Positions 1 through 62,227 of a stretch of DNA of 62,227 nt are shown here, one piece after another. The position numbers and the translations under genes were made by a program. This DNA is from Archaeoglobaceae archaeon (GTDB taxonomy: Archaea; Halobacteriota; Archaeoglobi; Archaeoglobales; Archaeoglobaceae). The notes under the pieces were generated by a model that did no database searches, had not been told where the DNA came from, and saw only the letters and a program-made list of their open reading frames with translations. How positions within the stretch are numbered: position 1 is the stretch's first letter; each line of letters starts with the position of its first letter. Location: the NCBI GenBank assembly GCA_027064525.1, contig JAMOPJ010000009.1, positions 1-62,227 of the forward strand, written 5' to 3'.

Positions 1-193
1 GCTCCTCCTGCGTTAATTGTTGCTCTAACTCCTCAATTCGCTCATCAGCCGGTTTCACCCATATGTTGCGACCTAACCATAGCCCTATGCATATACCACC
101 CCCAATTAGCACTATCGCCGGAACTATCGCATAAGCTACGAAAACATTGGAAATCATTAGCAAAGCCAAAACAGTCGTTAGCCCTTTCCTCAC
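1..193 (-). CDS. Membrane or exported protein with coiled-coil start (partial)
   Basis: The gene runs off the left edge; only its first 64 codons are visible. A GTG start at 193 is preceded by a strong ribosome site (GGAGGG, about 6 nt upstream). The product begins with a basic Met-Arg-Lys, then a hydrophobic stretch (residues 6-40) that could be a signal peptide followed by a second membrane segment rich in Ile/Gly, then a charged tail with heptad-like Glu/Leu spacing (around residues 50-64) suggesting a coiled coil. It lies 27 nt downstream of the next membrane gene and is probably co-transcribed with it. I do not recognise the family; surface or virion spike-like proteins can look like this, but that is only a possibility. 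Confidence 0.6.
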   Translation of the reverse strand, partial: MRKGLTTVLALLMISNVFVAYAIVPAIVLIGGGICIGLWLGRNIWVKPADERIEELEQQLTQEE

Positions 194-220
194 AGCTGAT
201 CCCTCCAAAAAATAGAAAAA

Positions 221-847
221 TTAGTCCTGATATGCCATGACAACAGTGGCTACAGCGCAACCCGCCCATAGTCCTATCTTGTGCCATGCATCAGCTACCC
301 AATCAGCTGGCAGAGTAAAACCACTTATGACTCCTGATGCCATTACCGGAAGGACTATGCTAACTGCAAAGCAGACCATCTCCAACGCTGTGAACTTAAT
401 GTATGCCTTCTGAGCAAGCAATATTATTGACGAAATAGCCGCTACAACAACTGCAAGCGTTTCGTATGTCATGTCTGGTAGCGATATCAGCCCAAAGCAA
501 GCCAATGACGCCACCACATACGCTATAAAGGTAAGTGCTTCCACCACTCCGAAATTTCCCGCCTTCGCAATTCCTCCATAATGATGCCCATACCTGCTTT
601 TTAAACCTCTTCCCACTCTCTTAATCGACACCTTCCCACCTCCCAAACTCGACAAAAACAACTCCTCCCGGAAATACAAAACCGCAAGCAGCAGAATCGC
701 TGAAATTATCGCAAGCTGTGCCGTCACTGTAAAATCACTGAAAATATAGCTGTCCAATACTTTCCAACAAAAATGCAGGATAATTTCGACTATGATTAGC
801 AATGTAACCAGCGTTGCTAGTTGCTGTTGCTTGGTTTCTCTGCCCAA
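221..847 (-). CDS. Polytopic membrane protein of unknown function
   Basis: A 208-residue protein with about six hydrophobic segments (near residues 13-33, 43-60, 100-120, 130-145, 153-172 and 190-204). Between the second and third segments is a basic, Gly/His-rich loop. The start is TTG at 847, preceded by GGAGGGAGATTAG, a good ribosome site. No enzymatic motif is visible. It is the first gene of a leftward unit that begins with a structured leader (865-971) and continues into the partial coiled-coil gene. Its rare start codon and lack of a recognisable family suggest accessory origin, possibly an integrated element extending beyond the left edge; this is inference. Confidence 0.6.
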   Translation of the reverse strand: MGRETKQQQLATLVTLLIIVEIILHFCWKVLDSYIFSDFTVTAQLAIISAILLLAVLYFREELFLSSLGGGKVSIKRVGRGLKSRYGHHYGGIAKAGNFGVVEALTFIAYVVASLACFGLISLPDMTYETLAVVVAAISSIILLAQKAYIKFTALEMVCFAVSIVLPVMASGVISGFTLPADWVADAWHKIGLWAGCAVATVVMAYQD

Positions 848-864
848 CTAATCTCCCTCCGAAA

Positions 865-971
865 GCCGGGGAGTGCGGAGAATAGTCTCTTGTCCCTCGG
901 CCTCATGCGGATGATCGTGAATGCCGGGCAACCACGTCGTCGCTGACCAACTCTGTCGTCTCTTCCCCGGC
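865..971 (-). ncRNA. Structured leader or small RNA candidate (107 nt)
   Basis: This GC-rich island lies in an AT-rich intergenic stretch of about 320 nt. On the minus strand it starts with GCCGGGGA and ends with the exact complement TCCCCGGC, giving an 8-bp closing helix. Inside, CCCGGC can also pair with GCCGAGGG (one bulge). A TATA-like box (TTTAAATAC, 998-1006) is placed so that transcription would start around 976, right before the helix. The ribosome site and TTG start of the next gene follow about 18 nt after it. It is therefore a structured 5' leader or a small RNA; it matches no riboswitch class I know. Strand is inferred from the promoter. Confidence 0.4.
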
Positions 972-997
972 CCTACTGAGTTAGGTTTGGAAAAATA

Positions 998-1006
998 GTA
1001 TTTAAA
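998..1006 (-). promoter_or_regulatory. TATA box for the leftward unit
   Basis: TTTAAATAC on the minus strand lies about 25 nt upstream of the closing helix of the structured leader. Spacing fits an archaeal promoter. The rest of 1007-1170 shows no gene; it must hold the promoter of the rightward ksgA gene, but I see no clear box. Confidence 0.45.
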
Positions 1007-1170
1007 GATCGTAACTTTGTCCCCGAAAAGGATATTAACGGGCATTTAACTCATAAAATTATGCACGGTCCGGGCCCTTCTTGTTTGGCTTTAAGTCTTA
1101 ATCGTTTGTGGTTGATCATTCTCCATGGTTAGTCAAAACGTATATTTGGACAGCTGACGTTTGTAGCTTG

Positions 1171-1929
1171 ATGAAACTTCTGAAGTCAAAGGGCCAGCAC
1201 ATTCTCATAAGCAAGAAGTTCTTGCATAAAATAATCAGATATGCCGAGCTTAGCTTTGATGATGTCGTGCTCGAAGTTGGATGCGGAACTGGAAGGCTTA
1301 CAAGATTACTGCTCAAGAGTGTTGAGAAGGTTTATGGTATAGAGGTTGATGAGAGGTTCGTTAAGTACCTTCAGAAGAGATTTGAACATGAGATTAAATC
1401 TGGTAGATTCGTTTTGATTCACGGCGATGCTCTCAAGGTCGATTTTCCCGAATTCGACAAGTTCGTTGCAAATATACCCTATCAGATCTCATCTCCGCTC
1501 ACGTTCAAACTGTTGAAGCACGACTTTAAACTTGCGGTGGTTACGTATCAGAAGGAGTTCGCAGAAAGATTGGTGGCTAAGCCCGGAAATAAGAAGTATG
1601 GAAGGCTGAGCGTCGTTGCGAAAGCTTACTGCAGAGCGGAGATATTGGATATCATCCCACCTACGGCGTTCAAGCCTAAGCCGAAGGTCGAATCTGCAAT
1701 AGTTCGAATAATACCAGAGCCCGAAATAGAGGTAAAAAATTTAGATCTGTTCGAAGATTTAGTTAGGTTTGCGTTCTCTCAGCGGAGGAAGATGTTTGGC
1801 AAAATCGTTGAGGAGTGGTGCGAGCTGAAGGGTTTGAAGGTCGACGTGCCTAAGGAACTGAAGAAGAAGAGACCTGAGGAGATTCCGCCAGAAGTTTACG
1901 CTGAGATAGCTGATTCTGTGGAGTTATGA
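1171..1929 (+). CDS. ksgA: rRNA adenine dimethyltransferase (KsgA/Dim1)
   Basis: SAM-dependent enzyme that dimethylates the two adjacent adenosines in the loop of the 3' terminal helix of 16S rRNA. The 252-residue product has the family's opening ([11 protein letters not shown]), SAM motif I ([12 protein letters not shown]), the acidic end of strand 2 (GIEVDERF), and the catalytic NIPYQISSP motif. A helical C-terminal domain with FSQRRKM follows. The frame is open upstream to 1108, but the ATG at 1171 matches where family members begin, so I chose it. It overlaps the following methyltransferase by ATGA, suggesting co-expression of two translation-apparatus methylases. Confidence 0.93.
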
Positions 1930-2477
1930 GCTCGGATGTCTATCCCCCGCAGGAAGACTCTGAACTCTTGCTCGAAGTCGCTTTGAGGGAAGTCAAGCCC
2001 GAAGATGAGGTTTTAGAGGTGGGTGTCGGCAGTGGCTATGTTTCTGAGAAGTTGAAGGATATGTGCAAATTTTTGCTTGCGACGGACATCTCTCCTTACG
2101 CTGTTAAAGAAGCAAAGAAGAAGGGGATCGAAGTCATTAGGACGGATCTCGTTTCGGGAATAAGGAAGAGGTTCACCCTCATCCTGTTCAACCCTCCCTA
2201 TTTGGAACTCAGCGATGAAGAGAAACAGGGAGACTGGCTTGAGAAAGCCTTGGACGGGGGAAGGCATGGAATAGAGGTCATGGTTCGGTTCTTGGATGAA
2301 GTCAGAGACGTGCTTGCGGATGACGGGAGGATAATCCTAATAATTTCATCTTTAAACGTTCCGCACATATTCGAGGAGATTAAAAAGAGGGGATTTGATT
2401 TTGAGATCGTTGCGGAGCGACCGCTATTCTTCGAGAAGCTGTTCGCCCTCAGGATAACCTCTTCTCAAGATCGATGA
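1926..2477 (+). CDS. HemK/Mtq2-like release factor glutamine methyltransferase
   Basis: A 183-residue class I methyltransferase. It opens with [11 protein letters not shown], typical of archaeal and eukaryotic HemK-like proteins, has the SAM motif [12 protein letters not shown], and carries the signature NPPYLE, which in this family binds the glutamine side chain of the GGQ motif of the peptide-release factor. By family knowledge it would methylate aRF1 (the eukaryotic counterpart is Mtq2, acting with a zinc partner Trm112). The start overlaps the ksgA stop (ATGA). Length fits short archaeal members that lack the bacterial N-terminal domain. Confidence 0.85.
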
Positions 2478-2562
2478 CCCTCTTCAGCGTTAGCAGAAAT
2501 AGAGCGGTTATTATCAGCATCACAGCCATCGACGCCATGAACACCGCCATGTAGTCGGTCAT
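2449..2562 (-). CDS. Small membrane protein (37 aa)
   Basis: A short open frame starting at ATG 2562 and ending with TGA at 2449. It encodes a single hydrophobic helix (residues 5-25, rich in Met, Ala, Leu, Ile) followed by a basic and acidic tail (KRVIDLEKR). It overlaps the 3' end of the convergent methyltransferase gene by 29 nt. There is no strong ribosome site. The clear transmembrane pattern with a positively charged cytoplasmic tail argues for a real small membrane protein, but conservation would need to be shown. Confidence 0.4.
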   Translation of the reverse strand: MTDYMAVFMASMAVMLIITALFLLTLKRVIDLEKRLS

Positions 2563-2781
2563 GATAAGCGTTTGAAGTTGAGATGATTTAGATCTTTCGA
2601 TTTAGAACGTTGGAATGTCATCTTAGCTCAGCATAGTGAGAGATATCTAATACTATTCTTCACCATTGGCTTTCACATCTATAGTGTATCCGAATTTTAA
2701 TTTCTATTATCTCTCGCTTGCTATAATTCCATAGATGTGGATAGTGTTTAACAGAGGGTTGATAATCTGATATTTGGTAGC
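2563..2781. other. Intergenic stretch, nothing recognised
   Basis: About 220 nt of AT-rich sequence between the small membrane ORF and the 3' end of the broken gene. I see no tRNA, repeat or convincing open frame in it. Confidence 0.5.
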
Positions 2782-3669
2782 TCAATGCCAAGATATCCAC
2801 CTGTCGATGTAGCCAATCGGTGTGATAATCCCGTGCTTGAACCTCATACTATCTACCGTAATCCATTCATAGCTTTTGACCGTCTTGTAGACAAACGGGA
2901 TTTCAAGCGTCCTGTTAACGAGAGTTCCGTTAACATCGAACTCGAATCTGATAATAGCTCCGCTCAGATTTCCCTCAGGATCTTCCAGCTTACGATCCTC
3001 ACATTCTCAAATGTTCTCAGCTCGTCCAAGCTGTGATCCATCCTGTCCCTTTCCGAGTAAAATCCATAAAGCTTCGTCCAATTTCTCTTATTCAGGGCTT
3101 CAACGAACTCGCCGATGTCCGGTGGAACCGGCATCGTTGGAGAGGGAGGCGGAACGGGCATCGTCAAGCATCTTGCAGAGAGGTTTTGCGAAGATCAGAA
3201 CCTTGAAGATCTCGTCGTCGAGCTGGAAGATATTTCTGATCAGCGTGCTTGAGACGTTGTAATACCTGACGACTGGCTTCGAGCCGAAGCAATCCATGGC
3301 CAAACACTTACCGTCTCTGATGATCCCAAGCGTCGAAACATTAAAGTTCCTGAAGCTTACGTTGACTAAAACAAAGCTGAGATCTCTCTCCATCTGTATA
3401 TCCCATATCTCACGTTTGCGTCATCCTTCCGCTCGTTCCACTCGAAAATCTTGACGAGCTTTGGCGATACCTCATGGCCTCTCTCTATGAAGAGAAGTCT
3501 ACCGTTCTTCTCGAGCAGATAGCCAGAGTCGGTTGGAATCACGAGAAAGCTTCTCTAAGCTCTCGTTTTCCTTCCAACAGCCTTGAACGCTCACTTGAGA
3601 TGGAAACAGCATGAGAACGATCTATATTATAATAATCGACATCACACCGGCGACTATCCACCATCTCAT
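2782..3669 (-). pseudogene. Decayed exported or membrane-anchored protein gene
   Basis: Reading leftwards from the ATG at 3669 gives a basic/aromatic start and a hydrophobic segment, then an in-frame TAG at codon 16. Downstream, coding-quality sequence continues only if the frame is changed near 3550, 3395, 3150 and 2975; it finally ends at TGA 2782-2784. Pieces include a region around TDSGYLLEKNGRL, one around IFQLDDEIFKVL, a Pro-rich linker (PVPPPSP) and a C-terminal part around GTLVNRTLEIPF. The start overlaps the stop of the upstream gene by ATGA, so it was once the second gene of that operon. Several independent lesions make a true pseudogene more likely than a single sequencing error. 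The original function is unknown. Confidence 0.75.
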
Positions 3670-4073
3670 ACCACTACCACCCTCCAACGTATACTGCCGT
3701 TCTCGATGAAGAAGTGGATGGTCATCCAAGGATGAACCCTAAATTCGTGCGAGATGGTGTGGTTTTCGGTCGACACTATGAACCTGTATTTTCCATCGGC
3801 CCAAGTGATGAGCGTGAACGTAGGCTTTGGATACCAGCCAAAACTCCTCTCGTAGCTCACACGGCTTTTGGGCATCATCCGGTAACTTACGTTTAAAACC
3901 TCTTCGTCACCGTTTAGTATCATTATTCTGACGTTGTGAGGCTTTAAATCTTTATTGCAAATCTCGAAGAGCGGTAACGGTTTACCTACGAGCGTTACGG
4001 GAAACACGTATCCGAAGGCAAGATATAGTATGATTATGGATATACCAACCGCTATCGACACCTTAATTCTCAT
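3666..4073 (-). CDS. Membrane-anchored exported protein, unknown
   Basis: A 135-residue product with an N-terminal hydrophobic segment (residues 5-25, after MRIKVS) acting as signal peptide or anchor, followed by an extracellular domain of beta-type character with several possible N-glycosylation sites (NVSY, NHTI, NGSI). No enzymatic motif. Its stop overlaps the start of the decayed gene downstream (ATGA), so the two formed an operon. It appears intact itself. I do not recognise the family. Confidence 0.65.
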   Translation of the reverse strand: MRIKVSIAVGISIIILYLAFGYVFPVTLVGKPLPLFEICNKDLKPHNVRIMILNGDEEVLNVSYRMMPKSRVSYERSFGWYPKPTFTLITWADGKYRFIVSTENHTISHEFRVHPWMTIHFFIENGSIRWRVVVV

Positions 4074-4144
4074 GAAAAGCTTAAGGGTTTTTATCTATAA
4101 AAACGTTCTGACCATATTTTGAAAATTATAATAATTTGCAGACA

Positions 4145-6229
4145 TCAGAGAGATCCAATCTTGCTCGCGAGCTTGGCCAGCACTTCTTTCCTCTTTGCCG
4201 GAATGAACTTTATCGATCCCACCACAAGATGACCTCCGCCTTCCACTCCAGCCCCTGGCACCTCCTCCTGTAACTCCTTTACAAACCTTGGAATGTCCAA
4301 TTCGACACCCTCACTTCTTATAACCGCGAAGTCCGGGCCGTAGCCGATAGTTACGATCTTCGGATAGTTCTGCTTTAGCCTGTCATGCACTTCTCCAGTT
4401 AGCTTGCCCGGTGGTGGAAATGTGAACTTCTTGGCGTAGTTTTCTACATCGAAAGCTGCCAGAACTACTCCATTCGGTAATTCCTGAATCTTAACTCCCT
4501 GCATCGCAGTCTCAACCTGCGCCTCTATCGCCTCTTTCGCATAACTTGAGAGCATCTCCACCAACTTCTTCTGTCTGTCCTTCCTTCCAAAGCCTAAGAT
4601 CTCGTGCATTATGTATGAGGAGGGACGGTATCTCAGATGGAATCCTTCATACTCAAGTGCGAGTCCTATGTCGTATAGCTCCTCTCTGCTTACACCGCTT
4701 AGTTCTATATACTTCTCAACCTCTCCTTCGGCTCTATCTCCAACGACTGAAACCGCAGCGAGCAAAGTCAGATCGCCAACATCCGGATTTACCATCCTCG
4801 CTATTTCCGTGCAAAGAACTCCGGATGTATAGTTGCTATCTCCTCCGACCTTGTATGGATTGACATGATAGAGCAGATATCTGTCTACCTCATCATCCGG
4901 GAAGTGGTGATCGATCGTTATCACATCCGCTCCGAAGGCCAGGAATTGCCTTATCGCCGGTATGTCCTCACAACCGGATCCGTTGTCCACGAGCACGACC
5001 AGCGGAATTTTGTCACCATGCCTGTCCATATCTTCAAGAGCTTCATCCAAGTCTTTCACGACATCCTCAAGCTCATAGAACGGAGCTCTCGAAACCTTCC
5101 TCTTGATGAGGTAGTATTTCGCCTCTGGATCCGCATGAATCTTCTCAACCAGATCGATCAGAGCGACTTCGAGTGCCACTCCTCCACAAACACCATCTGC
5201 ATCCCAGTGATGTCTTATTATGATCGGTCTTGATTCAAATACCGCCTTCCTGAGTTCTTTCGCAACCGCCATCATCTCATCCTTGAGTGCGTTCAGAACC
5301 TCGCTTTCTATAAGAAAGCCTCTGAATATTGGCTCACTTCTCTTCTCCAGCTCTTCTTGGATAAGCCTATGTATCGCATAGGCATCTTCTCCAAGCAGCC
5401 TTTCCATCTCCAAGACTTCTATGAACGGCTTGGTTTCCCTCTTCTTGACGATACCAATGACCGTAACGATGTCATCGACTTGGATCTCAGGATAGGCTCT
5501 GTCTCCACCTTCGAAAGCCGCACAATTCACACTTCCAGTTTCATCGATGATAGTGAAAATCGTCGGCCCGCCAGTTTCTTTTATGTGAGTAACCTTTCCC
5601 CTAATCTGAACCATCTTGCCCGCCAATTGTTCAAGCTGGTTTATCTTAACAAGAGGAACATCCTTGGAAACCTCAACTACAGCGTAGTTGTCCATCTGCT
5701 GGGGGATCAGATCTATCTCACCGGTAGGTCTTATGTTCGTAATCTTAACGAGAACTGTATCGTCTTCTTTGAGTTTAAGATTACTCAGATTCTTCTTGTG
5801 GATAAGACCCCTAAGTCTCTTGTTAAGCTGAACGAAAACACCTATATCGGTTACTGCAGAAACCTTCCCTATGTAAACCCTATTTATCCTCAGATCCTCA
5901 ATTCCACAGCTGTTCCTAAGTTGATAAGCGTGAGGCTTTCTTCTGCAATTTGGACATAGATCGTGATTGCCTATGACTTTAGCTCCGCATAACTTGCACT
6001 TTCCAGCCTTTCCCGTTCCGTTGCAGACCTTGCAAACTTCAAGCCTCTTAACCTTGCCCGTTCCCTTGCAAACTCCGCAAATTCCTTTCATGAACATCTC
6101 TAACTGCTCTTTTGAGAGCTCTGCCGTTATTTTTGGATCAAAGCTCTTGGCTTTTCCAGTTCCTCCGCAGGTTTTGCAGGGCTCCTCTACTTCGATGTAA
6201 CCCTTGCCACCACAAGCGTCGCATATCAT
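4145..6229 (-). CDS. DHH-family phosphoesterase with DnaJ zinc fingers, S1 and OB domains
   Basis: A 694-residue multidomain protein. Residues 3-75 carry four CxxCxGxG-type repeats like the cysteine-rich domain of DnaJ; a CKLC...CPNC ribbon follows (about 78-95). Residues about 113-175 look like an S1 RNA-binding domain (YIGKVSAVTDIGVFVQL), about 205-280 like an OB-fold nucleic-acid binding domain (VQIRGKVTHIKE). The rest is a RecJ-like DHH domain: HHWDADGVCGG, then VLVDNGSG, then the DHH motif in TIDHHFPDDE, and a GGGH motif (VEGGGHLV) of the DHHA1 domain. Known archaeal relatives are RecJ-like single-strand nucleases or nano-RNases; this one probably acts on nucleic acid with metal ions. 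Exact substrate unknown. Confidence 0.85.
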   Translation of the reverse strand: MICDACGGKGYIEVEEPCKTCGGTGKAKSFDPKITAELSKEQLEMFMKGICGVCKGTGKVKRLEVCKVCNGTGKAGKCKLCGAKVIGNHDLCPNCRRKPHAYQLRNSCGIEDLRINRVYIGKVSAVTDIGVFVQLNKRLRGLIHKKNLSNLKLKEDDTVLVKITNIRPTGEIDLIPQQMDNYAVVEVSKDVPLVKINQLEQLAGKMVQIRGKVTHIKETGGPTIFTIIDETGSVNCAAFEGGDRAYPEIQVDDIVTVIGIVKKRETKPFIEVLEMERLLGEDAYAIHRLIQEELEKRSEPIFRGFLIESEVLNALKDEMMAVAKELRKAVFESRPIIIRHHWDADGVCGGVALEVALIDLVEKIHADPEAKYYLIKRKVSRAPFYELEDVVKDLDEALEDMDRHGDKIPLVVLVDNGSGCEDIPAIRQFLAFGADVITIDHHFPDDEVDRYLLYHVNPYKVGGDSNYTSGVLCTEIARMVNPDVGDLTLLAAVSVVGDRAEGEVEKYIELSGVSREELYDIGLALEYEGFHLRYRPSSYIMHEILGFGRKDRQKKLVEMLSSYAKEAIEAQVETAMQGVKIQELPNGVVLAAFDVENYAKKFTFPPPGKLTGEVHDRLKQNYPKIVTIGYGPDFAVIRSEGVELDIPRFVKELQEEVPGAGVEGGGHLVVGSIKFIPAKRKEVLAKLASKIGSL

Positions 6230-6265
6230 TGAAGAGCGATAGAAACGATGTGGATAAAAGCTTGA

Positions 6266-6607
6266 CTACGTGTGCAACTCCTTCTCGTCAGCTTTCATAA
6301 TCGCCAAAAATATGTTCGCCTTGAGCGTCATCTCAAAATATTTCTTATCAGGCTCTAAAACAGCGAACTTCTTCGGAATAGGGATCATCAAGACATCTCC
6401 ACAGCAATAGCTGTATCTTCCCTCTTTGTCAATGACGATCTCCACGTCCATCGGATTGTCCCTTGTTAAAGATATGTAAACGGTGCAATCTTTGTTTTCC
6501 TTTACCATCCTCATTATGTCCTCAAGTTTGTATTTAGATATCAGACCACCATATATCCTATTTACGAGTTTATGTTGATGCGGATCTTCAAGCTCGTAAC
6601 GATTCAT
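6266..6607 (-). CDS. Conserved-looking hypothetical protein (113 aa)
   Basis: A soluble 113-residue protein with mixed alpha/beta character, no membrane segment and a pair of adjacent cysteines (YCCGD). The ATG at 6607 starts just downstream of an AT-rich promoter region shared with the divergent response regulator. It lies 36 nt upstream of the DHH gene on the same strand and may be co-transcribed with it. I do not recognise the family. Confidence 0.6.
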   Translation of the reverse strand: MNRYELEDPHQHKLVNRIYGGLISKYKLEDIMRMVKENKDCTVYISLTRDNPMDVEIVIDKEGRYSYCCGDVLMIPIPKKFAVLEPDKKYFEMTLKANIFLAIMKADEKELHT

Positions 6608-6726
6608 CTCATTGCAAGTTAGATATACCCAAAATAAAACTTTCCGTTATCGCACGTTAAATCTGGAATATTAGTTTTTATATTTAGCCATATTTTCCAG
6701 CAGTCAGTTACAACAGTCACAACAAG

Positions 6727-6773
6727 CTTTAAATATAATTATTAGGACAAGCATAATGATGGGGGTGCGCTAA
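6727..6773 (+). promoter_or_regulatory. Promoter and ribosome site of the two-component operon
   Basis: TTTAAATATAA (6728-6738) is a good archaeal TATA box; GGGGGTG (6761-6767) precedes the ATG at 6774. Just upstream, 6700-6725 contains two similar CAGTCA/CAAC-like runs (CAGTCAGTTACAA and CAGTCACAACAA) that could be a regulator site. Confidence 0.5.
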
Positions 6774-7127
6774 ATGAAGGTTCTTATAGTTGAAGACGAT
6801 GTTGCGTTAAGAGAAGTATTGAGAATAATGTTAGGCGATTTTGAGGTGATAGAGGCCGATAACGGTGAGGACGCTGTTAGGATATACGAGAAGGAAAGAC
6901 CCGACATCGTTTTTATGGATATCGTCCTACCAAAGAAGGACGGCATTGAAGCTACGAAGGAGATACTTAAGATTGATCCGAATGCTAAGATCGTTGGAAT
7001 TACTGCCTTCGAATCGAAAGGGGAGGAGATACTCAAAGCTGGAGCGATAGCTCTGCTTGAGAAACCCATAACGAAGAGCAAGCTGTTTGAATTGATAGAA
7101 AGGATATGTGGAAAGGTCTCCTCGTAG
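6774..7127 (+). CDS. CheY-like response regulator (receiver only)
   Basis: A 117-residue single receiver domain. The acidic pocket is in VEDDVA, the phosphorylated Asp in IVFMDIVLPKKDG, the conserved Thr/Ser in GITAFES, and the Lys in EKPITK. There is no output domain, so it must work through protein contacts. The next gene, a histidine kinase, starts inside its last codons (22-nt overlap), making it the obvious partner. Such stand-alone receivers are common in Archaeoglobus. Confidence 0.9.
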   Translation: MKVLIVEDDVALREVLRIMLGDFEVIEADNGEDAVRIYEKERPDIVFMDIVLPKKDGIEATKEILKIDPNAKIVGITAFESKGEEILKAGAIALLEKPITKSKLFELIERICGKVSS

Positions 7128-8458
7128 TATCCTCGATTCTAATTGCCATTTTAAGCGTTTTTTTGCCTGAAAATTTGGCGAGGATTCATAACTATGTTTA
7201 CACCTCTGTAGTTCCTCTGCTAATAGTTGCGGTCTCTCTAATAGTTTATGTTCATACTCGGGGCGAGCTCAGAAGGATTTCACTTGCAGTAATTCTGATG
7301 TCCCTCCTCAACTGGCTCGGAGAGATAACTTGGAACTACTACGAGATGGCAAACTTAACCCCATCCCCATCCCTCGCGGATGTCTTTTGGATAACGGCAT
7401 ATTTTCCTATTATATATATACTTTTAATAATTCTAAAAGATAGGATTAAATATATAAGTTTATCCGGGTATCTTTTGTCTGCTTTTTTCATCGCCGTAAC
7501 GACTGTGCTCGTGCTCATTCCGGCGTTGCACTACGCTGAAGAAAGTTTAAGTCCAATTGAGGCTTTTGTGACCAACATATATATAGCGCTCGACATAGTT
7601 CTCATTCCCCTTCTGATTTTGCTTTTCATGGTATATCTGAAGAGGCCAATGGGTATATTTTACGGTGGGCTGATTCTTTCGGCAACGCTGACGCTCGTAG
7701 GAGACATACTCTACAACTACTACGATATCTGGGGGATATACTACACCGGCTCTCTACCGGATGTATTTCATAACTTGGACTACTTGGTTATTCTTCTTGT
7801 AATGTTCGAAGTTTACAGAAGGAACGTTAAGATCGTGACGATCGAGGATATTGAGAGGGAGAGGGCAAAGTTCGAGTTTCTCAATAAACTTATGAGACAT
7901 GACATTCTGAACGATCTGTCTGCGGTGCTGGGTTATCTGGAAATATTTAAGCAGAGCAAGAATCCGGAGATCTTGGGCAAAATAGAGACGAGGATAAAGA
8001 ATTCGATAAATCTGATAAAATCTGTTAGAGCGGTCGAGAAGAAACCCGAAATTAAGCCGATCGATCTTAAAGAGGTGGTTTTGGCTGAAGCTCACGGTTA
8101 CGGCAACGTGGAGATCAATATCGACATTCCAGACGTTAAGGTTTTGGCAGACGACCTCTTGGCATCTGTTCTAAGGAATCTTGTGATCAATGCGATAGTC
8201 CATAGCGACGAGAAAATTCCTAAGATCGAGATATCGGCAAAGAGGCTGAACGGGTGGGTGGAGATTAGAGTGGCCGACAATGGCCCGGGGATTCCCGATG
8301 AGATGAAAGAGGAGATCTTTAAGGAGGGGGTCGGAAAGCATTCAGGCTTGGGACTATTTCTCGTCAAGAAGATCGTCGAGAGCTATGGGGGCAAAATTTG
8401 GGTGGAAGACAACAGACCAAAGGGATCGGTATTCGTCATAAGGCTGAAAGCTGCCTAA
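7106..8458 (+). CDS. Membrane-bound sensor histidine kinase
   Basis: A 450-residue protein. Residues 1-235 hold about seven to eight transmembrane helices, probably the sensing part. The H-box is in FLNKLMRHDILNDLSAVLGY (His about residue 270), followed by the ATPase domain: N-box RNLVINAIVHS, G1 VADNGPGIP, G2 SGLGLFLVKKI. The RHDI.N form of the H-box is typical for archaeal kinases. It overlaps the response regulator gene upstream and its stop overlaps that of the convergent AbrB-PhoU gene by 3 nt. Whether it senses phosphate is unknown; the neighbouring pst operon makes it worth considering. Confidence 0.9.
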   Translation: MWKGLLVVSSILIAILSVFLPENLARIHNYVYTSVVPLLIVAVSLIVYVHTRGELRRISLAVILMSLLNWLGEITWNYYEMANLTPSPSLADVFWITAYFPIIYILLIILKDRIKYISLSGYLLSAFFIAVTTVLVLIPALHYAEESLSPIEAFVTNIYIALDIVLIPLLILLFMVYLKRPMGIFYGGLILSATLTLVGDILYNYYDIWGIYYTGSLPDVFHNLDYLVILLVMFEVYRRNVKIVTIEDIERERAKFEFLNKLMRHDILNDLSAVLGYLEIFKQSKNPEILGKIETRIKNSINLIKSVRAVEKKPEIKPIDLKEVVLAEAHGYGNVEINIDIPDVKVLADDLLASVLRNLVINAIVHSDEKIPKIEISAKRLNGWVEIRVADNGPGIPDEMKEEIFKEGVGKHSGLGLFLVKKIVESYGGKIWVEDNRPKGSVFVIRLKAA

Positions 8459-9423
8459 TCCGGGACGCACATGTTTATAACCACTTCTGCTATGTCCGCA
8501 GAGTAGGCGGCGATTCTGAAGAGGCTATCGATTATGGATTTCATGAAGAGCGCATCCTTGACGTTCTGCTCTATGAATCGTCTGTAGATGTCATCCTCCA
8601 TTTCCGATAGCACTCCAAACTCGTTTAGAACGAAATCTGCCAGCTCTGTATCTTCCCTCAAGAACGAGATGTTTGCCGTCCTGAGTAGCTCGTGAATGTC
8701 GTTGACCAGATCGCAGAGCTCTGGAATGGGCTTCCCAAGCTTCATCAAGCTATCGGACATATTTGCTATGTGGTCGGCTATTCTTTCAAACGCCCTAACG
8801 ACGGTTCTGAACTCCAACGCCTTGGTGGTTTGAAGATCCATCGATCCGCACTGCCTGACGACGGACTTAAGCTGTCGTAAAACCAAGAAGTGTAGCCTGT
8901 CGACCTCCTCCTCTCTCACGTGGAGGGTTGAGCAGATGTATCTGTCGAGATTCTTCAAAGCGGTGCAGAAGTCCGAAAGCATTGCGACGCATATGTTTCC
9001 CATCTTTTCAATTATGTCTATCGGCTTATACCTCGTGTCGTCCATGAAAATCTCGAGCACGATCTCCTTTCCCAAGTCCTCTATGACTTCAGCTCCGATC
9101 AGTATGTCGGAAGCTAAGGCGACAGCTCTTCTATGCTCCTCGTTGTAAACTTTGATTCTCAAAGAATCGTATCCAGCCAAATAGAATGATATTATTCTTC
9201 TGATCAACGGCTCTCCCTCTAAATCCTTTGCATCGATCAAAGCATCCTTCTTCGTCTTTTCCTCTTTGTCGACAGAGATGACGATCGTCCTCTCTCCTAT
9301 CTCCATTATGACTCCGTCTCCAGCCTTCAAACCGTTCCTCTCAACCCAATCTTTTGGCAGGGTGATTATGTAGCTACTTCTTCCGCTCGAGTATACTTTC
9401 CTGACCTCCCTCTTCATTTCCAT
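8455..9423 (-). CDS. PhoU protein with N-terminal AbrB-type DNA-binding domain
   Basis: A 322-residue protein. Residues about 5-48 form a SpoVT/AbrB-like swapped-hairpin domain (SGRSSYIITLPKDWVERNGLKAG), a DNA-binding fold; two PhoU helical repeats follow (about 100-320) with the metal-binding style motifs FERIADHIANMSD and SADIAEV. It is likely a phosphate-responsive transcription regulator coupling Pst activity to gene control; this is inferred from the fusion and the operon. I chose ATG 9423, which overlaps the TGA of the upstream phoU; a GTG at 9426 is also possible. Last gene of the pst operon. Confidence 0.88.
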   Translation of the reverse strand: MEMKREVRKVYSSGRSSYIITLPKDWVERNGLKAGDGVIMEIGERTIVISVDKEEKTKKDALIDAKDLEGEPLIRRIISFYLAGYDSLRIKVYNEEHRRAVALASDILIGAEVIEDLGKEIVLEIFMDDTRYKPIDIIEKMGNICVAMLSDFCTALKNLDRYICSTLHVREEEVDRLHFLVLRQLKSVVRQCGSMDLQTTKALEFRTVVRAFERIADHIANMSDSLMKLGKPIPELCDLVNDIHELLRTANISFLREDTELADFVLNEFGVLSEMEDDIYRRFIEQNVKDALFMKSIIDSLFRIAAYSADIAEVVINMCVPD

Positions 9424-10025
9424 CACTTGATCCAGACTCTTCTGCCTTCTTCGATAAATATTATCCTTGCTCCGACCTTTCCCAACAGATCTCCGATCCT
9501 CTCAAGATGTCTCGCCGTAAGAACCCAGTCCACTGAGCAACCGCACATCTCCGACATGTAGTCCATCGCTTCAACGTAGAATCTATCTACGAGATCATCA
9601 AGCGCCCATAACTGCTTTCTTAGGTTCTCTGTATCTCCTTCGTAAGCTTTTTCTATAACCTCAAACATCGTGAGCAAAGTGTCAACCATTCCGTCGAACT
9701 TCTCAAGCAAGAAGTCATCCGAGCACTCATACATCGAAATCTCCTGAGTCAGGTCGGTTATCCTCTCATAGCTTCCGGCTATTCGCATCATGCTGATTAT
9801 AAACCTCAGATCTCTCGCGACTGGCTGATAAAGTGCTATAGCGGTTACGCAGTTGAAGTCGATATCGGTGTTGAGAACATCCGCCATCTGCTCTATCTTT
9901 GCGGTTTCTCTCCTTACCTCGTCGTCTCCCTTTAGCCCTTCTAAGCAGATTTCAACGGACTTCTTCGCGAGCTTGTGCAACTCCAAGACATCCGCCTTTA
10001 GAGCTTCCAACCTTCTTTCAATCAT
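9423..10025 (-). CDS. phoU: Phosphate transport regulatory protein PhoU
   Basis: A 200-residue all-helical protein with two PhoU repeats. The characteristic motifs are SYERITDLTQEI (repeat 1) and RHLERIGDLLGKV (repeat 2), which bind metal clusters in known structures. PhoU damps uptake by PstSCAB and transmits phosphate status to sensors. The ATG lies just after the pstB stop, and the stop overlaps the start of the AbrB-PhoU gene. Confidence 0.92.
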   Translation of the reverse strand: MIERRLEALKADVLELHKLAKKSVEICLEGLKGDDEVRRETAKIEQMADVLNTDIDFNCVTAIALYQPVARDLRFIISMMRIAGSYERITDLTQEISMYECSDDFLLEKFDGMVDTLLTMFEVIEKAYEGDTENLRKQLWALDDLVDRFYVEAMDYMSEMCGCSVDWVLTARHLERIGDLLGKVGARIIFIEEGRRVWIK

Positions 10026-10026
10026 G

Positions 10027-10779
10027 CTAACCCATCCTCCCGGTTAGATACTTCTCGGTAAGCTCTTCCTTCGGATTTTCAAATATCTCCTCCGTTTTGC
10101 CGACCTCTATCAGCCTGCCCAAATACAAAAACGCTACGTAATCGCTTACCCTTGCGGCTTGAGCTGGAGAATGCGTTACGATGACTATCGTAAGATCCTT
10201 CTTGAGTTCGAATATCAGTTCTTCTATCTTCCTCGCACTGACTGGATCCAAGTTGGCCGTTGGCTCGTCCATCAACAAAACTTTCGGTTTTAAAGCTATC
10301 GCTCTCGCTATGCAGAGTCTCTGCATCTGTCCACCGCTCAACGCTGAAGCTGGCTCGTTTAGCTTATCTTTTACCTCATCCCAGAGGGCAGATTTCTCCA
10401 AAGCCCATTTAACCGTTTTCTTAAGCTCATCTTTCGATTTGACAAGCCTGTTGAGTTTTAATCCTAAGGCGACGTTGTCAAATATGCTCATGTGCGGAAA
10501 CGGATTCGGATGTTGGAATACCATCCCCACCTCTCTTCTAACTTCAATTGGATCCATCTCGAATACGCTCCTCCCAAACAGCCTGACATCCCCCTCTATC
10601 CTCGCGTTCTCATTGAGCTCGAGAAGCCTGTTGAAAGATCTTAACAGTGTGGACTTTCCACAGCCCGAAGGCCCCATTATTGCGAAAACGGTCTTTTCCG
10701 GAATCTCCAAATTCACGCCCTTTATCACATGGTTTCTGCCATAGTAGATGTGCAGATCTTTGGTTTCAATTGCGTTCAT
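10027..10779 (-). CDS. pstB: Phosphate ABC transporter ATPase PstB
   Basis: A 250-residue ABC ATPase that powers phosphate import. Visible motifs: Walker [13 protein letters not shown]-loop [10 protein letters not shown] (a PstB hallmark), signature [14 protein letters not shown], Walker [14 protein letters not shown], switch His in VIVTHS. The frame is open further upstream, but the ATG at 10779 follows AAAGGAGGTGAAGCT and overlaps the pstA stop by ATGA, so this is the start. Confidence 0.96.
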
Positions 10780-11615
10780 AGCTTCACCTCCTTTAAGCTG
10801 AGCCTGAGGGGAAGGAAGATCGCGAGGAATATGATGAGAAGTAAGAGTGAAGCTCCCCAAGCTATCTCATGGTAGTTTTCATACGGCTGTTGAACGAGAT
10901 CGTATATCAGCAGAGGTATCGCCCCGACGGGTCTGTCTATTCCATTGAAATATGTTCTCGTAGCTCCTCCTGCTGTGAAGAGCAATGGAGCGGTTTCGCC
11001 AGCAACTTTCGCAATTCCTATTAGAACTCCAGTCAGAATACCCTTCCTCGCCAATCCTATCAAAACCCTGAAGACCACGTTGAATCTGGTTAAGCCTAAG
11101 GCAAATGCTCCCTCTCTATACTTCTCCGGAACACCTCTGAGCGCTTCTTCAGTATAGACCGCAACGTAGGGCATCATGACTATGGCCAAAGCGAGCGCAC
11201 CGGCTAAGGCGGAGTAGCTACCCATGGGAACGACCAATATCTGCATGACGAAGAGACCGACCAGTATGGTAGGAAACTCCATCATGATCATGAGCAATGT
11301 CCTCGTAGCTTTGCCGAGCATGCTGTTCGGGTATTCCGCAGCGTAAATCCCGGTCAGTATTGCTATTGGCAATCCGAGCAATGAAGCTAAGAATGTGAGG
11401 ACGAAGGTTCCAACTATCGCCGGACCTATTCCACCCAATCCGTCGTCGGGAGGAGCCAAAGTTCCGATTATGAAATCCCAACCACCTCTCAGTATAACGG
11501 GCAACCCCTCTACGGCAACACTGAATATTATGTGGAATAGGGGTAGAATCGTCAGAAAGGTCAAAATCGTTATTCCGGCAAGGAACAGCCTTTCCTTAAC
11601 CTTTCTAACGAGCAT
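10776..11615 (-). CDS. pstA: Phosphate ABC transporter permease PstA
   Basis: A 279-residue inner-membrane permease with six predicted transmembrane helices and the cytoplasmic EAA-type loop ([19 protein letters not shown]) that docks PstB. Pairs with PstC to form the channel. Start overlaps pstC by 11 nt; stop overlaps pstB. Confidence 0.94.
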
Positions 11616-12510
11616 GCTTGAACCTCCCCAAATACATCAGTCCAGCCAAGTTTACAGCCAAACCTATTATGAACAAGGACAGTCCGGCTGCGAAGAGAGC
11701 TGGAACCATGTATCCGTATATGAAAGCATTTCCGAACTGATTCGCTATGAGCGAGGATATCGTATAGCCGGGAGCGAATAGGCTCGGGTGGATGTTGAAG
11801 ACGTTTCCGACTACCAAGCTCACCGCTACCGTTTCTCCTATAGCCCTACCGAACGCTAACAAGATTCCTGCTACGATCGCTGGCTTTATGTAGCCGAGCA
11901 GAACTTTTGTAGCCTCGTATCTCGTCGCTCCCAACGCGTAAATTCCCTCTCTATAGATGTATGGAATGGATCTGTAGGCTTCTCTTATTATTGCGGAGGC
12001 GAATGGTGTGACCATTATTCCCAAGAGAACCCCTGCCGAGAGGTAGCTGTAGCCAGTGGACGGTTCGAAGGAGAATAGGGGTATGAAAGACAGGTGCTCA
12101 TAGAGAGGCATCATCACGAACCTCTTCAGTATTGGAACCAAGACGAACGCTCCCCATATTCCGTAGATTATCGTGGGTAAACCAGCCATAACGTCCGTAG
12201 CTACTATAAGAGGCTCTTTCAGCTTCTTTGGTGCGTAATCGATCACGAATACGGCGAAGCTTATCGAGAGCGGTAGAGCGATCAAAACTGCGAGGACTGA
12301 AGTGTAGACGCTACCGTATATCGCCGCTAAAACTCCGTAAAACTCCTTCTCAGGCTCTTCCGATGCTTTCCATACATTCGTCGTATATATCGCCAATCCT
12401 TCTCTTTCAAAAATGGGAAGAGAAGATGTAAAGTATACTATCAGCATCAAGATGAAAAGACCGAATACGAGACCGCAGAACGGAGCTAAAAAAATTTTAA
12501 ACCTGTCCAT
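11605..12510 (-). CDS. pstC: Phosphate ABC transporter permease PstC
   Basis: A 301-residue permease with six transmembrane helices and the EAA-type loop around IREAYRSIPYIYREGIYALG. The large extracytoplasmic loop between helices 1 and 2 is typical of PstC. It starts 3 nt after the pstS stop. PstC and PstA form the heterodimeric translocation path for phosphate delivered by PstS. Confidence 0.94.
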   Translation of the reverse strand: MDRFKIFLAPFCGLVFGLFILMLIVYFTSSLPIFEREGLAIYTTNVWKASEEPEKEFYGVLAAIYGSVYTSVLAVLIALPLSISFAVFVIDYAPKKLKEPLIVATDVMAGLPTIIYGIWGAFVLVPILKRFVMMPLYEHLSFIPLFSFEPSTGYSYLSAGVLLGIMVTPFASAIIREAYRSIPYIYREGIYALGATRYEATKVLLGYIKPAIVAGILLAFGRAIGETVAVSLVVGNVFNIHPSLFAPGYTISSLIANQFGNAFIYGYMVPALFAAGLSLFIIGLAVNLAGLMYLGRFKHAR

Positions 12511-12513
12511 TCT

Positions 12514-13596
12514 TTACCATCCCACCTCCTCAAGCAATTTTTGGGTTAGTTCACTCGGCAGACCGACATAGCCGGCTGCTATGTATTCCGAATTCTGTCC
12601 GTCGGTCAGTATCCATTTCACGAAGTTTCTTATTGCTCTTTCCTTTGCCTTGTCTTGGTAGTGCTCCCAAACTATTATGTGGCTAACGGCAACGATGGGA
12701 TAAGAATCCTTGCCCGGAGCGTTGAGCAAGTTCTCTATCTTCTCCTTGTATCCCTCTTTTGGAGAGGGGAATTTCATAGATACCTCCGCTATCGCAGCTT
12801 TTATCGTCGTGTCGTTCGGCTTGACGAAGTATCCGTCCCTGTTCTCCAAAGCCACAATCGGCAGATTCTCCTTGATTGCGTATGCGAGTTCGGTGTATCC
12901 TATCGAGTAGGGGTTATTCTTTATCGCCGCAACTACGCCCGGATTTCCTTTTCCACCTACGCCCCTTCCCAACTTATCTACCGGCCATTCGACGACCTTG
13001 CCAGAACCGACCATCTCTTTCCACTCGTCGCTAACCAAGCATAGATAGGTCGTGAATATCTTGGTCGTTCCGCTCGAATCGCTCCTGTGAACAACTATTA
13101 TCTCCTTATGAGGAAGATCCAAATTTGGATTCAGATTCTTTATCGCCGGATCGTCCCAATACCGAATCTTTCCCATGAATATTCCCGCTAATGTTTTTCC
13201 ATCGAGCCTGAGCTCCTTGATACCGGGAACGTTATACGAAACGACAACAGCTCCTACGATCATCGGGAACTGGAGTGGTTGCCCCTTCTGTTCGAGCTTC
13301 TTCCAAAGGGCTTCTTTTATCGGAGGATCGCTACAGGCGAAATCCACGAGCCCCTTCTCAAAATCTGCCTGACCGCCACCACTGCCCTTTCCAGTGTATT
13401 CGATCACAACGTTTGTATTCAGCTTCATGTATGCATCGATCCACTTCTCAAGTTGCGGTTGCGGAAAGGTGGCTCCACTTCCGATGAGAGTTACCTTCTG
13501 CGAAGTCGTTTCGCCAGATGTTGGCTTTCCCTGCTGTGCACAGCCAGCCAACGCGAGACTGAGCACGAGCAGCAGAACGATCGAGACTTTTTTCAT
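12514..13596 (-). CDS. pstS: Phosphate-binding lipoprotein PstS
   Basis: A 360-residue extracellular phosphate-binding protein. The N-terminus is a lipoprotein signal with lipobox LALAGC (Cys about 19). Phosphate ligands typical of PstS are seen in GSGATFPQPQ, GSGGGQADF and HRSDSSGTTKIFT. It delivers phosphate to PstCA. First gene of the leftward pstSCAB-phoU-abrB/phoU operon; the upstream divergent region carries palindromes that may be its control sites. Confidence 0.95.
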   Translation of the reverse strand: MKKVSIVLLLVLSLALAGCAQQGKPTSGETTSQKVTLIGSGATFPQPQLEKWIDAYMKLNTNVVIEYTGKGSGGGQADFEKGLVDFACSDPPIKEALWKKLEQKGQPLQFPMIVGAVVVSYNVPGIKELRLDGKTLAGIFMGKIRYWDDPAIKNLNPNLDLPHKEIIVVHRSDSSGTTKIFTTYLCLVSDEWKEMVGSGKVVEWPVDKLGRGVGGKGNPGVVAAIKNNPYSIGYTELAYAIKENLPIVALENRDGYFVKPNDTTIKAAIAEVSMKFPSPKEGYKEKIENLLNAPGKDSYPIVAVSHIIVWEHYQDKAKERAIRNFVKWILTDGQNSEYIAAGYVGLPSELTQKLLEEVGW

Positions 13597-13639
13597 GTTT
13601 ACGAATCGGGTAGGATTGAATATATGCTTTACCTACATA

Positions 13640-13668
13640 ATCTATAGAATATATAGATCGATATCGAT
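13640..13668. promoter_or_regulatory. Palindromic candidate operators between pstS and hisH
   Basis: Two adjacent symmetric sites lie in the 129-nt divergent region: ATCTATA-GAATA-TATAGAT (13640-13658, perfect 7-bp arms) and ATCGATATCGAT (13657-13668, perfect 12-bp palindrome). AT-rich TATA-like sequence for pstS overlaps the first. They could bind the AbrB-PhoU protein or another phosphate regulator; that link is inference. Confidence 0.45.
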
Positions 13669-13725
13669 GATGTATATTGGAGTATCTCGAACATTTTTTA
13701 AGGATACTGCCCGAAATATCAGATC

Positions 13726-14319
13726 GTGATAGCGATAATCGATTACGGTGTTGGAAACATAAGGAGCATTCACAAGGCGATAGAGTTCGTTGGAGGAAGG
13801 GCTGTCGTAACGAAGGACATCGAGATAATCAGAAATGCGGACGGTATAGTTTTACCCGGTGTAGGAGCCTTCAAGCCGGCAATGGAGAATTTGAAGCCCT
13901 ACATGGACATAATTCTGAACACAGATGTTCCGTTGCTTGGGATCTGCTTGGGGATGCAGCTCTTCGCAACCGAGAGCGAGGAAAGAGGGTTGCACAGGGG
14001 TTTGAACATAATACCAGGAAGGGTAGTGAGGTTTCCGAAGACTGTGGGCAAGATCCCCCATATGGGCTGGAATCAGATCGAGATCGTGAGGGATCACGAG
14101 GTGCTGGATGGGGTTGAGAACGGAAGCTATGTCTACTTCGTCCACTCCTATCACATGCAGACTTCAGATGAGTTTGTTCTCACAAAGACCGAATACGGAA
14201 TGGAGTTCGTCTCTGGAGTTGCGAGAGACAATGTCGTCGGATTTCAATTCCATCCTGAGAAGAGCGGGAAGGTAGGACTGAGAATCATAGAGAACTTCGT
14301 GAAGATGTGTAAGCGTTAG
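13726..14319 (+). CDS. hisH: Imidazole glycerol phosphate synthase glutaminase subunit HisH
   Basis: A 197-residue class I glutamine amidotransferase supplying ammonia to HisF in histidine synthesis. It opens with IAIIDYGVGNIRSI, carries the nucleophile in GICLGMQLF, and the His/Glu pair in FQFHPEKSG. The start is GTG at 13726. HisF is not in the window. It converges on the PUA-domain gene with a 4-nt overlap of the stops. Confidence 0.95.
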   Translation: MIAIIDYGVGNIRSIHKAIEFVGGRAVVTKDIEIIRNADGIVLPGVGAFKPAMENLKPYMDIILNTDVPLLGICLGMQLFATESEERGLHRGLNIIPGRVVRFPKTVGKIPHMGWNQIEIVRDHEVLDGVENGSYVYFVHSYHMQTSDEFVLTKTEYGMEFVSGVARDNVVGFQFHPEKSGKVGLRIIENFVKMCKR

Positions 14320-14864
14320 TAGGCATCGTAAGTCTTCTCTTTCCTGAGGTATTCTCCCCGATCGACCAGATTCTCTACAACTACCCTACCCTTCGCCACC
14401 TCCTTCATCCTCTCAGCATCGAACCTCGCCCTCCCGATCCCCAAGATGTCCCCTTTGGTGTTGCAGACGAAGACTATGTCGTTCTCCTTTACATCTTTAG
14501 TGGCGTCTATTACAGATTCGGCGAAGATGTCCCTTCCGTATAGGAATAGCATCTCTCCCTTCTCATTCACGAAGACCTTCTTCTTATTCTTCTTAACGAG
14601 GTAGAATGCCCCCTCCAAGCTGAACCTGAACCTCCTGCTTCCCACTTCTCCCACCTTAAGCCCGGCGTGAACGTAATTTAACTTGTAGAGCTCCAGGAAC
14701 TTGGCAAGATCTTTGGAGATAGCGTAAGCTTCCCTAATGGTTTTTCCACCTATATGAGATTCCAAAACGAACAGTTCGTTATCCTTTAGGAAATCGATCG
14801 ATCCAAAGGCTCTCAAGGCTGAGGTTATGACTTTCAGTTCCTTCTTTCTCGGTCTTCTAAGCAT
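14316..14864 (-). CDS. PUA-domain RNA-binding protein, Nip7-like
   Basis: A 182-residue protein with an N-terminal alpha/beta pre-PUA domain and a C-terminal PUA domain (about residues 100-178, KVFVNEKGEMLFLYGRDIFAESV through GIGRARFD). PUA domains bind structured RNA. The architecture and length resemble archaeal Nip7-type ribosome biogenesis proteins, but I cannot separate that from other PUA families by eye. Overlaps the 3' end of the upstream gene by 31 nt, suggesting coupling. Confidence 0.75.
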   Translation of the reverse strand: MLRRPRKKELKVITSALRAFGSIDFLKDNELFVLESHIGGKTIREAYAISKDLAKFLELYKLNYVHAGLKVGEVGSRRFRFSLEGAFYLVKKNKKKVFVNEKGEMLFLYGRDIFAESVIDATKDVKENDIVFVCNTKGDILGIGRARFDAERMKEVAKGRVVVENLVDRGEYLRKEKTYDAY

Positions 14865-15253
14865 ATTCCAGCGTAACCGAGTATCTTCTTTATAACGTTT
14901 CGATAATCATAATCTATTCTGAAGCTCTCCACCGTATTTATCATAACGTTCTTTCCAACGACATTCTCGTCCTCAAGATCTGCTGGCAGAACGACCTCTC
15001 CGTTCGGAGAGAACTCATATCCCTCCATGTTTTCCTCCAGACCGACAATCTTAAACGATCTCTTGAAGAAATACGGATAAGGCCTCTCATCGAAAAACCT
15101 GAGCTTTGCGTAGGTTTCACTTGCGATTATGGATGTGTTAACCTCCAAAGCCTTTGCGTTGATACCTATTTCCTTCTTACTCAGCTCGTAGCTGAATCCA
15201 CCGATCTTGCTGAGATAGATATCCGAAATGACCTCCATCGGATACGCAAACAT
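14834..15253 (-). CDS. Conserved-looking hypothetical protein
   Basis: About 139 residues, mixed alpha/beta, no membrane segment, no motif that I recognise. The frame is open four codons upstream to a TTG at 15265, but the ATG at 15253 (MFAYPMEVISD) is the more likely start. It overlaps the downstream PUA gene, so the two are probably co-expressed. Confidence 0.6.
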   Translation of the reverse strand: MFAYPMEVISDIYLSKIGGFSYELSKKEIGINAKALEVNTSIIASETYAKLRFFDERPYPYFFKRSFKIVGLEENMEGYEFSPNGEVVLPADLEDENVVGKNVMINTVESFRIDYDYRNVIKKILGYAGICLEDRERRN

Positions 15254-15378
15254 CAATATGAACAATAAATCGTTACAATATATCCTTTTTGGAAAAACGT
15301 TTTATAGATCTTCATTCCGGCAAAAATCGGCTCAGCGATCAGAATAATTATTATGAAGCTCATACAGAAGAATAAAAA

Positions 15379-16563
15379 CTACAAAACTTTAAGAATAGCC
15401 TCAACACTTGGCTCCACCTCTATGGGCTTCCCGCAAGCTCTGAGCACTGCTTCAGGATCTTTGAGCAGATGACCGGTGGTTATGCAGACAACTGTCTCGT
15501 CCCTCTCAATTTCTCCGTTTTCTGCAAGCTTCCTCAATCCTGCTATAGAAGCTGCTGAGGCAGGCTCGACTCCTATTCCCTCCTTCGATGCCAAGTCCTT
15601 CTGAGCTTTGGTTATATCCTCGTCGCTCACTTGAACTGCTGTCCCCTTCGATTCGTATATGGCCCTCAAAGCTTTCCTCGCATTCACTGGCTGACCGATC
15701 CTTATGGCTGTTGCTATCGTTTCGGGATTTAGAACGGGTTCTATGTCGTCCTTTTTCTCTTTAACCGCTTTGTATATTGGATTAGCTCCCTCAGCCTGCA
15801 CTCCTATCATCTTTGGTAGAGAATCGATGAGTCCAAAGCGTTTGAGCTCCTTGAATCCCTTCCAGATCGCGGATATGTTCCCGGCGTTTCCTACTGGTAA
15901 GACCACCTTATCTGGAACGAATCCCAACTCATCTACTATCTCATAGGCTATGGTCTTCTGCCCCTCCAACCTGAAGGGATTGACGGAGTTGAGTAGATAG
16001 AATCCTTGCATCGCACATATCTGCCTGACCAAAGCCAAAGCCTGATCGAAGTTTCCCTTTATCCCTATCACCTTCGCCCCGTGCATGAGAGCTTGAGCGA
16101 CCTTTCCTAAAGCCACTTTTCCAGCGGGCAAGAGCACGTAAGCCATCAATCCAGCCTTTGCAGCATACATCGCCATCGATGCTGATGTGTTGCCGGTCGA
16201 TGCGCAGGCTACAGCACTCTTACCAAGCTCTATTGCTTTCGTAACTCCGACCGTCATTCCCCTATCTTTGAAAGAGCCTGATGGATTCGCACCTTCATGC
16301 TTGACGAAAACCTTACAACCGACCTCTTTGCCAATCCTATCACACTCATATAGAGGGGTTCCACCTTCCTTGAGTGATATTGGCTCGATCTTGACTGGCA
16401 AAAGGCATCCATACTTCCAAACCCTTAACTCCTTCCCATCAAGCCTGAAGTCGATCTCAGTATCATCGATTCTGACCTCCAAAAGCCCACCACACTCGCA
16501 CGTGTAAACATCCTCCCTTTCGTATTCCCTTCCGCATTCGATGCAGACTAAGGAGTATTCCAT
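15379..16563 (-). CDS. thrC: Threonine synthase
   Basis: A 394-residue PLP enzyme converting O-phosphohomoserine to threonine. It starts with an N-terminal zinc ribbon (CIECGREYEREDVYTCECGG), then the PLP lysine in NPSGSFKDRGM, the substrate/cofactor Ser-Thr-Gly-Asn in ASTGNTSASMA, and the glycine-rich phosphate loop in LPVGNAGNISAIWKG. The frame extends upstream, but ATG 16563 matches where the zinc ribbon begins. Divergent from the beta-lactamase-fold gene. Confidence 0.93.
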   Translation of the reverse strand: MEYSLVCIECGREYEREDVYTCECGGLLEVRIDDTEIDFRLDGKELRVWKYGCLLPVKIEPISLKEGGTPLYECDRIGKEVGCKVFVKHEGANPSGSFKDRGMTVGVTKAIELGKSAVACASTGNTSASMAMYAAKAGLMAYVLLPAGKVALGKVAQALMHGAKVIGIKGNFDQALALVRQICAMQGFYLLNSVNPFRLEGQKTIAYEIVDELGFVPDKVVLPVGNAGNISAIWKGFKELKRFGLIDSLPKMIGVQAEGANPIYKAVKEKKDDIEPVLNPETIATAIRIGQPVNARKALRAIYESKGTAVQVSDEDITKAQKDLASKEGIGVEPASAASIAGLRKLAENGEIERDETVVCITTGHLLKDPEAVLRACGKPIEVEPSVEAILKVL

Positions 16564-16615
16564 AACATTCGGAATTGCAAAATTGCTTTTATACGTTTTG
16601 TGAGAATGTCGTTTC

Positions 16616-17380
16616 ATGAAGGTCACACTTCTTGGAACTGGTGATTCTACGGGCACGCCGATAATTGGCTGTCACTGCAAGACGTGCGAGGATGCGAGGC
16701 TAAAGGGATGGGAGAGGAAGAGGTTCTCCGTTATGGTTCAGAACGGGGGGAGGGTTCTGCTGATAGACACCTCTCCGGACATGAGGAGACAGCTTTTGGA
16801 TACCAATGTAGATAGGGTTGATGCGGTCATTTGGACTCACTGCCACTTTGACCACTTTGGCGGTTTTGGGAACTTCTATAGAGTTCAGAGCGATGTTAGG
16901 GTTTACACCCTGCCTGAGATCCACGAATCCATAGGGCGGTTCATGGAGTTTATGGACTACAAGCCGATCGAGGTGGAGTGCTATGAGGAATTCGAGCTTT
17001 TGGGTATGAAGATAACACTTTTCGAAGTAAATCATCCTCCAGTCAAGAGCATAGGCGTGAGAATAGAATGCGATGGAAACGTGGTGGTTGTGAGCGGGGA
17101 CACGAATGCAGACATACCAAAGAAGAGTTTAGAGATAATAGAGAATCCAGATCTGTTCATAGTTGAAGCTTTAGCTCCAAGAGGCAGATTCAGAAAGCAC
17201 ATGAATGCAGATGAGGCTTTAGCTCTCGCAAAGAAGATTGGAGCTAGGAAGACCGTTCTTACTCACGTTGGACACTTCTTCCCCCCACACGACATTGCTG
17301 TTAAGAGGTATCCAATTGGGCACGATTATCAGACATTCGAGTTTAGGGAGGTGAAGCTCGATGCGTTTTTTAGGGATTGA
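16616..17380 (+). CDS. Metallo-beta-lactamase-fold hydrolase (PhnP-like)
   Basis: A 254-residue protein with the metal-binding motif HCHFDHFGG (HxHxDH), a third His region FEVNHPPV, the SGDTNAD Asp, and the last His in LTHVGHFFPP. The start LLGTGDSTGTPIIGCHCKTCEDAR with clustered Cys is like PhnP cyclic phosphodiesterases, where these cysteines bind a structural zinc. Likely a phosphodiesterase; substrate unknown. A TATA-like TTTTATACG near 16588 suggests a leaderless transcript. The mfnF gene starts 20 nt before its end. Confidence 0.82.
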   Translation: MKVTLLGTGDSTGTPIIGCHCKTCEDARLKGWERKRFSVMVQNGGRVLLIDTSPDMRRQLLDTNVDRVDAVIWTHCHFDHFGGFGNFYRVQSDVRVYTLPEIHESIGRFMEFMDYKPIEVECYEEFELLGMKITLFEVNHPPVKSIGVRIECDGNVVVVSGDTNADIPKKSLEIIENPDLFIVEALAPRGRFRKHMNADEALALAKKIGARKTVLTHVGHFFPPHDIAVKRYPIGHDYQTFEFREVKLDAFFRD

Positions 17381-18326
17381 CATCGGTGGGGCGAATCTGA
17401 AAGTTGCAACAGCTAATGGGAAATTTAGGATAACCTACTTCCCAATATGGAAGAGATTTGGAGAACTTGAGAGAGAGCTTAGGAAGATCGGAGAAGAGTT
17501 TGAGCCGGATAGGGTTGGAGTCGTAATGACTGCCGAGCTCTCGGATGCGTTTTCGACGAAAATTGAAGGAGTGTTCAAAATAGCTGAAATCGCTCAAAGG
17601 ATTTTCAAGCCAGCATTTCTGGATTTGAACGGAGAGCTTAGGAGCTATGAAGATGTGTTGAAGGATCCGAGGATGTTCATGGCAAGCAATTGGGTCGCAT
17701 CGGCCAAGTTCTTGCTCAAAGATGGCTGGAGAAATGTTATCTTTGCGGACATGGGCTCCACAACTACCGATCTGATACCGATCACGGATAAGATAGAGGC
17801 CGGTAAGACCGATTACGAGCGACTGAGGAGAGGGGAATTACTCTACTTTGGTGTTCTTAGAACACCTATCTTTTACATTCTTCCAAAGTTCGACGTGCCA
17901 TTGGCTTCGGAGTTCTTCGCGATAGCTGGAGATGCTTTCGTTGTGATTGGCGATTTAAATGAAGAGGATTACACGTGTGAGACTCCGGATGGGAGGGGCA
18001 AGGATGTTGGGAGTTGTATGAGGAGGCTTGCGAGGTGTGTGTGCGCGGATCTTGAAGAGGTGGGTGAGGATTATATCAGAGCCATGGCTGAAGCTTTTAA
18101 AAATGCCATTATAGAAAAGCTCGAGAGCGGGATAAAGCGAATTTCCGAAAAGTTCGGGCTCGACATGGTTTTAGGATGCGGGATTGGAGAATTCTTGCTT
18201 AGAGTCGCAACGGAGAGGGCAGGTTTGGAGTATGTATCCGTAGAGGAGGAATACGGCGAAGTATCGAATGTCCTTCCGGCATATGCAGTGGCCAAGCTCG
18301 TCGAAAGGGAAGAAGGAACGTTTTAA
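17361..18326 (+). CDS. mfnF: Methanofuran biosynthesis protein MfnF-like
   Basis: A 321-residue protein with an actin/hydantoinase-A like ATPase fold: GIDIGGANLKVA at the start (phosphate loop 1) and FADMGSTTTDLIPI (phosphate loop 2). This matches the tetrahydromethanopterin-linked C1 pathway family, whose methanogen member MfnF joins the furan and tyramine-glutamate parts of methanofuran. Archaeoglobus uses methanofuran in its C1 pathway, so the role fits. Cys clusters around CVCADL are seen in the C-terminal half. Overlaps the upstream hydrolase gene. Confidence 0.82.
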   Translation: MRFLGIDIGGANLKVATANGKFRITYFPIWKRFGELERELRKIGEEFEPDRVGVVMTAELSDAFSTKIEGVFKIAEIAQRIFKPAFLDLNGELRSYEDVLKDPRMFMASNWVASAKFLLKDGWRNVIFADMGSTTTDLIPITDKIEAGKTDYERLRRGELLYFGVLRTPIFYILPKFDVPLASEFFAIAGDAFVVIGDLNEEDYTCETPDGRGKDVGSCMRRLARCVCADLEEVGEDYIRAMAEAFKNAIIEKLESGIKRISEKFGLDMVLGCGIGEFLLRVATERAGLEYVSVEEEYGEVSNVLPAYAVAKLVEREEGTF

Positions 18327-18406
18327 TTGGAGGATTTATCATTCAAAAAAATCTTGCAGGAAGAATGTTCTCATAATTCTATCTTTGGGCGTTTAAAAGA
18401 AGATAG

Positions 18407-18479
18407 TGGGCTCGCCCGGATTCGAACCGGGGACCTTCGCCTCGTAAGGGCGACGTCATAACCCCTAGACCACGAGCCC
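18407..18479 (-). tRNA. tRNA-Val (anticodon UAC)
   Basis: A complete cloverleaf on the minus strand: acceptor GGGCTCG/CGAGCCC, anticodon stem TCGCC/GGCGA around loop CTTACGA (anticodon TAC, reading GUA), T arm CCCGG-TTCGAAT-CCGGG, discriminator A. No CCA is encoded. TTTATACG about 30 nt upstream (minus strand) is a fitting promoter box. No intron. Confidence 0.95.
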
Positions 18480-18743
18480 TTAATAAGGGGTTTCACCACA
18501 GACGTATAAACTTTGCTATCCTATTGAGAGTAGAATTAATATAAAATTAATTATTAAAATTAAAAATATTTTTAAAATTTGATAATAATTTAAGGAACTT
18601 AAAAATTTTAGATTACTTAATTTTTTCTATAAAAAATATACTTATATGTTCAGTTTAATAATTATTACTGTTTAAATAATTATCAAGATATAGTCAAAAA
18701 GTTTATATAATATAAACATTCGAAAAGTAATTGGTGGTTAAAA
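18480..18743. other. Very AT-rich intergenic region
   Basis: About 260 nt of strongly AT-rich sequence between tRNA-Val and the decayed surface-protein gene. It must contain the promoter of both; no repeat or RNA gene is evident. Confidence 0.5.
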
Positions 18744-19689
18744 ATGTTAAAAATTGGAAATAAAAATAAAACTTGCAGGTCGTGGCTCCACATTGTGTAT
18801 GATTTAAATAATACCATCAACAGTGTTGCATCACTACCAACTTGCATTATAGCAATGCTTGCAGCAGTATTTTCAATGATGCTCTGCACAACGACAGCTA
18901 TTGCAAGTGATTACACATGCTTTAAACTTGAGCCAAGTGGATATTCCATAATATTCCCTAAGCCAAATAAGACACAACTTGAAGTTATAAAACAGTTAGA
19001 AGGTAAAGATATCTCACTCGGTGAATACATTGAAAAAGTGTACCCTACCATTATGAAAGATGTACCAAAGCACGCAAAGAAAAAACTATATCTAACAAGA
19101 ATCATCTGGCCTAAACACGAACCTATAGAAATTGTCAAAAATTTCACCAGTACAAGATCCCAACTAGCTAGATCAGATGTAGTTGAAACAAAAGCTATGG
19201 AAATCATACTTATGTGGCATCAATCTGCCTTGGAAGAGAATCCAGAACGGCCAAAGCTTAAACATACTTCATGGAGCTACGTAATATACCCATGGCAGTA
19301 CAAGTTACCATTCATGGCTGTGGAATCTTACCTTTAGTATAAAGCTACTCCAGATTGATATACCATACTTGTATCCTATACTGTAGAGTCAGGTAGTAAC
19401 GTTTATGAAGTGTGTGCTGAGAAAACAATTACTGCAAGTTATTCAAAGGGGTATTGGTGCGTCACTGGTCATCACTGGGGTGATTATCCTTCTGGGTACA
19501 CCCCATCAAAGTATGATGCAGAGTCTGATACAGGTTGGGTCTATATTGAGTCCTGATGCTGGAGCCATAGCAACTGGCTGGAGCATAAGCATAGCTATAC
19601 ATAAAATTTTTATACTTAAAATTGTTATTTTTATCGTTCTACTTTATATAATCTATAAGATATGGAAAAGAAGAAAGCTCAAAAGCTAA
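18744..19689 (+). pseudogene. Broken surface protein gene carrying a 61-bp insertion
   Basis: The frame opens at ATG 18744 and continues to TAG 19335-19337, then in the same frame meets TGA at 19356-19358 and 19554-19556; between the stops coding quality is high (SYTVESGSNVYEVC, YWCVTGHHWGDYP). A shift of one frame before 19554 restores a C-terminal transmembrane helix with basic tail (KRRKLKS, stop 19689). The protein was thus an exported, C-terminally anchored surface protein. At 18778-18838 a 61-bp element plus 8-bp duplication (69 bp, in frame) sits inside the signal peptide; removing it restores a normal leader (basic start, then hydrophobic, ending TTTAIAS). Family unknown. Confidence 0.75.
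18778..18838 (+). mobile_element. 61-bp mini-element, copy A, with 8-bp target duplication
   Basis: Identical to the reverse complement of 27952-28012. It is flanked by AACTTGCA on both sides (18770-18777 and 18839-18846), the mark of a transposition event. The ends are imperfect inverted repeats (GGTCGTGG at the left, GGTAGTGA read inward from the right). An 8-bp duplication and an inward sequence resembling GG-A-TG-TGCAA suggest, but do not prove, mobilisation by an IS6-type transposase. It codes for nothing and must be non-autonomous. Confidence 0.85.
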
Positions 19690-20261
19690 ACCGCATCGTA
19701 TCCAGCCTTCAAAGCCTTCAAATTTAAATCATGCAGCTTTGGTGGTAAGACATCTTTAACAGCATCTTCAAGTTCTTCGTAGCTGAAGGGCAACTTTACT
19801 AGCTTCGCAAGCATTCCCAAAACGACGACATTCGTAGCCTGAATTGCTCCCAACTTCTCAGCGATCTCAGAAGCATTAACTGGATAAACATGAGGTGTAA
19901 TCTCTTTAAGCTTGTTTAAAACATCTTCAGCATCGGGATACTTTGCAGCACCAAGTGTTACCGTGATCGGAATTATTGGTCTTGTATTTACTATTACGAC
20001 GGAATTCCCGTTCAGATACTTCGCATACCTTAACGCTTCAGCTGGCTCCAGTGCTATCATTACATCTGCGTTGCCCAGAGGGATGAGAGGAGACAAAACA
20101 CCTCCAATCCTAACATGAACCTCAACGCTACCTCCTCTCTGCGCCATTCCATGAACCTCCGAAGTAAGAACATTTAAACCTGCTTTCATCGCCGCTTTGG
20201 CCAAGATCGTTGAGGATGTAAGGATTCCCTGCCCACCGACGCCGACTATGACTATGTCCAT
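19686..20261 (-). CDS. iorB: Indolepyruvate:ferredoxin oxidoreductase beta subunit (IorB-like)
   Basis: A 191-residue gamma-type domain of the 2-oxoacid:ferredoxin oxidoreductase superfamily. It opens with IVGVGGQGILTSSTIL and contains SEVHGMAQRGGSVEVHVRIG, hallmarks of IorB, the small subunit that works with the TPP- and iron-sulfur-containing IorA in aryl pyruvate oxidation. No iorA gene is adjacent. The stop overlaps that of the convergent broken gene. Confidence 0.88.
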   Translation of the reverse strand: MDIVIVGVGGQGILTSSTILAKAAMKAGLNVLTSEVHGMAQRGGSVEVHVRIGGVLSPLIPLGNADVMIALEPAEALRYAKYLNGNSVVIVNTRPIIPITVTLGAAKYPDAEDVLNKLKEITPHVYPVNASEIAEKLGAIQATNVVVLGMLAKLVKLPFSYEELEDAVKDVLPPKLHDLNLKALKAGYDAV

Positions 20262-20311
20262 ATTGAAAAGCTACGAAACGATTTATTTAAACGTTGATGT
20301 TTTTGATTCCG

Positions 20312-20815
20312 ATGATAGTCCTCTGCTTGGTGAACACCTACGACAAACTTAAACTCCACGAAATCCACTTGAGAACGATCGCAAGAGCAGCTCCTCTTTG
20401 CTACGCTTACGATCTACATTTGGCTCTGATGGACTTCAACTTCTGGAAAAACGAGGATGAGATGGTTAAACAGGTTGCGGACTACACCACAATCGGTGAG
20501 CACGGAAAATATGCAATAGAACTGCTCAAAGCGGGAAAGATCCATCTTATTGAGAAGATTCCCGCCCATTTTGGAGAAGTTATTGCAACGACCTCCAAGC
20601 CCGATGAGAGGAAGAAGATCAGCTTTGATGAGATGAGAGATCTGATAAAAAGAAGATCCGCTACATTCCTTGTGGGTTTGGGGAGGAGGGGTTTGCCGAA
20701 GGACATTATGAAAAAAGCAAAATATCACTTCGACGTAACCGAAAAGAGGATAAGTCTTGAAACGTGCAGTGCGATGGGTGCTATAGCCACTGCGATATGG
20801 CTCGCGAAAAGGTGA
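20312..20815 (+). CDS. DUF531-like conserved archaeal protein
   Basis: A 167-residue protein starting LVNTYDKLKLHEIHLRTIARAAPLC in a style I associate with the archaeal DUF531 family. It has a mixed alpha/beta make-up and a glycine motif LVGLGRRGLP. A TTTATTTAAA box at 20282-20291 places the transcription start close to ATG 20312, suggesting a leaderless message; TTG/ATG codons at 20294-20299 are less likely starts. First of a rightward set with kptA, a phosphoribosyltransferase and MTA phosphorylase. Function unknown. Confidence 0.7.
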   Translation: MIVLCLVNTYDKLKLHEIHLRTIARAAPLCYAYDLHLALMDFNFWKNEDEMVKQVADYTTIGEHGKYAIELLKAGKIHLIEKIPAHFGEVIATTSKPDERKKISFDEMRDLIKRRSATFLVGLGRRGLPKDIMKKAKYHFDVTEKRISLETCSAMGAIATAIWLAKR

Positions 20816-20819
20816 TTTG

Positions 20820-21452
20820 ATGGAGGACATTAGGTTTTGTCCAGAGCACGGATTTTATAGAGGAGAGTTCTGTAAATGTGGAAGGAAAGGCGAGCTAATA
20901 CTTAACAAGGAGAGGGTTGAAAAGTTAGGTAGATTCATATCTGGCATTCTAAGGCACTTCCCAGACAAGTTTGGGCTTGAAATGGACGAAAACGGCTGGG
21001 TCGATTTTGAAAAGCTCGTTAGAGTGGTGACAAGGAAATATAGGTGGGCCAACAAGTGGTTGATCAAGGCGATGATATATTCGGACTGGAAGGGTAGATA
21101 CGAGCTAAGGAATAACAAGATAAGGGCGAGATACGGGCACAGCGTCGATGTTAAGCTTACTGACTATCCAATCGCGGAGGAAGATGTCCTTTATTACGGA
21201 ACTGGAGAGGAGGAAGCTCAGAGGTTACTTGAAATAGGAATAAAGCCCGTAAATCAGGCTTACGTTCATCTTTCAACGACCATAGAGAAGAGCGAGGAGG
21301 TGGCAAGGCTCAGGACGGATGAACCGATAATACTTGAGATCGATGCTAAGAAGGCGAGGGAGGATGGAATAAGAATTATAAAGGCTAACGAGTTTATAGC
21401 ATTAGCTAAGGAAATTCCTCCGAAATACATCAAGGGTGTGATAAAGCTATGA
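20820..21452 (+). CDS. kptA: RNA 2'-phosphotransferase KptA/Tpt1-like, variant paralog
   Basis: A 210-residue protein. Residues 1-30 contain a short zinc-ribbon-like part (CPEHGF...CKCGRKG). The KptA domain follows: GILRHFPDKFGLEMDENGWV (Arg-His pair), then NKIRARYGHSV, then YYGTGEEEA, then VHLSTTIEKSEEVARLR and PPKYIKGV. The family removes a splice-junction 2'-phosphate from RNA using NAD+. The usual HGT motif reads YGT here, while the second copy (33501) keeps HGT. Start ATG 20820; stop overlaps the next gene (ATGA). Confidence 0.85.
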   Translation: MEDIRFCPEHGFYRGEFCKCGRKGELILNKERVEKLGRFISGILRHFPDKFGLEMDENGWVDFEKLVRVVTRKYRWANKWLIKAMIYSDWKGRYELRNNKIRARYGHSVDVKLTDYPIAEEDVLYYGTGEEEAQRLLEIGIKPVNQAYVHLSTTIEKSEEVARLRTDEPIILEIDAKKAREDGIRIIKANEFIALAKEIPPKYIKGVIKL

Positions 21453-22144
21453 GGTGTATCGTCACGGATTGGGATTATATGGAAAGTCTGTGTAGAAGGG
21501 TTGCTGAGCAGATTTTAAACGACGATTTTGAGCCCGAAGTTATCGTCGCTCTTGCTAAAGGTGGGTGGTTTGCTGGCAGAATTCTGTGCGATCTCTTAGG
21601 TTTGGACGAGCTTACAAGTCTGAAGGTTGAACACTACGCCGGAATAAATGAGAGGAAGGAGATCAGCGTTAAACATGTTCCTTCAGATGAGGAGATCAGA
21701 GGAAAGAACGTTCTGATAGTTGACGATATTGCCAACACCGGAATGAGCATAAAGAGGGCGAGAGAGGAGATAGATGGACTAAAGGCCAACGATGTCCGAA
21801 CCGCAACGCTCCTCCTTCTACACACTTCGAAGTTCATTCCGGATTACTTCGGCGAGTGTTTGGAGGAGTGGGCTTGGGTAATATTTCCGTGGAACTTTGT
21901 TGAGGATATGGTCAGTTTGATTACGACTGTAATGAAGGAAAGTAGAAAGGATCTTTGGACGGAATGGGACATAAAGTGGGAACTCTTCAGAAGGTTCAGT
22001 TTGGACCCGATATACTTGGAGATCTCACAGCCGGGTAGGTTTGATGAGGTGCTGAAGATAATGGAGAGAAGGGGAATCATCTACAAGATTGAAGAGGACG
22101 ACAAAATCTACTGGTCTCTTGCCGAGGAGGTTCGAAGAGTATAG
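21449..22144 (+). CDS. Phosphoribosyltransferase with C-terminal winged-helix-like extension
   Basis: A 231-residue protein. Residues about 1-150 form a type I phosphoribosyltransferase: VIVALAKGGWFAGRIL and the PRPP loop VLIVDDIANTGMS. The last 80 residues (DIKWELFRRFSLDPIYLEIS, then a DEVLKIMERRGIIYK helix and a beta wing) look like a small helix-turn-helix domain. The core resembles hypoxanthine/xanthine phosphoribosyltransferases; the extension could be regulatory. Overlaps kptA by ATGA. Confidence 0.8.
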   Translation: MRCIVTDWDYMESLCRRVAEQILNDDFEPEVIVALAKGGWFAGRILCDLLGLDELTSLKVEHYAGINERKEISVKHVPSDEEIRGKNVLIVDDIANTGMSIKRAREEIDGLKANDVRTATLLLLHTSKFIPDYFGECLEEWAWVIFPWNFVEDMVSLITTVMKESRKDLWTEWDIKWELFRRFSLDPIYLEISQPGRFDEVLKIMERRGIIYKIEEDDKIYWSLAEEVRRV

Positions 22145-22173
22145 CTTTTTAAATCTCCTGTATATTTAGTGGC

Positions 22174-23025
22174 ATGGAAGCTGAAATTGCAATTATTGGT
22201 GGAACGGGCGTTTACGAGCAGTCGGCGTTTGAAAACGTTAAAGAGGTTGACATCGACACACCCTTCGGCAGGCCATCGGATAGGATTCTGGTTGGGGAGT
22301 TCGAAGGTCGAAAAGTTGCATTTCTGCCAAGGCACGGTAAGGGACATGTATATTCCCCAACGCATGTTCCGTATAGGGCCAACATCTACGCTCTGAAGAA
22401 GCTGGGAGTTGAGAGGATAATCAGCGTCTGTGCCGTTGGTTCTCTTAAGGAGGAGATTAAGCCTTTGGATATCGTAATTCCGGATCAGCTCTACGACAAA
22501 ACGAAGTTCAGACCGAACACGTTCTTTGAAGATGTTGTAGTCCACATTGGCTTTGCTGAGCCGTTCTGTCCAGAGTTGAGAAAGGTTACAATAGATGTTA
22601 TCGAAAGTTTGGGATACAGCTACCATCCGAAAGGCACTTACGTCTGCATCGAAGGTCCTCAGTTCTCGACGAAAGCTGAATCGGCAGTTCACAGGCAGTT
22701 AGGCTTTGACATAATTGGAATGACTGCACTGCCAGAGGCCAAGCTTGCGAGAGAAGCTGAGATCTGCTACGTTACGATAGCTACGGTAACGGATTATGAC
22801 GTCTGGAAGGAGGAAGAAGTGGATGTAGCCATGGTTCTTGAGAACATGGCCAAAAACGAAGAGAAGGTTAGGAACATCCTAAGAAAGCTTATTCCTGTTA
22901 TTCCGAAAGAGAGAAAGTGCCCATGCAAAGATGCGCTTAAGTTTGCGATAACGACACATCCGGATAGGATAAGCTACGAAGTAAGGAGAAAGCTCGGCAT
23001 CTTTTTAGATAAGTATCTGAAATAA
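22174..23025 (+). CDS. mtnP: 5'-methylthioadenosine phosphorylase
   Basis: A 283-residue purine nucleoside phosphorylase-family trimeric enzyme splitting methylthioadenosine (or methylthioinosine) with phosphate. It opens with IAIIGGTGVYEQ; phosphate contacts in FLPRHGKGHVYSPTHVPYRANI; core motifs SVCAVGSLKEEIKPLDIVIPDQ and CIEGPQFSTKAES, GMTALPEAKLAREAEICY, and VTDYDVW. In many archaea the adenosine is deaminated first. Last of the rightward nucleotide salvage set. Confidence 0.93.
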   Translation: MEAEIAIIGGTGVYEQSAFENVKEVDIDTPFGRPSDRILVGEFEGRKVAFLPRHGKGHVYSPTHVPYRANIYALKKLGVERIISVCAVGSLKEEIKPLDIVIPDQLYDKTKFRPNTFFEDVVVHIGFAEPFCPELRKVTIDVIESLGYSYHPKGTYVCIEGPQFSTKAESAVHRQLGFDIIGMTALPEAKLAREAEICYVTIATVTDYDVWKEEEVDVAMVLENMAKNEEKVRNILRKLIPVIPKERKCPCKDALKFAITTHPDRISYEVRRKLGIFLDKYLK

Positions 23026-23082
23026 TTTTTTAACTTCCCTAATTGCATAGGTATCCAATTTTCGCAAACTAAGCATTGATGG

Positions 23083-24000
23083 CTAATGCTCGTGGAGCTC
23101 TCTAATATCTGAGCTGAACGATATGTATGTTCTTTCCGTGATGTTGTAGATCGGTATCTTTGCATAGGTGTGACAACCAATACATGCTTCGTTCGAACCC
23201 ATCATAAGGGTATCGTTTTCAGCCCACTCTATAAACTTCTTATGAGCTGAGAAGTTGCCTATATCCGGATGACACTGAACGCAGGTGACGTTTCTGCTCA
23301 TTCCCGGATGACAAAATGTGCAGTTGAAGTTGTGATATGGCGACATACTGAGTTCCGTTGCTACGTCTTGATGACATTCGGTGCAGTTCTCGCTGACTAT
23401 TCTTACCACAGCAATCGCGAACACGCTAAAAGATTCAGTTTCTGCGACGTAATAGTAGCCGACGTTATCTTCTCCGAGCATTTCAGTTTTTAACTTTATC
23501 CAGCCGTTGTGGAACTTTAGCATGACAACCTTTTTTGGATCGTATCTCTTCGCTTTGAGAAAGTCTTTTGGAACGTGGAAGTATATTAGTCCTGAAGGTT
23601 CCAATATCCTTCCAGTTTCAACGTCTTTGAACACTATCTCAACTTCTGATAGGATGTCATACTCCTCATTTGGGATGAGCGGAGTTATGATTTTAGATAC
23701 GTTTACTATGACTTTCATCTTTTGAGAAAGTTTAATCTCTATCGCCAGCAGACCTAATTCTTTCGATTTTTCGGGAGGTAGCTTGACCTTAACTGGAGTG
23801 TGCTCTGGAACTTCGATAACCTCTGAAAATACGGGTATAGCTTCATATTTTATCTGCTTGATTGCTTTTGGTTTTGATGGTGCTACTTGTCCTTTCAGAA
23901 TTACGAGTGCAAGGTTTGGAAGTATAATCAGTCCGACTATAATTGCGGGAATCGTTAGTTTTAAGAGTAAAGACAAAGCCAAATGTCTTGTAATTCTCAT
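23083..24000 (-). CDS. Exported tetraheme cytochrome fused to a PGF-pre-PGF domain
   Basis: About 305 residues. A signal/anchor helix (residues 8-36) is followed by a beta-rich region ending in VPKDF...KFHNGWIKLKTE...YYYVAETESFSVFAI, the hallmark of the archaeal PGF-pre-PGF surface-protein domain. The C-terminal 95 residues carry four CxxCH sites: CTECH, CTFCH, CVQCH, CIGCH. The heme part matches the neighbouring cytochrome (both have CxxCHxDVxxELSxSxxH and SNEACIxCHT). It lacks the long tail of the neighbour. The SD-like GGTGAT favours ATG 24000 over upstream starts. A surface-bound electron-transfer protein, possibly a base or cap of a cytochrome filament (inference). Confidence 0.85.
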   Translation of the reverse strand: MRITRHLALSLLLKLTIPAIIVGLIILPNLALVILKGQVAPSKPKAIKQIKYEAIPVFSEVIEVPEHTPVKVKLPPEKSKELGLLAIEIKLSQKMKVIVNVSKIITPLIPNEEYDILSEVEIVFKDVETGRILEPSGLIYFHVPKDFLKAKRYDPKKVVMLKFHNGWIKLKTEMLGEDNVGYYYVAETESFSVFAIAVVRIVSENCTECHQDVATELSMSPYHNFNCTFCHPGMSRNVTCVQCHPDIGNFSAHKKFIEWAENDTLMMGSNEACIGCHTYAKIPIYNITERTYISFSSDIRELHEH

Positions 24001-24169
24001 GATCATCACCATTACCTAACTCTACTATTAGTTAGGGATAACAAAAATATAATTTTTTCGTTTGAACTTTGAATTAGACTAGTATTTTACCATAACTAAT
24101 TCACACAATAAAAAAAATTAAATTTAAATTTATTAATTTTATTTAAAATTTAAAAATAGTAAAAAATAT

Positions 24170-24961
24170 TTAGGATGTGTTGTAGCTCACACCGGGAACG
24201 TTGCCAGGCCACGTGATGTTGTTCAAGTTAGTGGCACCGTATCCAGTGGTGTTACCCCAGACGATATCCCAAGCGGTTCCGTTAACACTCCAGTTGGTAA
24301 TCGTCCAGTTGTGCGGTCCGTATGAAGTAGTTATGCTATTCTTGTCGATACCAATATCAAACTCTAAGCTTCTCGCATGGGTCCAATTGATCTTCACAGC
24401 AACGTGTGTATGGCATGCAATACATGCCTCATTCGAATCCTGCAAAGTTGTGTCCTCTATAGCTTTAGCGACAAATGCGTTGTGTGCGGCATACATACCG
24501 TTGAATGTCGCGTTAGAGTAGTTGTATGGTGACGACACACCCATCATGCTCACATTAAATCCACCTGCGTAGTAACCCGGTGCCCAAGTTGCCTCGCTGG
24601 CGTTCGCCTGGTGGCAGAGCATACATGCAACTACACTTGCAGCGTGAGCTTCCTTACCTGGAGTATATGCGGTGTAGCTACCATTAACGCTTGCATACTG
24701 GATGTTCAGGTTAGATCTATGGCAAGCTGCACAGTCCTCTCTATCTGCTTTGGTCTTATCTCCCCAGTGGATGTGGAAGGTGCTCTGGCTCAGCTCCTCG
24801 AAGACATCGGCATGACATTTCTCACACGGAACATCGTTACCGGTTCCGCTCAGGTTGTACCAGTAGTGCTGGCCAGCGAACAGTGAGACAGTGTTCGGTA
24901 GAACTACCAAGCCCGTCGCTGTGAGTATCACCGCCAGCAACAAAGCTTTGCTTAGGTTCAT
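24170..24961 (-). CDS. Tetraheme c-type cytochrome, nanowire-subunit type
   Basis: A 263-residue exported protein. Signal peptide (LLLAVILTATGLVVL) ends near residue 30; the mature part begins close to FAGQHYWYNLSG. Four heme sites: CEKCH, CAACH, CMLCH and CIACH, plus extra His for axial ligands. More than ten N-x-S/T sites (for example NASE, NATF, NWTH, NITW) fit a heavily glycosylated surface protein. Size, heme number and layout agree with the tetraheme subunit of extracellular cytochrome filaments described for Archaeoglobus veneficus; identity here is by pattern only. ATG 24961 follows GGGGGTGG. Promoter box TTTATAAA near 25000. Confidence 0.85.
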   Translation of the reverse strand: MNLSKALLLAVILTATGLVVLPNTVSLFAGQHYWYNLSGTGNDVPCEKCHADVFEELSQSTFHIHWGDKTKADREDCAACHRSNLNIQYASVNGSYTAYTPGKEAHAASVVACMLCHQANASEATWAPGYYAGGFNVSMMGVSSPYNYSNATFNGMYAAHNAFVAKAIEDTTLQDSNEACIACHTHVAVKINWTHARSLEFDIGIDKNSITTSYGPHNWTITNWSVNGTAWDIVWGNTTGYGATNLNNITWPGNVPGVSYNTS

Positions 24962-25230
24962 ATACACCACCCCCTAATACATGATTTACACTTTAAACTT
25001 TATAAATTTTATTAAGTTCTATCACTATCATGTATAAAGTCTTCGGTTTTTGTCGGATTAGCAAAGGAACCACTATTTTTATTGATCGATGCTACTGCGT
25101 TCAATATAATTTAATAATATAACATTTATAATTGTAGAAAATTTTAAATACTATTATCGCAAACCTTAAATAAGATGAGCTGGTATAGTTGTAATGATAA
25201 TGATAAATCTTGTTATAATGAGGTGATATC
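24962..25230. promoter_or_regulatory. Divergent control region of cytochrome and hydrogenase
   Basis: AT-rich 269 nt separating the leftward tetraheme gene from the rightward hydrogenase. AATTTATAAAG (minus strand, about 25000-25010) is a good box for the cytochrome; ATTTTAAATA (25141-25150) or CCTTAAATAAG (about 25163) could serve the hydrogenase, which has the ribosome site GAGGTGATATC before its ATG. Shared control is plausible but not shown. Confidence 0.5.
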
Positions 25231-26259
25231 ATGAAGCTGAATAGGAGAAACTTTCTCAAGCTTGTAGCGGCGATGGGAGCTACGGCCTTCGTGACCAACT
25301 ACAAAGCTGAGATCGTCAAAGCTCTTGAAGAGGTCAAGGACTACTGGCACATCTGCTGGCTGAACGGAGCTGCCTGCACGGGTTGCACGATCTCATTCGC
25401 TCAAGCGGCAGATCCGGACATTGTCGAAATTCTGACGAGCATAACCGTTGGAAATTCAAGACTCCCAATTGCTCTGCCAGATTACATGGAGACTATTCAT
25501 CCTGCTTCCGGATGGCTCGCAGAGCATCTGAAAGAGAAGTGGAAGAACGGAGCGAAGGGTAGGAGGATTCTAATAGTCGAAGGTGCAATTCAGAAAGAAG
25601 GTTACTGCGTTATCGGTGGTAAAGATTTTAGAGAACATGTTAAGGAGGCAATAGATTACGCGGACTACATAATAGCGTTCGGTGCCTGTGCATGCTTTGG
25701 TGGCATTCCTTCATCCAACCCGAATCCGAGCGGAGCGATGGGATTGCAGGAGTTTTTGAAAGAAATTGGAAGAGCCGATCTTGCAAGCAAAGTAATAAAC
25801 ATTCCATGCTGTCCTGGACATCCCGATCACCTTGTAATAACGTTGGCATCAGTCATGCTTGGAATGAAGCTCGAACTCGACAATTACAACAGGCCAAAGC
25901 TGTTCTTCGGCAAAAACATGCACCTCGAAATCTGTCCGTATAGGTCATATTACGACATGGGAATTTTCACAACCAAGCCGGGAGAAGAAGGATGCAGATA
26001 CAAGTTCGGATGCAAGGGGCCAGATGTTTATACCGATTGTGCACTTAGGAAGTGGAACAACCACGTCAGCTACTGCGTGCAGGTTGGAGCTCCATGCATA
26101 GGTTGTGCCGAGCCCGGATTTCCAGACAGATTTCTGCCGTTCTATGAGCCTGTAACCAACAGAAGGCCATTCTTCAACATAGATCCAAACTACATTTGGG
26201 TTGGAGGGGCGGTTTTAGCTGGAGCTACGGCGTATAAGGTTAAGAAGAAGGAGGAGTGA
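25231..26259 (+). CDS. [NiFe] hydrogenase small subunit, Tat-exported and anchored
   Basis: A 342-residue electron-transfer subunit of a group 1 membrane-bound hydrogenase. It starts with a Tat signal (LNRRNFLKL). Proximal cluster ligands: GAACTGCTISF, GACACFGGI, PCCPGHP. Medial and distal cluster ligands: HLEICPYRSYYD, GCRYKFGCKG, DCALRKWN, CIGCAEPGFPD. A C-terminal hydrophobic helix with basic end (VGGAVLAGATAYKVKKK) anchors it on the outer face. Works with the large subunit that starts 2 nt after its stop. Archaeal Vho/Vht-type enzymes are the closest class by pattern. Confidence 0.93.
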   Translation: MKLNRRNFLKLVAAMGATAFVTNYKAEIVKALEEVKDYWHICWLNGAACTGCTISFAQAADPDIVEILTSITVGNSRLPIALPDYMETIHPASGWLAEHLKEKWKNGAKGRRILIVEGAIQKEGYCVIGGKDFREHVKEAIDYADYIIAFGACACFGGIPSSNPNPSGAMGLQEFLKEIGRADLASKVINIPCCPGHPDHLVITLASVMLGMKLELDNYNRPKLFFGKNMHLEICPYRSYYDMGIFTTKPGEEGCRYKFGCKGPDVYTDCALRKWNNHVSYCVQVGAPCIGCAEPGFPDRFLPFYEPVTNRRPFFNIDPNYIWVGGAVLAGATAYKVKKKEE

Positions 26260-26261
26260 TT

Positions 26262-27935
26262 ATGAAGGTCGTAGTAGATCCGGTCACGAGGATTGAGGGT
26301 CATCTGAGAATAGAGATGAATCTCAAAGAGCTATCCACAGACACCGGCAAATGGTTCATCGTTGGAGAAGCGAAGAGTGCCGGAATGATGTTCAGAGGTT
26401 TCGAGATATTTCTGAAGGGCAAGGATCCGAGGGATGCTTTCTTCTTCACCCAGAGAATATGTGGTGTTTGCCCGGCAGCGCATGCAGAGGCTTCGAATCA
26501 GGCTTTGGACATAGCTTTTGATGCGGTTCCAGTTCCTCCTGCCGCTACTCTCATCAGGAACATAATTCAGTGTGCATACTACATCTACGACCACATGATC
26601 CACACATACTTGCTTGTAGGGCCAGAGCTCGGAATCCTCTGCAAATATCCGCCCATGATCCCTCCGGCTTTGGGTAAGGAGGGCATAACGAAGCTTGGAT
26701 TGGGAAGTAGCTATGCAAAATGTATAGAGATGCAGAGGAAAGCCAATGAGATTATTGCCCTTTGGGGAGGTAAGTTCCCGCACCATGCAAGCGGATATCC
26801 GGGAGGTGTGACCGTTAAGCCTACTGCCGAGAGAATAGCTGGAACGGTGGCAAGGGCGGTTGAGATATGGGAGTTCGTTGCCAACACGATGATAAGAGAC
26901 ATACAAGCTATAATTCAGGCAAGCGAAACCGTAGGTGAGAAAGTTAGCGAAATCTTGGGTGTTAACATAAGGGGATTGGAGGACATAGGCGTTGGGACTG
27001 GAAACTTCCTGAGCTATGGAATGTTGCCAGATCCCGAAAATTACGACGACTGGCTCAAGATCGCTTATGGCGAGAAGGGAAGGCGAAAATCTGCAGTATT
27101 CCACGCGGGAGCTTGGGATGGCAACTTCAAGGACTTCGAGCTTAGCAAGATTCAGGAGTTCGTAAAATATGCATGGTATTCTGACGAATACACTGGAAGG
27201 AAGCCAAACGAGGAGGAGACAGTTGTGGAGATGGGCAAGCCCGGAGCATACTCTTGGATAAAGGCTCCGAGATACGACGGTAAGGTTTACGAGGTCGGGC
27301 CGTTGGCTAGGATGGTAAACACCTTTGGCCTCACTTGGAGAATTCCGAGGGTTCACCCCATAACTGGCGAGGATTTGGGAGATTTCGTCTATAAAGTCAG
27401 AAATCCGAAAGGTTCCGTGCTCGACAGAGTCGTTGCGAGAGTGGCGAACGCTTTGGTTTGTGCGAACAAGCTAATAGAATTTGCGAAGATGCTTGCCGAA
27501 TACAAGGACACCTCGATATGTAACTACAAAGAAGTTCCGGAAAAGGGTGAGGGATTTGGCCTCTATGAAGCTCCAAGAGGAGCACTGTTGCACTACCTAA
27601 AGATAAACAACAAGGTCATCGAGAGGTATCAGTGCGTGGTTCCGAGCACTTGGAATCTGAGCCCGAGAGATGATATGGGTCAGCCCGGGCCTGTGGAGAC
27701 ATCGCTGCAGTGTGGAACGACTTGGCTTCCGACGATGGATGTTCCAAGCGTTTGTAGTGCGATATGGGGTGAAGATTACGGAAATCTGCTAAAGAGCGCT
27801 TTGGCTCCGCTTGGATTGGCTGAGCTGAACATGGAGCCCGTAAACGGCCAGAAGTTCAACACCACGATCGCTCTACTCGTCGTCAGGAGCTTCGATCCAT
27901 GCATAGCTTGCGCCGTTCACCTGATAAGCAAATGA
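26262..27935 (+). CDS. [NiFe] hydrogenase large (catalytic) subunit
   Basis: A 557-residue subunit carrying the Ni-Fe site. N-terminal motif RIEGHLRIE and RICGVCPAAHA give the first cysteine pair; the C-terminal DPCIACAVH gives the second. The residues after the final His are only LISK, a very short tail compared with the roughly 15-residue peptide normally removed by the maturation protease. It oxidises H2 on the outer face. No cytochrome b (VhoC-type) or maturation protease gene follows; instead the 61-bp element copy B lies 16 nt downstream. Chosen start ATG 26262 over GTG 26256. Confidence 0.93.
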   Translation: MKVVVDPVTRIEGHLRIEMNLKELSTDTGKWFIVGEAKSAGMMFRGFEIFLKGKDPRDAFFFTQRICGVCPAAHAEASNQALDIAFDAVPVPPAATLIRNIIQCAYYIYDHMIHTYLLVGPELGILCKYPPMIPPALGKEGITKLGLGSSYAKCIEMQRKANEIIALWGGKFPHHASGYPGGVTVKPTAERIAGTVARAVEIWEFVANTMIRDIQAIIQASETVGEKVSEILGVNIRGLEDIGVGTGNFLSYGMLPDPENYDDWLKIAYGEKGRRKSAVFHAGAWDGNFKDFELSKIQEFVKYAWYSDEYTGRKPNEEETVVEMGKPGAYSWIKAPRYDGKVYEVGPLARMVNTFGLTWRIPRVHPITGEDLGDFVYKVRNPKGSVLDRVVARVANALVCANKLIEFAKMLAEYKDTSICNYKEVPEKGEGFGLYEAPRGALLHYLKINNKVIERYQCVVPSTWNLSPRDDMGQPGPVETSLQCGTTWLPTMDVPSVCSAIWGEDYGNLLKSALAPLGLAELNMEPVNGQKFNTTIALLVVRSFDPCIACAVHLISK

Positions 27936-27951
27936 TTTTTAAATTAAATAT

Positions 27952-28012
27952 GGTAGTGATGCAACACTGTTGATGGTATTATTTAAATCATACACAATGT
28001 GGAGCCACGACC
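27952..28012 (-). mobile_element. 61-bp mini-element, copy B, with 8-bp target duplication
   Basis: The exact reverse complement of 18778-18838. It is flanked by TTAAATAT at 27944-27951 and again at 28013-28020, a second, different 8-bp target duplication. This proves by pattern that the 61-bp unit itself moved, independently of its surroundings. It landed just past the hydrogenase large-subunit stop, in AT-rich DNA. Ends are the same imperfect inverted repeats as in copy A. Confidence 0.87.
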
Positions 28013-28052
28013 TTAAATATTTTTAATTAATTTTATTTTCTTTAGATCCCTT

Positions 28053-28529
28053 TTTGTAATAAAAAACTACGAGACAGTAGGTGGGGGAGCGGAGGAAGGC
28101 CGAACGGAGATGGCGTCGATGGTATTTATACGAACATGACGAACACTATGAACACACCATTTGAAGTTATAGAGAACGAGTATCCGATTACGATCTTGGA
28201 ATACTCGCTTAGAGAAGATTCCGGAGGAGCAGGGAAGTTTAGAGGAGGTTTGAGAATTGGAAGAGTATATAAGCTTCTTGAGAACGCTGTTCTATCTTTA
28301 ACAGCCGAGAGGGTTCGCTTAGCTCCTTTGGGACTCGAAGGAGGGTTGAACGGAAAGCCGGGCGAGCACTATGTTTTAAAACCTGATGGGAGTAGAATCT
28401 AGCTCACGGGAAAAGGATACGATAGATCTGAGCAAGGGGGATGTTGTCGTTATAAATACTCCCGGAGGATGGGGCTATGGCAAACCTGAGGAGAGTTCTA
28501 AAGCTTGTTTTGGAGGATTTGAAGGATGA
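28053..28529 (+). pseudogene. Remnant of hydantoinase B/oxoprolinase (HyuB) C-terminus
   Basis: Only the C-terminal part of a HyuB-like protein remains. It reads NYETVGGG, then after a shift GRPNGDGVDGIYTNMTNTMNTPFEV, LREDSGGAGKFRGGLRIG and GLEGGLNGKPGEHYVL, all close to the family. A stop at 28400-28402 is followed in another frame by KGDVVVINTPGGWGYG, the family's final motif, ending at 28529. At least two frameshifts and loss of the 5' three quarters show it is dead. The 61-bp element lies 40 nt upstream. No hyuA is present in the window. Confidence 0.85.
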
Positions 28530-28694
28530 AAAGATTTCGAAGAAGTCAGCAATTAATCGCTTGTCAGCAGATTGAATGTCACAACAAAGAATTACTGGTA
28601 TTTCCTCGTAAGCAAAATCTAAAAGCAGAATTTAGCAATTTACATCGGCCACGATGATGATTACTCCCGCCCCTGATCTGTGATGAACATTACG

Positions 28695-30068
28695 CTAACT
28701 GAGTGGCTCCATAGCCTCTCCGGGCACCGGAACGGGATATCTTGAAGTAAGACAAGCCAAGCAGAGCTCACATTTTTTGAACCCAACAGCTTTGAGCAGA
28801 CCTTCCAAGCTTAGATAGGATAGGCTATCAGCGTTCAGAATCTCGCGGATCTCTTCTATGCGCCTATTGCTTGCTATTAGCTCCTCCCTTGTCGACATAT
28901 CTATTCCGAAGTAGCACGGAGCTATTATTGGCGGACTCCCAACTCTGAAATGAACTTCCTTAGCTCCAGCCCTTCTAACCATGTCGACGATCTTCCGTGA
29001 TGTAGTCCCTCTTACAATGGAGTCGTCCACCAGGACTACCCTCTTGTCCATCACATTCTCTCTAACCACATTCATCTTGAGTTGAACCGAGAGCTCTCTG
29101 AGCCTCTGTTCCGGCATGATAAACGTCCTGCCGACATATCTGTTCTTGATCAAAACTTCCAGATAAGGTAACCCTGATCCTTCAGAGTATCCTATTGCGG
29201 CAGTAGTCCCGCTGTCTGGAACTGGGGAAACCAAGTCTGCTTCAACTGGACTCTCATTCGCAAGTATCTTGCCCATCATGTATCTGGCTTTGTAAACGCT
29301 GACTCCGTCGATTATTGAATCCGGCCTTGCGAAGTAGATGTATTCGAATACGCATCTTGCCAGTCTCTTGCTTTCAGCGATTTTGACGAACTCGGCTTCA
29401 CCATTATGAACTATCACAGCTTCACCGGGCTTGATGTCTCTGATCTTCTCAGCTCCTATAGCATCCAAAGCGCAAGTTTCGCTTGCGATGACGTAGCCAA
29501 AGTCGGTTTCTCCAACACATAGCGGACGAAAGCCCAAAGCATCTCTAAAACCGATGAGGGTGTCGTTGAAGAGGATCGTGAGCGAGAAACTACCTATGAG
29601 CTTTTCGTGCAGAAGGCTGAGAGATTCGACGAGGTCAAACTTCATCAAAAACGCTGAAAGGAGTTGAGCGATAACTTCTGTGTCTGAGTTCGTGACGAAG
29701 ATTCTCCCTTCGTTTTCGAGCATCGCTCTTAGCTGGGGATAGTTGACCAAGTTGCCGTTGTGTCCTACCGCCAAGTAACCAGCTTTGGATTTGACGAGTA
29801 TAGGTTGTGCGTTCTCAAGCTTCGATTCGCCGGTGGTGGAGTATCGAACGTGTCCTATTGCCGAACAGCCTTTAAGTTTAGCCAAAATGGGCTCGCTAAA
29901 CACTTCAGTGACTAACCCCATTCCTCTGTGCAGTTCGATCGATCCTTTGTCAGCAATCGCCATTCCAGCGGATTCTTGCCCTCTATGTTGTAACGAATAG
30001 AGGGTAAAGTAAGCTATTTTTGAAGTAAGAGATTCGTCGTTGCAGTAAACGCCAACTATACCACACAT
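28695..30068 (-). CDS. purF: Amidophosphoribosyltransferase PurF
   Basis: A 457-residue enzyme for the first committed step of purine synthesis: PRPP plus glutamine to phosphoribosylamine. The N-terminal Cys nucleophile is in MCGIVGVYC; the Ntn-type glutaminase continues with SLQHRGQESAGMA. The PRPP-binding motif is VVLVDDSIVRGTTSRKIV. C-terminal Cys (CELCLACLTSRYP) suggest the iron-sulfur type. ATG 30068 follows directly on the rpl37e stop (TAA-ATG). Confidence 0.95.
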   Translation of the reverse strand: MCGIVGVYCNDESLTSKIAYFTLYSLQHRGQESAGMAIADKGSIELHRGMGLVTEVFSEPILAKLKGCSAIGHVRYSTTGESKLENAQPILVKSKAGYLAVGHNGNLVNYPQLRAMLENEGRIFVTNSDTEVIAQLLSAFLMKFDLVESLSLLHEKLIGSFSLTILFNDTLIGFRDALGFRPLCVGETDFGYVIASETCALDAIGAEKIRDIKPGEAVIVHNGEAEFVKIAESKRLARCVFEYIYFARPDSIIDGVSVYKARYMMGKILANESPVEADLVSPVPDSGTTAAIGYSEGSGLPYLEVLIKNRYVGRTFIMPEQRLRELSVQLKMNVVRENVMDKRVVLVDDSIVRGTTSRKIVDMVRRAGAKEVHFRVGSPPIIAPCYFGIDMSTREELIASNRRIEEIREILNADSLSYLSLEGLLKAVGFKKCELCLACLTSRYPVPVPGEAMEPLS

Positions 30069-30248
30069 TTAATTGCTCTTCTTTTTCTTCTTGAGCCAGT
30101 TGTAGCTTCTGAGCCTCTTGCTTCTTCCGAAGCCACAAGCGGCACAGTATCCCTTTCTTCTGTGGAAAGCAACTCTTCCACACCTTCTACACTTTATATG
30201 AACGATCTTCCTTCCTCTTTTACCCATCGCAGCAGTTCCGTCCGACAT
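30069..30248 (-). CDS. rpl37e: Ribosomal protein L37e
   Basis: A 59-residue basic zinc-ribbon protein of the large ribosomal subunit. Cysteine pairs: [20 protein letters not shown] is the zinc site; the rest is rich in Lys/Arg ([19 protein letters not shown]). A second ATG (GKRGRK) lies 7 codons in and could be the true start. It follows the Lsm gene after 9 nt, with ribosome site GGTGATG; the Lsm-L37e pair is common in archaea. Confidence 0.95.
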
Positions 30249-30257
30249 TTACATCAC

Positions 30258-30482
30258 CTACTGCGAAGGTGATACGAATACTACCGTATCTCCTCTGATT
30301 ATAACACTTCCCAATTTTCTAACTACCTCGCCGTTCTGAATCTCTTCGGCATCTTCCAGCACGAGATTCATGTGAATGTCGTATCCGTTCAGTATTCCCC
30401 TGAACTCCCTACCACCCTTTAACCTCACCAGCACAGGGGTTTGCAACGCTTTGTTCAGGACATCGAGTGGTCTTTTGGCCAT
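30258..30482 (-). CDS. Lsm/Sm-like RNA-binding protein
   Basis: A 74-residue archaeal Sm protein that forms heptameric rings on U-rich RNA. Sm1 motif: [24 protein letters not shown]; Sm2 motif: [14 protein letters not shown]. The frame is open upstream to 30563, but ATG 30482 follows GGAGGAGACGGT and matches family starts. Operon with rpl37e and purF. Confidence 0.94.
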
Positions 30483-30551
30483 ACCGTCTCCTCCAAAAAT
30501 GCTTTTAACTTCGTTCATCTCATGACTATTTAAAAATATCGGAGGTTCGAC

Positions 30552-31016
30552 ATGAAGAGACACATGCTCAGAAAGAAGGAAGCCAAGCTAATAGCAAAGC
30601 AATTAGCTGAAAATATTGGCGTCGAAATAAGGGGTAGCATGGAGAGAGTTGAGATCGACGGCAAAGTCGTGATCTTGGTCGATGGGGAACCTCTAATCTT
30701 GGAACACGACGGGAAATATTACCTTACGGTTTACGGCCTTCTCAAATTCAAGCCTTCGAAGGGAAAGGTTGTAGTCGATGAGGGGGCCATGCCGCACATA
30801 ATAAACGGAGCGGATGTTATGAAGCCCGGAATAGTTGAAGCAGATGGGAATATCAAGGCCGGTGATTTCGTTTACGTCGTTGTCGAGAAGAAGGAGACTC
30901 CTTTGGCCGTTGGAATAGCTCTGGTCGATGGCAAAGAGATGGTCGGTGGTAAGGGGAAAGCTGTTAAAAACATTCACCATCTGAAGGACAAGATTTGGAA
31001 GACGTTTTTTAAGTAG
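30552..31016 (+). CDS. PUA-domain protein, MCT-1/DUF1947-like
   Basis: A 154-residue protein with an N-terminal pre-PUA domain and a C-terminal PUA domain (about residues 75-150: [25 protein letters not shown] through [12 protein letters not shown]). This layout matches archaeal relatives of eukaryotic MCT-1/Tma20, which bind ribosomes or tRNA during initiation or recycling. Divergent from the Lsm gene. Function in archaea not settled. Confidence 0.82.
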
Positions 31017-31118
31017 CCGTCGGTTATTCTTCAGTTACGCAAAAATATTTCCACAATGTTTGACTGACCCAATCAATATTCGAAAACGATCATATATCCT
31101 TTCTAAGTTTCATCGAGC

Positions 31119-31610
31119 ATGTCGAGAAGGCTTAGGACTGTCATCAAAGCTAAAGACAAGAACTCGATGTGTTATTGGGCAACTGTGAGAAATCCCTTGA
31201 GAGTGGCTTTGAATTACATCGTCGTTGCGATATGCAGGATCTTGCCATCATTAGCATTAAAACGCTGGCTTTTGAGAAGAATTGGTGTTAAGATTGGAAA
31301 GAACGTTGCGTTCGGACTGGAATCGACGGTGGACATATTTTACCCAGAGCTGATCGAAATCGGAGACAATACGATCATAGGCTACAATACGGTGATCTTG
31401 GCTCACGAATTTCTGAGAGATGAGCTGAGAATTGGAGAAGTAAAGATCGGGAAAAACGTAACGATCGGAGCGAACTGCACAATATTGCCGGGTGTGGCGA
31501 TAGGCGATAATTCGATAATAGCAGCACACAGCCTTGTAAACTCGGACGTTCCGCCTAACGTTTTAGCGGGAGGTGTCCCGGCTAAGGTTATAAGGGAACT
31601 TATGAAATAA
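31119..31610 (+). CDS. Hexapeptide-repeat acyltransferase
   Basis: A 163-residue left-handed beta-helix protein. Residues 25-50 are hydrophobic, possibly membrane-associated; hexapeptide repeats run from about 57 to 150 (IGKNVAFG, IGDNTIIG, IGKNVTIGANCTILPGVAIGDNSIIA) and end with the acetyltransferase finish VPPNVLAGGVPAKVIREL. Likely transfers an acyl group to a sugar or lipid-linked sugar at the membrane. Stands alone. Confidence 0.82.
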   Translation: MSRRLRTVIKAKDKNSMCYWATVRNPLRVALNYIVVAICRILPSLALKRWLLRRIGVKIGKNVAFGLESTVDIFYPELIEIGDNTIIGYNTVILAHEFLRDELRIGEVKIGKNVTIGANCTILPGVAIGDNSIIAAHSLVNSDVPPNVLAGGVPAKVIRELMK

Positions 31611-31703
31611 TTTAAATATTTAGCGTTAATTTTATCAAAATAATCATATTTCAGAAGATGCCAGAGAGATTGGATGGCCCAGCTTAAAAAATAGATAAAA
31701 CTG

Positions 31704-32648
31704 TTATTCGAGTCTTTCCATCAGGCTTGCTACTACAATAGGTAGGATGACCGTCGCATCACCGTAAACGGTAATGTGCTTGGCCTTCTCGCTCACCTTT
31801 CCCCAAGAGATTGCCTCTCTTACCCTCGCTCCGCTCAAGCTACCGTCCCATTCTACAGCTGTCGTTATGTAGACGACGTATTCGAGCCCACCTATGAACT
31901 GGTTCCACCATATCGTGTGGTGCTTGCTTATTCCACCTCCGATCACTATGGCCCCGGTCTTTTCTGCGTTGAAAACTATGTCGCTCAATTCATCCTCGTC
32001 CTTCAGCACATCGATGATGAAATCTCTATGAGTCTGGTAGAATATCCAGAGTTGACACCCCACCGCTCCATCGGTTATGCCTGGAACGAACATCGGAATC
32101 TTGTTCTTCCAACACCAATAAATGATGGAACTTTCGGCGTTCGGCTCGTTTTCGAGCCTTTTGCCTATCTCCCATATTAGCTCCCTCGTTGAAAGCCTCC
32201 TATTTTCGGCGTATATCTCCTCAAGCATCGGGAGGAGCTTCTCCTCGATTATTAGGCCATAACTCTCGTTCGGTGTGAGAACGTTGCCAATTCTGTTTAT
32301 TCCCTTTTTGTGTAGCTCGGCATCGTCGAGCATGAAACTTCCGTGATAGTAGTCCCTCCATATTCTTGCCAAATCGTGGTCAAGGGTTCCGCACGTCGTT
32401 ATTATCACATCCACGAGCTTCCTCTTTATAAGCTCTTTAATTACTCCTCTCGTCCCAGTTGCAACTATGCACGCTGGGAATGACAGAAAAACTGCAGTGT
32501 CCTTGTCCTTTATCATCTCCTCTATTATGTCCACGGCAACGGCCAAATCCTTTGCTGTAAATCCGCCGGACTTGAACAACTGCTCCACGAGCTCGTTGAC
32601 CGTCATCTTGGCCTTTACCTCGATGTCCTCAACCTTTGGAAGATCCAT
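31704..32648 (-). CDS. dys: Deoxyhypusine synthase
   Basis: A 314-residue NAD-dependent enzyme that transfers the aminobutyl group of spermidine to a lysine of translation factor aIF5A. Landmarks: VFLSFPACIVATGTRGVI, TTCGTLDHDLAR, and the active-site loop GGGISKHHTIWWN (catalytic Lys), then YITTAVEWDGSLSGAR, which binds spermidine. Full length for the family. Single gene. Confidence 0.94.
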   Translation of the reverse strand: MDLPKVEDIEVKAKMTVNELVEQLFKSGGFTAKDLAVAVDIIEEMIKDKDTAVFLSFPACIVATGTRGVIKELIKRKLVDVIITTCGTLDHDLARIWRDYYHGSFMLDDAELHKKGINRIGNVLTPNESYGLIIEEKLLPMLEEIYAENRRLSTRELIWEIGKRLENEPNAESSIIYWCWKNKIPMFVPGITDGAVGCQLWIFYQTHRDFIIDVLKDEDELSDIVFNAEKTGAIVIGGGISKHHTIWWNQFIGGLEYVVYITTAVEWDGSLSGARVREAISWGKVSEKAKHITVYGDATVILPIVVASLMERLE

Positions 32649-32843
32649 GCCTGAAGGTTTGCTAAGGGCTTAAAAATTTTTGAAACCTCAGAACCGTGGA
32701 GGGTCATCATAACTCAGCATGTGCAAATTTCATCATCGGCTCTATAACTCCAATCTTTAATTTGAAATCTTTTACTACAAACCAAACCTCGTTTGGGGGA
32801 TAAATAGAAAAGTTTTTTAAGGATCTAAAAAAGTTGAATCTTA

Positions 32844-33482
32844 ATGAAGTCGAAGTATGTTTTGATTGGATTGATGTCTCTGTCTATAATACTATGTGGT
32901 TGCATATCAACGAAGGTTTATACGAAAGTGAATAAGGACGGAGTGATAGAAAGGTATAGGGTGGAGATGACCATCAATTCTCTGTTTTACACTGGATTAA
33001 AGGAGTATGCAAAAAACCAAGGTTATTCGTCAGTCAAGGATTACATGATCGCGAACTTCAGCAAGATGCTTAAGGGAGAGATAAGCTACGATGAGAAGTG
33101 GGATAAAGATCAGGTGACGATAATAGTTGAGGCTAAGAACGCCGTTCCCCAGCCTAATTCGAGGATAGAGATCTCCAAGGAAGGAAAGTATTTAATATTC
33201 AGAGATCTGTCGTTCAAGTCGAACGAATCGAGCAACATGAGCAAGGCGTTTCTTGGAGCTCTAAGGCTCGACTACTACCTAGAGATGCCAGGAAAGATAA
33301 TCGACTCCAATGCAAATGTCGTCAAAGAAAACAAAGCTGAGTGGCATCTAACGGGAACAGATGCATTAAACGCCGAGATTTATGCGAAGAGCGAGATTCC
33401 GAGCATTCCCGGAATGGAGTTGACGATCGGAATCCTAGGTCTCTCAATCGGTTCGTTAGCATTCAGAAAACGTTTAAGTTGA
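32844..33482 (+). CDS. Exported lipoprotein with C-terminal PGF-CTERM-like anchor
   Basis: A 212-residue surface protein. The N-terminus is a lipoprotein signal (LSIILCGC, Cys about 20). The middle has no motif I know. The C-terminus shows PSIPGME followed by a hydrophobic helix and RKR, the three-part pattern of archaeosortase substrates (PGF-CTERM). Having both a lipobox and a sorting-type tail is unusual. It lies 18 nt upstream of kptA2. Confidence 0.75.
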   Translation: MKSKYVLIGLMSLSIILCGCISTKVYTKVNKDGVIERYRVEMTINSLFYTGLKEYAKNQGYSSVKDYMIANFSKMLKGEISYDEKWDKDQVTIIVEAKNAVPQPNSRIEISKEGKYLIFRDLSFKSNESSNMSKAFLGALRLDYYLEMPGKIIDSNANVVKENKAEWHLTGTDALNAEIYAKSEIPSIPGMELTIGILGLSIGSLAFRKRLS

Positions 33483-33500
33483 TCTTTTTAATTTCATACG

Positions 33501-34118
33501 ATGAAACCCCTCGGAATCTGTGATAACTGTGGAGAGTTTGAGGGGAGTTGCAAATGTGGAAAGGGCAGAATTCTGCTGGATGGAAAGAAGAGGGAATTGG
33601 TAAGCAAATTCTTGAGTGGATTACTTAGGCACTTTCCCCATTCTTTCGGAATCGATGTTGATGAGGAGGGATGGGCTAAGCTCGATGAGGTTGCGGAAGT
33701 GGTCAAAGATAGGCACGGTGTTGGGATGAGGGAGATAGAGCTAATAGTAAGATTTGATCCTAAAGGAAGATTTGAAATCAAAGATGGAAAGATCCGAGCT
33801 AAATACGGACATAGCATAAATATTAGAGTCGATTGGAGCGAAAGCACTAAGATTCCACCAGTTCTCTACCACGGAACTCATCCGGCGAACGTTCAATCCA
33901 TCCTAAAGCGAGGTTTACTGCCGATGAAGAGAAGAGAAGTGCATCTATCCGAAACTATTCAAGATGCAATTGAGGTTGGAAGGAGGCACCATCCCAATCC
34001 GGCTGTGCTTGCAATAGATACCAAGAGAATGATCGAAGCTGGATTCAAGATAAGAAAGAAGGGGAAGGTTTACACGACCGACTACGTTCCACCTAAATAT
34101 ATAAAAAGAATCTTATGA
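33501..34118 (+). CDS. kptA: RNA 2'-phosphotransferase KptA/Tpt1-like, canonical paralog
   Basis: A 205-residue protein with the same layout as the copy at 20820: short zinc-ribbon-like start (CDNCGEFEGSCKCG), then LLRHFPHSFGIDVDEEGWA (Arg-His pair), KIRAKYGHSINIR, YHGTHPANVQSILKRGLLP, VHLSETIQDAIEVGRRHHPNP and YVPPKYIKRIL. All positions expected of an active NAD-dependent RNA 2'-phosphotransferase are present, including HGT and the Arg of GRRH. A second copy in the same window is notable. Confidence 0.9.
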   Translation: MKPLGICDNCGEFEGSCKCGKGRILLDGKKRELVSKFLSGLLRHFPHSFGIDVDEEGWAKLDEVAEVVKDRHGVGMREIELIVRFDPKGRFEIKDGKIRAKYGHSINIRVDWSESTKIPPVLYHGTHPANVQSILKRGLLPMKRREVHLSETIQDAIEVGRRHHPNPAVLAIDTKRMIEAGFKIRKKGKVYTTDYVPPKYIKRIL

Positions 34119-34143
34119 ATAAATTATATATATCAAGTGGTCA

Positions 34144-35472
34144 ATGTCTTTTTGGATGAAATTCGCCGTTGCGATCGCAATTATACTGCTAACGATCCCT
34201 TTAGCTTCAGCTCAAGTGGTTAAGGTCGAGATGAGTCCTCAAACGTTTCTTCCAAACGACGTTGCGGACTGCAAGCTTGTGCTCTCTCTGCCCCAGCTAA
34301 CATACGTAAGCGGGATAACATTCTATCATCCATCAGCGATAGACGTCCAGCCGAACTCAGTTTCAAGCGTTGGTTGGGTTCAGGCGTATGAACTCCCATT
34401 TACGATTAAAGCTAAGAAGAGCGGGATCTACACGGTTGAAGTTCTAATAAATACGATAAACGGAAGCATAAGACAGGTTTTCACAGTCAGGGTTGAAAGC
34501 GAGATGCCAAAGATCGTTTTGGACAGAACGACTTTCACGCTGAATGAAGTGAACGATGTTGGGTTCACGATATCTTCTCCGCTCGAAATAAGCAACATAA
34601 TTGTTGTTCCGATGTTCGATGCCAATCCGAAGGTAATCTACGTTAAAGATGGAAGAGGTAGCTTCAAGTTCGAGCCGAAGAAACCGATGCCTCTGAAGTT
34701 CAAGATAGAATTCTACAACGGCAGAAATTATCATGAGATTGTTCAAACTGTGAATGTCGAATATAGGGAGAGCAAAGGAGTTTTAGTCAACGCAACGCCG
34801 GAGTATCCGATAACTCTGATCGGAGATGTCATGAACATCGATGTTCAGATATCCAACCTCAGGCAGGACGACATATATTTGGTCAGGATAAACGCTTCAG
34901 ATGGAACTTTCTCGGCAAAATCGGCGGAGATTCCCATGATAAAGGCTGGTGAAACGAAGCTCGTCAAGTTCAAGTGGTGTGCAAGATCTGCAGGAGTTGA
35001 GAATGTCACTGTGGAAGTCTCATATCTCGACGAGTTCAACAACGAGCACTTCGAGCAGAAAGTTGTGAAGATCAAAGTTTCTAATGCTACCGCTCTGCAG
35101 TTCAGTGGCGTTGAGGTTGAGAGAAGTCCGAACGGGTTAACTGTGACTGGTGACATATGCAACAACGGGAGGAGTAAGGTTTACAACGTGATGGTTTCCG
35201 CAAACGGAAAAACGTATTACATTGACTACTTGGATCCTTCGGACTTCGACAGCTTTGAGATTGTGATTCCATCTAATACAAGCAAGGTTCAGCTCAAAGC
35301 GACTTGGACTAACGAGATCGGGGAGAGATTTGAGATCGGTCTAAGCCTAAACGTTCCGAAGGCTGAGCTGAATGTGGGCAAGGGTGGAAACGAAATCCTT
35401 CCGCTCGCTATAGCGATTGCGACGCTCATTGTGGTGTTGGTCGTAGCGGTTGTAGCTTGGAAGAGAAGATGA
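34144..35472 (+). CDS. Exported beta-sandwich protein with C-terminal anchor
   Basis: A 442-residue protein with signal peptide (ending ASA near residue 23), several immunoglobulin-like or CARDB-type beta domains (about 25-400; the pattern IDVQISNLRQDDIYLVRI...AGETKLVKFKW is CARDB-like), and a C-terminal transmembrane helix ending in WKRR. N-glycosylation sites are present. The ATPase gene starts within its stop (ATGA), so it belongs to the exporter operon, perhaps as the extracytoplasmic partner of the MacB-like permease. Confidence 0.82.
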   Translation: MSFWMKFAVAIAIILLTIPLASAQVVKVEMSPQTFLPNDVADCKLVLSLPQLTYVSGITFYHPSAIDVQPNSVSSVGWVQAYELPFTIKAKKSGIYTVEVLINTINGSIRQVFTVRVESEMPKIVLDRTTFTLNEVNDVGFTISSPLEISNIIVVPMFDANPKVIYVKDGRGSFKFEPKKPMPLKFKIEFYNGRNYHEIVQTVNVEYRESKGVLVNATPEYPITLIGDVMNIDVQISNLRQDDIYLVRINASDGTFSAKSAEIPMIKAGETKLVKFKWCARSAGVENVTVEVSYLDEFNNEHFEQKVVKIKVSNATALQFSGVEVERSPNGLTVTGDICNNGRSKVYNVMVSANGKTYYIDYLDPSDFDSFEIVIPSNTSKVQLKATWTNEIGERFEIGLSLNVPKAELNVGKGGNEILPLAIAIATLIVVLVVAVVAWKRR

Positions 35473-36140
35473 TCGAGCTGATAGATGTCGTCAAGAAGTA
35501 TAAGATCGGAATCCACGAGGTCATAGCTTTGAATGGCGTTAGCTTAAAAATTGAAGAAGGAGAGTTCGTTGCGATAATGGGTCCATCTGGAAGTGGAAAA
35601 TCGACTTTACTCTATTTGATCGGTTGTTTGGATAAGCCAACGAGCGGGAAGGTTCTCATAGACGGTATGGATACTTCGAAGCTGAGCGATAGGGAGCTTA
35701 CCGAGCTTAGAAGAAACAAAATCGGATTCATATTTCAGCAATACTATCTAATTCCAACTCTAACCGCTTTGGAGAATGTCGAACTTCCGATGGTATTCAA
35801 GGGGCTTCCGAAAGATAGAAGGCAGAGACGGGCTGAGAAATTGCTTGAGTTGGTCGGTTTGGGTAAGAAGAAGGACAGAAAGCCGAACGAGCTTAGTGGT
35901 GGTGAACAGCAGAGGGTTGCGATTGCGAGGGCTTTGGCGAACGAGCCCTCAATCTTGCTCTGTGATGAACCCACTGGAAACCTCGACACGAAGAGCGGAA
36001 GAATCGTCATGGACATAATAAAGAGGTTGAACGTCGAGCAAGGAGTTACCGTAGTTTTAGTTACCCACGATCCTTCGCTTTCCGATTACGCGGATAGGGT
36101 GATCAGGATAAGGGATGGGAGGATAGTCGATGCTGATTGA
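35469..36140 (+). CDS. MacB/LolD-like ABC transporter ATPase
   Basis: A 223-residue ATPase. Walker A GPSGSGKSTLL, Q-loop FIFQQYYLIP, signature LSGGEQQRVAIARA, Walker B ILLCDEPTGNLD and the switch His in VLVTHDPS. The IFQQYYLIP and TGNLDTKSG patterns are typical of the MacB/LolD group, which drives lipoprotein or peptide export. The ATG at 35469 overlaps the previous stop; the permease begins 11 nt before its end. Confidence 0.93.
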   Translation: MIELIDVVKKYKIGIHEVIALNGVSLKIEEGEFVAIMGPSGSGKSTLLYLIGCLDKPTSGKVLIDGMDTSKLSDRELTELRRNKIGFIFQQYYLIPTLTALENVELPMVFKGLPKDRRQRRAEKLLELVGLGKKKDRKPNELSGGEQQRVAIARALANEPSILLCDEPTGNLDTKSGRIVMDIIKRLNVEQGVTVVLVTHDPSLSDYADRVIRIRDGRIVDAD

Positions 36141-37242
36141 GCTTGCATTGAGGAATCTGGCGAGGACGAAGGTTAGAAGTGTTCTTGCGATAATTGGAAT
36201 AATAATTGGCGTTATGGCAATAAGCTCGATAGGGATATTCGGAGAGAGTTTAAAAGCAGTCATCTTGGAGAATTTCAAAGATGTAGCGGACGAGGTGATA
36301 ATTACCCCAGACTACACCCACGGCTACACGTCGATAGATGCGAGGACTGTAAAGAAGATCGAAAATTTGCCTTATGCAGAGCTCGTCATTCCAGTTAAGA
36401 GTGAATCTGCTTTGGTGGAACATAAGGACAGGAAGACCTACGTTACGGTTTACGGTATGGATGTGAAGAAGACAAAAGAGTTGTTCGAGCTTGAGAAAGG
36501 AACATATAAAGGTTGCTTGATGGGAAGCAAGGTAGCGGAGTTCTTCAAATTGAGATTGGGAAGCAAAATAACCGTAGCCGGAAAGGAGTTCAGAGTAAGT
36601 GGGATAATAAAGGAAGGTGCGAGATTCGACATAAATCCAAATTACGCGGTGATACTACCACTGAGGAATTTTGACAGGTTATTCAATAAGGATTACTCCA
36701 TGGTCATAGTCAAAGTTGAGGATATCGACAAAATTGAAGCTTTTAAAGAAGCTGTCAACAAAGTCGTCAATAGGAAGGAGAGCAAAGTTTCCGTTTTCGA
36801 GATGAAGATCATCATCGAGAGAATAAAGGAGGTTTTCGGAAAGATGACTCTCTTCCTCATGGCGATAGCAGGAGTATCTTTGCTCGTTGCCGGAATAAGT
36901 ATTCTTAACATAATGCTTATGTCCACGATAGAGAGGACAAAGGAGATTGGTTTGATGAGGGCTATCGGTGCATACAGGGAAACGATACTTAAGCTCTTCC
37001 TGACGGAAGCTTTGATCTTGGGTTTGGTTGGTAGCTTTATAGGAGGAGCTTTGAGCTTCTTAGGTGGATATTCGATAGACATGCTCATACTGAAGACAGC
37101 GAAATACGTTTTAACGCCATCATCTGTTCTTTACGTTATCTTAGGAATTTCGTTTGGAATCTTGACCGCTCTGCTCAGTGCCATGTATCCCGCTTGGAAG
37201 GCGAGCAAACTCGAACCCATAGAAGCTTTGAGATACGAATAA
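36130..37242 (+). CDS. MacB-like ABC transporter permease (FtsX family)
   Basis: A 370-residue permease with an N-terminal transmembrane helix, a long extracytoplasmic domain (about 45-240) and three C-terminal helices, the FtsX layout. Markers: ALRNLARTKVRSVLAIIGIIIGV at the start, STIERTKEIGLMRAIGA, and the ending AMYPAWKASKLEPIEALRYE. Partner of the ATPase upstream. Confidence 0.92.
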   Translation: MLIELALRNLARTKVRSVLAIIGIIIGVMAISSIGIFGESLKAVILENFKDVADEVIITPDYTHGYTSIDARTVKKIENLPYAELVIPVKSESALVEHKDRKTYVTVYGMDVKKTKELFELEKGTYKGCLMGSKVAEFFKLRLGSKITVAGKEFRVSGIIKEGARFDINPNYAVILPLRNFDRLFNKDYSMVIVKVEDIDKIEAFKEAVNKVVNRKESKVSVFEMKIIIERIKEVFGKMTLFLMAIAGVSLLVAGISILNIMLMSTIERTKEIGLMRAIGAYRETILKLFLTEALILGLVGSFIGGALSFLGGYSIDMLILKTAKYVLTPSSVLYVILGISFGILTALLSAMYPAWKASKLEPIEALRYE

Positions 37243-37303
37243 TTTTATAAAATCTAACGTTTTGATAAGTCTTATTTAAGTCAAAACGGAGATCCTGTAT
37301 GTG

Positions 37304-37801
37304 ATGGGTAGTCAAACGAGGGCATGGATTCTGAAGAGTTTGAGCAAAAGGAGATATACAATCTCTGAACTCTCAAGGTTGCTTAAAGTTTCCAAGCCTA
37401 CAGTTCTCTATCATCTCAGGATTTTGGAGAATTCGGGATACGTTAGGAAGCTCAAAGACGGGAGAAAGTGGACTTACTATGAGCTTACGGATTTGGGAAA
37501 ATCTTTAGCTAAGATCTTGGCACCTATCGCAGTTGCTACGGCAATCTTTGCGATCGTGATCAGAATGTTGGAAAGAACACCAATCGTAGAGACATCGATC
37601 ATGGAAAGGAGAAGCATTGCGCCGGAACCCATTCCAAAGGAGGGAGAAGTTCCCAAGGTTGCAAAGACTCCAGCACACATTCCTGAGGTTAAAACACCTA
37701 TGCCACAAGGCTATCAGTTCCCATGGGAAATTTTCGGAATAGCATTGATCATTGCTGTTGTAGTTATAATGGCATACGTAAAAATAAAAAGAAAGAAATA
37801 A
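37304..37801 (+). CDS. Membrane-anchored ArsR-type winged-helix regulator
   Basis: A 165-residue protein. Residues 1-70 are a winged helix-turn-helix (RRYTISELSRLLKVSKPTVLYHLRILENSGYV). Two hydrophobic segments follow (about 70-87 and 142-158) separated by a Pro-rich linker, the second ending in KIKRKK. It may sense envelope state and regulate the exporter operon just upstream; this is inferred from position. A GTG at 37301 directly before the ATG is an alternative start. Confidence 0.82.
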   Translation: MGSQTRAWILKSLSKRRYTISELSRLLKVSKPTVLYHLRILENSGYVRKLKDGRKWTYYELTDLGKSLAKILAPIAVATAIFAIVIRMLERTPIVETSIMERRSIAPEPIPKEGEVPKVAKTPAHIPEVKTPMPQGYQFPWEIFGIALIIAVVVIMAYVKIKRKK

Positions 37802-37804
37802 AAA

Positions 37805-38683
37805 TCATGCATCTAGTCCAAACCTCTTGGCATTTTCATCTGCAATCCTCTGAAGCTCCTCTATTATCTCCTTTCCTTTCGGATGCTTGAAGAGATGTCT
37901 AAACCTTCTTTGAATCTTGAGATATTCTTCTACGGGCTTTCTCTCCTTGATCTTTCTTACCCTTACTAATTCTCCATTCTCGTATTCTACGATTGGGTAT
38001 AGGGCAGTTTCAACTGCCAATTTGGCAACCTTGATCGTTTCGTTGCTGTTTATGCCCCATCCCGTGACGCACGGGCAATGGATTTGGATGTATTTCGAAC
38101 CTTCGAACTCTACAGCCCTTTTTACCTTTCTCCTTATATCCGTCGGATAGGCAACGCTTGCGGTGGCTACGTATGGAACTCCGTGGGCTAAGGCAAATGC
38201 TACCATGTCCTTCTTCTTCCCCACCTTTCCCGGCAAAAGCTTTCCGGCCGGAGTCGTTGTCGTATTTGAACCCGGTGGCGTTAAACCACTCTGCTGGTTT
38301 CCGGTGTTCTGATACGCTTCGTTATCGAGACAGATGTAGAGAACATCGTGATTTCTGTCGAACATACCCGAGAGGCAGCCAACTCCTATGTCTGCCGTGG
38401 CTCCATCTCCAGCAAAAACCACAACATGCCCTTCGTCTTCTCTCTTCAACGCTTTTAAAGCGGCTTCGATTCCAGCTGCAACAGCAGCAGCGTTCTCGAA
38501 CAGCGAGTGGATGTATGGAACACCCCAAGCGCTCCTATCGTATTGGGAGCTGATTATCTCCAAACATCCTGTCGGATTTACTACGAAGCATTTGCCCTCT
38601 AGAGCGTATAGAACATTCTTAACAGCAATAGGCAATGAGCATCCTGGACAAGCTCCGTGACCGCTTGAGAAGAAGAACTTCAA
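37805..38683 (-). CDS. porB: Pyruvate:ferredoxin oxidoreductase beta subunit
   Basis: A 292-residue TPP-binding subunit. Cys ligands for a 4Fe-4S cluster in GACPGCSLP and further Cys (PTGCLEI, PCVTGWG). TPP motif GDGATADIGVGCLSG...DNEAYQNTGNQQSG; SNTTTTPAGK is typical for pyruvate-specific enzymes. Together with PorA, PorC and PorD it converts pyruvate and CoA to acetyl-CoA, CO2 and reduced ferredoxin (reversible). Last gene of porCDAB. Confidence 0.94.
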   Translation of the reverse strand: MKFFFSSGHGACPGCSLPIAVKNVLYALEGKCFVVNPTGCLEIISSQYDRSAWGVPYIHSLFENAAAVAAGIEAALKALKREDEGHVVVFAGDGATADIGVGCLSGMFDRNHDVLYICLDNEAYQNTGNQQSGLTPPGSNTTTTPAGKLLPGKVGKKKDMVAFALAHGVPYVATASVAYPTDIRRKVKRAVEFEGSKYIQIHCPCVTGWGINSNETIKVAKLAVETALYPIVEYENGELVRVRKIKERKPVEEYLKIQRRFRHLFKHPKGKEIIEELQRIADENAKRFGLDA

Positions 38684-39861
38684 ATTATCACCTCCTCAAA
38701 CTCCTTAACACCCTCAAAGTGGAATCCTTCATCTACCTTGCCCTCGATGACGTTGTTAATACACCTCCTTATCAGATCCTTCGGGATATCTCTACCCCCC
38801 AATCCGACTGCGAACGAGTAAACCTTAGCATTGCAATGTCCGAATAGTGCGGATTTGAGATCTATGGCTACTGGGCCTTCATGTCCAAACGAAACAGCCC
38901 TCTCGAAAACTACTATCTTCTCAACATCCTTCATAACCTTTCTAAGATCTTCAGTTGGGAACGGCCTGAACGATCTTATCTTGACCAGCCCAACTTTCTT
39001 TCCTTCCTTTCTCATCTCTTCGACAACTTCTCTGATTAAGCCAACAACTGATCCCATAGCAACAACTGCGATTTCAGCATCGTCCATGTAATCGGTTGCT
39101 ATAAGCCCACCCCAGTTTCTGCCAGTCAGTTCGGCCCACTCCTTGAACACGTCTTCCATCACTTTCTTGGCTCTCATCATGGCTCTCTGCATCACAACTC
39201 TGAACTCCATGTAGCAGTGTGGCGGGGCGTAGCAGCCAAACGTTAGCGGATCTTTCGTGGTTAGCTTGATCGGTGGATCGTAGGGCGGAAGGAAATTATC
39301 CACTGTCTCTTGCTCAAGGAGATCGACCGGCTCATAGGCGTGAGTCAGCTTGTATCCATCCATGCACACCATGAACGGGAGCATGACGCTTCTGTTCTCT
39401 GCGATCTTATAGGCCTGCGGGATCATGTCATGTGCCTCTTGGTTGTTCTCAACGTAAACTTGAATTACGCCAGCATCCCTCATAGCCATGCTGTCTTGGT
39501 GGTCGTTCCATATGCTGAGAGGAGCACTCAAAGCTCTGTTTGCTATTACCATCACGATCGGCAAACGCATTCCGGCGGCGTTCCACAAAACCTCACTCAT
39601 CAGAATCAGACCTTGGGAGCATGTGGCTGTGAAAGTCCTCGCTCCGGTTGCAGAAGCTCCTACCAAAATTGAAGCCGCTCCGAATTCGGATTCGGCCGTG
39701 ATGTATCGACAATTCCCAAGCTCGCCGTTCGCATACATCGCCGCTAAGTTCTCAACGATCTCGGTTTGCGGAGTTATGGGATACGCACATATCACAGCCG
39801 GCTTGCATAGTTTTACTGCATAAGCAACAGCATAAAAACCTCTAACAACCTTTCTAACCAT
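38680..39861 (-). CDS. porA: Pyruvate:ferredoxin oxidoreductase alpha subunit
   Basis: A 393-residue subunit with ICAYPITPQTEIVENLA (substrate/TPP domain) and SEFGAASILVGASATGARTFTATCSQGL, both hallmarks. The C-terminal domain includes the RSFRPFP motif. Stop overlaps the porB start (ATGA); it starts 10 nt after porD. Confidence 0.95.
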   Translation of the reverse strand: MVRKVVRGFYAVAYAVKLCKPAVICAYPITPQTEIVENLAAMYANGELGNCRYITAESEFGAASILVGASATGARTFTATCSQGLILMSEVLWNAAGMRLPIVMVIANRALSAPLSIWNDHQDSMAMRDAGVIQVYVENNQEAHDMIPQAYKIAENRSVMLPFMVCMDGYKLTHAYEPVDLLEQETVDNFLPPYDPPIKLTTKDPLTFGCYAPPHCYMEFRVVMQRAMMRAKKVMEDVFKEWAELTGRNWGGLIATDYMDDAEIAVVAMGSVVGLIREVVEEMRKEGKKVGLVKIRSFRPFPTEDLRKVMKDVEKIVVFERAVSFGHEGPVAIDLKSALFGHCNAKVYSFAVGLGGRDIPKDLIRRCINNVIEGKVDEGFHFEGVKEFEEVII

Positions 39862-39871
39862 CTAAATCACC

Positions 39872-40177
39872 TTACACCTTGTAAATTTCTTTCAACTCCA
39901 TCTTAATAGCCTTGGTCGGGCAAACCTCAGCGCATAACCCGCAGCCCTTACAGTAATCGTAATTGACCTTAGCCTTCTTTATCTCCTTGATCTTGCCATT
40001 GACCTCTTCTTCTCCAACCTTCACAAGCTCGATGCACATATCTGGACAGAACATCTCGCAAGTTCCGCAACCCGTGCACAGTTCTTCATCGACCTTTGGC
40101 CAGTGGGTTCCCCAGTCTCCAGTCTTCATTTTCAAAGCTGAATACGGTTTAGAAACGGCACCAAGCGTTATCTTCAT
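39872..40177 (-). CDS. porD: Pyruvate:ferredoxin oxidoreductase delta subunit (2x[4Fe-4S])
   Basis: A 101-residue ferredoxin-like subunit with two cluster motifs, CTGCGTCEMFCPDMC and CKGCGLCAEVCPTKA. It passes electrons from the catalytic subunits to external ferredoxin. Start overlaps the porC stop by ATGA. Confidence 0.94.
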   Translation of the reverse strand: MKITLGAVSKPYSALKMKTGDWGTHWPKVDEELCTGCGTCEMFCPDMCIELVKVGEEEVNGKIKEIKKAKVNYDYCKGCGLCAEVCPTKAIKMELKEIYKV

Positions 40178-40755
40178 ACCTTACCCTCCATTTCCTTGTA
40201 AGCCTTCTCAACCAACTCGACGTTCTTATTCGCCAACTCCTCTCCCTTCTTCTCAAACCACTCAAAAACGGTTTCTTTAAGCGTAGAAAGCTTTATCAGT
40301 TTCGTAGCTCCTGCAAAGGCTCCAACCATTGCGGTGTTCGTGATAGGTCTGCCCAGGATATCCATCGCCATCTTCGTCGCATTTATAGTTAGAACCTTTA
40401 TAGAGCTGTTGAGGTTTGAGAAGTGCTCCTTTCTTAGTTCATCGGCAGATTTCGGATAGTTGGCTATTATCATGCCATTCTCCTTTATCCCAGCCTCAAC
40501 CTTAACCGGGCCTATGACCGTTGGATCCAGAACTACGACGTAATTAGGATTGTATATCTCATCTCTTTCAACTATCGGCTTGTCGGAAAGTCTGAGATAT
40601 GAGACAACAGGTGTCCCTCTCTTTTCGGCACCGAACATTGGAAATGAGAGCGTCCAATAACCTTCCTTGAATCCTGCAACGGCTAAGATGTCCGCAGCCG
40701 TGACTACACCCTGCCCTCCTCTTCCGTGAAATCGGACTTCTATTAGAATACCCAT
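40174..40755 (-). CDS. porC: Pyruvate:ferredoxin oxidoreductase gamma subunit
   Basis: A 193-residue subunit with the family opening EVRFHGRGGQGVVTAADIL and the FPMFGAEKRGTPVVSYLR loop. First gene of porCDAB; a ribosome site (GGGGGG) lies upstream, and CATTTATTAAACAG (minus strand) near 40790 is a plausible promoter box. Confidence 0.94.
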   Translation of the reverse strand: MGILIEVRFHGRGGQGVVTAADILAVAGFKEGYWTLSFPMFGAEKRGTPVVSYLRLSDKPIVERDEIYNPNYVVVLDPTVIGPVKVEAGIKENGMIIANYPKSADELRKEHFSNLNSSIKVLTINATKMAMDILGRPITNTAMVGAFAGATKLIKLSTLKETVFEWFEKKGEELANKNVELVEKAYKEMEGKV

Positions 40756-40902
40756 CCCCCCGAATTTGTCATGTTAAATACTGTTTAATAAATGTTATTA
40801 TTATCGTCGAACGTTTGCCCAATAATCGCTCGAAAAATTAGACGATCAACGTAGTAAACTTCTGCAAATTCTTGGTAAGGATGCAGTTAGAATTTGTCTA
40901 TC

Positions 40903-41739
40903 CTAGGTCATAACGAGTGCTACACCCACAAACGCCAGAAGAGTTCCAGTAGCTGTCCTCCTTGTTATTACCTCCCTCAGTTTTAAAGCGAGCATCTGGG
41001 CTATTATCGGATAGACCGACGACAGAGTAGAAACCTTCGTCGCTGATGACAGGCTTAGTGCCAAAACGAAGGCATAGTTTCCTGCTATCAGCACCACACT
41101 TGATGCTGACATCCACTTGAAGCATTCGAAGTTCAAATAGAAACCCCTCCTGGCTAAGATTGGAACAGATATGGCAGAGACTACGAGAAATCTGAAACCG
41201 GCGATTGCTTCCGCTGGCAGATACATTGTTAGTCGCTTTACGATCATTATGCTGAAAGACCAGAAGATCGCTGCTAAAATTGCGAACAGAAAACCAGATG
41301 AACTGGGATTCACGTTTCTATCCTCTACAATGAGGTAGATTGCTAAGACTATCAGCATAGCACCAAAAACGACATTTGGCTCAATCTTCCTATAAAGAAT
41401 GGCTGTCCAGAGGGCTACGAACAGTGGGTAGGTCAATGAGATTGGAACAGCCCTCGCGATGCCACACCTCCTTATTGCGTTCATATAGAGTATGTCTCCT
41501 ACGAAGAATGCGAAGATTGCTGAAGCTACTATTAGAATCCAAACCCTCAAATCTGCTCTCTCAACTATCTCTGCAAGTTCGCCCTTGATGAGCATTATTA
41601 GAACGAAGCCAAATGCTGTAAGGAGAACTCTAACGAAGTTCGCGCTCAAGACATTCCCATGTTTAAGTCCGACCTTGTATATCGCTCCGTTTGCCGCCCA
41701 GCAGAAGGCAGAAAAGAGGGCGAGAACTTCGCCTATCAT
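40903..41739 (-). CDS. EamA/DMT-family transporter
   Basis: A 278-residue permease with ten predicted transmembrane helices arranged as two EamA repeats (FSAFCWAANGAIYKVGLKHG at the start; AAIFWSFSIMIVKRL in the second half). Likely a drug/metabolite exporter; substrate unknown. The ATG at 41739 overlaps the upstream gene by ATGA, which rules out the longer frame starting at 41826. Confidence 0.87.
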   Translation of the reverse strand: MIGEVLALFSAFCWAANGAIYKVGLKHGNVLSANFVRVLLTAFGFVLIMLIKGELAEIVERADLRVWILIVASAIFAFFVGDILYMNAIRRCGIARAVPISLTYPLFVALWTAILYRKIEPNVVFGAMLIVLAIYLIVEDRNVNPSSSGFLFAILAAIFWSFSIMIVKRLTMYLPAEAIAGFRFLVVSAISVPILARRGFYLNFECFKWMSASSVVLIAGNYAFVLALSLSSATKVSTLSSVYPIIAQMLALKLREVITRRTATGTLLAFVGVALVMT

Positions 41740-42353
41740 CTTATTATGAATGGTTTTGCCGTTTCTATGATTCTGTATGACGTGTATATAACGATGGCTG
41801 TTGCTACGATAAGAGGTAGAATGCATAGGCAGAATGTCGAGATTCCGATGAGATAGATGACGAAGTTAAGAGCCATTAGGAATTCTCCGTTGATAATGAA
41901 AAAAGTTCTGAGCTTCTTTATGCTGTAGAACATGTATGTTGAGAGTATTGCGATTATGAGTGAAAATATCGTAAGAATCAAGCATGAGGCATCCGAAAAT
42001 TCTCTAAAATTGATGTTCCTATCCAAAAGCCAGATCATAGCTCCGTAAATTATTATCTCCTTAAATCGACTCGGAACGAACTCATGCGGATATCTTCTGA
42101 TAGATGTCAGGGCTAAGAGGCCGATCGTTAGAGCTGTGATGGAGAGAATGTAGTGGATTATCATGTGGTAGAGTTCAACGTTAACGTATACGTGATGGGC
42201 GACAAACTCTATTGATATTAATATATAAAATATTGCCATAATTTTTAACACTTTTATGTCGCTCTCGACACCATCAAAGTTTAGACTATATCCTATAATC
42301 CCAACGACTGACGTTAGTAATCCCAGTAACCTTAGCACTGCGATTGAATTCAC
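41736..42353 (-). CDS. Polytopic membrane protein, unknown
   Basis: A 205-residue protein with about six to seven hydrophobic helices and several His and aromatic residues in or next to them (FVAHHVYVNVELYHMIIHY). Start probably GTG at 42353. It forms an operon with the EamA transporter (ATGA overlap). No family recognised. Confidence 0.65.
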   Translation of the reverse strand: MNSIAVLRLLGLLTSVVGIIGYSLNFDGVESDIKVLKIMAIFYILISIEFVAHHVYVNVELYHMIIHYILSITALTIGLLALTSIRRYPHEFVPSRFKEIIIYGAMIWLLDRNINFREFSDASCLILTIFSLIIAILSTYMFYSIKKLRTFFIINGEFLMALNFVIYLIGISTFCLCILPLIVATAIVIYTSYRIIETAKPFIIR

Positions 42354-42395
42354 GGATGAAAATATATATTAACATTATTTAACTTTTTGCGATCG

Positions 42396-42914
42396 ATGAA
42401 CTTTGAGGAGCGAATATGGCGGGCCGAGGAGTTATACAGAAAATACGGAAAAATTCTGCTTCAAGATGATGAGATAAGAAATCTGCTTAATAAATTGAAC
42501 TTCGCGATCGAAAAAACTTGGGATTTCATGCGAAAGATCGGGGTTACTGAGGTTTGCAGACAATGTGCATTGGAAACTGGAAGCTGTTGTAAGAGATGGG
42601 TTGAAAACGAGCACGACGAATACATCCTCCTAATAAACCTGCTCCTGGGTGTTAAGTTGCCCAGGGAGAGATACAAGGAAGATGGGTGCTTCTTCGTCGG
42701 CCCGAATGGATGTAGGATTAGGGCGAGAGAGGTGATATGCGTGACTTTTCTATGCGATAGGGTGAAGGAGAAGATTGGTGAGAGAAACGAGATAGAACTT
42801 CAGAAGATTGCTGGAGAGGAGCTTGAGACCTGCTTTATTCTGCAGGAGAAGATCAAGAGAAAGTTAAGCTCTCTTGATAACAAACTTGAGCTCAGTTGTG
42901 GGATCCCTCAGTAG
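42396..42914 (+). CDS. Cysteine-rich YkgJ-like protein
   Basis: A 172-residue soluble protein with Cys arranged as CRQCALETGSCCKRW, GCFFVGPNGCRI, ICVTFLC. This resembles the YkgJ (putative zinc- or iron-chelating) family pattern. The ATG at 42396 is preferred over the upstream TTG. Its 3' end overlaps the convergent DUF371 gene by about 50 nt. Function unknown. Confidence 0.65.
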   Translation: MNFEERIWRAEELYRKYGKILLQDDEIRNLLNKLNFAIEKTWDFMRKIGVTEVCRQCALETGSCCKRWVENEHDEYILLINLLLGVKLPRERYKEDGCFFVGPNGCRIRAREVICVTFLCDRVKEKIGERNEIELQKIAGEELETCFILQEKIKRKLSSLDNKLELSCGIPQ

Positions 42915-43283
42915 CTCTACGATCTCCCTATCTATATCCCTCGCCGCCTTATTCGCTCTAATCGCCAACGTTCTATCGCATACGTAGTCGCTCTTCCTAA
43001 TGACGATGTCGGTCTTATGCTTAAACGTCATTTTCTTAGAGCCGAATCCGATCAGCGAATCTCTTAGACCGTATTGGGGCAAAACTATTTCGATTTCTAT
43101 CTTGTTTCCGGCTCTAAGCCACTCCTTTATCCTTTCATCAATGTCGCATATCGCTTTATCTGCTTTAACTCCAATTATGCAGTCTCCTCGGGGAGTAAGC
43201 GATTTTTCTTTGGTAACTTCGAGTGTTGTTCTGTGCCTTGCCGTTATGTTCTCGTGACCCCATGCGGTTATCTCCTCTTTCAT
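42864..43283 (-). CDS. DUF371-family protein
   Basis: A 139-residue protein starting EEITAWGHENITARHRTTLEVTK and containing LTPRGDCIIGVKADKAICD, which I associate with the archaeal DUF371 family. Two similar halves can be seen (HENITARHRTTLEVTK with CIIGVKADKAICD, and KKMTFKHKTDIVIRK with LAIRANKAARD), an internal duplication. Role unknown. ATG 43283 chosen over an upstream start. Confidence 0.78.
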   Translation of the reverse strand: MKEEITAWGHENITARHRTTLEVTKEKSLTPRGDCIIGVKADKAICDIDERIKEWLRAGNKIEIEIVLPQYGLRDSLIGFGSKKMTFKHKTDIVIRKSDYVCDRTLAIRANKAARDIDREIVELLRDPTTELKFVIKRA

Positions 43284-43479
43284 CACACAAGATCGTATCC
43301 GCAATCTAAAAGGCTAACCTATTGGATGCTTTTATACTCGGTGACAACGTTTCTTCACTTTTTGTAAAAATTTAATTTTATTAAATTAATTATTATATTT
43401 AAACACAACCCAAATGCTTATAACCTCTTATTGTCAGAACTTTAAATGTCATAGTATTATTATTGTTAGGAGGGATAAA

Positions 43480-44172
43480 ATGAGGATTAACACCGGTATA
43501 AAGGGTCTGGATGAGATGCTCAAAGGTGGACTCATACCTCAAAGAACGTATTTGGTTAAGGGAGGAGCTGGAAGTGGTAAGACCATATTCTCTATTCAAT
43601 TCCTATTGGAAGGTGCTAAGAAGGGTGAGAACGTCATATATGTCACGCTTGAGGAGCCGGCGGATGAGGTTATCGAAAACATGCAATTCTTGGATTTGAA
43701 TATCACAAACGGTAATTTTCATATTATCGATGCGTCTCCTACGGGAGATCTGAGCATATTTAGCGATATGTTTTTTGAAAATCTCATTCCCGACGTTCAA
43801 GGTTTGAAGTCAGCTTTAGAATCAAAGCTTGAGGCTATAAGACCCACGAGGGTGGTTATAGATCCGATAACGATGCTCGAAATAGCTTCCAAGAGCGAGG
43901 TAGAGTATAGGAGGGAAATTCTTCATCTTTGCAGACTTCTCAGGAAATTTAATGTTACGACCCTTATAACATCTCAAAAAACGGAGGAGAGTTCCGAAGA
44001 CTTCATAGTGAGCGGTGTGATCGAACTCCTCACATACGATGTCAAAGGCAAGGTCATCAGAGGTATTAGGATAAAGAAGATGAGGGGTAGCGACTTCGAT
44101 TCGACCGTTAGGCCTTACAAAATTAAAAAAGGAGGTATTGAGGTTTACTGGACCGAAAGTCTGTTTGAGTGA
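43480..44172 (+). CDS. KaiC-like RecA-superfamily ATPase (active type)
   Basis: A 230-residue single-domain ATPase. It opens RINTGIKGLDEMLKGGLIPQRTYLV; Walker A is GGAGSGKT; catalytic Glu pair in TLEEPADE; Walker B RVVIDPITML. The C-terminal part IRGIRIKKMRGSDFD is common to archaeal KaiC-like proteins. The ATG at 43480 follows AGGAGGGAT. Only 6 nt separate it from the next gene, a relative without a P-loop, so the two probably form a complex, perhaps in signalling as often suggested for archaeal KaiC homologs. Confidence 0.88.
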   Translation: MRINTGIKGLDEMLKGGLIPQRTYLVKGGAGSGKTIFSIQFLLEGAKKGENVIYVTLEEPADEVIENMQFLDLNITNGNFHIIDASPTGDLSIFSDMFFENLIPDVQGLKSALESKLEAIRPTRVVIDPITMLEIASKSEVEYRREILHLCRLLRKFNVTTLITSQKTEESSEDFIVSGVIELLTYDVKGKVIRGIRIKKMRGSDFDSTVRPYKIKKGGIEVYWTESLFE

Positions 44173-44178
44173 TCGAGG

Positions 44179-44829
44179 ATGCTATCCTCTGGAATAAAAA
44201 GGCTGGACGAGCTTTTGGGCGGGGGTGTTGAGGAGGGCAGGGTTATACTGATAGAAACGATCGCTGGGCTTGGAGATCTCTTAGCCTTAAACTTCGTTGC
44301 GGAATCTTTAAGGAGAGGGGACAGGTGTTTCGTAATTTTGGGGAGAAAGAGGATCAAGGACGTTAAAAAGTTCTTGGAGGATAAGGGCGTCGATACTTCG
44401 AAGGTTACTATAGTCACAACTTCCGAAAGGAGCGAGAGAAGGTTGAGCTTGGATGAACTGTTTTTAATAAGCCACACGATAAAGGAACTGGCCAAATCAA
44501 CGAGGTTCGGAAACATAGATATACTGCAGCCGTTGCTGATCCTATACGATCCGAAGAAGATTTACTCTTTGTTTTCCGAAATAATTCACATACTAAAGGA
44601 ATCGAATGTCACGACCGTTCTGACGATAGACAAGAGGTTCGTGGACGATAGAACCCTCGCGATGTTTGAAGAGCTCGCAGATGTTGTCATAGAAATAGAG
44701 GAGATCATAGACAAGCTTAGAGTTAGGAGGGGAATCAGAATAAAGAAAAACTCTCTTTCACCTCCAACCGACTTCTACACTCTTGAAATAGATGAGGGGG
44801 GATTTAAGATAGGGAAGAGAATTGAGTGA
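44179..44829 (+). CDS. KaiC-like protein lacking the P-loop
   Basis: A 216-residue relative of the upstream gene: SGIKRLDELLGGGVEEGRVILI aligns with the active protein, but the Walker A position reads ETIAGLGDLLA instead of GGAGSGKT, so it cannot bind ATP in the usual way. Walker B (PLLILYDPKKI) and the end RVRRGIRIKKNSLSP are kept. A catalytically dead partner or scaffold is the likely role. Its stop is directly next to that of the convergent priL. Confidence 0.82.
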   Translation: MLSSGIKRLDELLGGGVEEGRVILIETIAGLGDLLALNFVAESLRRGDRCFVILGRKRIKDVKKFLEDKGVDTSKVTIVTTSERSERRLSLDELFLISHTIKELAKSTRFGNIDILQPLLILYDPKKIYSLFSEIIHILKESNVTTVLTIDKRFVDDRTLAMFEELADVVIEIEEIIDKLRVRRGIRIKKNSLSPPTDFYTLEIDEGGFKIGKRIE

Positions 44830-45945
44830 TCATCGTTTGCGTTTCATGCATCTGATGTAGTATCTGATCGGATGGTTGATCTTCGAGCAGCTTTCGTCAG
44901 CGTAGCAGTTGCCATAGCTCTTCATAGTTTCACAGGATGGGCATATGTATTCTTGGCCTTTTCCCCTCTGCCCGGCTATGTGCTCAACCTGATATCTCGT
45001 CTTTTCTTCATCAAAATCTGGAGCGGTTCTAAAGATCTCAACGACTTCATCGACGCTCATGCCGATGTTTAGGAGGAATGTCGCTATTGCAAATCTTGCG
45101 GAATGGGGGACGTTCAATCCATTTCTGAGGTCTGAGAGTATCTTCTTCATGCAAGGCGGATAGCATTCAGCCTTAATTCCAATATCCCTGACGTCAATCT
45201 CCTCAAACTTGGCTTCAATCCTTACTCCCAAATCCATTCTGATGCCGATTCTTTCACTTAATCGATCTCTCAGATACTCCTCTAAAAGTCTGACGAACTC
45301 CCTCTTGCTTAAGAAAACGAAACCGTCCTTAAGCCTTCTGTTTATCAGCTTCCACTCTTCCGCCTTTATCTTGACAGCTCCCTTGAGGTAATCTACGACA
45401 TCTACTTTGAAAATATCGTTGACGGCCTTAGCGTTGATACCGAAGTCGGATGTCAAGACTTTCAGAAAACTCGTGCTCTCGCTTTCGAGCATCTCCCTGT
45501 ATCTTCTTGCCTCTCTTACGGCGAACTTTTGCCTCATAGCTTCGTTTAGGTTCGATACGGCAATCTTCGAGAACAGGTATGCAAGAACCATCCTCTTTGC
45601 GAGCTTTAAATGCCTATAATATTTCTCGGAACTGTGGATAGGATAGTCGCAGAACCTGAACCTTTCCAATTCATTCTCTGCCTTCTTTCTGCAATCCTTG
45701 ACGTCGCACTCCTCACACAAAAATGGCTCTTTTAAATCCTTGAGGGCTTCGATTTCGGGACATCTTTCACCCTTCAAAGCCGCTTCAACGATCTTAACTC
45801 CGAGTTCTTTAGCAGATATGACGAAATCATCGTTAGAATTCAAAATGGAATGCAGATCTCCATATTCGAATTCGAGAAACTTCCCAGCAATCTTGAGGAA
45901 GGGATACTTCGCTAAAAAAGGTAGTATTGGGAGAAATGGCCTCAT
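44830..45945 (-). CDS. priL: DNA primase large subunit
   Basis: A 371-residue subunit of the archaeal/eukaryotic primase. The C-terminal domain shows the iron-sulfur ligands: CYPPCMKKIL, YICPSCETMKSYGNC and CSKINHPIRYY. An extra Cys cluster (CEECDVKDCRKK) is seen near residue 75. Works with PriS, which is not in this window. Its start overlaps the pcn stop (ATGA), pairing two replication genes. Confidence 0.93.
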   Translation of the reverse strand: MRPFLPILPFLAKYPFLKIAGKFLEFEYGDLHSILNSNDDFVISAKELGVKIVEAALKGERCPEIEALKDLKEPFLCEECDVKDCRKKAENELERFRFCDYPIHSSEKYYRHLKLAKRMVLAYLFSKIAVSNLNEAMRQKFAVREARRYREMLESESTSFLKVLTSDFGINAKAVNDIFKVDVVDYLKGAVKIKAEEWKLINRRLKDGFVFLSKREFVRLLEEYLRDRLSERIGIRMDLGVRIEAKFEEIDVRDIGIKAECYPPCMKKILSDLRNGLNVPHSARFAIATFLLNIGMSVDEVVEIFRTAPDFDEEKTRYQVEHIAGQRGKGQEYICPSCETMKSYGNCYADESCSKINHPIRYYIRCMKRKR

Positions 45946-46679
45946 TCTGCTTCAATTCTCGGAGCCAATATATATTCGACCTTAAGCCTCCCGTCCGCAA
46001 CGTCAAAAACCAACCTAACCGGGTAGTTGTTACCCAAATATATCGTCAGAATATCGCCGGATGATGCGATCTTAACGAACTCTTTGAGGTATTCTACGGA
46101 GAACATCGATCTTGCCGATTCTCTGTTGAACTCGATGAGTTCCATCTCTCCCATATGGAAGGTTATCTTATCTATATCTCCCTCAGCTTCTATGTAAAAT
46201 CCCGTTTCGTCGCTTCTGAATACGACGTGATCGCTTATCTTGTCTGCAGCCTGAATGGCCTTCTTGAATTCTCCAGCATCCAAAACTATCTTTGCGGGCA
46301 GATCCAACTCCGGGATTTTCGGCTCCTTTCGAATGGCTGAAGGATCGATCAGAGCAACCATGTATTCTACGCTTCCAAACTTTATCTTCATGTGACTCTC
46401 ATCTTCAATCTTGATTTCGACGAGATCCTTCTTCTTTACAGCCTTTAAGATGTCGTAAACTCTATTGACATCAACTCCTACGGTCTTCTCTTCATCTACC
46501 TTGTAAACTTCGAAGGATTCTCGTGGAATATCGACGATGACCATGGCAACGTTGGCAGGATCGACAGCTCTGCTGTGTAATCCTTCCTCTTTAAAATGGA
46601 ATCTTGCTTCGCTTACGAGTGAAACTATGGCTTTTGTAGCCGTCTTTATAACTTCACCGCCAACTATAGCGTCTATCAT
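45942..46679 (-). CDS. pcn: Sliding clamp PCNA
   Basis: A 245-residue processivity clamp with two similar halves. Typical sequence: EGLHSRAVDPANVAMV, ESFEVYKVDEEKTVGVD, the interdomain loop VALIDPSAIRKEPKIPELDLPA, and the C-terminal LVFDVADGRLKVEYILAPRIE. GGGGTGAT precedes the ATG at 46679, so I prefer it over GTG 46688. Ring-shaped trimer on DNA; operon with priL. Confidence 0.96.
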   Translation of the reverse strand: MIDAIVGGEVIKTATKAIVSLVSEARFHFKEEGLHSRAVDPANVAMVIVDIPRESFEVYKVDEEKTVGVDVNRVYDILKAVKKKDLVEIKIEDESHMKIKFGSVEYMVALIDPSAIRKEPKIPELDLPAKIVLDAGEFKKAIQAADKISDHVVFRSDETGFYIEAEGDIDKITFHMGEMELIEFNRESARSMFSVEYLKEFVKIASSGDILTIYLGNNYPVRLVFDVADGRLKVEYILAPRIEAE

Positions 46680-46727
46680 GTTTATCACCCCGAACGATAT
46701 AAGAATAAATTCATTTATAATTTTTCC

Positions 46728-46931
46728 TTAAATCCACCAGATCCAGATTCCGTTGGCCGCTTCGATCCTTCTACCCTTTATCTTTCCTTCTATTGCCAAT
46801 CTCTGCAGTCTCCTCAAAGCAACTCTTCTATCGACGTTGAGCTTTTCAGCGATTTCGGAAGTGACGAGAGGAACGCCAGCATTTTTGAGCACGTCGATGA
46901 TCTTCCTTTCCATTTCATCTATGTCGTCCAT
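46728..46931 (-). CDS. Small winged-helix protein (67 aa)
   Basis: A 67-residue winged helix-turn-helix: MERKIIDVLKNAGVPLVTSE, recognition helix RRVALRRLQRLAIEGKI, wing KGRRIEAANGIWIW. It lies 48 nt upstream of pcn in the same direction and may be its regulator or simply co-transcribed. Confidence 0.8.
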   Translation of the reverse strand: MDDIDEMERKIIDVLKNAGVPLVTSEIAEKLNVDRRVALRRLQRLAIEGKIKGRRIEAANGIWIWWI

Positions 46932-47040
46932 GTTTATTACTTGGCCAAAATATATTAAAGCTTTTCGATACCGATCTTAAAATGGGCGTCAACATCATGT
47001 TAGCATAAGTGTTAAGTCCGCATCCTCCAACGTTTGCCGA

Positions 47041-47679
47041 ATGAGGGTTGGGATTGTGCTTGGTGATGAGACGAGAGAGATCTTTGCCAAAACGATTTCA
47101 AGGTTCTTCGATATTTACGTTTATCGATTGCCCGATGATCTCCCTCCCGTTTTGGATGACGGTTTGGAGTTTCCCAAGGAGATATTCGAGACGGACATAA
47201 TCCTGAGCTACGCCTTTCATCCAGATGTCAACGTTGAACTTGTTAGGAAGGCTGAGGAGAGCAGGGTTAAGATAGTTCTGATAGCTGGAAACTTCAGGTT
47301 TCTGAGGAAGAGGTCGAGAAAGATTAGGATTATAGTTGAGGATGTCTGCTGTTCTACATTCGTTAAGGGTTGCGAGTTCTTTGAGAAGTTCGGAATTCCG
47401 GAGTTTGAGGTTAGCATAGACGAGTTCGACAGACTTGAGGATGTGAAGGTAATCAGATCAGCCCTATGCGGAGCGACATTTTTCGTTGCAGATAATCTGA
47501 GGGGAGTTTGCATAGAAGATGCACCGACCAAGGCAGGCTACCTTACCCAGATATATCCCTGCTTGGCCTCTCGTGGTGTGAAAGGTGGCATACACAAGGC
47601 CGCAAGAATCCACAAGTTGGCGATCGAGAGAGCTATAAGGAGGGCAATAGGTGAAGATAAGCTAAACTCAAAAGGATAG
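47041..47679 (+). CDS. DUF166-family protein
   Basis: A 212-residue protein with Cys-rich motifs VEDVCCSTF, SALCGATFFVADNL and YPCLASRG that fit the archaeal DUF166 family (once mislabelled thymidylate synthase). Several conserved Cys suggest metal binding. Its 3' end overlaps the convergent prenyltransferase gene by 47 nt. Function unknown; the genuine ThyX in this genome is at 59009. Confidence 0.78.
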   Translation: MRVGIVLGDETREIFAKTISRFFDIYVYRLPDDLPPVLDDGLEFPKEIFETDIILSYAFHPDVNVELVRKAEESRVKIVLIAGNFRFLRKRSRKIRIIVEDVCCSTFVKGCEFFEKFGIPEFEVSIDEFDRLEDVKVIRSALCGATFFVADNLRGVCIEDAPTKAGYLTQIYPCLASRGVKGGIHKAARIHKLAIERAIRRAIGEDKLNSKG

Positions 47680-48514
47680 TGAGCAAAAGAACTGCACTTA
47701 TCATGGCGTTTGCGTGAAAGAATGCTATCTGTATTCTTTTCTCATCGAACCTATCCCTGACGATGTAGTGCTCGTAAAACAGTAAAATTGCTATTGCAAT
47801 TAAACCGGGAATGGCCACCTCCCCAATTAGCTTTAGGAGAGCCAGTGCAATCAAAACGAAGAAGAACACGTGATTTAGAGTTGATAGGATTAGCGCAAAT
47901 CTAACACCGAAGTGCGCGCCAACAGAGTGCAAACCCATCTTTCTGTCAAACTCAAGATCCTGCAGTCCGTATATCATGTCGAATCCCGCAACCCAGAACA
48001 TCACGCCCACGCTAAGAAGGATTATCGGCCAATCGTTTGAAGTTAGAGAATCCGTTACGGCAATCCAGCCGCCAAGCGGTGCAAAAGCCAAGTTCAGTCC
48101 TAGAACGTAGTGACAGAGGCAAGTCCAACGCTTGAGATATGGATAAATGTATGATACAATTGGAGGAATGGGAGAAAGCTTGAAGGCGAGATCGTTGATC
48201 AGATACGCAGAGATGAAATAAATTGCCAAGGCAACTACAACGATTGCATAAGCTTCTCTGAGCGAGATCAAGCCGGCTGGAAGATGTCGATTTGCGGTTC
48301 TTGGATTTAAAGCATCGATATCCCTATCGATGATCCTGTTTAAAGACATCGATGCAGTCCTCAAGCCGGTGAAAGCTAGGAAGATAAGAACGAACAGTCT
48401 GAAGCCGAACCATCCTTTAGATGCCAAAAACGCTCCAGCGTAGGCGAAGGGCAAAGCGAAGAGAGTGTGCTCGATTTTTATGAAGTCTGCATACATCCTA
48501 AGTCTATCGATCAT
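47633..48514 (-). CDS. UbiA-type prenyltransferase (menaquinone type likely)
   Basis: A 293-residue membrane enzyme with eight to nine helices. The two Asp-rich motifs for Mg-diphosphate are NRIIDRDIDALNPRT and DLEFDRKMGLHSVGA. The opening FIKIEHTLFALPFAYAGAFLA is typical of the 4-hydroxybenzoate/1,4-dihydroxy-6-naphthoate group (UbiA/MqnP), which fits menaquinone synthesis in Archaeoglobales. Exact aromatic acceptor is inferred. Confidence 0.86.
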   Translation of the reverse strand: MIDRLRMYADFIKIEHTLFALPFAYAGAFLASKGWFGFRLFVLIFLAFTGLRTASMSLNRIIDRDIDALNPRTANRHLPAGLISLREAYAIVVVALAIYFISAYLINDLAFKLSPIPPIVSYIYPYLKRWTCLCHYVLGLNLAFAPLGGWIAVTDSLTSNDWPIILLSVGVMFWVAGFDMIYGLQDLEFDRKMGLHSVGAHFGVRFALILSTLNHVFFFVLIALALLKLIGEVAIPGLIAIAILLFYEHYIVRDRFDEKRIQIAFFHANAMISAVLLLTILLSLAYLHLLPSL

Positions 48515-48532
48515 AGTTCAAGCGTCACATCT

Positions 48533-49114
48533 TCATCTTAAGAGCTTTTCAATTTCCTTCAGACTTTTCAGGATGTAATCTGCCATGTGTGCGAAGTCCC
48601 TGTTTCTATCGTTGAGGAGTAAAGCTGTTTTCGTTCCAGCCTTTCTTCCAGCCATTAAATCGAACTTGTAGTCTCCAATAACTATCGCTCTTCTCGGTTC
48701 GGATTTGGTAAGCTTCAACGCCAACAGAATAGGTTCGGGCGATGGCTTCGGCTCGGCATCATCTCTCGTGATAATGAAATCAAAGTCGAGCCCAAACCTT
48801 TCTATAACTATTTCCACACTCTCTCTGCAGTTCCTCGTAACTATTCCCTTCTTCAGTCCAAGATCTTCGAGCAACCTCAAAGCTTCCTTGGCGTATGGCA
48901 TTAACTTTGCGGTCAAAGCAGATCTGATCTCGAAATCCTTCAAAATTTCAAGTTTTTCTTGCATCTCCTTCTCGTCGAGTCTCAAAATGGATTCGAGGAT
49001 ATATATGTCTCTAACACCAACAGCCCTTCGAATTGCGTCAAAATCCAAGTTTAGCTCTATTAGCGTTCCGTCCAAATCGAAAATGAAGGTATCAAGAGAC
49101 GTAGCTCTCGTCAT
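48533..49114 (-). CDS. HAD-superfamily phosphatase
   Basis: A 193-residue phosphatase of the phosphoglycolate phosphatase type. Motif I FIFDLDGTLIE, motif II GIVTRNCRES (Thr in the Ser/Thr position), Lys in EPKPSPEP, motif III VIGDYKFDLMAGRKAG. Small helical cap. ATG 49114 preferred over TTG 49120. Overlaps the acidic protein gene upstream by 23 nt. Confidence 0.86.
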   Translation of the reverse strand: MTRATSLDTFIFDLDGTLIELNLDFDAIRRAVGVRDIYILESILRLDEKEMQEKLEILKDFEIRSALTAKLMPYAKEALRLLEDLGLKKGIVTRNCRESVEIVIERFGLDFDFIITRDDAEPKPSPEPILLALKLTKSEPRRAIVIGDYKFDLMAGRKAGTKTALLLNDRNRDFAHMADYILKSLKEIEKLLR

Positions 49115-49364
49115 CTTCAAATCCTAAGGAGATATCCTGAAGCATCTTAGATGCCAAGCCCAAAAGAAGTTTATCGTCACCTATGATCTCTTTGATGAGC
49201 ATGAGCGATGCGGCCTCCTTTAATTCATAACTTTTGAGTTCGTCTAATAACTTGATCAGCTTGTTCGCGAGCTTGTAAATTTCAGCCAGCTTTATTTCAT
49301 CTTCAGTGTCGATTTCCTCTTCCTCTTCTTCTTCGATGAAAAAGATCTCTTCGATGTCTTCCAT
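49092..49364 (-). CDS. Small acidic helical protein
   Basis: A 90-residue protein beginning with a run of Glu/Asp (residues 2-24) followed by two amphipathic helices rich in Leu/Lys. No metal or catalytic motif. It overlaps the HAD gene and is probably translated with it. Not recognised. Confidence 0.6.
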   Translation of the reverse strand: MEDIEEIFFIEEEEEEEIDTEDEIKLAEIYKLANKLIKLLDELKSYELKEAASLMLIKEIIGDDKLLLGLASKMLQDISLGFEDDESYVS

Positions 49365-49450
49365 AGTCTGATCGATGGTTGATGTATAATTTAAGCCTTT
49401 TGGTGTTTCGAGGAAAAAATTTTAATTTCGAGTTGCTTTATAGCTACCAA

Positions 49451-49523
49451 GCCACGGTAGCTCAGCTGGTAGAGCGTTGCCTTGGTAAGGCAAAGGTCGC
49501 GGGTTCAAATCCCGCCCGTGGCT
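49451..49523 (+). tRNA. tRNA-Thr (anticodon GGU)
   Basis: A full cloverleaf: acceptor GCCACGG/CCGTGGC, D arm GCTC...GAGC, anticodon stem TTGCC/GGCAA around TTGGTAA (anticodon GGT, reading ACC/ACU), T arm GCGGG-TTCAAAT-CCCGC, discriminator T. No intron, no encoded CCA. TTTATAGC about 15-20 nt upstream is the likely box; a T-rich run follows the gene. Confidence 0.96.
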
Positions 49524-49645
49524 TCATCCTTTTTATTCACTTAAAACGATTTTTCTTGTAGATTCTCAATTGGATCAATATGTCATAATCAATCAAGCTA
49601 TTATTTCAAAACGTTTAAATATGCATGATCAATTATTTAAAATAA

Positions 49646-51184
49646 ATGCTACCGCCGCTGGAGTATTTAAAGAGTCTGAAACCGTTCTCATTCTTAAGCG
49701 ATTCCGAGTTAAAGGAGATTTTGGACGGGCTTGAATCGGAGATATTCGAGAGAGGCAAGATCATCTTCAAAAGGGGTAAAAAGCCTGTCAAATACGTTTA
49801 CATTCTTAAATACGGAAAAGTCGAGCTAAACGACGGCAAAAATTCCGAGATCTTGACTGAGGGTGATATGTTCGGAATAGCTTCAGCGATAACTGGAAAT
49901 CCGCCGAGGTTCACCGCAAAGGCATTAGATAAATCCGTTTGCTTTTTGATAAGAAGGGAGAGCTTTTTGAAGGTTTTTAATTCGAATCAGAAATTCTCGG
50001 AATTCTTTACGAAGTTGCTTGAGAGGAGGTTGGTCTCGCTCCTCAAGCTCTCGAAGAAAACGAGTAGCGATCTTAATATGTTATATACAGCCAAGGTTAG
50101 TGATCTGATTTCAAAGAGGCTCGTTTACTGTTCTCCAAAGACGAAGATAGCTGAAGCGGCCAAGATAATGCACGAAAACAGAGTAGGGTCGATCGTGATT
50201 ATCGAGAACGGTAAGCCGGTTGGAATATTCACCCAAAAGGATCTTATACGGCTCGTAGCTAACAATGTTCCGCTCGATGAAGAGGTATCTAAGCACATGT
50301 CCTCTCCAGTGGTTGAAATCGACGCAGATGCGACTGTCATGGATACCTACTTGGCGATGACTTCGAGCGGAATAAACCACATTGTAGTGGTAAGTAACGG
50401 AGATGTCAAAGGAGTTATTTCAACGAGAGACATCCTTCTGAAACTTGGCTCCTCGTCGTCTCTCCTCTCACTATCGAGGAGAATTCCGACGGCATCGATC
50501 GAGGAACTCAAAGAGATTCTGAGCGCGGTTGTAGATTCTGTCGAAGATCTGATTTCGAGGGGGTTCGATTTCTCCGAGCTGGCCAAGATATCCTCTGGCA
50601 TCTATGATCTCGTTATAAAGAGGGTTTTGAAAATGTTCGGCTCGAATCTATGCTGGATTCAGATAGGGAAGTCTGGGAGGAGGGAGAATATCTACCCAGA
50701 GGTGTTCGGCGTAGTTCTGAATGCTAAAACCGATGATATTCGCTTAACCCTCGAAAGGATTGGATTCAGAATAGTAAATCTGGAAAGCTATACTCTCGAT
50801 GATTGGAGAGAAATCGTAAGATCTCTGATCGCCAATCCAAATGCAAGGAAAATTTCGATGTATCTCGACGGGAGGTTCCTTTACGGCGACAAAAGGCTAT
50901 ATTGGGAGTGGAAGTCCGAGATTTCCAAGCTTAGGAGCAGGAGGATAGCCAAGGTCTTGGCAACATCTAACGGCACACTCCCAGAATCTCTGCTCAATTG
51001 CCTCAAGGCTGTCAGAATTTTGGGAATAAACGGGGACATCGTCAGGGAGTTAGAAGAGGCTTACAGCGTTGTAATGGACATCGAGCTCAGAAGGTCTTTT
51101 GGCATAAGTAAGGTCGATGAGATTCTGCTTAAGGAGGCTTCGAAGATACTTCAAAGAGCGAAGGAGATGATCTCTGCCTTATGA
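49646..51184 (+). CDS. cNMP-binding/CBS-domain protein with degenerate DUF294 module
   Basis: A 512-residue regulatory protein. Residues about 12-120 are a cyclic nucleotide-binding-like domain (IFKRGKKPVKYVYILKYGKVEL, GDMFGIASAITG). Two CBS domains follow (about 155-275). The C-terminal half corresponds to the DUF294 nucleotidyltransferase and its substrate-binding helix domain, but the active-site motif reads IGKSGRRENIYPEV where relatives have GSxxRxEQxxxTDQD, so catalytic Asp residues are missing. ATGA overlap with the exonuclease gene. Probably regulates the acetate cluster. Confidence 0.85.
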   Translation: MLPPLEYLKSLKPFSFLSDSELKEILDGLESEIFERGKIIFKRGKKPVKYVYILKYGKVELNDGKNSEILTEGDMFGIASAITGNPPRFTAKALDKSVCFLIRRESFLKVFNSNQKFSEFFTKLLERRLVSLLKLSKKTSSDLNMLYTAKVSDLISKRLVYCSPKTKIAEAAKIMHENRVGSIVIIENGKPVGIFTQKDLIRLVANNVPLDEEVSKHMSSPVVEIDADATVMDTYLAMTSSGINHIVVVSNGDVKGVISTRDILLKLGSSSSLLSLSRRIPTASIEELKEILSAVVDSVEDLISRGFDFSELAKISSGIYDLVIKRVLKMFGSNLCWIQIGKSGRRENIYPEVFGVVLNAKTDDIRLTLERIGFRIVNLESYTLDDWREIVRSLIANPNARKISMYLDGRFLYGDKRLYWEWKSEISKLRSRRIAKVLATSNGTLPESLLNCLKAVRILGINGDIVRELEEAYSVVMDIELRRSFGISKVDEILLKEASKILQRAKEMISAL

Positions 51185-51741
51185 GGTTCAGTGTGATAGA
51201 TTTGGAAACTACGGGCTTGAATCCAAAGAAGGACGAGATACTTTCGATAGCCGTGATCCCAATGGAGGGAACGAGGATACTCATCGGGAAGCATTTTTTC
51301 ACGTTCGTCAGGCCGAAGAAGCTGAAGGGTGATTCGATAAAGTATCACGGGATAGACTTTAAGGTTCTGAATTCCGCTCCTACCTTCTGCGAAATTGCTG
51401 AGAAGATTCGAGAGATGCTTGGGGGAACGATTTTGGTAGGATATGCCGTTCAGTTCGACGCGAAGATATTGCGGAATCACCTCCGCAAGTGCAGGATCAA
51501 GTTGAGTTTTAAAGCGATAGATATCGCGAGGGTGGAGAGCTTACTCATGAGGATGGAGGGCTACGGATTCGTAAAGCTGACTTTTGACGATCTACTTGAG
51601 AAATACGAGTTAGAGGGCAACTTCAGGCACTCTGCGCTGGCGGATGCATACTATACGGCTGTAATCTTCCAGCATCAGCTTAAGAAGGCTGAAGAACATG
51701 GTATAAGCTTAGATGATCTCATAAGGGCTTCGATGGATTAA
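51181..51741 (+). CDS. DnaQ-like 3'-5' exonuclease (DEDDh)
   Basis: A 186-residue exonuclease domain. Exo I: FSVIDLETTGLNP (Asp, Glu); Exo II: ILVGYAVQFDAKIL (Asp); Exo III: FRHSALADAYYTAV (His, Asp). All DEDDh residues are there. In many bacteria an exonuclease of this type is encoded beside a DUF294/CBS protein and an acetate symporter, as here; its job there is not settled. Confidence 0.88.
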   Translation: MRFSVIDLETTGLNPKKDEILSIAVIPMEGTRILIGKHFFTFVRPKKLKGDSIKYHGIDFKVLNSAPTFCEIAEKIREMLGGTILVGYAVQFDAKILRNHLRKCRIKLSFKAIDIARVESLLMRMEGYGFVKLTFDDLLEKYELEGNFRHSALADAYYTAVIFQHQLKKAEEHGISLDDLIRASMD

Positions 51742-53135
51742 AGAAACCTCAGCTCAACTTTCTTGTGGAAGTCGGCAATCGATTTCAAAGTGTCCTTTAT
51801 GAAATCCGCCCTAACTTTCGGTAGCTCCTTGAGATTTATCTCGTTTGAGATCTTTCCTTTCTTGGCTCCTTCGACTTGGGTGATGAGATGTATCCTCTTC
51901 AAAAACGCGTATGATGCGATGAGATTCTTCGCGAGTTCTTCACTTATCACACCCTTCTTAGCAAGCTCCTCGATCCTTTCAACGGTATTCTTCGCTCGAA
52001 TTTTGTATCCGAAGCTCAACGCTTTGACTGGCATAACGATGGGCGAGATTCCGTGCTTCTTTATGTCTATCCGGTCTTTCGTTATCCTACCACCGAAGCC
52101 AACAGGTGGCTTGAACCTTAAGGCATCTTCCAGAACGCTTATGAAGAGGGGACGGTTTTCTGCCAAGTTATATAGATGGGTCTGAACGACGTTGAACAGC
52201 GAGACATCCCCACAAACATGCCTCATGTCAACGAATATCGAGACATTTAGGACATTCTCTGGATATAGATACGATCCCCAGAACTTCACATCCTCTATCC
52301 AATCTTCCACGGATTTCACCCATTGGTCGTTTCCTACGGTGTATCCCCCCTTACAGTCTGGAAAACCTATCTTGAGCAGATTTGAATGGACAACCTCGCC
52401 CAACTGCAGAAAGAAGTCTCGATGCTCATTCTTTTCATATATCATCGCGTTGTCTTGGTCGGTCTTTATCAGTTGCTCAAGCCGTCCCTCGCTCCCCGTC
52501 ACGAAGAGGGAGAATCTGCATGGCGGTTTTCCCACTTCTGCCAAAGATAGCTCGACAACTTTCCTAATAATTTCATCATTTATATAACTTATAATTTTAC
52601 CCATGTTTATAGGATTTATGTATTCGTCTCTCGTAACGAATTCGATTATGTATCTGTTCAGCTTCGAATAAAGATCTGCAAGCTCGTCTAAGCTATTTGC
52701 CCTTTTTATCTCATCTATGAAGTAGAAGGGGATTCTTGAGGCGAAGTAAACGACATCGTTTATCGTCAGAACATCCACGATCTTCTCTCCTTCTCTAACA
52801 GGTAGATGCCTTATCCTGTTTTTAAAGAACAGAACCACAGCATCCCACAACGTTTTCTCAATGCCGATCGTGATCAGATTTTTCGACATGACTTCTCTGA
52901 CAGGTTTATCCGTTGGAATGTTGAAAGCTATAACCCTCTTGAGATCACCTTCTGTAAGTATGCCTCTCTCATCTTTCCCGCTCACGAAGACGTAACTAAC
53001 TCCCCTTTCGTTCATAATCCTCGCAACGTCCTTCAGCGTCGCATCGGGGCTTACCGAAACCAACCTTCTCCTTATGATGTCTCCGATTTTTATGAACTGT
53101 AGGAATTCAATATCCAAGTATATGCACCTCTGCAC
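51738..53135 (-). CDS. CBS-domain protein with intact DUF294 nucleotidyltransferase
   Basis: A 465-residue protein: two CBS domains (about 15-130; TLKDVARIMNERGVSYVFVSG and TLWDAVVLFFKNRIRHLPV), then a DUF294 nucleotidyltransferase with the full motif TGSEGRLEQLIKTDQDNAMIYE and a C-terminal helical domain. Resembles GlnD-like signalling nucleotidyltransferases. It overlaps the end of the DUF1646 gene by 29 nt if ATG 53135 is used; a later TTG start is possible. Complements the degenerate copy at 49646. Confidence 0.86.
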   Translation of the reverse strand: MQRCIYLDIEFLQFIKIGDIIRRRLVSVSPDATLKDVARIMNERGVSYVFVSGKDERGILTEGDLKRVIAFNIPTDKPVREVMSKNLITIGIEKTLWDAVVLFFKNRIRHLPVREGEKIVDVLTINDVVYFASRIPFYFIDEIKRANSLDELADLYSKLNRYIIEFVTRDEYINPINMGKIISYINDEIIRKVVELSLAEVGKPPCRFSLFVTGSEGRLEQLIKTDQDNAMIYEKNEHRDFFLQLGEVVHSNLLKIGFPDCKGGYTVGNDQWVKSVEDWIEDVKFWGSYLYPENVLNVSIFVDMRHVCGDVSLFNVVQTHLYNLAENRPLFISVLEDALRFKPPVGFGGRITKDRIDIKKHGISPIVMPVKALSFGYKIRAKNTVERIEELAKKGVISEELAKNLIASYAFLKRIHLITQVEGAKKGKISNEINLKELPKVRADFIKDTLKSIADFHKKVELRFL

Positions 53136-54213
53136 TCAAAATTGCAAAGTAAATGAGCAACATGACGAGTCCGAGCGGGACACCAATCTTGGCCCACTCT
53201 TTCATCCTTATTCCGATCCTTCCCGCAGCGACTATGTTCGGGATGTTGCCCGGAACGAGCATACCTCCCGAAATCAGAAGGCTTATGAGTGCGCTCTTTA
53301 TCTGCGTCAGCGTCAGCTCGGGCTCTATCTCCACAGCCACGAGCGTCGCGTTATCTAAAATCGCCGAAATTGTGTTCAGCCAGTATAGACCTTCCGGCGG
53401 GATCTTCTTAAAGAACCATATCGCGAGTGGAGAGAGTCCTGTTCCGAGCAAAATCAAAGCTGAGACAAACATGTAAACTCTCAAAGCCCTTACGATTACC
53501 GCCCTCAAAGTTTCGGTGTATTCTGGGATTTCTATCTTATCGATCTTAACCGATCCAACCCTTTTAGCCCCATAGACTCCGAGGACGATTATACCCGGGA
53601 CTATGTATATACCTAAGAGTTTCAGCAGGAAGAAGAAATCGGCGTGATAAGGTTCACCTTTCAACTTTGAAACGGCTATTGTTGAGAGGGGCTCTCCGAC
53701 TGGAGTTAAGGCTGCACCCAAACCAACTGCAAAGCAAGCAATTACTACGAACTCGATCTTCTTACGCCTTTCGAGAGGTAGAGCAAGGGAAATTTCAGAT
53801 AGAAGGACTGCCGTTACTATAACCGATATCAGGCTCGAAATCAAACCCAAAACGACTATCATAACGAACACAAAGGCCTTGAGTCCTATCTTCTCGACGA
53901 GTCCCAAGATACCGCTGTATATCTGCCGGTTGTATCTGTATATAATCAAACCGAAGATAAGGACTACTTGGAATATACCTATCGGAACGGGTGTATTCGG
54001 TAGCCAAACCGGCTCTCTTAGAGCCTCTTCGATAAGCTCAACACTCCATAAACCTGATATAGTTACGGCTAAGGCTCCCATTATAAGGAAGAATGGCTCT
54101 AAGTTCTCTTCAACCTTCCTAACCTTGAAGGGTAGAATTAAAACGAGCAAAAATATCGCAACCAATCCGACAGCGATGTGAAGGACAGGTTCTGGAGGTA
54201 TGTTCGCATGCAT
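53107..54213 (-). CDS. DUF1646-family membrane transporter
   Basis: A 368-residue protein with about ten transmembrane helices and conserved loops ALTPVGEPLSTIAVSKL and LDNATLVAVEIEP, similar to the DUF1646/ion-transporter superfamily group (related to NhaD/arsenite pump folds). Likely a sodium or anion transporter. Start ATG 54213 sits right after the isochorismatase stop. Confidence 0.78.
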   Translation of the reverse strand: MHANIPPEPVLHIAVGLVAIFLLVLILPFKVRKVEENLEPFFLIMGALAVTISGLWSVELIEEALREPVWLPNTPVPIGIFQVVLIFGLIIYRYNRQIYSGILGLVEKIGLKAFVFVMIVVLGLISSLISVIVTAVLLSEISLALPLERRKKIEFVVIACFAVGLGAALTPVGEPLSTIAVSKLKGEPYHADFFFLLKLLGIYIVPGIIVLGVYGAKRVGSVKIDKIEIPEYTETLRAVIVRALRVYMFVSALILLGTGLSPLAIWFFKKIPPEGLYWLNTISAILDNATLVAVEIEPELTLTQIKSALISLLISGGMLVPGNIPNIVAAGRIGIRMKEWAKIGVPLGLVMLLIYFAILSAEVHILGY

Positions 54214-54214
54214 A

Positions 54215-54742
54215 CTATCCCTCTTTTACGATTTTTAGAATCTCCTTAAACTCTTCAGCTTCAGCAGTTTGCAGGATTTCGAATATTAGCGACTCTGCAG
54301 TTGCCGGAATTACTCCCTCTTTGATCATTCTCTGAATAGCAACATCCTTGTCTAACTCGTTCCTCGAACCTATACAGTCCAACGCTACGTAAACCTCGTA
54401 ACCTTCTCTCATCAGATCAAGGGCGGTTTGAAGGATGCAGATGTGAGCTTCTATTCCTATTAGGATGCATGTCTTTCTATTCAAACTCTTGAGCTTTTTC
54501 ATGAACTCTTCAGAACCGCAACAGCTAAAAGAAATCTTCTGAATCGGTTCTACATCCAAAAGCTCCCTGATATCGTCAACGGTATTCCCCAACTTTTTCT
54601 GCTCTGTAACTAACATAGGAATTCCAAACACTTTGCAAGCCCTAATCAGCTTCCTCGAATTCGCAATTATTCGATCTATCCCGACTATGTGCGGTGCGAG
54701 TTTCTCCTGAAAATCGATGATTATGAGCACAGGGTTGAGCAT
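54215..54742 (-). CDS. Isochorismatase-family hydrolase
   Basis: A 175-residue cysteine hydrolase. Catalytic Asp in LIIIDFQEKL, Lys in TEQKKLG, nucleophile Cys in IGIEAHICILQTALDL. Known relatives cleave isochorismate, nicotinamide or other amides; substrate here unknown. The ATG at 54742 follows GGAGGTAGC; the longer open frame to 54868 overlaps the neighbouring gene's stop and is not used. Confidence 0.87.
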   Translation of the reverse strand: MLNPVLIIIDFQEKLAPHIVGIDRIIANSRKLIRACKVFGIPMLVTEQKKLGNTVDDIRELLDVEPIQKISFSCCGSEEFMKKLKSLNRKTCILIGIEAHICILQTALDLMREGYEVYVALDCIGSRNELDKDVAIQRMIKEGVIPATAESLIFEILQTAEAEEFKEILKIVKEG

Positions 54743-54815
54743 AACGCTACCTCCACAATGTTGAGTTGAACAAATGAGGACATATATACTTTGCCAATTA
54801 AAAAATTGAAAAAAT

Positions 54816-56477
54816 TTAGAACCTTCTCGGCTTCTCGGGCAACTTGAGTCTGTCCAGCAACGCCACAACGTGCTCAGGTGGCTCTTCCTTTGTAATTGCT
54901 TGGACGATCAAGGCTGTAACGAAGCAGGCGATGCCTCCGAAGACTCCTCCTCCGGCAATCTGTCCCAAGCCTAAGATCGGCGGAATGATCTTAAAGAAGT
55001 TGCCCAGTAGGTAAGTGTAGCAGACGGCCAATCCGACTATTGCTCCGGCGATCATCGCCTTTTTTCCTACCCTCGTCCAGATTCCAAGAACGAATAGCGG
55101 CACCAACGATGAAACTGATACACTGTATGCCCATCCGACTATGACCGCAATGACTCCTCCTTGCTGATACAGTAATGAGGCTAAGAACGCTACTGTTGAA
55201 GCTATAATTACGGTAGCAACCCTTGCAATCCAAACCTCTCTTGCTTCGCTGACGTTCGGATTTACGAATCTCTTATAGATGTCTCTTGTAAGCGATACGG
55301 TCATCGTAAGTAGCAGAGCTCCGGATGTGCTCAGAGCTGCTGCAAAACCTCCAGTGATCACCAAAGCTACGATGAACCACGGCAGATTGGCCATCATAGG
55401 CATTCCCATGACTATTGCATCCTTTCTGATGCCTATTTCAGCGAGTGAATCGAGTATCCCGTTTCCGTTTATGTCGTTGAGCTTTAGCATTCCCAGCTCT
55501 TTCATCGTCTTGACCCATGCGATTTGCTGAGCCTGCTCAACAGGAGTTCCGAGTAGCTGGTTTATTATCAGATACCTTCCAATGATAGCATAGACCGAAG
55601 CTGAGAGGTAGAGCAGAGCGATGAATATCAGAGCCCAACCAACACTGTATCTTGCATCCCTCGCTGAGGGGACGAGGTAATACTTAACCATGATGTGAGG
55701 CATTCCGACAGTTCCGATCATCAGGATCAAGGCCGTGAAGACCCAGTTGAGAACTCCCTGACCACCAGCAACCTTGTTGACGAACGGATCGATCATCGTC
55801 TTCTCGCCGAACTGGGCTTCCTTGTTGACGATTTCATTCAACAACTCTCCGGCTTGGACGTGCGGGAATATGTATCCCTTCAGGAAGTATGAAGCTGTAA
55901 AGAGGGCAACGAGGTATGCGATTATGAGTATGCAATACTGAGCTACTTCGACGTATGTGACACTCTTCATACCGCCCAGTGTAGTGTAGATCATGATGAC
56001 GATGACCGTAAGCCAGATTCCCATGACCACTGGAATTCCCAACGTCATCGAGAGTGCTATTCCGATTCCTATGAACTGTCCCAAGGCGTAAATGAACGCG
56101 ATCATGATGACGATGATAACTCCCAAGAGTCTCATCTTTGGATCGTAGTATCTGTCCTCAACGAACTCTGGAATCGTGTATTTACCGTATTTTCTGAGAT
56201 ACGGTGCTATAAGCAAGGCAAGTAGGACGTAGCCACCAGTCCAACCAATGAGGAACGGAACCGCATCGTAGCCGAGTATTGCGATAACACCAGCCATCGA
56301 GATGAACGAAGCTGCTGACATCCATGCTGCGGCTGTTGCCGCACCGCTCACGTGTGGCTTGATGCTTCTGCCAGCAACGTAGAAGTCCTCGACTCTGGCA
56401 GTCCTCGTCCAGTATGCTATCGCCAAGTAGATTCCTATAGATGCTAAGACGAAAGCAGCGATCTCTGTGTGGATCAT
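54816..56477 (-). CDS. Sodium:solute symporter, ActP/SSS family (acetate likely)
   Basis: A 553-residue SSS-family transporter with 13 predicted helices. Family marks: VSGAATAAAWMSAASFISMAG near the start and GGFAAALSTSGALLLTMT in the middle (sodium site region). It overlaps the DUF4212 small subunit (ATGA), an association known for symporters of organic acids, and acs is immediately upstream. Acetate (or another short acid) is the probable substrate; this is inference from context. Confidence 0.88.
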   Translation of the reverse strand: MIHTEIAAFVLASIGIYLAIAYWTRTARVEDFYVAGRSIKPHVSGAATAAAWMSAASFISMAGVIAILGYDAVPFLIGWTGGYVLLALLIAPYLRKYGKYTIPEFVEDRYYDPKMRLLGVIIVIMIAFIYALGQFIGIGIALSMTLGIPVVMGIWLTVIVIMIYTTLGGMKSVTYVEVAQYCILIIAYLVALFTASYFLKGYIFPHVQAGELLNEIVNKEAQFGEKTMIDPFVNKVAGGQGVLNWVFTALILMIGTVGMPHIMVKYYLVPSARDARYSVGWALIFIALLYLSASVYAIIGRYLIINQLLGTPVEQAQQIAWVKTMKELGMLKLNDINGNGILDSLAEIGIRKDAIVMGMPMMANLPWFIVALVITGGFAAALSTSGALLLTMTVSLTRDIYKRFVNPNVSEAREVWIARVATVIIASTVAFLASLLYQQGGVIAVIVGWAYSVSVSSLVPLFVLGIWTRVGKKAMIAGAIVGLAVCYTYLLGNFFKIIPPILGLGQIAGGGVFGGIACFVTALIVQAITKEEPPEHVVALLDRLKLPEKPRRF

Positions 56478-56749
56478 CGAACCACCTCCTCTTCCTTCTT
56501 GCTAATCAGATAGGCGTAGGTGAAGATTATGATGATATATGCAATAATAGATACTTGCGTTCCCACTAGCCAGTGCAGAGGGTAGTTCAAGATCTTTATA
56601 CTCCTCCACCAGTCGAACATCGCCAGCAGGTGTATGAACACTGCGAAGATGCTCCACGCTATCAGCAAAGCCAATGTTACGTTTCTAACGTATGGCCAAA
56701 ACCTTTTTATCGTCTCGCGCTCATCTTTAGATAGCCCCAAATCCCCCAA
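56474..56749 (-). CDS. DUF4212-like small subunit of the symporter
   Basis: A 91-residue protein with two transmembrane helices (about 23-47 and 60-84) and a charged C-terminus. The order small two-helix protein then SSS symporter is typical of DUF4212 (or DUF485) subunits, with which this agrees in size and layout. Stop overlaps the symporter start. Confidence 0.82.
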   Translation of the reverse strand: MGDLGLSKDERETIKRFWPYVRNVTLALLIAWSIFAVFIHLLAMFDWWRSIKILNYPLHWLVGTQVSIIAYIIIIFTYAYLISKKEEEVVR

Positions 56750-56819
56750 GACCGACCCCCCTCAAATTTTAACTATTTTTTATTTACTTTTTCAACATTT
56801 AAAAAAAATTTAAATAAAT

Positions 56820-58793
56820 TTACTGCCTTTCCATAGCCTTCTTAATCTCCTCGTAAGCCTTCTTTGCCTCTTCAACGGCCTTAGGATCTTCAAGCGTTGT
56901 GACATCTCCCAATGGCTGTCCGGACAGAACGGCTCTCAAAACTCTTCTCATTATCTTTCCGCTTCTCGTCTTCGGCAACTTCTCTACGAATATTATGTCG
57001 TCTGGAGTCGCAATAGGCCCAATCGTTTTTCTGACCCAGTCCTTTAGCTCCTTCTTTAGCTCGACTGAAGGCTCGTAACCCTCCTTTAAGACTACGAACG
57101 CAACGGGCACCTCTCCCTTGATCTCGTGTGCCTTTCCGATTACCGCAGCCTCGCTCACAGCCTTGTGAGCTACGAGTGCACTCTCAAGCTCTGCAGTTCC
57201 AATCCTGTGACCGCTGACGTTCAAAACGTCGTCAATTCTACCCATTATCCAGAAATAGCCATCTTCATCTATTCTCGCACCATCTCCAGTGAAGTAAACG
57301 AGTTTTCCGGGGAACGCACTCCAGTAAGTCTTGATGTATCTGTCCGGATCACCCCAAAGCGTTCTGAGCATTGAAGGCCATGGGCGGGTGATCACCAACT
57401 TTCCACCAACGTTTGGCGGGCAGGGATTGCCGTCATCATCCCAAACCTCAGCTTTTATACCTGGGAACGGCCTCGTAGCTGACCCTGGCTTAAGCTTGGT
57501 AACTCCCGGCAATGGAGTTATCATGATCATACCAGTTTCAGTCTGCCACCACGTATCGACTATTGGGCACCTCTCACCTCCTATAACCCTGTAGAACCAC
57601 TTCCAAGCTTCGGGGTTGATCGGCTCTCCAACTGTTCCAAGCAACCTCAGACTGCTGAGATCGTGCTTCTTTGGCCATTCCTCGCCAAGCCTCATGAAGT
57701 ATCTTATGGCAGTTGGAGCCGTATAGAACACTGTAACGCCGAACCTCTCGATTATGCTCCACCACCTATCGGGCTGTGGGTAATCTGGAGCCCCCTCATA
57801 CATCAGAACTGTCGCACCGTTGCTCAATGGACCGTAAACGACATAACTATGGCCGGTTATCCAGCCGATGTCGGCAGTGCACCAGTAGATGTCATCATCC
57901 CTGAGATCGAACACCCACTTCGTCGTTATGTGCGTTCCGACGTTGTAACCTCCGTGGACATGCAGAACACCCTTCGGCTTACCAGTGGTTCCTGAGGTGT
58001 AGAGTATGAACAGTGGATCCTCGGAGTCCATCACTTCGGGTTCGCACTTCCAGGATACACCATATTGGATGTCGTGCCACCAGAGATCTCTGTCCTCAAC
58101 CATGTTTACATCCAAACCCAGTCTGTTGTAAACGACGACATACTTGACGCTCGGAGCATCCTCCAAAGCTTCATCAACTATATTCTTAGTCTCTACAACC
58201 TTGCCTCTCCTGTAGAATCCGTCCATCGTGATTACGACTTTAGCCTGAGCGTCGTTAATTCTATCTCTTAGGGCTGTAGCTGAGAATCCTCCGAAGACTA
58301 CACTGTGAATAGCACCGATTCTTGCACACGCAAGCATGGCAACTACGAGTTCTGGAACCATTCCCATGTAGATCGTTACTCTGTCCCCTTTCTTCACACC
58401 CAAACTCTTCAATGCATTGGCGAACCTACAGACCCTTCTGTAAAGCTCGTAGTAAGTTAAAACTCTTCTTTCGTTTTCTGGCTCGCCCTGCCAGATGATG
58501 GCAGCTTTGTTCTTTCTCCACGTCTTAACGTGCCTGTCAAGACAGTTGTGAGTTATGTTGATCTTACCACCGATGAACCACTTATAGAACGGAGCGTTGC
58601 TGTCATCGAGAACCTTCTTGTAAGGCTCAAACCACTCGATTTCAGTTTTTGCAATCTCATCCCAGAAGGCAAGCCAGTCCTTCTCGGCCTTCTCATACAC
58701 GGACTCGTCCTTCACCCAAGCCTGTTTTTTGAATTCCTCTGGTGGCTCATATACCTCTTCGACTTTCATTAAAGATTCAATAGTTTTAGACAT
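56820..58793 (-). CDS. acs: Acetyl-CoA synthetase (AMP-forming)
   Basis: A 657-residue adenylate-forming enzyme: acetate + ATP + CoA to acetyl-CoA + AMP + PPi. P-loop like motif [15 protein letters not shown]; acyl-pocket motif [13 protein letters not shown] (Trp fits acetate); [20 protein letters not shown] hinge; catalytic Lys in [10 protein letters not shown]. Full length. ATATTTAAATAG near 58836 (minus strand) is a good promoter box and GGGGGTG is the ribosome site. First gene of the leftward acetate cluster. Confidence 0.96.
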
Positions 58794-59008
58794 TCAAACA
58801 CCCCCGCCTGATTTTTATCCAAATCGACACTATTTAAATATTTTCACGACGATTGCTTATCTTCACTCTCTTTCGTTAAGGTTATCACCCAGAGGAGGAT
58901 TGTCAATTTTAATATTTACGGATTTTTCTGTGATATGCGTTGTTTTAGCACAGAAGTTAAAGGAAAAATAAAATCGAAGGCTAAATTTCAATAAAAAATT
59001 GAATGATA

Positions 59009-59722
59009 TTACTTGGATTTCCAGCTCTTCTTTATCTCCTTTTTTGTCGGAATCTTAGCTCTGTATGGGCAATCCTTCGGACGAGCCTCGTTTTCTGGAC
59101 AGAGTCCCAAGTTGTAACCCCTACAGCCGATGTCCTTGAATATCTCGGGATAGATCTCAACAACGATATCGTATATTTTTTGAGCGAGCTCTCTTATTTC
59201 TGGTGCAGCTCTCTTGCAGAGCCTTAAACCCAGAAAGTTTATGAGGCTTCGAGCGTTTATCGTCCAGATGTATCGGGAGTGGGTAGCCATGGGTAAAACA
59301 TATCTTGAAGCCTCTAAAGCTTCGGCCTTCGAATAACCCTTCTCAAGCATCTTCTCGTAAATCTTAGCGTAGTGCTCTCTTGCGGATTCCATGGCTTGCT
59401 TAAACATCTCCACAAGCTCTTCATCGTCCGCGATCGTCGGTGGAATGACGTAGCCGAAATCTTTTTCCAAGTTGTATCTCGTAGATCTTGCAGTGTGGCT
59501 TGCAATCCTGTGCTCTAAGAGCTCCCTGCTTATAGCTACGCTCATCTCGGAGATGTCGAACGTGAAGTAGATGTGCTCGATCGCACTCGTGTAATCGTTT
59601 TCTACAACCATCCTGACTATCTCCTCATCGCTCAGCCCTTCCGGAATTCCGCTCACCCTACAGCCCTGAGCTACAAGCTTGACTCCATCGGGCGTATACC
59701 TCAAGAGCTTGACCTTAACCAT
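59009..59722 (-). CDS. thyX: Flavin-dependent thymidylate synthase ThyX
   Basis: A 237-residue FAD enzyme that makes dTMP from dUMP with methylene-folate-type C1 donors. The ThyX signature region reads ELLEHRIASHTARSTRYN (HRx7S-type) and the later RYVLPMATHSRYIWTINARSLINFLGLR binds FAD/dUMP. It ends with Cys-containing tail (CRGYNLGLCPEN...DCPY), common in archaeal members. One base separates it from the upstream nrdG-like gene. Confidence 0.93.
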   Translation of the reverse strand: MVKVKLLRYTPDGVKLVAQGCRVSGIPEGLSDEEIVRMVVENDYTSAIEHIYFTFDISEMSVAISRELLEHRIASHTARSTRYNLEKDFGYVIPPTIADDEELVEMFKQAMESAREHYAKIYEKMLEKGYSKAEALEASRYVLPMATHSRYIWTINARSLINFLGLRLCKRAAPEIRELAQKIYDIVVEIYPEIFKDIGCRGYNLGLCPENEARPKDCPYRAKIPTKKEIKKSWKSK

Positions 59723-60427
59723 TCAAACCTCCTCCTCCCCTTCACATCTCACCAAAACCTTCGGGATGTGCCCCTTAGCGAGCTTTCCCAATTCGAATAG
59801 ATAATCCTTTGGATATGGCTCAACCTGCCTAAGCCTCTCATCGAGCACATCCTCATTTCTGAACTGCTGGAGAACGAATCTCTTTACACCAAACTCAGAA
59901 AGGAGCTTTGCCATCTTCTCTATTTCAGCTCTATCGATTATCGTTGGCACTACCGTCGTTCGAATCTCGTAATCCACTCCAGAATTGGTCAGAATCCTTA
60001 GGGATTCCAGCACCCTTTCAGCGGAATCTTTCTTGCCGGTTAGCTCCGCATATCTCTGCGGGATCGTTTTGAAGTCCATGGCAACGTAATCGATAAGATC
60101 GAGAATCTTTGCAAGCTTATCCGGATAATAGCCGTTCGTATCGATCTTCACGGCAAATCCTAAATCCTTAAGCCTTTTTATGAGTTCTGTCAGCTCGTCC
60201 AAGTTCTGCGCCAAGGGCTCCCCGCCGGTGAAGCACACACCGTCGATCAGAAAGTTCTTTTTGACTTCTGCAACTATCTCATCGACGCTGACCTCAACTC
60301 CTCCTACCAGCAGCCTGTAATTTTGACAGTAGGGACATCTAAACGGACATCCGGCAAAGAAGATTACGGAACAAAGTTTTCCGGGAAAATCGACCGTCGA
60401 GAGATCCAAAATTCCGCCCCAGAGCAT
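59723..60427 (-). CDS. nrdG: Radical SAM activase, NrdG-like (anaerobic ribonucleotide reductase)
   Basis: A 234-residue radical SAM protein with the cluster motif AGCPFRCPYCQNY and GVCFTGGEPLAQ (SAM-binding). Start GGILDLSTVDFPGKLCSVIFF matches anaerobic ribonucleotide reductase activating proteins, which make the glycyl radical on NrdD. The nrdD gene is not in the window. Pairing with thyX and a glutaredoxin-like gene supports a dNTP-supply unit. Confidence 0.88.
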   Translation of the reverse strand: MLWGGILDLSTVDFPGKLCSVIFFAGCPFRCPYCQNYRLLVGGVEVSVDEIVAEVKKNFLIDGVCFTGGEPLAQNLDELTELIKRLKDLGFAVKIDTNGYYPDKLAKILDLIDYVAMDFKTIPQRYAELTGKKDSAERVLESLRILTNSGVDYEIRTTVVPTIIDRAEIEKMAKLLSEFGVKRFVLQQFRNEDVLDERLRQVEPYPKDYLFELGKLAKGHIPKVLVRCEGEEEV

Positions 60428-60431
60428 GATA

Positions 60432-60680
60432 TCACTTCATGAGTTTTAATATCTCCTCTTTCAGTTGTTCTTTCGTGGGCACTTCCCCTCTGAACAGAAC
60501 CTCCTCGCCGAAAGCTATCGAAGGTGTTGAAGCTACGTTGTATTGTAGTGCGGTGATAAGATCCTTTTCGATGTCAATTTCCTTATATTCAAGCCCAAGC
60601 TCTTCAGCAACCTCCTTTGCTACTATTTTGGCATTTGGACATTGGGGGCAGTCTTTTTTCGTGAATACTATGAGTTTCAT
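60432..60680 (-). CDS. Glutaredoxin/NrdH-like redox protein
   Basis: An 82-residue thioredoxin-fold protein. Active site DCPQCP (CxxC), cis-Pro in VASTPSIAF, and a GEV...KEQLKEEI helix at the end. Probably reduces the ribonucleotide reductase or another disulfide protein, judging from the neighbouring nrdG and thyX genes. First gene of this leftward set. Confidence 0.9.
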   Translation of the reverse strand: MKLIVFTKKDCPQCPNAKIVAKEVAEELGLEYKEIDIEKDLITALQYNVASTPSIAFGEEVLFRGEVPTKEQLKEEILKLMK

Positions 60681-60734
60681 GTTTCGGCTTTAGATAGTTG
60701 GATTTAAAATGTTGTTGAGTGTTACGTTTATCAA

Positions 60735-61244
60735 ATGAATGATGAGAAAAGACGTTTGCTCATATCTGGTAATGTCGTCGTGATAATTCTGATGTTTCTT
60801 GTTGCGATCTATTACTATTAGATTCTGCCTGATACGATTCCAACGCACTTCAGCTTCAGCGGAAAGCCTGACAAATACAGTAGCAAATATGAAATCTTGA
60901 TCATGCCATTTCTGTTTTCCATGGCTCAGCTTACGATCTTGATAATGTTCCGATTTAGATTCAGGATGTGGAGGTTTCTGAACGTTCCGATCGATTTAAG
61001 CAAGCTTGACGAGAAAAGGAGGACTATAGCCGTGAACAGATACTTCGATCTTCTGTTGGAATTTTCGCTTGAAATGGGATTATGTTTGCTTCTGCTTGAG
61101 ATCGGTGCTTTTGAGTGCATGAGAATCGGAGAACTTGTCTGGTGGTATTATCTACTATTGCTTCCGATCTTTTTCTTGATCATTCCGTTCATGATAGCAT
61201 ATTCGAAACTGAACGAAGAGTTGGAGCGAGAGCTTGGTATATAA
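60735..61244 (+). pseudogene. DUF1648-type membrane protein with one amber codon
   Basis: From ATG 60735 the frame reads 28 codons (basic start, one transmembrane helix ending AIYYY), then TAG at 60819-60821, then continues without shift to 61244: ILPDTIPTHFSFSGKPDKYSSK, the typical DUF1648 sequence, followed by three further hydrophobic helices. A single nonsense codon in an otherwise intact 170-codon frame. Either a recent pseudogene, a base error, or a rare case of readthrough. DUF1648 proteins occur in SdpI-like immunity or membrane regulators; role unknown. Confidence 0.8.
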
Positions 61245-61264
61245 ATTTTTAAAAATTAAATTCA

Positions 61265-62068
61265 TTAAATAAAAATTAATTTTCCTCTCTTTAAATTTGC
61301 TCTGTGTTCTTCAACGGCATCTTCAAATTTTCTAACAAAATTTATAAACTGATGAGATAAATGCAGTGGCATAGGTAATTTTGGTTTATCTGCAAGCGGT
61401 TGAGCATAAACCATTTTTTGAAGGTTAATAATCAGACTAACTTCATCCTCGGAAATGTGCTCTTTAATTTCAGTTTCGTCTTTTCTAAAAACGTATTTGT
61501 CTCTCAAAATTGGACAGCACTCGTAGTCAAATTCCATGTTTCTACCATATGGCTCAGTTTTTGCACCATAATGTGATACTAAAACATAGCAATCATCTGC
61601 AAGCTTTATGTATGAGTTTACATTATCCTTATAGTTGTGCCAGGCGTAAACTTTTGTATCCTTCACAACACACATAACGGTGATTTCAAAGTTAACTTCT
61701 GAGTTCCTTAAAAACTCCTTGATTGCATTCCTCTCATCGCTTGTTAATTGTCCGTCTCTTAGAATTAGTAATCTTACAATACCCTTGCTATCTTCAACTT
61801 TACTAAAGACATCGTAAAGTTCACTTTCGAGTATATCGAGGATTTTTCCAACTCGTGCACTCTCTTTCGGAAGTTGTGGTAGTCCTATTGGTATCACACT
61901 TCTAACGCAACCCTGATTGTCTTGAACTGTTGTAGCACCACCGTATCCTGCTCTATTGGAGTTTTGCAAATCTCTCGTTGTGTCAAAGCCAATTATAAAA
62001 TCGTAATGTGTGTTAATCTCCAATGTGTAGAAATATATGCCAAGTTTTGGGAATATCTGGTAGAGCAC
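61265..62068 (-). CDS. PIWI-domain protein, truncated Argonaute
   Basis: A 267-residue product that is almost only a PIWI domain. IIGFDTTRD (Asp 29) and LLILRDGQLTSDE (Asp 105) match the RNase H-like catalytic positions; Glu 69 (PKESARVG) may be the glutamate finger and His 236 or 239 (LPMPLHLSHQF) the last ligand, giving a possible DEDH site. The LP.P...H ending is typical of prokaryotic Argonautes. In-frame sequence with PIWI character continues 19 codons upstream of GTG 62068 before a TAA at 62126, so the MID part has been lost or never existed in this copy. No N/PAZ domain. Function: guide-directed nuclease relative, or remnant. Confidence 0.75.
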   Translation of the reverse strand: MLYQIFPKLGIYFYTLEINTHYDFIIGFDTTRDLQNSNRAGYGGATTVQDNQGCVRSVIPIGLPQLPKESARVGKILDILESELYDVFSKVEDSKGIVRLLILRDGQLTSDERNAIKEFLRNSEVNFEITVMCVVKDTKVYAWHNYKDNVNSYIKLADDCYVLVSHYGAKTEPYGRNMEFDYECCPILRDKYVFRKDETEIKEHISEDEVSLIINLQKMVYAQPLADKPKLPMPLHLSHQFINFVRKFEDAVEEHRANLKRGKLIFI

Positions 62069-62124
62069 ACTGTTGACTATATGCTTGCTGTCCTTCTTAG
62101 GGTGCTGACCCTTTAACAGAAAGA

Positions 62125-62152
62125 TTTATATGGGGTAGTAATAATTTACTAC
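62125..62152 (+). promoter_or_regulatory. TATA box and perfect inverted repeat before the last gene
   Basis: TTTATAT (62125-62131) is followed by GTAGTAA-TAAT-TTACTAC (62135-62152), a perfect 7-bp inverted repeat ending 3 nt before ATG 62156. It overlaps the expected transcription start, the classic place for a repressor site. The same region abuts the truncated 5' end of the PIWI gene. Confidence 0.6.
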
Positions 62153-62155
62153 ATT

Positions 62156-62227
62156 ATGGATTTAAGGGAGAAGTTAGAGGGATTAGAGAAGATAGCGTTA
62201 GAATCTGGATTATTTAAGAGATATAGG
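62156..62227 (+). CDS. Unknown protein, N-terminus only (partial)
   Basis: Twenty-four codons up to the window edge, beginning MDLREKLEGLEKIALESG, a charged amphipathic helix. The message would be leaderless. The operator-like repeat at its start suggests a self-regulated regulator or toxin/antitoxin-type gene, but the visible part is too short to say. Confidence 0.55.
   Translation, partial: MDLREKLEGLEKIALESGLFKRYR

Follow-up and report, generated by a model that had tools for sequence, protein, structure and literature searches.

A predicted membrane-tethered paralog of the extracellular cytochrome nanowire subunit is encoded beside the nanowire gene in a genus of Archaeoglobaceae

The closest described system to the locus studied here is the extracellular cytochrome nanowire (ECN) of Archaeoglobus veneficus, whose subunit AvECN (UniProt F2KMU8, PDB 8e5g) receives the distal histidine of three of its four hemes from another subunit (PMC12203936). 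From ANME archaea, multiheme cytochromes are known that carry PGF or S-layer domains and are fixed at the cell surface (PMC5244752, PMC9012536), and small anchored multiheme cytochromes have been proposed as relays (PMC9012536). For Geobacter, the attachment of nanowires and the entry of electrons into them are described as unresolved, the anchoring of cytochrome nanowires being called an open question and its discussion speculative (PMC12307469). The gene pair analysed in the present study offers a concrete protein with which to address both matters, namely an apparently membrane-tied paralog of the wire subunit that is found almost only alongside the wire.

The window, by which we mean the whole stretch of DNA analysed, comprises 62,227 nucleotides of an Archaeoglobaceae contig. 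Its ORF 24170-24961 on the reverse strand (or to 24970; 263-266 aa) encodes four CxxCH motifs and 14 N-glycosylation sequons, and over residues 4-259 the full-length product matches PDB 8e5g with an E value of 6.4e-70 (phmmer). On this sequence evidence we identify it as an extracellular cytochrome nanowire subunit and the full-length ortholog of AvECN, predicted to form filaments, in agreement with the initial annotation, which had described a nanowire-type tetraheme cytochrome rich in glycosylation sites. The end of its signal peptide and the presumed mature N-terminus lie at 24866..24898 (reverse strand), where the cleavage point is inferred to fall between PNTVS and LFAGQH. Downstream, after an AT-rich gap of 157 bases (24013..24169, reverse strand), follows a second gene at 23083..24012 on the same strand, whose product of 309 aa is referred to below as the fusion. 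A scan for sigma-70-type promoters and terminators scored no better than shuffles.

The fusion consists of an N-terminal membrane helix (residues 1-41, 23890..24012), a PGF-pre-PGF domain as spacer (residues 55-205, 23398..23850) and a tetraheme ECN-like core (residues 205-309, 23086..23400), all on the reverse strand. The heme motifs of the core, likewise read from the reverse strand, are CTECH (residues 210-214, 23371..23385), CTFCH (residues 231-235, 23308..23322), which is followed by a conserved PGMSR, CVQCH (residues 244-248, 23269..23283) and CIGCH (residues 277-281, 23170..23184). Residues 99-201 match the PGF_pre_PGF model TIGR04213 with an E value of 6.4e-15 and 55.5 bits against a cut-off of 28. 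AlphaFold2 predicts a single unbroken N-terminal helix over residues 2-41 and a confident PGF fold over residues 55-205, with a pLDDT of about 90 over most of that domain; in the first run, based on an alignment of five orthologs, the PGF domain was good and the core unfolded. A model of the core from an 85-row alignment reached a pLDDT of 73.6 and a best Foldseek E value of 1.1 against the PDB, both from a heme-free prediction. Heme-free structure models of multiheme proteins are often poor, and we take this one to speak neither for nor against a fold shared with 8e5g.

In carrying a PGF-pre-PGF domain, the fusion resembles TIGR04213 surface proteins and the ANME proteins that join multiheme cytochromes to PGF-CTERM or S-layer domains. 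It differs from them in that the domain is internal, preceding a tetraheme core like that of a filament subunit, and in that a family-model search of the fusion found no match to the PGF-CTERM sorting signal, the heme core itself being the C-terminus. Since PGF-CTERM is absent and relatives carry other spacers, the PGF-pre-PGF domain is a spacer and not itself the anchor. Among fusion orthologs the core is the most conserved part, at 77-83% identity as against 41-59% for the spacer. As a separate observation, a structural comparison of the model of this domain (window 23398-23850) gave as its best neighbour 4dlo (E 2.3e-4, probability 1.0), a GAIN domain as found in adhesion GPCRs. The final strand of the PGF-pre-PGF domain, SFSVFAIAV, is reminiscent of how GAIN/ZU5 domains end; a distant relation between PGF-pre-PGF and GAIN domains is possible as far as the model goes.

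In order to compare the core with ECN we used a profile built from 69 ECNs in which every CxxCH was masked, because this motif is common to all multiheme cytochromes. The core of the fusion scored 35.9 bits and its orthologs 38-40, whereas 12 other multiheme cytochromes scored -0.2 or lower or went unreported, and 50 shuffles of the sequence with the motifs kept in place reached a maximum of 2.0 bits. The difference between 35.9 bits and at most 2.0 among controls and shuffles leads us to conclude that, at the level of sequence, the core shares ancestry with ECN beyond the heme motifs. It retains all four CxxCH motifs of AvECN together with the heme-1 segment CHxDV..EL and the heme-4 segment AH..FI..A...SNEACI.CHT; the latter, which in the alignment reads AHKKFIEWAE..L..SNEACIGCHT, is the stretch closest to ECN. 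Relative to ECN it is shorter by roughly 100 loop residues and by the C-terminal tail, and two histidines are gone: that of the EAH loop, which lies between the second and third hemes, and that of the N-terminal GQH. The sequence alignment shows the latter to be kept in ECN and missing from the wider group of related proteins described below. ECN has four conserved histidines outside the heme motifs (in GQH, at about 62, in EAH at 109 and in AAH at 163), two of which have counterparts in the fusion, H227 and H257; the roles of distal histidines in 8e5g were assigned from one sentence of a review (PMC12203936) and from conservation. The claim of the initial annotation that both genes share the same four-heme core is therefore to be narrowed: the cores are related, but with loops and two histidines gone they are not the same.

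This kinship also bears on the proposal that the fusion might be a membrane quinol dehydrogenase like NrfH or CymA of the NapC/NirT family, which combine an N-terminal helix with a tetraheme domain and one CxxCHxxM motif. The architecture is similar, CHPGM is invariant after heme 2 of the fusion, and the NrfH model gives a weak match (E 3.5e-4). However, this match amounts to 20.7 bits against the cut-off of 134 for TIGR03153, the Pfam model NapC/NirT (PF03264) gives an E value of 0.18, and with the masked profile the core groups with ECN. Moreover, a folded spacer of 150 residues would put the hemes far from quinol in the membrane, and related proteins from another family (f7, described below) do not contain CHPGM. 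An NrfH-like identity, for which the family models are not reached, was thus downgraded, and we regard it as very unlikely.

The N-terminal hydrophobic segment of the fusion is homologous to that of AvECN, where the corresponding helix serves as signal peptide. We use the term head for an anchored ECN-like protein, of which the fusion is one. The residue at the presumed cleavage site was taken as the fifth from the proline of LP, counting the proline as one (P-N-T-V-S). A small residue (Ser, Ala or Thr) occupies this position in 65/65 ECNs and in 2/17 heads, one of these two being a broken gene (p 1.4e-14, uncorrected for the kinship of the sequences). Similarly, almost every aligned ECN has a GxH after the signal segment, whereas none of the 17 heads has one. 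Judging from these residues, ECN is probably cut at that site and the head probably remains uncleaved and anchored in the membrane. The N-terminal anchor proposed in the initial annotation is accordingly retained as a prediction, although it had been regarded as an addition to the protein; the helix was not added but inherited in common with the ECN signal peptide, and it is the cleavage site that has apparently been lost. Compared with AvECN, the fusion thus lacks the small residue at the presumed cleavage site, GQH, the EAH loop and the C-terminal tail, and has a PGF-pre-PGF domain inserted between helix and core.

Within the Archaeoglobales the full-length fusion is restricted to the genus of the window, where it occurs in 5/5 genomes, always directly downstream of ECN, in the same orientation and separated by 124-181 bases. 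A single scan of genome contigs returned three relatives, all from this genus. In four of the five genomes the pair has as divergent neighbour a NiFe hydrogenase, found in the window at 25231-27935, and the fusion could be conceived as a tethered, cytochrome c3-like acceptor for that enzyme, which is HysAB-like and carries a Tat signal for export. In the remaining genome (G036), however, the pair is intact among different neighbours with the hydrogenase on a separate contig, and the enzyme is common across the order, in genera without ECN or head as well. With pair and hydrogenase separable and the enzyme widespread irrespective of ECN, this partnership was downgraded as well, and we consider it very unlikely.

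Heads of other kinds occur more widely. In one genome (G016) a related head, its gene cut by the contig end, has a spacer of only about 40 aa and no PGF domain. Another family of the phylum, f7, yielded heads in 11/51 genomes; their scores stand well apart from those of ECN, and their spacers either measure 20-60 aa or consist of charged repeats over about 190 aa. Heads thus exchange their spacers freely, be it a PGF domain, a short segment or charged repeats, and the head itself is kept. The f7 heads resemble the fusion in their uncleaved-looking helix without GxH, their variable spacer, their ECN-like core and their linkage to ECN clusters; they differ in having no PGF domain, in the loss of heme 1 and the gain of an extra heme, as in the 5-heme ECNs of f7, and in the signal peptidase gene that often lies alongside. 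In four genomes (G144, G172, G303 and G300, the last with a broken head gene) the head is followed by a signal peptidase, then by an ECN or ECN-like gene and a larger multiheme gene; the head adjoins a signal peptidase in G247 and G196 too, which makes six f7 genomes, and in 4/11 an ECN is also present in the arrangement. Signal peptidase I genes were observed near ECN clusters of two families (L177:3214-3984, L167:2677-3423, L168:8545-9288, L082:10311-10994(-), L078:2185-2868 and L231:3737-4417(-)), belonging to TIGR02228 in those tested; a signal peptidase beside large multiheme cytochromes has already been noted in ANME (PMC9012536).

Across the phylum sample, heads are present in 15/295 genomes, 14 of which also carry ECN (Fisher 1.4e-11). 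The initial annotation had asked for a check of co-occurrence; it is seen both in this sample and in the adjacency of fusion and ECN throughout the genus, and the opposite pattern, with the fusion mostly in genomes devoid of the filament gene, is clearly not what was found. As for the origin of the heads, a broad tree that included N-terminal columns and gappy rows grouped all heads together (SH-aLRT 92), whereas a core-only tree did not bring the two families' heads together, and in the AU test a single clade received a p-AU of 0.255, which neither establishes nor rejects it. The heads may be either one old paralog or the same arrangement invented twice.

Taken together, our best reading is that the fusion functions within the ECN system of the window's genus. 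We propose that it is a membrane-tethered ECN paralog that physically contacts the ECN filament as a docking or electron-entry unit, a chain of claims that, as a whole, we hold at just under even. In this mechanism the helix would act as a signal anchor and remain embedded in the membrane, with the PGF-pre-PGF domain as a stalk that keeps the heme core at a distance from it, within the S-layer or close by. The core would dock through its conserved heme-4 face onto a terminal ECN subunit and pass electrons between the filament and cytochromes of the envelope. Histidines with which ECN subunits may ligate one another's hemes are missing from the fusion; it could therefore bind a neighbour on just a single side, as would fit the base of a filament. 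The proposal is favoured by the masked kinship to ECN, the adjacency in 5/5 genomes including the one with different neighbours, the co-occurrence of heads with ECN, the clustering of f7 heads with signal peptidase and ECN genes, the lost cleavage-site residue, the absence of GxH from all 17 heads and the maintenance of the core on a fast-changing spacer. That the fusion is a true base initiating assembly we consider less probable than this docking role, below an even chance.

The same data would also fit a protein that moves electrons across the gap from membrane to S-layer, to ECN or to other cytochromes, by transient contact and without forming part of the filament. A spacer of variable length is what one would expect of an arm reaching across, and with only two invariant non-motif histidines in the core, cross-ligation of the ECN type may stay incomplete. 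Nevertheless, heads adjoin the filament gene in two lineages and are kin to the filament subunit rather than to relay cytochromes, both of which point to direct contact; we judge a purely transient relay rather unlikely. A bolder version of the docking proposal, which we offer as a speculation more probably wrong than right by a good distance, is that archaeal nanowires have a dedicated starter subunit: an uncleaved ECN paralog without the histidines for the hemes of a previous subunit could only be the first unit, in f7 a signal peptidase of its own would free the filament subunits and not the starter, and the stalks would differ by lineage, the one here being PGF-pre-PGF.

Against the docking proposal stands A. 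veneficus itself (G020; AvECN at L050:1492-2277), the source of the solved AvECN filaments, in whose genome we found no head, as was the case in most ECN-bearing Archaeoglobales. The idea of the initial annotation that the fusion is a filament base or cap therefore stands as regards its relation to the filament subunit and its pairing with the ECN gene, and is weakened by filaments made without it and by a second protein that follows ECN more closely. This is a small pentaheme cytochrome (L183:6144-6797, reverse strand; in the genome of the window G000:C18:96982-97515, reverse strand). Among Archaeoglobales it is present in 23/24 ECN-bearing and in 0/33 ECN-free genomes, and in the phylum sample in 41/47 ECN genomes (Fisher 4e-40); it was also seen in three genomes of that sample without a strong ECN match. 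In A. veneficus only an ECN paralog separates it from AvECN. It may be, then, that this single-copy protein with its amphipathic C-terminal tail forms the junction between filament and cell, the fusion being a lineage-specific accessory, an explanation that we hold at somewhat less than even. On the other hand, the pentaheme is not linked to the ECN-fusion pair in the genus of the window and shows no kinship with ECN beyond CxxCH (its masked score being negative or unreported), so that it could act anywhere from the membrane to the wire. As a single-copy gene with the above distribution, it is a better candidate than the fusion for a partner that accompanies ECN universally; the fusion, for its part, may represent an improvement confined to its lineage. 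Our confidences in the several readings add up to more than one because the roles of fusion and pentaheme need not exclude each other.

As for the tethered paralog itself, neither an ECN paralog tethered to the membrane and paired with ECN nor a comparable PGF-pre-PGF/tetraheme protein was described in the literature searched, whose scope did not extend to the original ECN paper; within the same scope this agrees with the initial annotation, which knew of no such partner. The parts list of the archaeal ECN system would now comprise ECN, an anchored head, the single-copy pentaheme, a small lipoprotein-like protein and often a signal peptidase, and could guide reconstitution.

The lipoprotein-like protein of about 150 residues (GC..., '.LPAIKVVFMHY'; L227:8536-8982(-), L229:7184-7606(-), L082:8007-8459(-)), for which no family match was found, adjoins the pentaheme or sits between ECN genes in several genera. 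The genome of the window contains a second cytochrome locus at L067:326-9912 (G000:C32:68326-77912), which contains a CcmF/NrfE-like protein, a cytochrome b-like protein, a 9-heme cytochrome and a protein that is CcmE-like by sequence, and then two 8/9-heme proteins having an ECN-like N-terminal half and another ECN paralog. Finally, in one genome (G025) two giant cytochromes with 22 and 29 CxxCH motifs lie between ECN genes, at L078:5567-9526 and 10820-15799.
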